A DNA stretch of 27,463 nucleotides from a virus. The DNA lies in IMG/VR virus record IMGVR_UViG_3300035661_001949, positions 1-27,463 of that record; one strand, written 5' to 3'. Below are positions 1-27,463 of the stretch, in pieces. Every line of letters starts with the position of its first letter. The stretch's first letter is position 1. The notes below the pieces were generated by a model. It searched no databases, was not told the origin of the DNA, and saw nothing but the letters and a program-made list of their open reading frames with translations. Position numbers and translations under genes: made by a program.

Positions 1-557
1 TCAAGTCTATATATTGATACTGGATCTAAATCTATAATATCAACAACACCGCGAATGGAATCAAGTTTTAAAGCACAGAAATGGTCGCCATACTTACACA
101 TATTGCGAAGAATAGACCAACTACGAAAATTATTAATACCGATAGTTTCTAATAAATCAGTAAGTTCATCCTGAATATATCGTGAAGAGGAAAATACACC
201 AACTACCTTTCCATTATCATTTTGTTGAGTACATTCATTAGCATATACATCTAATGCAGAACACACAAGATCTGCATCCATACGATCATACATACCATAA
301 CGTGAATGTCTTAAAGCTTCTCGTTCCAGATATTTGTGATAATTCTTACCAACTCCGTCTTCAGTAAAAAGAGAGCCCTGACCTACACCCTTATCAGATA
401 TAACGGTGGGTTCAATAAGCGGAGTGGGAGCAATGTCACGATTAGTAGCAGCTAAAACAGAGTCGATAGAAGTTCTAGCGGTAAATTCGTTACTCTTACT
501 ATTAGTAAATAGTTTAGAAATTGCTGTAAATAAATTTCTATTCGGGGTTATAGCCAT
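1..557 (-). CDS. Portal protein, T4 gp20-like (5' part only)
   Basis: The frame opens at an ATG at 557 and stays open to the window edge, giving the first 185 residues. The portal forms the dodecameric ring at the capsid vertex through which DNA is packaged and to which the tail attaches. The visible part has the gp20-type pattern: a phrase reading YGMYDRMDADLVCSALDVYA (a conformational 'dimer/multimer of states' region shared by T4-like portals), then ECTQQND, then a segment reading LRNMCKYGDHFCAL that matches the family's 'LRNFLVYGDAF'-like stretch. An AGGAAA ribosome site lies about 11 bases upstream. It follows the large terminase by 33 bases on the same strand, which fits a packaging operon; in T4 itself tail sheath and tube genes separate these two. 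Family assignment is by recalled motif similarity; the rest of the gene is outside the window. Confidence 0.75.
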   Translation of the reverse strand, partial: MAITPNRNLFTAISKLFTNSKSNEFTARTSIDSVLAATNRDIAPTPLIEPTVISDKGVGQGSLFTEDGVGKNYHKYLEREALRHSRYGMYDRMDADLVCSALDVYANECTQQNDNGKVVGVFSSSRYIQDELTDLLETIGINNFRSWSILRNMCKYGDHFCALKLDSIRGVVDIIDLDPVSIYRL

Positions 558-590
558 AATGAGTTAATTTCCTAAATTTAATTCGTGATA

Positions 591-3533
591 TTAGAAATCT
601 CGATTACCATACAGAAAATTGCGATTGGCTGTAAGCATAGCCTGAAAGTTGGGATCAAATAAATCATCAAAAGTAAACTTTCGATTAGTAGGCAACATAC
701 TAAAACTATCTAAATTTTCAGAGGGAAATTGAGATATGAGAGGCACACCAATAAAATCCTTAGTTGATTGCATTCTTTCAAATTCCTCAACAGGATGTTC
801 TAATTCCATGTCTTCTAATCCAGAGCCATCGTATACTCCAGACTTAATCTCATGATATATTTTGAGACGATTAGCCAGTACTGAAGGAGAAATGCCCATT
901 CTTTGAGAATGGTACTCTAAATATTCAGGTGAATAATCTCCTACGGCACTCATTTGATTAGTTTCAGTGATAATACTAAAATCACTAAGAGGCTTGTGTA
1001 TAAATTCTTTTGGTGTAAGTTCAATCAAAGCAAGAGCAAGAGCTATTATAGCATCATCATTACTTCCCCTAGTTGCTTCAAATTTTCTGGAGGCATCTGC
1101 ATAAAGCGTACCAGCGGAGAAGTTAGCCATTTGCATTTTTAGTCTGGCTGATCGTAATCGTCCCATATATACCGGGTTATTAAAAAACAATAAAAGTTTC
1201 TCAATAAGCAGAGGTCTTGTTTTTCTATTAGTCATAAATCCTGGAGTACTTGCTTGTGCATCATACCAAATATTTCTATATCCTTTTTGCTCAAGGAGAT
1301 AAAATAATATATCAGAATACGTATTTGCTTCTATGATTAATAAAGCATTATTGTAATGACGAGCAGTTTTTATAAGAATATCGGCAAATACTTCAGTTGG
1401 TAGTTTTCCGAGATACTCAGCATGTTGTTCTATAGTATCCTTATTAATAACTTGAAAACTTGTTGAATCTTTTGCAGTAGACTTATTACTGGCGCAATCT
1501 ACACCAATTATATAATTTTCGCCATACTCAGCAGTTTTCCAGATGTGTAAAGTATCTTCATAAGTTACTCCACCAAAGGCCCTATTTAAAATCTTGGATG
1601 ACGGTTCAAATGCCTGCAATGCTTCTCTTGAAAAAAGAGCGTTTTGATTCACATCAAAACAACAGTTATGAACCGCCCTACCGTCAACAATATAAGACTC
1701 GTCATGCTGTACTGAAATATTGTATACTAAACCAGTGTAAGGAACTTCTTCTACTTTAGTAACATACGCAGCTATTCCATATTTAGCCCTATTAAGCTTA
1801 TTACTTTTAGCTTCTACATCATCAGGTATAAATATCTGAACTGAATAAGAATGGCTACAGTTTATACTTTGTCCATTAATCATGCCAGTGTATGCCGATT
1901 TTTCAGTTATTCCAGCAGCATAGTTACGACCCAAACTATTAGCTAATAACTGTACCTGATAAGCAAGAGATTTACTTATTGTATGAAAGGAATACTTTTT
2001 TCCTTTACCCACACTATAACAACCATCACCCAACATCAGCTCATCAAAAAATTCAGTTTCCCAACCAGAAATAAGACCAAAAGGAATACGCTTGTTACTT
2101 GAATGATTTCCGCAAGAAGCCTTGAAAAAATCTGCTAACGTGCAATCATTTATCATAACCTGCCAACCAGTTGCGAATTTGGTAGTATATTTGATATTTA
2201 AAGCGTCTAAATAACTACACACTCTATCTCTTTCGCTTTCTTTATTACTCAAAGAAAACTGAAATTGATTTTTTGATCCGCTTCCCTCGCAAATGTACCA
2301 TGCTAATAACATACACAAGGAATGTGAAAGTATTTTAGTAGTTCCTAATTGAGTTTTAGGAAAAACAATCTTATCTCCTACACGTACATCTATAGCTTTA
2401 GTCCATAAATAAGTTTGATTTTCTTTATTATAAAGACGTATAGGATGTTCTGGAGTAGATATCAGCGGAACTCCAGTACCATAGGAAGAAATAGATGTCA
2501 GATTGCCAGAGAAGAACTTATTCATGGTGGCAGTGATTTTTCTTGCGCGGCCTGTATGAGAAATAACCATATCACCAACAGTTAAAGTCTCTATAGGTTT
2601 CATACCAAGGGTAGTTAAAACGGTAGTACCCGGCATAAAGCATTCATATTCCTGCTTAAACTTGTCAAGATTACCATTGTCTATTCGTATCTGGTCAGCT
2701 TTAAAATTAGGGTTTTTAGCGAAAATAGAAGATACCGTCCAAGGAAGGTCAAACCATTTCCAGCCATTAATTCCAGCCTTGGCTAACGTAAAGGTAGTAT
2801 AGAACCAGTTTTGATCACTGTTACCGTTAGGCGTAGATATGGCAATAAGCTTACCATCAGATGCAGATATGGTAGGCAACAAACCCTTAATTACCTCGTC
2901 GCACTTTGGAATGAACGCGGCCTCATCAACAAGGAATACTGTAGCACTAAAGGAACGAGCAGCGTGTGGATTGGATGTAATAGCCTTAACACTGGATTTA
3001 GTCTCAAATTCTACAGTACTTTTACTATAAAGAGTACAAGATGGTTTCAACCACTCAGGTAAAAATTCGTACGCAGTCTTGAGTTTAGTAATATACTCTT
3101 CCGCAGATTCTTTTCTGTGGGCTACAACAAGACAACGTTTACCAGTACTAAAAATACTCAGCCACAATGAGTAGAACATGAGTGAGGTAGATACACCCAA
3201 CTGACGAGCCTTATTACAAATTACATATTTGTCACTCTGGAAGGAACGAAGCAAATCTTTTTGATAAGATTCCAACTTAAACGGAATAATACCCGCACCA
3301 CCAGGGCCAGAAATTAACCCATAATTTTCAGCAAAATAGGTTACATCATCGATACACTTCTGTCGTTCACTATTAATATAAGTAACCAAGTTAATTTTAA
3401 TTTGTTCCTGGCTAAGACCCTCAGACCGCCATTTAAATACTAATCTCTCTGGTTCATAACATTTGTGAGATTTATCCTCATAGTTAGATAAGTATTTTTT
3501 AGCATGCTGGGGTTTTCCGTTATTATTAATCAT
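591..3533 (-). CDS. Large terminase subunit (T4 gp17-like) interrupted by an intein
   Basis: This is the ATP-driven DNA-packaging motor and headful nuclease, acting at the portal. The precursor has 980 residues; without the intein it is about 654, close to T4 gp17 (610). The ATPase domain shows a deviant Walker A, ARQLGVSTS (residues 109-117), Walker B VFLVDEAAF (199-207) and the coupling motif AISTPNG (231-237). The RNase-H-fold nuclease domain shows the acidic triad: D679 in IGVDC, E735 in LLIIEAN and D826/D827 in SNDDA. The intein occupies residues 298-623 and splits the ATPase domain from the nuclease domain at QEYE/C. The start codon overlaps the stop of the upstream gene as TAATG, which implies translational coupling. 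All catalytic residues are present on both sides of the intein, so a functional motor depends on protein splicing. Confidence 0.95.
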   Translation of the reverse strand: MINNNGKPQHAKKYLSNYEDKSHKCYEPERLVFKWRSEGLSQEQIKINLVTYINSERQKCIDDVTYFAENYGLISGPGGAGIIPFKLESYQKDLLRSFQSDKYVICNKARQLGVSTSLMFYSLWLSIFSTGKRCLVVAHRKESAEEYITKLKTAYEFLPEWLKPSCTLYSKSTVEFETKSSVKAITSNPHAARSFSATVFLVDEAAFIPKCDEVIKGLLPTISASDGKLIAISTPNGNSDQNWFYTTFTLAKAGINGWKWFDLPWTVSSIFAKNPNFKADQIRIDNGNLDKFKQEYECFMPGTTVLTTLGMKPIETLTVGDMVISHTGRARKITATMNKFFSGNLTSISSYGTGVPLISTPEHPIRLYNKENQTYLWTKAIDVRVGDKIVFPKTQLGTTKILSHSLCMLLAWYICEGSGSKNQFQFSLSNKESERDRVCSYLDALNIKYTTKFATGWQVMINDCTLADFFKASCGNHSSNKRIPFGLISGWETEFFDELMLGDGCYSVGKGKKYSFHTISKSLAYQVQLLANSLGRNYAAGITEKSAYTGMINGQSINCSHSYSVQIFIPDDVEAKSNKLNRAKYGIAAYVTKVEEVPYTGLVYNISVQHDESYIVDGRAVHNCCFDVNQNALFSREALQAFEPSSKILNRAFGGVTYEDTLHIWKTAEYGENYIIGVDCASNKSTAKDSTSFQVINKDTIEQHAEYLGKLPTEVFADILIKTARHYNNALLIIEANTYSDILFYLLEQKGYRNIWYDAQASTPGFMTNRKTRPLLIEKLLLFFNNPVYMGRLRSARLKMQMANFSAGTLYADASRKFEATRGSNDDAIIALALALIELTPKEFIHKPLSDFSIITETNQMSAVGDYSPEYLEYHSQRMGISPSVLANRLKIYHEIKSGVYDGSGLEDMELEHPVEEFERMQSTKDFIGVPLISQFPSENLDSFSMLPTNRKFTFDDLFDPNFQAMLTANRNFLYGNRDF
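1665..2642 (-). mobile_element. Intein with LAGLIDADG homing endonuclease, in the large terminase
   Basis: This in-frame insertion encodes 326 residues. The N-terminal splice junction is QEYE/CFMPGTTV with Cys1 at residue 298. Block B is STPEHPI (TxxH, residues 360-363). The C-terminal end is GRAVHN followed by Cys624, giving the standard His-Asn/Cys chemistry. Between the splicing blocks lie two dodecapeptide motifs of a LAGLIDADG-type homing endonuclease, LLAWYICEGSG (409-419) and FFDELMLGDGCY (495-506). Both keep an acidic residue at the expected catalytic position, so the endonuclease may be active. Terminases are known intein hosts and this junction lies at the ATPase-nuclease boundary. 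Boundaries were checked at the codon level: TGC at 2642-2640 and AAC at 1667-1665. Confidence 0.92.
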
Positions 3534-4072
3534 TACTCACCTAAAAGCCCGGAAATGTCGCTTTCTTGAAGATGATTTCCTGGATTTAATCTCTCTGTTT
3601 CCACTATAACAGCATTCTCAGCAGTATTTATTGTATCAAAGTCAATTGGAGTTATCGGCGGGGTAGCTTGACTATAGTTAGATTGACCCAATTTTGCACC
3701 AAGCATCATTCCCAAACCAGCACCAGATAAAATAGAATCAAGATCCCCAGTATTGTTCTTTTTCTTGGCTCCAATTTCAGTACCTTTATCCGTTATAAGA
3801 GTTTTTAGAATGTCGATACGCTTTTTAATAGTATCCATTCGCAATTCACCTAACCTAGCAAGAGCAATTGGAAAACTCGCTTCTGTTGATTCAACCATTC
3901 TATCTCGCAATATTGCTATAAGAGAGTCTAAATCAGAAGAAACAATATCCAGATCTTCAAACATTTTAACGATTTCTGTATCTACTATACGATTTATTTT
4001 TTCAACCCTAGCTTGACCAGCGTCCCTAGTGAGCTGTTGTGGTTTGCGCTCTTCTGGTAACATATCAGACAT
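3533..4072 (-). CDS. Probable small terminase subunit (unrecognised sequence)
   Basis: The product is 179 residues, charged and mainly helical, with a likely coiled-coil core at about residues 18-105 and a Gly/Met-rich stretch at 110-127 (GAGLGMMLGAKLG). I do not recognise its sequence family. The assignment rests on position and size: it sits immediately upstream of the large terminase, shares a TAATG junction with it, and is close in length to T4 gp16 (164 residues), the ring-forming subunit that stimulates the motor and recognises DNA. No DNA-binding motif is obvious. The start is supported by AAGGTGG nine bases before the ATG; that site sits in the loop of a hairpin. It could instead be an unrelated small packaging or head protein. 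Confidence 0.5.
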   Translation of the reverse strand: MSDMLPEERKPQQLTRDAGQARVEKINRIVDTEIVKMFEDLDIVSSDLDSLIAILRDRMVESTEASFPIALARLGELRMDTIKKRIDILKTLITDKGTEIGAKKKNNTGDLDSILSGAGLGMMLGAKLGQSNYSQATPPITPIDFDTINTAENAVIVETERLNPGNHLQESDISGLLGE

Positions 4073-4074
4073 AA

Positions 4075-4106
4075 TGGGAATCCACCTTAAGATAGGCAGA
4101 TTCCCA
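4075..4106 (-). promoter_or_regulatory. Hairpin presenting the ribosome site of the putative small terminase
   Basis: On the minus strand TGGGAATC (4106-4099) can pair perfectly with GATTCCCA (4082-4075), an 8-bp stem with a 16-base loop. The ribosome site AAGGTGG (4088-4082) lies in the loop and its last base is the first base of the 3' arm. The ATG begins two bases after the stem. The spacer between ribosome site and start is thus inside the stem, so the structure should affect translation of the downstream gene. The effect is inferred. Confidence 0.45.
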
Positions 4107-4169
4107 AAACTACGTTGAGTTAGTAAATAATACGAGTTACTGTCACTTCAGATATAACTCACAAATTAA

Positions 4170-4182
4170 TTACTCAATATAG
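4170..4182 (-). promoter_or_regulatory. Candidate promoter-like element upstream of the packaging genes
   Basis: In the 161-base gap between the sigma gene and the putative small terminase the minus strand reads CTATATTGAGTAA. This is close to the CTATATAAGTAA element found upstream of the sigma gene and upstream of 7675. It lies about 98 bases before the start at 4072. The same gap also holds a weaker hairpin (GAGTTA pairing with TAACTC) and no open frame of note. The promoter role is a guess from similarity and position. Confidence 0.25.
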
Positions 4183-4233
4183 TTATGAACCTCCACCTGT
4201 ATATATTAATTCAATAACTTGTATTAAATGTTA

Positions 4234-5187
4234 CTAATCTTCTTCTGAAAGTGTACCTTTCTGGGTATCGAATTGTAGCGGGCCAAAGTAAGAACGCAGT
4301 TTTGTAAGGCAAGAAGCGATTTCTTTTTGTTTCAATCCAGTTTCTATTTTTAGGGTGTACTCTAAATTATGAACTAACCCTGGGTGTGAGGCTGGTTTAT
4401 TTAATAACTCTACTAAAGTACGTAATACCAATCTATCTTGATCATTAATATCCTCAAAGATATCGTTTTCGTCATGTAAAATAGATCCAAGAGTAAGTAA
4501 AAAATCCTGATATACTACAGCAGCATCTGTAAACCCATCAGTAGGGGAACCTAGAGTCCGAGCAATAGAATCATACGAAAGATTTGTAATTTTTTCCGCT
4601 CCATGGGCCATAGTAATAGTGCAAATACCAAAACTTAGCACCATAGTAAAATATGTAAATACTCTAGCAAATATATCATTTCCTTTATCTGTTTTACCCA
4701 CTACACGATGCGGATCGAACTTATCCATAGCATGAATTATTTTAAGGACAGCACTTTGGAAGATCTCTTCATAAGCTAGACCATGCTTATGTCGCTGATA
4801 CTTAAAAATAACACCATCTATTAAAGAATAACAATAAGATACAAAATTATTACGATCCTCGGTAGCTTGGGATATCTTCCATTTCAACCACAGATACTTA
4901 CCAACATCCTCAATAAAATAAGAACTTGATTTCTTACCCCTACGCTTTTTTAGTTCGACTTCTGGGAAGCGTTCTGGAAATAGAGACATGGCTTTTAGTA
5001 AAAAAGCATCTGAATAAGTTGATATAGCTCCAGTAGGATTATCATCTAGCATAGTCTGTATCGTAGCGCGCTCTAATTGTTCTACTAAAATCCTATCATA
5101 CATAATAACACGATAGCCACTAGATTTGTCTTTTCCAATTGAAACCTCTTCTACCGAAGAATAAGAATCCTCAATATTATCTGACAT
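4234..5187 (-). CDS. Late-transcription sigma factor, T4 gp55-like
   Basis: The product has 317 residues. The middle resembles sigma-70 region 2 as found in T4 gp55: YEEIFQSAVLKIIHAMDKFD (about 139-158) followed by FTYFTMVLSFGICTI (177-191). The order is 'amphipathic helix, KFD, FxxYxT helix', which in sigma factors binds core RNA polymerase and the -10 element. Such proteins redirect host polymerase to phage late promoters. It is much longer than T4 gp55 (185 residues). The C-terminus (about 250-300) has a helix-turn-helix-like stretch, TGLKQKEIASCLTKLRSYF, that could act like sigma region 4. The gene lies between the uvsX terminator and the terminase genes and has its own AT-rich leader with a weak AAAGAG ribosome site. 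Similarity to gp55 is recognised by pattern, not by alignment. Confidence 0.7.
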   Translation of the reverse strand: MSDNIEDSYSSVEEVSIGKDKSSGYRVIMYDRILVEQLERATIQTMLDDNPTGAISTYSDAFLLKAMSLFPERFPEVELKKRRGKKSSSYFIEDVGKYLWLKWKISQATEDRNNFVSYCYSLIDGVIFKYQRHKHGLAYEEIFQSAVLKIIHAMDKFDPHRVVGKTDKGNDIFARVFTYFTMVLSFGICTITMAHGAEKITNLSYDSIARTLGSPTDGFTDAAVVYQDFLLTLGSILHDENDIFEDINDQDRLVLRTLVELLNKPASHPGLVHNLEYTLKIETGLKQKEIASCLTKLRSYFGPLQFDTQKGTLSEED

Positions 5188-5207
5188 ATATATCTCTTTA
5201 TATGAAG

Positions 5208-5224
5208 TTACTTATATAGTATCG
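5208..5224 (-). promoter_or_regulatory. Candidate promoter of the sigma-factor gene
   Basis: The minus strand reads CGATACTATATAAGTAA, ending 21 bases upstream of the ATG at 5187. It contains the 12-mer CTATATAAGTAA, found again at 7589-7600 in the divergent region, and the 10-mer CGATACTATA, found also at 23956-23965. A separate promoter is needed because a strong terminator closes the upstream uvsX unit. No -35 element is visible, which would suit a T4-late-type promoter read by the sigma factor itself; that autoregulation is inference. Confidence 0.4.
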
Positions 5225-5240
5225 ACAATTATTTAAAAAT

Positions 5241-5279
5241 AAATAATAAAAAAGTCCAACCATTTGAATAGTTGGACTT
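5241..5279 (-). terminator. Intrinsic terminator after uvsX
   Basis: Read leftwards, AAGTCCAAC (5279-5271) pairs perfectly with GTTGGACTT (5260-5252), a 9-bp stem with a 10-base loop, followed directly by TTTT and ATTATTT. It begins 29 bases after the uvsX stop codon. The structure is a textbook rho-independent terminator for the minus strand. In the plus direction the hairpin is followed by AATTATAA, so it is probably one-directional. Confidence 0.85.
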
Positions 5280-5307
5280 AATTATAACAAAGAGTATAAA
5301 AAATAAT

Positions 5308-6456
5308 TTAATCTTCGGTTGTTAATTCTTCACTTATTTGTGGAAAAGGTTCTTCTGTAGACTCCCTAGTGACAAAATTATGCTGCTCAATAAAACACTT
5401 TTTCATCAGTGAAGTAAAATAAGCACGGTTTTCAGGAGTAGAAGTAATGGTTTCTACAAAATTATCGGCACTATTCCACTTCTTTTCTGTCCCATCAGGC
5501 ATAATTATAGATTTCCAAGCAGACTTACCAAATACCCCAGCATCATTTAAAACATCGTAAGTTGATAAATCACTATCATAACCACGACGATCATAATAAA
5601 AACGAAGAGGAAGCGTTCTACCGAGAGAAGCAGCCGTCTTGCACTTGATGAACTTAGCTTTTACTATGTGACCCTCTGGCTTTTTAGGTTCCCCAAGCAT
5701 ACTACCACGGGTTAAAAACAGACGAGTAATAGCGAGATACTTGAGGGTATCTCCACCAGGACTTGTATACTCAGGACCTGAATATGCAGTTGCAACGCTG
5801 CCCATCTTGATCCTAGCCTGATTGATACAAAGAACAGCTAAATTAGTCTCTCGACAAACCATCTTAGTTCTCTGTAACCCTCGCTTAATCATTCTTGCGG
5901 TTACTGCGAACTGAGCTTGATCTAAATCTGCTTCCTGTTCAGCCCGAGTAGTAAGACCTGCAATACTATCCAGTACTAAAAGAGAGGGAGCCTTTATATT
6001 TTTCTTTGAAATGTAGTTTGCTACTCGTTCAACCTGCATAAAAGCTTTTTCTGCAAGGTCCTCAACCGATACAATACATTTATTGGTATCCACTCCAAAA
6101 TTTTCAAATCTAAACCGATCACCTGCACCACTTTCGGTGTCAATTAATACGCCAAGACCACCCTGTTGTTGAATTTGTCCAAGCATATAAATACCAAAAG
6201 AAGATTTACCAACACCCTCTAAGCCAACAATCTCCGTAACCTTACCTTGAGGAATTCCGCCACCAAGTAAGTAGTCTAAAGGCTCAACCTTTGTGGGGAT
6301 AAAGTCAGTAACAAAATCATCGTCTTCAAGTGCTGCGCTGTTTCCAAATTCCTTCTTAAGCTGAGTTCTAAATTCACCAAGGTCAGAATAATCAAAACTG
6401 TTTGTTCCAGCCACAGGAAGATCCCTATCCAGTTTATTAGTCTTTTTACTTGCCAC
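5308..6456 (-). CDS. uvsX: RecA/UvsX recombinase
   Basis: The 382-residue product is a RecA-family ATPase that forms filaments on single-stranded DNA and drives strand invasion in recombination-dependent replication and repair. Visible motifs are Walker A GLEGVGKSS (78-86), the catalytic glutamate E108 in DTESG, Walker B LLVLDS (159-164) and INQARIKMGS (211-220), which matches the RecA L1-loop region, followed by a Gly-containing L2-like segment SPGGDTLKY (232-240). The C-terminus is acidic. The length is like T4 UvsX (391), while the 211-240 segment looks closer to bacterial RecA. The start is a GTG at 6456 with GGAG seven bases upstream; that ribosome site directly follows the hairpin terminator of ssb. 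It lies downstream of ssb, whose product is its usual partner in filament assembly. Confidence 0.93.
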   Translation of the reverse strand: MASKKTNKLDRDLPVAGTNSFDYSDLGEFRTQLKKEFGNSAALEDDDFVTDFIPTKVEPLDYLLGGGIPQGKVTEIVGLEGVGKSSFGIYMLGQIQQQGGLGVLIDTESGAGDRFRFENFGVDTNKCIVSVEDLAEKAFMQVERVANYISKKNIKAPSLLVLDSIAGLTTRAEQEADLDQAQFAVTARMIKRGLQRTKMVCRETNLAVLCINQARIKMGSVATAYSGPEYTSPGGDTLKYLAITRLFLTRGSMLGEPKKPEGHIVKAKFIKCKTAASLGRTLPLRFYYDRRGYDSDLSTYDVLNDAGVFGKSAWKSIIMPDGTEKKWNSADNFVETITSTPENRAYFTSLMKKCFIEQHNFVTRESTEEPFPQISEELTTED

Positions 6457-6467
6457 AAAATCTCCAT

Positions 6468-6505
6468 AAAAAGTGGGTCTGGACTTTATTTATCCAGACC
6501 CACTT
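6468..6505 (-). terminator. Hairpin terminator or attenuator between ssb and uvsX
   Basis: A perfect 13-bp inverted repeat, AAGTGGGTCTGGA (6471-6483) against TCCAGACCCACTT (6493-6505), has a 9-base loop. On the minus strand it starts 10 bases after the ssb stop and is followed by a run of five T (6472-6468), then ATGGAG, which is the uvsX ribosome site. It should terminate most ssb transcripts, with read-through feeding uvsX. This would let ssb be made in excess over the recombinase. Confidence 0.8.
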
Positions 6506-6515
6506 GGAATACTAA

Positions 6516-7370
6516 TTAATCAAGCTGTGAACGAAGTTCATCTAAGTCAATTTCACCATCATCCTCATTTAGAATGGCAGGAGCGACCTTACTTGGGGCC
6601 TTTTTCATATCTGGCCTGGGAGAAAGCAGTGTTCGTTCCTCTTCCTCATGCTCGACGGGACCTGACGAAAACTCAGCAAACTTAGCCTTAAGCTCCTCAC
6701 TCTTTAGCGGAGTGACAATAGAAGAAAGATCTGGTGACTTCTCAACCAAGAGATCCCAAGTTTTCTTGCCTCCTTCAGCTTTTTCAAAAGCTACTGACTT
6801 ATCTCCAAAATCAAGAACAATGGTATCAAAACCACCCTTTGTAGTGGCCTTACTCTTTGAGTACTCAACAATTCGACCGTCAGTAAAATCACAGAAATCT
6901 ACACCCTTTTCAAGTTTAGACTCTAGGAGTTCCATATTCGTCTTAGAGGAAACTCTAACAATCTTAAGATCAGCCTCTGTGATATTTGAAGGATCAATAG
7001 CATCAGCTTCATAACCCACTAAAAGATAATGAGTTTTTACAACAAGTTTCTTAAATGCGTCCTTATACGCCTCATTTTCAGTCTTAGTATAGGTACGAAA
7101 AGTCTTCCATGCTAAGTCACAGAAGGGGCACTCACCCATATCCTGCTTCTTAGGACAGGCGATAGATTCAAAATGCCCGTCTGGAAAAGTTACTGCATGA
7201 TGATGATAGATAGTGAGGGGTAGTTCCAGGTCCTCATTTTTGAGCGGAAGAAAACGTAGCTGGTATCGCTTACCTGTTTCCGCCTTAAACCAATTACTAC
7301 TAGTACTTTGTTTCTTTGCCTTACTGGCTTCAAGCTTCTGCTTAAAACGATCAAAGTTAGTTTGTGCCAT
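6516..7370 (-). CDS. Single-stranded DNA-binding protein, T4 gp32-like
   Basis: The product is 284 residues (T4 gp32 is 301). It coats single-stranded DNA during replication and recombination. The layout matches gp32: a basic N-terminal region for self-cooperativity (FDRFKQKLEASKAKK, 6-20), an OB-fold core with zinc ligands, and an acidic C-terminal tail (EDDGEIDLDELRSQLD) that contacts partner proteins. The zinc site reads as His in HHHAV (56-58) or nearby H66, then C72, C81 and C84 in CPFC, comparable to the gp32 pattern His-Cys-Cys-Cys. The ATG at 7370 has AGGAG nine bases upstream. It is the first gene of the leftward block and its leader is strongly structured, a setting like the autoregulated gene 32 mRNA of T4. 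Confidence 0.88.
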   Translation of the reverse strand: MAQTNFDRFKQKLEASKAKKQSTSSNWFKAETGKRYQLRFLPLKNEDLELPLTIYHHHAVTFPDGHFESIACPKKQDMGECPFCDLAWKTFRTYTKTENEAYKDAFKKLVVKTHYLLVGYEADAIDPSNITEADLKIVRVSSKTNMELLESKLEKGVDFCDFTDGRIVEYSKSKATTKGGFDTIVLDFGDKSVAFEKAEGGKKTWDLLVEKSPDLSSIVTPLKSEELKAKFAEFSSGPVEHEEEERTLLSPRPDMKKAPSKVAPAILNEDDGEIDLDELRSQLD

Positions 7371-7390
7371 GGAAGTGGCTCCTAGAAAAG

Positions 7391-7432
7391 GGTGAGAACC
7401 GTCTCACCAAGTGGGTGGCCTTCGTGGTCACC
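7391..7432 (-). promoter_or_regulatory. Double hairpin in the ssb mRNA leader
   Basis: Read leftwards, the ssb leader carries GGTGACC-ACGAA-GGCCACC (7432-7414, six of seven pairs, one A-C mismatch) and then GGTGAGA-CGGT-TCTCACC (7408-7391, a perfect 7-bp stem with a tetraloop). A short unstructured run CTTTTCT leads into the AGGAG ribosome site. T4 gene 32 has an upstream pseudoknot and an unstructured operator for self-repression; the arrangement here is reminiscent but not demonstrated. Confidence 0.5.
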
Positions 7433-7588
7433 ATATTATTAATTCGCCTTACATTAATATTATCGGCAATATTTGGCCGAGCATGAGACAAAAATATATT
7501 TTATTTTGCCCTAAACTTTTTTAGAATATGTACGATACTAACCTTGTCGGTTGGGAAAAATAAGTATAAAGAAAGAGTACTAAAATAT

Positions 7589-7611
7589 CTATATAAGTAA
7601 GTATATAAATA
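7589..7611 (+). promoter_or_regulatory. Candidate late promoter for the rightward module
   Basis: TATAAATA at 7604-7611, followed by TCTATT, matches the T4 late-promoter core (TATAAATACTATT-like) and lies 64 bases before the ATG at 7675. Just upstream is CTATATAAGTAA (7589-7600), identical to the element before the sigma gene. A gp55-like sigma factor in the same window makes a gp55-type promoter reasonable. The region is AT-rich, so chance matches are possible. Confidence 0.45.
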
Positions 7612-7674
7612 TCTATTCAATCTCTTTTAGCCCTAAAGGGCGAATATTACTACTAAAAACCAGTTAAGAAATTT

Positions 7675-8907
7675 ATGAGTTCTTTAACATTTAGAAATTC
7701 TTTTGCTTCTCGCTATAAATTAGGAGAGAAAAGAAAACATCTATCTGAAAGAACTCTTAAAACCGTATCTCCAATACCACCAATACTGATTATAGATATA
7801 GATTACTTTTGTTTATTGTTAGAAAGTAAACAAAAATATAGTAAAACTAATATCAACTGTAATACTTATATACGACAATGGATAAATTCAACTGTCAAAT
7901 ATGTCCTACCAAGTAATATCATGGCAGTGTACTCTGGAAATACCTCTGTTTGGACTGAACCAGTAAGGAATTTTTTTATTGGTCACACTATTCCAGTATA
8001 CAATGAAGTTATATCAGACTTTATATTTTCTGCTAAGTTATCTGGATTAATCTCTACTCCCGCTTGCATTATTACAAATAATTTTTCTACTTGGGCAATC
8101 AGCAATAAATCTGCGGAACTTTCTTTTGTTGCCATAGACTCTAATAATAGAGTGTTAGTATATAATAACAGTACGGGGTTAGATTTCTTTTGCAAGTTTA
8201 TAATGACTAATAAAATTATCAACAAGTTGGGATTACAACATATAAAATATCTGAACCTTCAATATTTATATGTGATTTTATTATACTTAAACTTCATGAA
8301 TCAAACTCCTGGAACTCCTTTCTACTTTGACGAAAAGTTTATGTGCTCCTTACCTAAACACAAAGCAAAGAATCAAGCCTTTTCCAGATCATCCGGTATA
8401 GGTTTAGATCTTATATCACAGGCTCATAAGTTTTTAAGCTATGCCTTTTTAACTAAACCAGAATTTATGGATTTATTTCTTTTTAGTAATGGTATGGACT
8501 ATACACTACATCTATCCCGCTTACCAAAACTAATTTCTTTGGATATCGCTATACTGGATCGATTACATACCTTTTATTTAGCTAATTATAAATTAAATAC
8601 CCTTCAATTAACACCGCAACAAGTAATTAAGATGGAACAACCAGACCTTTATGGTTCAGTTTTATGGTCTGACATTTCTGTACCACTAACTACATTACAT
8701 GACAATGCAGTTCGTGTAAAACTTATAAACCGGTATCTTAAACTATACCCCTCTGCAGATGTTACAAAACTAAGCCTTACTATTTCTCCTTCTTTTCGAA
8801 AAGAAATAAAAAGAATCAACAAGATTTTACCTGATATGGCCGATACTATACCTAACGAGACAGATACTTATATCTCGTCCTTACTGGCAGGAATATTTAA
8901 TGGTTAA
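7675..8907 (+). CDS. Degenerate FEN/PIN-fold-like protein, probably non-catalytic
   Basis: The product has 410 residues and no family I can name with certainty. Its first 220 residues can be laid beside the FEN nuclease encoded next door. PILIIDIDYF (35-45) matches SVILVDGNNL; MAVYSGNTSVW (83-93) matches MYVTFDNGGSL; EVISDFIFSA (111-120) matches GIEADDFIGIA; CIITNNFSTW (131-140) matches IVILSNDSDF; and LYVILLYLNFMNQTPG (198-213) matches the helix before the nuclease's IGDVSDN motif. Of the metal-binding acids only D41/D43 and perhaps E111/D115 remain; the DxD and GDxxDN aspartates are replaced. The C-terminal half is unrelated to anything I recognise. It overlaps the nuclease gene by 8 bases. 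A structural or DNA-binding partner role is an inference. The ribosome site (AAGAA) is weak. Confidence 0.6.
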   Translation: MSSLTFRNSFASRYKLGEKRKHLSERTLKTVSPIPPILIIDIDYFCLLLESKQKYSKTNINCNTYIRQWINSTVKYVLPSNIMAVYSGNTSVWTEPVRNFFIGHTIPVYNEVISDFIFSAKLSGLISTPACIITNNFSTWAISNKSAELSFVAIDSNNRVLVYNNSTGLDFFCKFIMTNKIINKLGLQHIKYLNLQYLYVILLYLNFMNQTPGTPFYFDEKFMCSLPKHKAKNQAFSRSSGIGLDLISQAHKFLSYAFLTKPEFMDLFLFSNGMDYTLHLSRLPKLISLDIAILDRLHTFYLANYKLNTLQLTPQQVIKMEQPDLYGSVLWSDISVPLTTLHDNAVRVKLINRYLKLYPSADVTKLSLTISPSFRKEIKRINKILPDMADTIPNETDTYISSLLAGIFNG

Positions 8908-9943
8908 CCCTAAATTTGTCGGAGAAAAGAGCGTTATCCTTGTAGATGGTAACAATCTCTTGATCCGAATACTATTCGCCAAAAATAAGGGTAACAATCT
9001 ACTAACTCCTGCTGAACTTATTGAGTCATGTGCTCATATTTTCATGCATCAACTAAGCATTTGTGCGAAAAAGTATAGCTGTGATCGTATGTATGTGACT
9101 TTCGACAATGGTGGTTCTCTTAGAAAGAAAGCGCTATTCGATGAATATAAGGGTAATAGACAATTTCAAGCCTCTTCTGGAGCAATGGCAGCATTTAATG
9201 AACCTAATACAACCCTATTTGCTGAATTAAAACAGGTTGTATTAAAGCTGTGTAATATATTTCATATTCCGGTATTTACAGAATATGGAATTGAGGCAGA
9301 TGATTTTATAGGTATCGCTTGTGAGGAATTAAAGAAATTAGGTAAGAAAATTGTTATTCTAAGCAACGATTCTGATTTTCTTCAGCTACTCACTGACTCT
9401 AATGTAGTTTGTAGTATCCCCTATAAAAAGATGGATGTTACAAAGGATACCTTCCCTGCCTTCTTTTCTGATCTTTCTAAATCACGCGGAGTTACTATTT
9501 CTTCTGGAGAGTATCTATTCTATAAGGCTCTTATTGGAGATGTTAGTGATAATATTGATGGTATTGATCGATTAGGATATAAGACATTATTTAAATTAAT
9601 GAATGAACAACTTAAAACTGAATCCGAAGAAGTGATATCTCTATATATGAAGGATACATTAGCTTATGCCGAACTCCTGGCTTCTCGTAATGACTCCGTC
9701 TTAGAGAAGAAGATAGCAGCTAATATCGACCTTATTAGAAGAAATTATAAGCTTATTGAGTTATCCTCGAGATATATCACCGGTACTGTAGTTCATTTAA
9801 CCTTAAAAAAACTGACTGAAGTTCGGGAGGCTCCTTCTCGCAAGGAAGTATTCAACGAAGTAAAAGCTATCCTGGGTACTTCGAACTTAGAATTTACAGT
9901 CAATACGCTTTTTAGTCTAAAATCTACTTATCTTCCGGCGTAA
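8900..9943 (+). CDS. FEN-type 5'-3' exonuclease / RNase H (T4 Rnh or T5 D15 family)
   Basis: The product has 347 residues, slightly longer than T4 RNase H (305) and T5 exonuclease (291). These enzymes remove RNA primers and 5' flaps on the lagging strand. All family motifs are present: D16 in ILVDGNN, D69 in VTFDNGG with the basic gateway RKKALFDEYKGNR (75-87), E132/D134/D135 in GIEADD, D157 and D159 in LSNDSDF, and the helix-three-turn-helix GDVSDNIDGI (213-222) carrying D214 and D217. The start ATG lies inside the end of the upstream gene, with AGGA about eight bases before it, so the two are coupled. It heads the replication genes that continue with the HD phosphohydrolase and the primase. 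Confidence 0.92.
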   Translation: MVNPKFVGEKSVILVDGNNLLIRILFAKNKGNNLLTPAELIESCAHIFMHQLSICAKKYSCDRMYVTFDNGGSLRKKALFDEYKGNRQFQASSGAMAAFNEPNTTLFAELKQVVLKLCNIFHIPVFTEYGIEADDFIGIACEELKKLGKKIVILSNDSDFLQLLTDSNVVCSIPYKKMDVTKDTFPAFFSDLSKSRGVTISSGEYLFYKALIGDVSDNIDGIDRLGYKTLFKLMNEQLKTESEEVISLYMKDTLAYAELLASRNDSVLEKKIAANIDLIRRNYKLIELSSRYITGTVVHLTLKKLTEVREAPSRKEVFNEVKAILGTSNLEFTVNTLFSLKSTYLPA

Positions 9944-9975
9944 ACTGACGATACTTATAATGCATAGGAGCACTT

Positions 9976-10530
9976 ATGAGAGTGCAAGAACAGGTTATCT
10001 TAGTTGATACCATTACTGGCCTGACTGGGGTTAAGAGATTCCATGGCCACAGTACAATTCATACTCAATCCGTGTCTGATCACTCTGCAAGAGTAGCCCA
10101 GCTTGCCTTTTTAATCGCATTAGAGTATTATAATGGTGATGTAGCCAAGGCCAATTCAGTAGCTGTCCTAGGTGCCTTCCACGACCTAACAGAGGGTATT
10201 TTAAAGAACGATGCCAACTCTTCGGTTAAATCTAAGTATGGTATTAGAGAAGTTCTAAAAAAATTAGAAACTGATATTGTGGAAGATTTGTTTCAAGACA
10301 CTATTATTAGAGATCTTATTTTAGAGCGCACTGATGAAGAGAAGTATAACCTAATGAAACTGGCTGACACTATAGACTTCGGACTGTTTGTTTGGGATGA
10401 AATTATGACCGGAAATCGTCATATGCTTCCACTTATTGATTCCTTTAAAAAAGAAATCTCCAAATATCCCAAAGAAATGCTGGCCTTGTCCTTTACTCAT
10501 GTATGTATAGATAAAATTATGAGCTTCTAA
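9976..10530 (+). CDS. HD-domain 5'-deoxynucleotidase, YfbR-like
   Basis: This 184-residue HD hydrolase resembles Escherichia coli YfbR (199 residues), which removes phosphate from deoxynucleoside monophosphates. Metal ligands line up with that family: H36 in SVSDHSARVAQLA, H69-D70 in GAFHDLTE with E73, and D131 in MKLADTIDFGLFVWDE. R21 is the equivalent of a substrate-contacting arginine, and NSSVKSKYG (81-89) corresponds to the YfbR 'TPVKY' loop. The start has a good TAGGAG site seven bases before the ATG. It sits between the FEN nuclease and the primase, so a role in tuning the nucleotide pool during phage replication is likely. Exact substrate preference cannot be read from sequence. Confidence 0.82.
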   Translation: MRVQEQVILVDTITGLTGVKRFHGHSTIHTQSVSDHSARVAQLAFLIALEYYNGDVAKANSVAVLGAFHDLTEGILKNDANSSVKSKYGIREVLKKLETDIVEDLFQDTIIRDLILERTDEEKYNLMKLADTIDFGLFVWDEIMTGNRHMLPLIDSFKKEISKYPKEMLALSFTHVCIDKIMSF

Positions 10531-11432
10531 TGAGCGAGATAATTCTACATTGCCCTCATTGTCCTCCGGGTAAATCAAATAAGCTATATATAAATGTTGA
10601 ACTTGGCATGTTTAACTGCTTTAGATGCGGTTTTAAGGGAAGTATTAAAAAATTATATAAGTATCCAGAGCTTATCGCAAAACTTGACGACCAGCTCTCA
10701 CTGGCTGAAAGTAGCAAACTTAAGAGTTTTAAACCGCTGGAGATAAAGTCCCACGATATTTTGTCAGATCTGAATCCCGTTAGAGAGATTATATATACTG
10801 ACCCGCAGTGGGATTATCTTATTGGTCGTGGATGGACTGAGGAAATGATTCAAGCCTATCGACCTTTGGTATCTAAAACTCTTAAGTTTGCTGATCGGGT
10901 TATCCTTCCAGTATTTGATCACAATGATAACCTGGTTTATTTTACAGCCAGAAGTATAGATCCTGAGACTACTTCACGCTATCGCAATGCTGAGGTATCC
11001 AGAAAAACTGTTCTTTTTGAGTCCAAGATACCAGAGGCTGAATTGTTCCCCGATATTGGTTTTATCACAGAGGGTATTTTTGATGGTGCTAAACTTCCTA
11101 ATAATGTTTCCTTGTTGGGAAAGGTATTGAGTTCTGAAAATGAAGGCAATTTGATAAACTTTTTCAGACAGCGTAAATCTATTTACGTGTGTTTGGATGC
11201 TGGTACTGGATTGATTATGCAGTCTTTGTGTGCCACCTTACAATCCTGGTTTCCAAATAAAGCCATATATTATATAATTGAAGAAGCATATCAAAATAAT
11301 GATCTTGGTAAACTTGGAGAGACTCTATCGTCTGTCCAATTGGTTAGTTGGATTAAGAATAATAGCATTCGTTATGTTCAACCATCACTTTCTTCTAAGT
11401 TGAGAAATAGGTTTGCTCTGATATCAGCTTAA
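10530..11432 (+). CDS. DnaG-type DNA primase with zinc finger and TOPRIM domain
   Basis: This 300-residue protein should make RNA primers for lagging-strand synthesis. The N-terminal zinc-binding domain has C8, C11, C30 and C33 (CPHC and CFRC). The RNA-polymerase-basic motif reads RVILPVFDHNDNLVYFTARS (123-142), very close to the DnaG core. The TOPRIM domain shows the catalytic glutamate E181 in ITEGIFDG, the acidic turn D223 in VCLDAGTG and a last acidic motif NNDLG (256-260). The usual DxD at the second site is reduced to DAG. There is no C-terminal helicase-binding domain, as expected for a short phage primase; no helicase is encoded in the window. Its ATG overlaps the preceding stop as TAATG. 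The family is clear, but full activity is uncertain because of the altered turn. Confidence 0.87.
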   Translation: MSEIILHCPHCPPGKSNKLYINVELGMFNCFRCGFKGSIKKLYKYPELIAKLDDQLSLAESSKLKSFKPLEIKSHDILSDLNPVREIIYTDPQWDYLIGRGWTEEMIQAYRPLVSKTLKFADRVILPVFDHNDNLVYFTARSIDPETTSRYRNAEVSRKTVLFESKIPEAELFPDIGFITEGIFDGAKLPNNVSLLGKVLSSENEGNLINFFRQRKSIYVCLDAGTGLIMQSLCATLQSWFPNKAIYYIIEEAYQNNDLGKLGETLSSVQLVSWIKNNSIRYVQPSLSSKLRNRFALISA

Positions 11433-11440
11433 TTAAATTT

Positions 11441-12592
11441 ATGGCTGCTAACAAATTTCTCTTAGTTGAAAACTTTACTTGGTTAATTAATCGTCTCATG
11501 GCCTTCCCTGGAGGTTTGGCTAACGGTACTCAGTTTACTCATAAAAAGATGCCTAATATTAAAGGTGGACCTAGGCGAGAACTTAGAAAAACTAGGCATT
11601 TTCCAACCGAATACACTGTAACTCATTTAGGAAAACAGATAGTTAAATTTGGCAGTACTCCCATAGAATGCGACAAATGGAAAGTAACTCATAATGACTT
11701 TAAAGACCCTGGAATGGGAGAGAAGTTCCCCGCTCCTCCCGATGGTGGTCATACAGTAATGATAACTAGTGTAGACAGCATGGTAAATCAAACTGCTCCT
11801 CGTTACTATGTCTCATGCAGTTGTATGGATTTCGATACCACGTTTCTACAAAAATTAGTTGATGCTGGATATACAAATGACCCAGGGAATATCAAACCGG
11901 CTTCAACCGGCCCCGGAGCTAAGAAGTTAGACTCTGCTATTTGTAAACATATCTATGCAGTCATTGTAGATCAGCATCAAAAATCGGTTGCTCTTGAAAA
12001 GGGAGTAGAGGTTGCTAATGCTGCCATAATGCCCTGGACCGGCTCTCCTGTTCCAGCTCCAATTCCTCCAACTCAGTCAATAACCGCACAGCCACAAGCT
12101 CCTGCAAGAGATAAAAAGACCGAGTACAGTAAGCTTATTGCAGCTACTTTGAAGAGACTCAGTAATGCGTCTAGTAACAGTATCAATGCATATAAGTCTC
12201 CAAATGATGCTGCAAAGCATTATCGTAAATATAAGTTTATGGTCAAATGGTACGGTAAGGGTTGGGCCATAGTATTTACTAATCCCGCGCTGAATCCTTT
12301 CCCTCCAGATCCTAAGGATAAGAATCAGTTTAAAGAGATGGTTCCTATTTATACCAGAACTTCTACTGGTATGAAACCATCACCTTATTCTCCCTTATTG
12401 GTTTATTCTTATTTTACCAAGGATGAATTAAAAGACCTTATTAGGACTAATTCAAAAGAGATCCAGCAACCTCAAATAGCTCGTCTGAAAAGTATATTGG
12501 GTATCAAACCAACAACCCCAGACTCTTCCTGGCTAACTGAAAACCTTGAAGTAGAGGTTTCTATCATGAATAGCTTGTTGGAGACTCTCTAA
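11441..12592 (+). CDS. Unrecognised protein with SWIM-type zinc finger
   Basis: The product has 383 residues. A CxC...CxH signature typical of SWIM zinc fingers is visible: C126 and C128 in YVSCSCMDF, then C168 and H170 in ICKHIYAVI, with a 39-residue insert between the pairs. A Pro/Ala-rich linker at about 203-224 separates this from a second domain (about 228-383). The first ten residues, MAANKFLLVE, resemble a T4-type capsid-targeting sequence ending in L-x-E. This and its place ahead of probable virion genes suggest a head or virion protein that binds DNA or a partner through zinc; that role is inferred. No clear ribosome site precedes the ATG; it begins 9 bases after the primase stop. 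Confidence 0.6.
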   Translation: MAANKFLLVENFTWLINRLMAFPGGLANGTQFTHKKMPNIKGGPRRELRKTRHFPTEYTVTHLGKQIVKFGSTPIECDKWKVTHNDFKDPGMGEKFPAPPDGGHTVMITSVDSMVNQTAPRYYVSCSCMDFDTTFLQKLVDAGYTNDPGNIKPASTGPGAKKLDSAICKHIYAVIVDQHQKSVALEKGVEVANAAIMPWTGSPVPAPIPPTQSITAQPQAPARDKKTEYSKLIAATLKRLSNASSNSINAYKSPNDAAKHYRKYKFMVKWYGKGWAIVFTNPALNPFPPDPKDKNQFKEMVPIYTRTSTGMKPSPYSPLLVYSYFTKDELKDLIRTNSKEIQQPQIARLKSILGIKPTTPDSSWLTENLEVEVSIMNSLLETL

Positions 12593-12945
12593 TGGCCACT
12601 GCTACATCTACCAAATATGTCGCTATTAAATATAATCCCGCTACTGATAGTCAAACCTCCTTAACGAGAACACTACAAGGATCTTTAGCTGACGCCACTA
12701 AAGTTTCTGTCTCGTATAATGGGCAGAGAATACCTCAACATACAACAGAGCAAGTTTCTGTTCCCAATAATTTTGCTAAGTTTTATTATACTTTGGTTAT
12801 AAATGCAACTTCTTTTGATATAACAGTTAACTCTAATCCAAATTATAGATTACCAGAACTTGCAGTTGATCAGCCATTAGCATCTTGTAATATACATCCA
12901 GATGACTTAGTTTATGTTGAATATACTTACTTCTATACCGTATAG
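12592..12945 (+). CDS. Small hypothetical protein, beta-rich
   Basis: The product has 117 residues and I do not recognise it. It is rich in Thr, Ser, Tyr and Val with alternating hydrophobic residues, suggesting beta strands, as in small capsid-decoration or tail proteins. No catalytic or metal-binding motif is seen. The ATG overlaps the previous stop (TAATG) with GGAG eight bases upstream, so it is translated with the SWIM-finger gene. Confidence 0.6.
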   Translation: MATATSTKYVAIKYNPATDSQTSLTRTLQGSLADATKVSVSYNGQRIPQHTTEQVSVPNNFAKFYYTLVINATSFDITVNSNPNYRLPELAVDQPLASCNIHPDDLVYVEYTYFYTV

Positions 12946-12953
12946 GAATTATT

Positions 12954-13439
12954 GTGAACCCTATTTCTCAAGAACAATTATTAAACGATATAAAAACCCA
13001 AATATATCAGTATGTCTATCGCAGCACTGAGATGCCTTGGGATACTATTGTTCAGTTTATTCAAGATATCTCTGGTGCCGGAAACATGAACTGGCATTCA
13101 TCGGAGAATAAACTTCATTTAACAAATGTCTTTACTAATATAACTGTTGCTATAAATGAGTATACCCTAGAAAAAGGTGACTTTAGGGCTTATTTACATC
13201 AGTCTATGGTTAATATTCTAACCGAGGAATATCTACAACCCTTATTTGCAATGTATCTACAAAGAGGTTATAACGTGGCCCCGGAAACTGTTATCGGATC
13301 AATTACCGATGCTTTTACTACCGCTCCACCGCAAAATAGTAACTTCCCCGGTGTTACAAATACGTCTGGAGATTTTATTCCTGAAGCACCGACCACACGA
13401 TTAGTACCTAAATCTCTTTATACTACTCCACTTGACTAA
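12954..13439 (+). CDS. Hypothetical protein, 161 residues
   Basis: The start is a GTG with AGGAA seven bases upstream. The N-terminal 110 residues look like a mixed alpha/beta domain (LLNDIKTQIYQYVY and later INEYTLEKGDF). The last 40 residues are Pro/Thr-rich and probably disordered. I do not recognise the family. It lies 8 bases after the preceding gene and overlaps the next, so it belongs to the same operon of small probable virion or morphogenesis proteins. Confidence 0.6.
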   Translation: MNPISQEQLLNDIKTQIYQYVYRSTEMPWDTIVQFIQDISGAGNMNWHSSENKLHLTNVFTNITVAINEYTLEKGDFRAYLHQSMVNILTEEYLQPLFAMYLQRGYNVAPETVIGSITDAFTTAPPQNSNFPGVTNTSGDFIPEAPTTRLVPKSLYTTPLD

Positions 13440-13749
13440 AAAATTAAACCTATCCGACTTTTTAGCTCAAACAGAACCGAAGACTATTATTCGGCAATCT
13501 TCTATTACTCCACTTACATATTCACTACGCGATTTTAAATCTGCTATAGAACTTCATTCAGGAGATTTCTTAATAGATAACAAAGTGTATCCAGCAGCAA
13601 TTTCTTCAGATTACAGTGTTTATTTTTATGAGGGAGAGAGATCTCCTTTTTTAATTGTATATGAATCTGTTATAGATATAAAAAGACGAGATAATACCCT
13701 ATCCGTATTTTCTGATGATCAGTCTATTATATCTATAACACTATTATAG
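13432..13749 (+). CDS. Hypothetical protein, 105 residues, TTG start
   Basis: The frame starts at TTG inside the last codons of the previous gene; there is no in-frame ATG anywhere in it, so TTG by translational coupling is the best start. No clear ribosome site is present. The product is predicted as mixed beta strands (VYPAAISSDYSVYFYEG, FLIVYESVIDI) and has no recognised motif. The frame spans the whole interval between its neighbours and keeps their codon character, which supports it as a gene. Confidence 0.55.
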   Translation: MTKKLNLSDFLAQTEPKTIIRQSSITPLTYSLRDFKSAIELHSGDFLIDNKVYPAAISSDYSVYFYEGERSPFLIVYESVIDIKRRDNTLSVFSDDQSIISITLL

Positions 13750-13757
13750 GGGATATT

Positions 13758-14144
13758 TTGTCAAACAGTGCTGCTAAAAAAGCTCGTCGTAGATCCAATC
13801 TTTTTGAGAACGATTATGATGAGCTAATATATTCATCAGATCCCATTAAGATAAAAAATATAGAGGTTGAAAAAGTTAGAAAGTCAAAAATAAAACAATC
13901 TACACACAATAGTACTAATAAACCTTCCTTTGGAGAAGCAATTTCATCAGTACCCGTAAAATGCACCTGTAATAATTGCGGTAATCCAATAGAAGGTACA
14001 TTAATAGGAATTATGTTCTGCCAAATTTCAGGATTAAATACGCCATTTATTTCCTATGAATGTACCTTTTGTAAGAAAAGTGGAAGGCGCTCTGTTAAAA
14101 CAAAAGCACTGCCCTCAGAACAGTTCGATAGGATTTATTTTTAG
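13758..14144 (+). CDS. Small zinc-ribbon protein, TTG start
   Basis: The product has 128 residues. The N-terminus is basic (KKARRRS, 7-13). The C-terminal half has two cysteine pairs, C71/C74 in CNNC with extra C69, and C102/C105 in CTFC, a likely zinc ribbon. The start TTG is supported by a strong AGGGGA site a few bases upstream. Zinc ribbons of this kind can bind nucleic acid or protein; the specific role is unknown. It is followed by two more small genes with paired cysteines. Confidence 0.6.
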   Translation: MSNSAAKKARRRSNLFENDYDELIYSSDPIKIKNIEVEKVRKSKIKQSTHNSTNKPSFGEAISSVPVKCTCNNCGNPIEGTLIGIMFCQISGLNTPFISYECTFCKKSGRRSVKTKALPSEQFDRIYF

Positions 14145-14153
14145 GATATTTTT

Positions 14154-14606
14154 ATGCCTCCCTTTGCCTCGATTATAAATATACCTACTACGGAAAGACT
14201 GGGAGTGGTTTCTGGATTATTAAATATAAACAATAAGTCAACTTTACTTATATACCCGATTTCCCTTTCTGTATGTCTTGCCTGCAGTGAGGATTTTCTT
14301 TGTAAAACTAAAACTACAAATTTATTTATTATGGTAGAAACCTGGAATCCTGTGTTACTTCCATCTAATCAAGAATTACAATTTGTCGATACTATATCTA
14401 AAGACCATATAGAATTATACGAAAAATTTTTATACTCGACCCTATTAGAATTGCCTTTTGAAGAGAGAAAATTATTTACGGGTCCTCCGATATCATCAAC
14501 ATCGGATATTAGAACTTTCTTTCATTCAGAAGAGCGAAAATCCTTTGAACTCTTATTAAGACCATTTAACCGATTAGTAACGTTAATAAGCCCTGTGACA
14601 ATGTGA
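14154..14606 (+). CDS. Hypothetical protein with cysteine cluster, 150 residues
   Basis: The start ATG has AGGAT about nine bases upstream. The N-terminal half looks beta-rich and holds C41, C44 and C50 (CLACSEDFLC), possibly a partial metal site; there is no matching second pair. The C-terminal half is helical and charged (EERKSFELLLRPFNRL). I do not recognise the family. It follows the zinc-ribbon gene by 9 bases and belongs to the same operon. In T4-like phages small genes at such places are often baseplate or head-assembly proteins, but nothing here proves it. Confidence 0.55.
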   Translation: MPPFASIINIPTTERLGVVSGLLNINNKSTLLIYPISLSVCLACSEDFLCKTKTTNLFIMVETWNPVLLPSNQELQFVDTISKDHIELYEKFLYSTLLELPFEERKLFTGPPISSTSDIRTFFHSEERKSFELLLRPFNRLVTLISPVTM

Positions 14607-14610
14607 GATT

Positions 14611-14952
14611 ATGATATCCCTACAAAAAAAGAAGTATATATGTAACACTTGTGGAAAAGAAGATAGTATACTTCTTGCAGTTAAACGAAATCATGAATTA
14701 GTATCAGAACTTCCAAAAGAACGCATTGAAGATTTTGATAGTATGACTGAAAAAACCATATATACCTATGAAGTAATACGAGATGCTTCTGATTTTCCGT
14801 TATACAGAGAAGCCAGGAGAGGATGCTGTAGTTCTTGCTCATCAAAGGACATTACTTGGCTTCCTGGCGATAACATGGATAATGTATTAAACTTTTATGG
14901 CCCAAGTGAACCTGGAAAGTGGTTCAGAGGATTTAACGACTTATCCCATTAG
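14611..14952 (+). CDS. Small zinc-binding protein, 113 residues
   Basis: C11/C14 in YICNTCGKED and C72/C73/C76 in GCCSSCSS form two cysteine pairs about 58 residues apart, as in rubredoxin-like or zinc-ribbon folds. The remainder is polar with no other motif. The ATG lies 4 bases after the previous stop with GAG nearby. It is the last gene before the structured 111-base gap at 14953-15063. Function is unknown. Confidence 0.58.
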   Translation: MISLQKKKYICNTCGKEDSILLAVKRNHELVSELPKERIEDFDSMTEKTIYTYEVIRDASDFPLYREARRGCCSSCSSKDITWLPGDNMDNVLNFYGPSEPGKWFRGFNDLSH

Positions 14953-14959
14953 ACCTATT

Positions 14960-15001
14960 TTGACATCCTCCTCGTACCTAAAGAAAGGTACGGCTTTCTG
15001 G
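14960..15001 (+). repeat. Hairpin resembling an IS200/IS605-type element end
   Basis: The stretch begins TTGACATCCTCCTCG, continues with the stem CGTACC (14973-14978)/GGTACG (14987-14992) around a TAAAGAAA loop, and ends GCTTTCTGG. An alternative stem AGAAAG (14982-14987)/CTTTCT (14994-14999) excludes the first. The order 'TTGACATCCTCC - hairpin with CTAAAG - GCTTTCT' resembles the subterminal hairpins at ends of IS605/IS1341-type elements. No transposase or TnpB gene lies beside it, so it would be a relic. It could equally be a phage regulatory hairpin. Confidence 0.35.
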
Positions 15002-15006
15002 ATAAC

Positions 15007-15030
15007 AAAGTAATTAAATGTAGTTACTTT
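15007..15030 (+). terminator. Weak AT-rich hairpin before the giant gene
   Basis: AAAGTAA (15007-15013) pairs with TTACTTT (15024-15030) around a 10-base loop, then ATTAAA follows. It could be a weak terminator for the small-gene operon or a leader structure of the giant gene. The all but GC-free stem makes termination doubtful. Confidence 0.3.
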
Positions 15031-15063
15031 ATTAAACTCTCTATAAGATAAGGATTTATTATT

Positions 15064-18000
15064 ATGGCTCAGTTTTTATTCAACCATCTCTTCGAAGCAA
15101 AAAAGACCGGTGGTAAGCGTATTGAAGATCTGCAAAATAAACATGCTGATACTATCATGCCTAAAGAAAGAGAAAATAAGCTTCGTTCTGAAAATGAGGT
15201 TAATAAATCCGAAGGCCCGCAACTTTTTGCAGCCAAATTAGCTTCTCTTGTATATAAAAATAAGCGTATGGGTAATATTCGTATCAAGAAATGGGAACCT
15301 GGGGCTATTCAAGTAGGTGGAGGATCTGTTTCTGGAACCATTGATAAGGAAATTATACCTAATTTAGATGCTTATCTCACAAAGGCAGTTCCACAGCATC
15401 TTCGGACATCTCTCGGAGACATTAAGAAAGCATTTATAGGTCACTTAAACGGACTTGTTTATACCGGGTTACCACAACCGTCATCAAAGAAAACAGACCT
15501 TTCTGGAAAACGTAAGATTTCTCGCTTAAATGCATCAAATTTTGTTATCAATACTCCTAGTGATGACGATATAAATGTAATTAAAGCAATCAGTGGAACC
15601 AAATTCAAAGTTCCTTCTTCTAACGATACCCTTATTTCTTTTCTAAAACAAGTGACTGATAGGGTAATGGCTACACTTATTGCTGACGGAATGACACCGA
15701 CCTCAATGGCAGTAGACCAGGGACTGAAAGAATTTAATGCACTTCGTCAGACTGTTTTAACAGGTAAGCCAGAGAATATAAAATTTGCATCTCTTACCAA
15801 GAAGTCAAAAGCTACTACCGATGAAGAGCGTGGCAAATTAGAAAAAGAGTTAAAGAACGAACAAAAAGCTATTTTAGCATATGTAGCATTAGTTTTTCCA
15901 TTTTTGGACCCAAGCGTATCAAAAAAAATCGTAACTACTACGGGTAACTTTTTCCCCTCAGTAGGACAAAAATACGAGGGTGTTGCATTAAAGGCTCCTC
16001 TAAATTTATCTGACTTAACTGATTTTGCTGGATTTTCTAGCGTTAGGAATATAACGTTAAAAAAAGCATTGCAAAAGGTTAGAAAAGAATTGTTATCTAA
16101 CCCTGAGTTTAAAACCCTAGCAGATTCTGTTGGTAATCTTCTTTTTGAAGCTGCAAGAGCTGAGTCTATTCTTCCTCTTATTGCTAGAAAACGCATAGCA
16201 AAAAACATTTTCTATTCCTTTTTGGCAGCTGCTTCACCGAAAACGTTAAATATTGCCGAGATTGATAATGCCAGATTTATGACTTCTGCGTATAATCCGA
16301 GTAATTTGAGTATTAACGATAAGATTGCCTTTATTTCAAACGTTTCATTGTCTCTGGCTGCGGAGGCTGTTAAAGAAGCGGAACAAGCTCCAGAAATTCT
16401 TTCTAATCTACGTGGTCAGAATGCTCGTCAGGCCCTTGCTAAGTCTATTACTAGTGGTCAGAGGGCTTTTGACGCGATGCGTGGAAGTGATTATACAGAT
16501 AAAAAGATAGCAGGTGATGCCCTTTCTGTTGATCAAATGATTGACCTTGGGTTTGACCAGCCAGAAGGTAAAAAGATTGAGACATTGTTTCTTACCTGGC
16601 TTCAGAGCGATGCATATAGTTCAACAGCATCGCAGGAATTAATTGATCAGATTTCAAATATGATCAAGGAGCAGAAGACTAATCAATCCAAGAACTCTCC
16701 ACTAAAGCAATTAAAACAAAACCGTGCTTATGGTGCTCTTGAGGCTCTTCTTGATGATCTACATGCGTTAACCAAGGAAGATTTCGATCTTTTAAAATAT
16801 ATTAAGAAACAACTTGAAAACTTTGACGCTGGTCTAGCTGTTGCCAAAGAAACAGATACAGATGAAGTTCAAAGCATTGACGATATTCGTAACGAATATG
16901 ATTTAGTATTTAAGAAGTTTAAACGTAGAGTGGAAGATTTATTTAAAATAGATCCTCGTCGCCACAGTGCTATGGAAACAGTTCTTGGTCTCTCTTCTCT
17001 TGATATGCGCTTAGTAAACGCTGGCCGGAATTTACAGGCTTATCGTAGATCAGAAGCTTCATATAAGAGAACGGCAGCAAAAAAAGCCACAATGACCAAA
17101 CAATCAATTTCTGCCATTTCTGCCCTACTCGACACAATAGATTTAGAGGCCCTTTTCTCAGCAGATGAGATAGCAACTATTTTAGAAGATAAAGTTGACA
17201 AGTATGTTCACTTCTTAATACCTAGTAGGTTAGAAGCTCCAGTATCTGTTGGAGATACTCTAATTTCATCTGCTTCCTCTGAGGAGGAGGTTAAAGATGC
17301 TATTATGAGTCTAGTAACATCTAAAAAGAAAAAAGAAGATATTATACAAGAACTTAAAGGCATAGTTATTCCAGTAACTCAAAAGTTATCGGCATCTGAA
17401 GCTAAGGAAAATCTTCTTGATTATATTGACTCTCCAGTAATTGAACTTGGTGTATCTCTTTCAAAATTTACTATACCAACAACAGCTACTAAAGATACCC
17501 TTCTAAAAGAACTTGTTAAATACCTCAAAACTCAATCAATAGAAGATTCTACTCGCATTATTTATTCTCTTGCCCGTCTTCCTTTAAAAACAGGTCCCAA
17601 ATCAACTGACAAAGAAGAAACGCTTAGCGACTCTTCTGAATCTCCGGAGGCTGTTGCTAGATTAGATGCATTAGAGTCTATTTCGAATGCATTTTCTGCT
17701 TTTTCACCCCTAAACCAAACTATTTTAAAAGATGCCACTAAATTACAAACTAATCGTCTTCGTCGACAGGCAGCACTAGCTAAAATTAATATCCTCAGAC
17801 AGTCCCCAGCAATTCTGTCAGGCTTCTTACAGGATATATTACAATTGCTTCAAGCGGCTCCAGCAGAGGTTCAGCTGGCCTTAAAGGGAATTCCAGTAAA
17901 TGATCCACAAGTTGTATTTGACTATGTGTCTAAAATCTTATCTACTCTAATTAAAGATTCTCAACTTTCTTCCTTATTAGATATACAAGAAAATACTAAA

Positions 18001-21000
18001 GATTTTGCCATTGGTTCTACAGCGTCCGCGATTTCTTCCTTAGCGGAAAGAGGAAAAGCATATGAAAACTCTGAATTAAACCCAGTAAAATCATTTGATT
18101 CTGAGCTTTCTCCAGCAGTAAATCTTCTTATTAACTTGGCTGCTTCAATTAAGACGTATAATGGTATTAAGTTAAACAAAGATGGAGCACCGGTATTTGA
18201 TTTTACTTTTGATTCAACGCTTTCACGTGTTGGGTTTTTACAAATGTTAGATACCTTATCATCAGAACAATCAGTAGCTGCAAATATTTCTACCTCAGTT
18301 GCTACCAAACTATGTGTGCAAAGATATTTCCTATCTCGCATAGCAGAAATTCTTACAGAAGTATCCCCTAATTTAACTGTAAATTCCTTTATTCCAAATG
18401 AATTTAAGAAAGATTTTCCAACACTAGTTCAAGATATTGAATCATTTATTGACTCAGTTAAGCATGGCAGTGACGAAGTAATGGCTCTTGTTAAGTCATT
18501 AGATGATCGTATTATTTCTATCATTGGTGGATCTAATCTTCCGTTACTTACGAAAGATAAAAATAATAAAATTATAGTAACTCCTAACGAAAAGAGTATT
18601 GCTATTCCGGATAGTTCGGCAAGTCCAGAATACCCTTCTGCTATTCAACGAGTAGCCTTTGCTTCCTTAGTCGGTATTGGTGTTTCAAGTTCAGAGCTTG
18701 GAATTAGCAAACAAACTGCACTTATTGCATCCTTTTCCAAGGTATTAAATGATTTAACCACTAAAAAGGATAGCTCTGTACAGAAATTTACTAATGCTTT
18801 AAATTTAATACAAAACCTTATAGTAATTGAGTTAGGTAAAAAGTACTCTGGATCAGATGACTTAATTTCTAACGCTATTAGATTTATTGCCACAGAAAAT
18901 GCCTCTGATGAAGACAGGGAGGCCATTATTAACGGTGTAACAGCCATTCAGCATCTAACCGGATCCTTTAATTCCAGACTCTATACTAAAACCGAGTTAG
19001 ATAAATATGCTAACGCTCGAGAACGAACAAATCCTCTAATTAACGGTATTCTGGGTTTATTTTCATTTGATAACCTTGCAGAAGATAGTAATCGTGAATA
19101 TGAAGATTTTGCTAGAAACTCTTTCAGCAAGGAAAACAAACGCGATTATCCCGGAATTCATAAAAAAGAAGAAGGCATTACCAAACTAACTGCTCAACAA
19201 CTAGCGGAGACACTTGGTGTTGCCTATATGGACGTAGTAAAGGGTGGTCGAGATAATATTCGAACTCTTGGTGAAGCTGTTGAAGGCACACCAGAATCGG
19301 AAGAACCTAATCCAGTTCAACAGGCCATCGAAACTGCTGGGGCTACTCTAGGAATTGATATCCCCTCAACTCCAGTATTTAAGCAAAATTTGACAGCTAC
19401 TGGTTCCCTTTTACAAATCAATCCAAAAGCTGCCCTATTATTTAAGTCCGCTTCCAGTAGATTCCATGGCGGTTATATGGGTCAAACAGTTCGTGATGGA
19501 CGAGAGTCTGACAGACTTCGTACGATTAAGTCATATGCTGAATATATTAATGCGTCAAAATCATCCGCTCCTTCTGTACTGGATACATTTAAACGTCTTT
19601 ACGATCCCAGCTTATTTCCATCACAGTTTAAGTCTCTTGATCCCTTCTTTACTAATGTTATACCTAATCTGGATAAGTTGAATGCAGCCATTAAACTCAT
19701 TGGTTCTTCCCTTGATGATAACCAATCACTTATGTCAACTGTTGAAGGCCAGACCAGACTATTCACTATTCTGAAGCAAATGAAACCTACATCGTTAGCA
19801 TGGACTAAGCCTGATATAGATTCAGACGGATTAAATAAAAAACAATTAAAAGCTGTTACCTCACGTCCTCTCAATCCAATCGAACAAGTAATAAAGCTAT
19901 CTTCTTCACCTGACGGAGTAGAGAAACAATTCGATAAGATTGATAACCGAGTTGTTACTGAAGGGTTGTCGGCATTACTTCCCATAATCCTAAATAAAAC
20001 TTCTTGGAAAGAAGTTAGTTTTGCCTACAAGAAGCTTTCCCCTAAAGATAAGAGAGCCGCTGCACTAACTGAGTTTGAAGAGTACCCAGGAGCTCCAGAT
20101 CCAATCGAGGTTGATCCAAATGCACCAATACCTGAACCCGGTACACCACAACCGCAGGCTAAGAGAAAGTTTCTACATCTTTATCTAAATGACTTTATTC
20201 AGCAAGTTGATCAGATGGTTGCTTGGATTGCTAATGCGAGAGCGCAAGGTAAATTACCTGCTGACTATGATTTTACTAAAAATAAAAAATTCATGGAAAT
20301 TTATGGTACTTTATTTAGTTCAACTACCTACAGTATTTGGCCAGAACAGACTGGTATTTTAGAGAGTTTGGCTACAAAATTGTCAACTGTTATTTCAAGA
20401 GAAAATCAATTACAGATTGAAGCAGCTATTAAGGCTCATCCAGTAACCAATATTTTAGTATCTGCTATTTACGGTAGAGATTTACAAAATATGGCTAATC
20501 CTGTTCATAGGGGACATTTAAAAACTATAAGTGATGACATAGCTAATTTATGGGCTAAAATTAGAGAGCTAAAAACTAAACTAACTAATGACACTGAAAA
20601 AGCTACTATTACTCGTCATACTAATATGATTAAACAACTTCATGCTCAGATTAATGAACTGGAAAATGAAAATAAGACCATGTTAGCTGATACCATTGTA
20701 AGAGATGCAGATAATCCACGAAATATTATTGGCAAGTATTCTGCATCAGTCGCTCCTAAAACAGTGGAAGAATCTTTCAAGTTGGCTATGTCTTTACTTT
20801 CGCTACAAGAAGGAACCACTAATCCTACTGTCGCCAAAGAAGTAGCATCTAAAATATATGGTCTTTTATATAGGTCTGAAAATTTTAGAGTTCCTTCTCC
20901 TACAGATCCCTTTACTAATAATAATTATGAATTTAGTACCTTTATTGAAGCAGTGGCTCCTTATCTGTATTTGGCTCCTCTTCAAGTAACCTCAGAAACA

Positions 21001-21186
21001 ACAAAGATAGATAATTTTAAGTCAATTTTTAAGATTTCTGATGAAATGTTGTTTATTCTAAAAAGTGGAGAAACAGCCGCTGCCAGACTAACTGATTTTA
21101 CTGCGTTGACTTCGATTGCTTCTCACTTTACCCCAATTGCTATGTCTAATCCAACCCAAGAAGATACAGAAGATGCCGCAGAATAA
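15064..21186 (+). CDS. Giant 2040-residue protein, probable internal head or virion protein
   Basis: I do not recognise a family. The protein is almost entirely predicted helical and polar, without signal peptide, membrane segments or enzyme motifs that I can see. The first eleven residues, MAQFLFNHLFE followed by AKK, resemble T4 capsid-targeting sequences cut after L-x-E. A Pro-rich linker lies near residues 1675-1700 and a coiled coil near 1822-1880 (IRELKTKL, INELENENK). The ATG has AAGGA ten bases upstream. It is the largest gene of the window, heads the right-hand block, and its stop overlaps the next gene. Possible roles are an internal head protein packaged and perhaps ejected with DNA, or another large virion component such as a baseplate or tail protein. 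The packaging idea is inferred from the N-terminus alone. Confidence 0.6.
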   Translation: MAQFLFNHLFEAKKTGGKRIEDLQNKHADTIMPKERENKLRSENEVNKSEGPQLFAAKLASLVYKNKRMGNIRIKKWEPGAIQVGGGSVSGTIDKEIIPNLDAYLTKAVPQHLRTSLGDIKKAFIGHLNGLVYTGLPQPSSKKTDLSGKRKISRLNASNFVINTPSDDDINVIKAISGTKFKVPSSNDTLISFLKQVTDRVMATLIADGMTPTSMAVDQGLKEFNALRQTVLTGKPENIKFASLTKKSKATTDEERGKLEKELKNEQKAILAYVALVFPFLDPSVSKKIVTTTGNFFPSVGQKYEGVALKAPLNLSDLTDFAGFSSVRNITLKKALQKVRKELLSNPEFKTLADSVGNLLFEAARAESILPLIARKRIAKNIFYSFLAAASPKTLNIAEIDNARFMTSAYNPSNLSINDKIAFISNVSLSLAAEAVKEAEQAPEILSNLRGQNARQALAKSITSGQRAFDAMRGSDYTDKKIAGDALSVDQMIDLGFDQPEGKKIETLFLTWLQSDAYSSTASQELIDQISNMIKEQKTNQSKNSPLKQLKQNRAYGALEALLDDLHALTKEDFDLLKYIKKQLENFDAGLAVAKETDTDEVQSIDDIRNEYDLVFKKFKRRVEDLFKIDPRRHSAMETVLGLSSLDMRLVNAGRNLQAYRRSEASYKRTAAKKATMTKQSISAISALLDTIDLEALFSADEIATILEDKVDKYVHFLIPSRLEAPVSVGDTLISSASSEEEVKDAIMSLVTSKKKKEDIIQELKGIVIPVTQKLSASEAKENLLDYIDSPVIELGVSLSKFTIPTTATKDTLLKELVKYLKTQSIEDSTRIIYSLARLPLKTGPKSTDKEETLSDSSESPEAVARLDALESISNAFSAFSPLNQTILKDATKLQTNRLRRQAALAKINILRQSPAILSGFLQDILQLLQAAPAEVQLALKGIPVNDPQVVFDYVSKILSTLIKDSQLSSLLDIQENTKDFAIGSTASAISSLAERGKAYENSELNPVKSFDSELSPAVNLLINLAASIKTYNGIKLNKDGAPVFDFTFDSTLSRVGFLQMLDTLSSEQSVAANISTSVATKLCVQRYFLSRIAEILTEVSPNLTVNSFIPNEFKKDFPTLVQDIESFIDSVKHGSDEVMALVKSLDDRIISIIGGSNLPLLTKDKNNKIIVTPNEKSIAIPDSSASPEYPSAIQRVAFASLVGIGVSSSELGISKQTALIASFSKVLNDLTTKKDSSVQKFTNALNLIQNLIVIELGKKYSGSDDLISNAIRFIATENASDEDREAIINGVTAIQHLTGSFNSRLYTKTELDKYANARERTNPLINGILGLFSFDNLAEDSNREYEDFARNSFSKENKRDYPGIHKKEEGITKLTAQQLAETLGVAYMDVVKGGRDNIRTLGEAVEGTPESEEPNPVQQAIETAGATLGIDIPSTPVFKQNLTATGSLLQINPKAALLFKSASSRFHGGYMGQTVRDGRESDRLRTIKSYAEYINASKSSAPSVLDTFKRLYDPSLFPSQFKSLDPFFTNVIPNLDKLNAAIKLIGSSLDDNQSLMSTVEGQTRLFTILKQMKPTSLAWTKPDIDSDGLNKKQLKAVTSRPLNPIEQVIKLSSSPDGVEKQFDKIDNRVVTEGLSALLPIILNKTSWKEVSFAYKKLSPKDKRAAALTEFEEYPGAPDPIEVDPNAPIPEPGTPQPQAKRKFLHLYLNDFIQQVDQMVAWIANARAQGKLPADYDFTKNKKFMEIYGTLFSSTTYSIWPEQTGILESLATKLSTVISRENQLQIEAAIKAHPVTNILVSAIYGRDLQNMANPVHRGHLKTISDDIANLWAKIRELKTKLTNDTEKATITRHTNMIKQLHAQINELENENKTMLADTIVRDADNPRNIIGKYSASVAPKTVEESFKLAMSLLSLQEGTTNPTVAKEVASKIYGLLYRSENFRVPSPTDPFTNNNYEFSTFIEAVAPYLYLAPLQVTSETTKIDNFKSIFKISDEMLFILKSGETAAARLTDFTALTSIASHFTPIAMSNPTQEDTEDAAE

Positions 21187-23557
21187 ATCCCTCATAGATA
21201 CAATTCTTTCAGATTTAGATAAAATGGATCTGAAAGAATCGTTGCGAGATGACTTTAGTAATAATACGTATTTACCTATATTAAAAGATAGAAGTGTATT
21301 AAATAAATTTGGTACTCTAACTGGGCAACAGTTGAGAGATATTTTACAAACTTCTGGTTTGGATACCTCCGCAAAGTCTGCAAAATGGGATCAGCATTTC
21401 TTTGGTCCTATTAAGGGATCCAAGGTTAGACTTACCACGTTTATTCGTAATACTAATGCTAAAGAAACTGGAACTAAACCTACCAGTGAAATGGTTACGT
21501 TTTATACTAATTACTATACTAATTATACTTTTCTAGCAGAAGGTTCTGTAGAAGTTACTCCAACAGACCTCAGTGGAAAATATATTATAGCTACCTCTGG
21601 AAATTCTGACGCACCCATCGCTTATGTAAAATCTCCTTTTGATCCGACACATACTCTGTTTGTTGGTAGACGCCCTTCAGGATCCTATGGTAATTTTTCT
21701 GGATCAAGTTCGCCTCAAACACCAGAAGGGCATTTAATTAAATCTTTTGCTAGTGTTTATGCAAAACAAATTTTGCAATCTGCTACTTCTAAGGTAGCTT
21801 CGTTTAGTAATGATAATGAAAAAGCCATATTAAATAGCATAGTATCTAATACTAATCAATATCCAGTATTATATAATAGTGTTGTTTATGCTTTAGTAGA
21901 TTCATTAAATATTATAACATCAACTACTCAATCTGGAACCTCGCGTCAAGCTGGAAATGCTTTGTTGGGGCATAATTATTTAACTCATAACTCTTTTGAT
22001 GAAACTGCAATGTTCTCGTTAAGCCAGGAAGAACGAGACGATATTAAAAATGAGTTAACTAAGCTTGTAACTTCACAACCTCCTTATTTTAATAAGTGGT
22101 TGCCACAAATTACCGCTTTCTTGGACGCTGATAAAAAAGCCAGATCAGCAAGTTCCTTATATAGAGCTATTCTAAATATGTTTTTCTCCACTTTTGGTAA
22201 TATCTTTTCGGTGGTATCAAGAACTGCAGGTAGAACCACTGGTGAACCCCTTCCTCTTGGATCCTTCTTGGCTTCTACCAGCATAGATAGTAAGATTCAA
22301 ACCAGTTTTTCCTTGGTGGGATCTGATGAGATATATTTAAATGATCCTGGAAATGACAAAAGATTTTACAATCCCTTTGTACGATTCTTTTGGTCAACAA
22401 CTCCTGCTCCTGGAGGATTTTATTACGCACTTAATGTAGAATTATTATCATTACTTGAATTTAATAGTTCTATATTATTTCCATTACGGTTATCTATGTC
22501 TGTATCGGATATAAAAACAGCAAGATTGCCAGAACAGGCTACTAAATTTTTAGCAATGGATACAATTAAAAATTCAGCTTCTCAAGAATATGATGAGGCT
22601 TCTTTTTTAAACCAGTTTAATTCTCCAGATACTGCTGTTGCAACAGTTAATGCCGGAAACGAGTCTGTTTTACGATCTATTTTGAAAAGTAAAGTTCAGC
22701 CATATTCACCAGAGGCTCCTTTATTTTCTAAGCAAGCTGATGTTCTTTATGCAGGGTTGCCAAAACTATTTATGCAATTTAGTAAATATTCTCTTTTATT
22801 TGTGCCGGATACTGAAATTATAGATATATTAAATCCCTCAAAATTAAACTGGTCCGCCATTAATAACATAGTATCTTTAGTGGGAGATGAAAAAGATCAC
22901 GATAGAAAAGAACGAATTATACGTGATCTTCTTGAGTTATTTATAGACGGTTTTTCTAATACTGAAGGCATACCCTCTTTTACTACCAGATTAAAACAAA
23001 TTAATGAAAGACTTCAGCAAGATTTAATAGATATTCACAACTCCAGATTTCCAGACGCTAACACCAGACGGAATATAGATTTTGATGAAATTATTTTAAC
23101 TTTTAACGGGTTTCTTACTAATGAAGTTAAACAAGCATGTACACTTCCCATCTTACTAGTAACTGATTTACTAAAAGAGCTGTATAATCCAGAGATAGCA
23201 TTAAATAAAATAAGTTCAGAGAGTCCATCTCTTGCTAAGTTGGCTATTGTTGTTAGGAATCTACAATTAGGAGTTTGGTCAATTTATGGACATAGCAAAA
23301 ATTATATCTTGGGAGGTCATAATGCCATTAAGGATTCTTCAATTCTTCAACTAGACTTAAATGTGATACATGCATTTTTAAATCCCAAAAAAGCTTCTGC
23401 CACTGAGGATCCATTTAAGAGGGATGAGCAAGATATACCTGATTACGATACTGAAGATGAAGAAGAGACACCTGCGGGTGAGATTAAGCCCAACCGCATA
23501 AAACAATTACCATATCCATATTCTACCATTCTTGATAAATTTGGGACTCATCGTTAA
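21173..23557 (+). CDS. Unrecognised large protein, about 794 residues
   Basis: The frame is open further upstream, to an ATG at 21116, but I place the start at the ATG at 21173 (MPQNKSLIDTILSD). The upstream extension would be hydrophobic and overlap the giant gene by 71 bases, against 14 from 21173; AAGAAG precedes the chosen start. The body is mixed alpha/beta, with a Gly/Ser-rich stretch (GSYGNFSGSSS) and helices such as RIIRDLLELFIDGF. The C-terminus is acidic (DYDTEDEEE). No motif is recognised. Tight coupling to the giant gene suggests that the two products act together in the virion; this is inference. Confidence 0.6.
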   Translation: MPQNKSLIDTILSDLDKMDLKESLRDDFSNNTYLPILKDRSVLNKFGTLTGQQLRDILQTSGLDTSAKSAKWDQHFFGPIKGSKVRLTTFIRNTNAKETGTKPTSEMVTFYTNYYTNYTFLAEGSVEVTPTDLSGKYIIATSGNSDAPIAYVKSPFDPTHTLFVGRRPSGSYGNFSGSSSPQTPEGHLIKSFASVYAKQILQSATSKVASFSNDNEKAILNSIVSNTNQYPVLYNSVVYALVDSLNIITSTTQSGTSRQAGNALLGHNYLTHNSFDETAMFSLSQEERDDIKNELTKLVTSQPPYFNKWLPQITAFLDADKKARSASSLYRAILNMFFSTFGNIFSVVSRTAGRTTGEPLPLGSFLASTSIDSKIQTSFSLVGSDEIYLNDPGNDKRFYNPFVRFFWSTTPAPGGFYYALNVELLSLLEFNSSILFPLRLSMSVSDIKTARLPEQATKFLAMDTIKNSASQEYDEASFLNQFNSPDTAVATVNAGNESVLRSILKSKVQPYSPEAPLFSKQADVLYAGLPKLFMQFSKYSLLFVPDTEIIDILNPSKLNWSAINNIVSLVGDEKDHDRKERIIRDLLELFIDGFSNTEGIPSFTTRLKQINERLQQDLIDIHNSRFPDANTRRNIDFDEIILTFNGFLTNEVKQACTLPILLVTDLLKELYNPEIALNKISSESPSLAKLAIVVRNLQLGVWSIYGHSKNYILGGHNAIKDSSILQLDLNVIHAFLNPKKASATEDPFKRDEQDIPDYDTEDEEETPAGEIKPNRIKQLPYPYSTILDKFGTHR

Positions 23558-23937
23558 TGCCTACTCCAACTACTACCCCACCTACTCCTCCAGTGGCTAC
23601 TCCAACTACTACCCCACCAGTGGCTACTCCAACTACAGAACCTACTAATAAACCAACCCAACAGGAGTTGAGCATTCCAGATCTACTCTTTGCACTAACT
23701 TGTTATTGCTATATTTTCTCTGCCCGTCTTGGTTATGAGGCTATAAATAAGCTTAATCAAAATTTAGTAGTGATTTTAGAAAACTACTCTCCTGTAACCG
23801 AGGAGCAGGAGTCTGAGATTGCCGCAACTTCAGGTATATTAGAGGACATGAAAAAAGATAACGATGGAGCCAAACAATTAGCCTTAGCTGTAACTGGATC
23901 TGAGATACCTACTCCACCTATAGACACCGAGGATTAA
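23557..23937 (+). CDS. Small protein with Pro/Thr repeat N-terminus
   Basis: The product has 126 residues. Residues 1-33 are a low-complexity Pro/Thr region built from repeats of TPTTTPP and PVATPTT; residues 37-105 form a helical domain (LSIPDLLFALTCYCYIF, EEQESEIAATSGILEDM), and the tail is again Pro/Thr-rich and acidic. The repeat region looks like an extended linker, common in virion proteins. It overlaps the preceding stop as TAATG. The family is unknown. Confidence 0.6.
   Translation: MPTPTTTPPTPPVATPTTTPPVATPTTEPTNKPTQQELSIPDLLFALTCYCYIFSARLGYEAINKLNQNLVVILENYSPVTEEQESEIAATSGILEDMKKDNDGAKQLALAVTGSEIPTPPIDTED
23563..23637 (+). repeat. In-frame tandem repeat, Pro/Thr coding
   Basis: The 18-base string ACTCCAACTACTACCCCA occurs at 23563-23580 and 23599-23616, and its first part recurs at 23626. 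CCAGTGGCT recurs at 23590 and 23617. Units are 36 and 27 bases, both multiples of three, so copy changes keep the frame. This suggests slippage-driven length variation of the linker. Confidence 0.75.
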
Positions 23938-23955
23938 CTTTTTCTTTGACTATGA

Positions 23956-23965
23956 CGATACTATA
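23956..23965 (+). promoter_or_regulatory. CGATACTATA motif before the Fe-S nuclease gene
   Basis: The only notable signal in the 42-base gap is TGACGATACTATAGTTATAG, 15 bases before the TTG start. The same 10-mer lies before the sigma gene (minus strand 5215-5224), and a TGACGATACTTATAAT variant lies before the HD gene at about 9947-9961. It may be a promoter or processing signal; the evidence is only recurrence. Confidence 0.3.
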
Positions 23966-23979
23966 GTTATAGGTGCGCC

Positions 23980-25374
23980 TTGATATCTAAAGAAACCATT
24001 CAGTATGTAAATGAATCGCTAAAGTATTCAATAAAAGAATACTTACCAGTAAAAGAAAAAATTCTTCTTTATGATATGCTTGTTACCTCAAGTATTATTG
24101 CTAAGACTCCCATGTTCTGTTCGCAACAAGATGTAGAAGCTTTCAAGGCATTACGAGAGAATTGTAGATTAGCCGAGATTGATTTAGACAAGTATGTAAG
24201 TTGTGCATATTCATATATCATGAAATATAGTACTCCTGGACATAGGCTAAGCTTGGGTTATTTTTTAAACGATAAAGTAATTGAATATTGCGGTGATAGA
24301 GTAGCTTCTACAAAGTCTACTCTTCTATTAGATCAGATATCAGAGGATATTTTATCTACAGAAAAGCGAATTAGACTTGATATGACTGAATTTACCCTTA
24401 GTTACGAGAGATCTTTTGGTAGACAAGTCAAGTTAAAACGAATTAGTGACACCTTTGTAGCATATAAAAAGTATACTCATAGTCCTTTAGTAGATGGCCT
24501 TGAAACTACTTATTTGACCAAGTTAGTTGAAATTCTCGAACCTTATTTTATCTATATCTTGGCTAAAAATTGCATATATACTCCACATAATATTAAGAGC
24601 TGGAATAATTCAAAGATAGAAGATTTTAATTTCTGTCCTATTTATTTCAAAGATCGCTATATTACCGGAGAACTTACTGACTCTGTATTAGGAAATAGTG
24701 CTACTTCTCAGGGAACAGCAATACATAAAATTTTTGAGGATATTTTAACTAAGGTAAAGAAAGCTAAAAAGTTAGATATTGAAGGAACTGCTAAAAGACA
24801 CTTTAATTCTAAAGCATATACTGAGATAAAGGAAGAATTAAAAGAACATACTCCATTTATCGAGTCTCTTTTTCTTAAACCAACTGATTCTATTTTACAT
24901 CAACTTATAAATAAGGATACTAAGATACTTATTGAGCATAAAATGACCGCAGAAATGAGTGGATTTTCCTTTTATGGCACAGCTGATTTAATTTTAATAA
25001 ACGGTAGTCACGCTACTATCCTGGATTATAAATCTTCCAAACTGGATCCTAAATATTTACCAAAAAACAACGAAAAATATTTAAAGCAACTAAGTTTATA
25101 TGCCGCACTACTATGTGAAACAGAAAAAGATGTTAAATCAGTAGACGCTATCATTATTTATACTAGAGGACTGATTCATAAGTTTCCAAAGATACTGTCC
25201 GATATTGCTTCACTTAGATCCATTCAAATTAGAGAAATGATTCACAAACTTTCAAATGGTATGATACAATCTAATCGATCAAATTGCTTTCTTTGCCGCC
25301 ACCCGAATTGCAAATCTCGAGGAAGAGAAAGCATATGGAACGAGCAAGGAAACAGAAAAGCAAAAAACAGCTAA
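23980..25374 (+). CDS. PD-(D/E)XK nuclease with Fe-S cysteines (Cas4/AddB/RecB-like)
   Basis: This 464-residue protein looks like a RecB-family nuclease. The N-terminal 210 residues are helical and unassigned. The nuclease core has GTAIHKIFED with H249, E319 in ILIEHKM, D336 in GTADLIL, D349 and K351 in ILDYKSSK, and the QxxxY-type motif KQLSLYA (369-375). Four cysteines have the spacing of Cas4/AddB iron-sulfur clusters: C219 in FNFCPIYF just before the core, and C436, C439, C444 at the C-terminus (CFLCRHPNC). Such enzymes resect DNA ends for recombination. The start is TTG with AGGTG six bases upstream; an ATG would cost the N-terminal region. It sits among unrecognised virion-type genes, away from the other replication genes. 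No cas genes are nearby. Confidence 0.85.
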   Translation: MISKETIQYVNESLKYSIKEYLPVKEKILLYDMLVTSSIIAKTPMFCSQQDVEAFKALRENCRLAEIDLDKYVSCAYSYIMKYSTPGHRLSLGYFLNDKVIEYCGDRVASTKSTLLLDQISEDILSTEKRIRLDMTEFTLSYERSFGRQVKLKRISDTFVAYKKYTHSPLVDGLETTYLTKLVEILEPYFIYILAKNCIYTPHNIKSWNNSKIEDFNFCPIYFKDRYITGELTDSVLGNSATSQGTAIHKIFEDILTKVKKAKKLDIEGTAKRHFNSKAYTEIKEELKEHTPFIESLFLKPTDSILHQLINKDTKILIEHKMTAEMSGFSFYGTADLILINGSHATILDYKSSKLDPKYLPKNNEKYLKQLSLYAALLCETEKDVKSVDAIIIYTRGLIHKFPKILSDIASLRSIQIREMIHKLSNGMIQSNRSNCFLCRHPNCKSRGRESIWNEQGNRKAKNS

Positions 25375-25397
25375 TTAAATGTATGAGGTTATAATTT

Positions 25398-25997
25398 ATG
25401 TCATTTATCCGCTCACTATTAATGGAAGGTCCAGAAGAACTTACCTTGCCAGCAGCGCCCTCAAATGCTGCTCCTGCCGGTTCTCCAATGTCTCAAACTG
25501 ACTTTGTTCCTCCTGCCCAATCTCCTATGTCTGGTGGAGCGATGGGAGCTATGCCCGTAATGCCTGCTGGTGGCGGCGGTCCTGCTACTATTCAAAAGGA
25601 AGTCATGAATAAAGAACTTGTTTTAGCCATTACTGGAGAGCTAAAAAGTGTTCTTAACGCTTTTGAAAAGAAATTCGAAAGCGAGGATATGACTGTTGAC
25701 GTTGGTAGTGTTTACCTCAAATCTTTCTTAGATACTCTTGCTTTTAATGCAGATAAGATTGCTGCATTAATGGGAGTGGAGCCAGCAGGAGAGGCAGAGG
25801 ATATTGCACCCGAGCCAGCACCAGAAGCGGCTCTTCCTCCTCCCGTTGAGCCAGCACCTGAAGCTGAAGCTGCTCCTAAAGAAGCTACTACCGATGAAAC
25901 TCCTCTTCCAGGAGAGAACCCTTATTCAAATTTCACCGCTCCGGAAGGTGAAGCTCCTGAGGGCTCTTCTTTTACTTCTCCAACTGAGGCTATTTAA
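25398..25997 (+). CDS. Ala/Pro-rich protein with capsid-targeting-like N-terminus
   Basis: The product has 199 residues. MSFIRSLLME followed by GPEE resembles T4-type targeting peptides cut after L-x-E. Residues 17-63 are Pro/Ala/Gly/Met-rich linker. Residues 64-126 form a likely helical domain (VLAITGELKSVLNAFEKKFE). The rest is an acidic Ala/Pro/Glu-rich tail. The ATG has GAGG nine bases upstream. The composition fits an internal head, scaffold-like or decoration protein; the function is inferred, and no family is recognised. Confidence 0.6.
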   Translation: MSFIRSLLMEGPEELTLPAAPSNAAPAGSPMSQTDFVPPAQSPMSGGAMGAMPVMPAGGGGPATIQKEVMNKELVLAITGELKSVLNAFEKKFESEDMTVDVGSVYLKSFLDTLAFNADKIAALMGVEPAGEAEDIAPEPAPEAALPPPVEPAPEAEAAPKEATTDETPLPGENPYSNFTAPEGEAPEGSSFTSPTEAI

Positions 25998-25998
25998 C

Positions 25999-26277
25999 AT
26001 GGCAACTTTCGTTTCTAAGTTCAATATTAACGATACTGCGTATGTAGTAAACGCTGATACTTTTACTTTAGATACGGTAGTTATTACGGATATTTACATT
26101 CGTCAATCTCTAACCTTTCCTGGCGGAACTACTACCTATTTAGTTTCATATAGAGGAAGAACTACTGGGTCTATTAAAGATTTTGATGAGGCTGTTCTTT
26201 ACTATCTTGACGAAGCTAAGGCTGCTCTGGGAATTTTAATATCTGCGCGGAGTACTCAAATTGGGAGTATGCAGTAA
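25999..26277 (+). CDS. Small hypothetical protein, first of a tandem paralogous pair
   Basis: The product has 92 residues, starting at the ATG at 25999 (MATFVSKFNINDTAYVV), one base after the previous stop region. A longer frame from 25804 overlaps the previous gene in a Leu/Lys-rich shadow and is rejected. The pattern F-x-I-x-D-x-x-Y-V-V then VVITDIYIR, Tyr-rich strands and a C-terminal helix with DEAKAAL suggests a small SH3-like beta barrel. The next gene has the same pattern. Function is unknown. Confidence 0.65.
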   Translation: MATFVSKFNINDTAYVVNADTFTLDTVVITDIYIRQSLTFPGGTTTYLVSYRGRTTGSIKDFDEAVLYYLDEAKAALGILISARSTQIGSMQ

Positions 26278-26540
26278 TGAGTCAAGTATTTACGGCTAAT
26301 TATTCTATTGGAGATTCAGTATATTATGTCATATTTGCTACAGCCTCTATTTATTCATGTAAGGTAGCTTCTATTTACCTCAAAGACTCTATGATATATT
26401 ATAATCTGGTGAGAACCGATAAGGATTTTTTAATTGCTGATGTGCCTGAAACTGATGTCTTATCCTTTGCTGACGCTAGGGCCTCGTTACTAAACTATTT
26501 AACCCTAAAAATAAAGCAAGTTACTAATTTAACGGCATAA
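26277..26540 (+). CDS. Small hypothetical protein, second of a tandem paralogous pair
   Basis: The product has 87 residues. NYSIGDSVYYV (8-18), KVASIYL, a short strand region and FADARASLLNYL (64-75) match the corresponding parts of the preceding protein (KFNINDTAYVV, VITDIYI, LDEAKAALGIL). The two genes therefore look like a tandem duplication that has diverged. The start overlaps the previous stop as TAATG. Such small barrels are common among phage proteins of unknown role. Confidence 0.65.
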   Translation: MSQVFTANYSIGDSVYYVIFATASIYSCKVASIYLKDSMIYYNLVRTDKDFLIADVPETDVLSFADARASLLNYLTLKIKQVTNLTA

Positions 26541-26542
26541 TC

Positions 26543-27121
26543 ATGACACTATTTGATAAACTTTTTAGCGAGTCCTTTGATACTTTGTCAACAAAAGATG
26601 TCAAAGATGGAGTTATAGCTGGTGTTGTTTCTCCGTATCTTGGCTCCGCTGAAGATGAAATAGGATTAGCTCTTGATGATTTAGATTCAAGAAAAGCGTC
26701 TATTAACAATAAGATTTCTAAAATGCATACTGCTCTCTCTTTAAATATGAAGTTGGGTGCTGCCTCCGATCTTAACGGCTTTTCTATGTTTTCTTCTCGT
26801 TTAGTTAGAGCATTTGAGCTAAATAAGGTTTTTGAAGATGATCCGGTTATTCAGAAGAAACTTGCAGACTTATTAACATACTTCTATATAAAATTATCAA
26901 AGCAAACATCTACTTATTTGATTTACGATGATATGAATCAAGCCAAGAAGGTTGCTAGTATAGTATTTAAAAAAGCTGAAAAATACGGTTTGGATTTTCT
27001 ACCTCCATCAGTTTCTGATATGTTAAAGGTAGTACTACTTTCAGTATTTTATAAATTGCCTACCGATAAAAAGAGTTCTGGCTCATCTAATAAAGTGGAA
27101 GATCAGACTCCTCCACAATAA
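26543..27121 (+). CDS. Hypothetical helical protein with targeting-like N-terminus
   Basis: The product has 192 residues. It begins MTLFDKLFSE followed by SFDTL; the decapeptide ending FSE is close to the cleaved leader of the T4 internal protein Alt (MELITELFDE, from memory). The rest is predominantly helical with charged helices and no motif that I recognise; the last 20 residues are polar and probably flexible. It starts 2 bases after the preceding stop with no good ribosome site, so it is probably coupled. A head-internal role is inferred. Confidence 0.6.
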   Translation: MTLFDKLFSESFDTLSTKDVKDGVIAGVVSPYLGSAEDEIGLALDDLDSRKASINNKISKMHTALSLNMKLGAASDLNGFSMFSSRLVRAFELNKVFEDDPVIQKKLADLLTYFYIKLSKQTSTYLIYDDMNQAKKVASIVFKKAEKYGLDFLPPSVSDMLKVVLLSVFYKLPTDKKSSGSSNKVEDQTPPQ

Positions 27122-27156
27122 TTAATATGGTACTTCGTCAACAAAAGGTACTGCAT

Positions 27157-27463
27157 ATGTGGTATACGATTTTACTTTCATTCTTAAAAAGAAATTATAA
27201 AGCTATTGCCGCCGTGCTGATACTTGGATTAGTTGGATATGGTGTTTCTTTTGTTAAAGAGGCTATTCATGCTAAAGCTATTGCCGCTATGGATCTTCAT
27301 ATTAAGCAGTTAACCTCAGAAAGAGATGCTTTATTAGATAAGAGCCAGGAGCAGGCCAAAGAAACAACACTGGCACTTAATAAGCTTGCTGTTTCTACAG
27401 AACAAGCCAAGGTAGCTCAGGCTAAGGTAGATCAGCTTATTTACGAACGCAATCATCCTTCTA
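27157..27463 (+). CDS. Membrane-anchored coiled-coil protein, possible i-spanin (3' end missing)
   Basis: The frame runs off the window end. From the ATG at 27157, which has AAAGG eight bases upstream, it reads MWYTILLSFLKRNYK and a transmembrane helix AIAAVLILGLVGYGVSFV, followed by a long charged helix with heptad-like spacing (IKQLTSERDALLDKS, LALNKLAVSTEQ, VAQAKVDQL). A single N-terminal membrane anchor with a coiled coil is the layout of Rz-type inner-membrane spanins, which act in lysis of Gram-negative hosts. Other membrane coiled-coil proteins look the same, and no holin or endolysin is seen nearby. An in-frame ATG at 27127 lacks a ribosome site. Confidence 0.6.
   Translation, partial: MWYTILLSFLKRNYKAIAAVLILGLVGYGVSFVKEAIHAKAIAAMDLHIKQLTSERDALLDKSQEQAKETTLALNKLAVSTEQAKVAQAKVDQLIYERNHPS

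Follow-up and report, generated by a model that had tools for sequence, protein, structure and literature searches.

A predicted FEN-fold pseudo-nuclease encoded beside an active FEN in a group of uncultivated phages

This study revealed a family of phage proteins, here called pseudo-FEN, that is kept beside an active-type FEN (a 5'-3' exonuclease) and that, judged from its predicted structure, is a new family of FEN-fold pseudo-nucleases, i.e., degenerate enzymes encoded beside an active relative. The window, meaning the whole stretch of DNA analysed, is a virus record of 27463 bases from a phage, and in this contig pseudo-FEN is the 410-residue product of positions 7675-8907 on the plus strand. 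On balance, we favour the reading that this product is made with the active FEN and serves as its non-catalytic partner. Its most likely role is in lagging-strand processing, as a putative DNA-binding protein that assists FEN and does not cut. A first-pass annotation had noticed the likeness of the two neighbouring products and the loss of metal-binding aspartates. That observation was confirmed, and is stronger than first stated, while the interpretation built on it was partly supported.

On the plus strand from 7675, the pseudo-FEN gene is followed by the FEN gene (8900-9943, 347 residues), a YfbR-like HD nucleotidase (9976-10530) and a DnaG-like primase (10530-11432), the last two recognised by profile matches. 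The minus strand carries an intein-bearing terminase, a sigma-like gene, UvsX and a gp32-like single-stranded DNA-binding protein (6516-7370), the divergent neighbour of pseudo-FEN, which was recognised by profile matches and is part of surroundings conserved among relatives. Both ORFs of the pair were present as originally described, sharing eight bases (ATGGTTAA, positions 8900-8907, plus strand) with a ribosome-binding-like AGGA just before them. The FEN ORF was matched by Pfam (5_3_exonuc_N, E 6.7e-23) and by PHROG, is similar to T5 exonuclease sequences in the PDB and has all nine metal-binding acids. Elsewhere in the window, the large terminase subunit (591-3533, minus strand) contains an intein-like insertion with Hint, intein-splicing and LAGLIDADG profile matches, which is apparently absent from a relative (L002:1371-3335) of 654 residues as compared with 980, and an ORF of 2040 residues (15064-21186, plus strand) had no match in Pfam.

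Relatives of pseudo-FEN, at least partial, were found on 19 IMG/VR contigs besides the window, with identities to the window protein of 94% (L001), 58% (L005), 40% (L010), 33% (L006, L007 and L036) and 24-28% (L038, L039, L040 and L042). Queries with three family members, including the window product, matched none of the phage isolate records, and a scan of genome contigs for prophage or host copies gave no relative. In all 14 other contigs in which both genes are complete (L001, L005-L010, L036, L038-L042 and L044), pseudo-FEN is the gene immediately before FEN, with both on the same strand. The two genes overlap in 12 of these 14, which supports the proposal of joint production; the shared stretch measures eight bases for the window, L001 and L005, seven for L036 and the L038-L044 group, and one for L006-L008, and the L009/L010 type alone has a gap instead, of 100 bases. 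Each of five contigs of 54-213 kb carries one copy of pseudo-FEN and one FEN. A family HMM found no member at more than 60 distant FEN loci (FEN identity of about 31% or lower), and the family thus seems to have been added within a single group of phages. The genes upstream of these distant FENs were considered as hidden relatives; those inspected were mostly UvsX, with one GroEL-like gene, and none matched the family HMM. By eye, extra genes resembling mobile or homing-type endonucleases were seen inserted near FEN, gp32 and UvsX in several relatives (L038:6008-6895, L042:6629-7525, L042:1338-2063 and L009:977-1690). In the 213-kb contig of one relative, a family-A DNA polymerase is represented by two ORFs with about 8 kb between them, of 622 residues (L127:352-2220) and 442 residues (L126:1108-2436).

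Pseudo-FEN is a real gene under purifying selection. Its dN/dS is 0.14 between the window and L001, and 0.16-0.23 in the other within-clade pairs with an estimable dS. It evolves faster than FEN (58% against 87% identity from the window to L005). The trees of the two proteins are broadly congruent and recover the same groups, the root and the placement of L036 being unsure, and their pairwise identities correlate at 0.96. The first 30 residues have a net charge of +2 to +11 across the family.

The main rival to a FEN partner is a stand-alone replication accessory that has a FEN-like fold and binds forks or junctions without touching FEN, for example as a substitute for the T4 helicase loader gp59. 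We consider this rather unlikely; adjacency to FEN would then reflect a replication operon only. The location of the pseudo-FEN gene between gp32 and FEN suits such an accessory; in T4, genes 59, 33 and dsbA lie between genes 32 and rnh. However, gp59 is all-helical, whereas the structural model of pseudo-FEN matched FENs, although the protein could still be a functional analogue. The basic character of the family (pI 9.2-9.6) also agrees with an accessory, as does the recognition of branched DNA and recruitment of gp32 by T4 gp59 (PMC3012046), but the overlap is specifically with FEN, while the gp32 gene is divergent.

With regard to the catalytic site, the nine metal-binding acids of FENs were placed on the family through secondary-structure elements, which gives an inferred register and not a superposition of coordinates. 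In the partner FENs, D16, D69, E132, D134, D135, D157, D159, D214 and D217 were present in all 13 rows, and among 54 more distant FENs eight of the nine were found in nearly all. In this register the pseudo-FEN of the window keeps two acids (D41 and D115) and has lost seven, in line with the early remark that most of the metal-binding aspartates are gone; across the 11 aligned members only D41, equivalent to T4 D19, is invariant. The other eight positions are occupied by N, S, K, T, V or Q, and sometimes by D or E. Among the Cat1 carboxylates (T4 D19, D71, D132 and D155), only the D19 equivalent appears to be conserved, and the D155 equivalent is an asparagine in seven of the 11 rows. The Cat2 carboxylates (T5 D155, D201 and D204) correspond to S138, N206 and N209 in the window protein and are variable in the family. 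In T4 RNase H, replacement of D19, D71, D132 or D155 by asparagine abolishes activity in each case (PMC3012046). The predicted loss of catalysis, which the first-pass annotation had proposed, is therefore well supported by the acid pattern over the 11 members. The arch segment, from the second strand to the E-x-D-D helix, is reduced as well, to 17-33 residues in the family and 25 in the window protein, as compared with about 63 in the partner FEN.

Alternatively, the active site of pseudo-FEN might be rearranged rather than dead, so that the protein would still cleave some nucleic acid through D41 and non-canonical residues. The invariant D41 closes the first strand, the polar residues Y44, H251, K261, R282 and D290 are also invariant, and a few members have extra acids at FEN positions, such as L038 with a D-x-D. 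Yet the equivalents of T4 D71, D132 and D155, each essential in T4 RNase H, are not conserved acids, and ExoIX, which lost Cat2, kept Cat1 (PMC3783174), whereas pseudo-FEN would have lost Cat1 too. Continued cutting is accordingly improbable, and a non-catalytic partner of FEN is the reading that we retain.

Sequence comparison of the family with FENs gave no significant similarity. The 410-residue product matched no Pfam or PHROG family, including PF02739, PF01367 and PHROG 107, and when the family profile was run against PDB sequences, only a chance match came back. Comparisons of the family with FENs by BLASTP, hhalign and HMMER with decoys remained at noise level; one weak hhalign alignment (score 17.8, P 0.18) was in the expected register, and pseudo-FEN was no closer to the neighbouring FEN than chance. 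The resemblance to FENs therefore rests on the predicted fold. An AlphaFold2 model was built from an 11-row alignment (A7) that contains family members alone and zero FENs, and it reached moderate confidence (pLDDT 69, pTM 0.73). In this model, a strand (37-41) is followed by a helix, a strand (81-86), a helix, a strand (108-110), a helix (113-123), further strands (130-133, 149-154 and 160-164) and a helix (195-209); the second half of the protein is helical. The best PDB matches in Foldseek were PlEXO1 (9l56), ExoIX, GEN1 and the M. smegmatis FEN. VIA-align gave Z 13.0 for PlEXO1 (rmsd 4.2 over 221 residues), 12.8 for ExoIX (4.2 over 206), 11.9 for T5 FEN (4.1 over 211) and 10.0 for T4 RNase H (5.2 over 210), the matched span running from residue 34 to about 320-326 and including the core as well as the helical half. 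All 50 of the VIA-align matches listed were FEN, Exo1, GEN1, XPG or PIN proteins or PolI nuclease domains, and the matches in BFVD include phage 5'-3' exonucleases. A FEN fold, with a PIN-like alpha/beta core and a helical DNA-binding half, is thus a well-supported prediction, and the likeness first suggested for residues 30-225 extends even wider, over residues 34-326. The model thereby withstood the refuting condition set at the outset, a fold for residues 30-225 unlike that of FEN or PIN proteins. That pseudo-FEN is instead an unrelated alpha/beta protein resembling FENs by chance is hard to believe: similarity in sequence is not significant and a shallower first model, from six mostly close sequences (pLDDT 44), gave only meaningless structural matches, but the better model found only FENs and PIN proteins among its top 50, at Z values above the 7-8 that is typically the best for unmatched models, over core and helical half alike.

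The five segments singled out at the outset fall in the second model where they had been claimed to lie. IDIDYF forms the first strand and AVYSGNT the second; SDFIFSA lies in the helix where FENs have E-x-D-D, ITNNFSTW at the strand end with D-x-D, and LYLNFMNQ at the helix end with D-x-x-D. The protein begins with a basic segment (residues 1-29; 7675-7761), mostly of low model confidence, in which G17 and R26 are invariant in A7. The predicted PIN/FEN-like core spans residues 34-210 (7774-8304). Residues 237-260 (8383-8454), an S-x-G-I-G-L stretch and a long helix, may occupy the position of the H3TH hairpin motif, which binds duplex DNA in FENs, as suggested by the order of elements, by the helices of the model and by a G-x-G at 241-243 that is present in nine of the 11 rows. 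Residues 316-410 (8620-8904), of low to moderate confidence, comprise a variable linker, followed by a short segment at the C-terminus whose outline is conserved. This tail (8842-8904, plus strand) follows the outline DTI..YI..LL..IF or TS.AVD.IL..LAW, and part of its conservation is explained by the FEN start and ribosome-binding site that overlap it. The tail was considered as a binder of the gp45 clamp and rejected, since no gp45 or family-B polymerase was found in the contigs, including that of 213 kb, and the conservation stems in part from the FEN start.

The origin of pseudo-FEN by duplication of the neighbouring FEN, as initially put forward, is plausible; as similarity has decayed to noise, it looks the same as descent from a more distant FEN-fold gene. 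Pseudo-FEN shares its predicted fold over residues 34 to about 320 with the T5 D15 exonuclease and T4 RNase H, whose replication surroundings are also those of the partner FEN, and differs from both in lacking seven of the nine metal-binding acids, in its shorter arch segment (25 against about 63 residues) and in an identity of only about 10%. Pseudo-FEN was not filed as a flap endonuclease because the acids, the arch and the profiles fail, though the predicted fold fits. E. coli ExoIX (Xni), among the best structural matches, is likewise a reduced FEN, one that lost Cat2 alone and kept Cat1 and activity (PMC3783174); pseudo-FEN appears to lack Cat1 as well and so departs from the pattern of the Xni/ExoIX subfamily. 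The composite PIN endonuclease SMG5-SMG6, which is the known precedent for an arrangement of this type, pairs a degenerate PIN-fold paralogue with an active one. It acts in eukaryotic RNA decay, and its PIN domains have no H3TH. There, the degenerate domain completes and stimulates the active one, and SMG5 gives an acid to the active site of SMG6 (PMC12923823), a lending that is a feature of SMG5. A literature search, of incomplete coverage, found no phage pseudo-FEN.

A partner role is supported by the fold, the lost acids and reduced arch, the adjacency and overlap of the genes, co-inheritance, purifying selection and basic charge. Counted against it are the failure of sequence methods to link the family to FENs, the complete appearance of the partner FEN, the faster evolution of the family, the moderate confidence of the model and a residue register taken from secondary structure; to our knowledge, moreover, most phages have a FEN with no protein of this kind beside it. 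Having a FEN-like fold without the cutting residues, pseudo-FEN probably holds or positions DNA for FEN instead of cutting it. The H3TH-like half may still grip the duplex side of a nick, flap or fork, next to a dead active site that would no longer cut. The protein might in this way position the junction, protect it or keep FEN tethered on the lagging strand, in the manner that SMG5 helps SMG6 and that contacts with gp32 and the clamp serve T4 RNase H. Since T4 RNase H contacts gp32 and the clamp (PMC3012046), a protein that tethers FEN or holds the junction would suit the context of replication. A putative physical complex of pseudo-FEN with FEN is plausible.

FENs have been described as single-chain enzymes, aided by clamps and single-strand binding proteins. 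More tentatively, and in our estimate with less than an even chance, the phage FEN may be a hetero-oligomer in which pseudo-FEN is an obligate subunit that shapes the junction or a composite active site; such a two-subunit FEN would, if real, have arisen within a single group of uncultivated phages with large genomes. The pairing of an active FEN with a degenerate FEN-fold protein would provide a simple system in which to ask how a dead relative tunes a structure-specific nuclease, a question now also posed by SMG5-SMG6 in eukaryotes, and it allows a fold to be predicted, and a likely role proposed, for a family unrecognised by the profile libraries used here.
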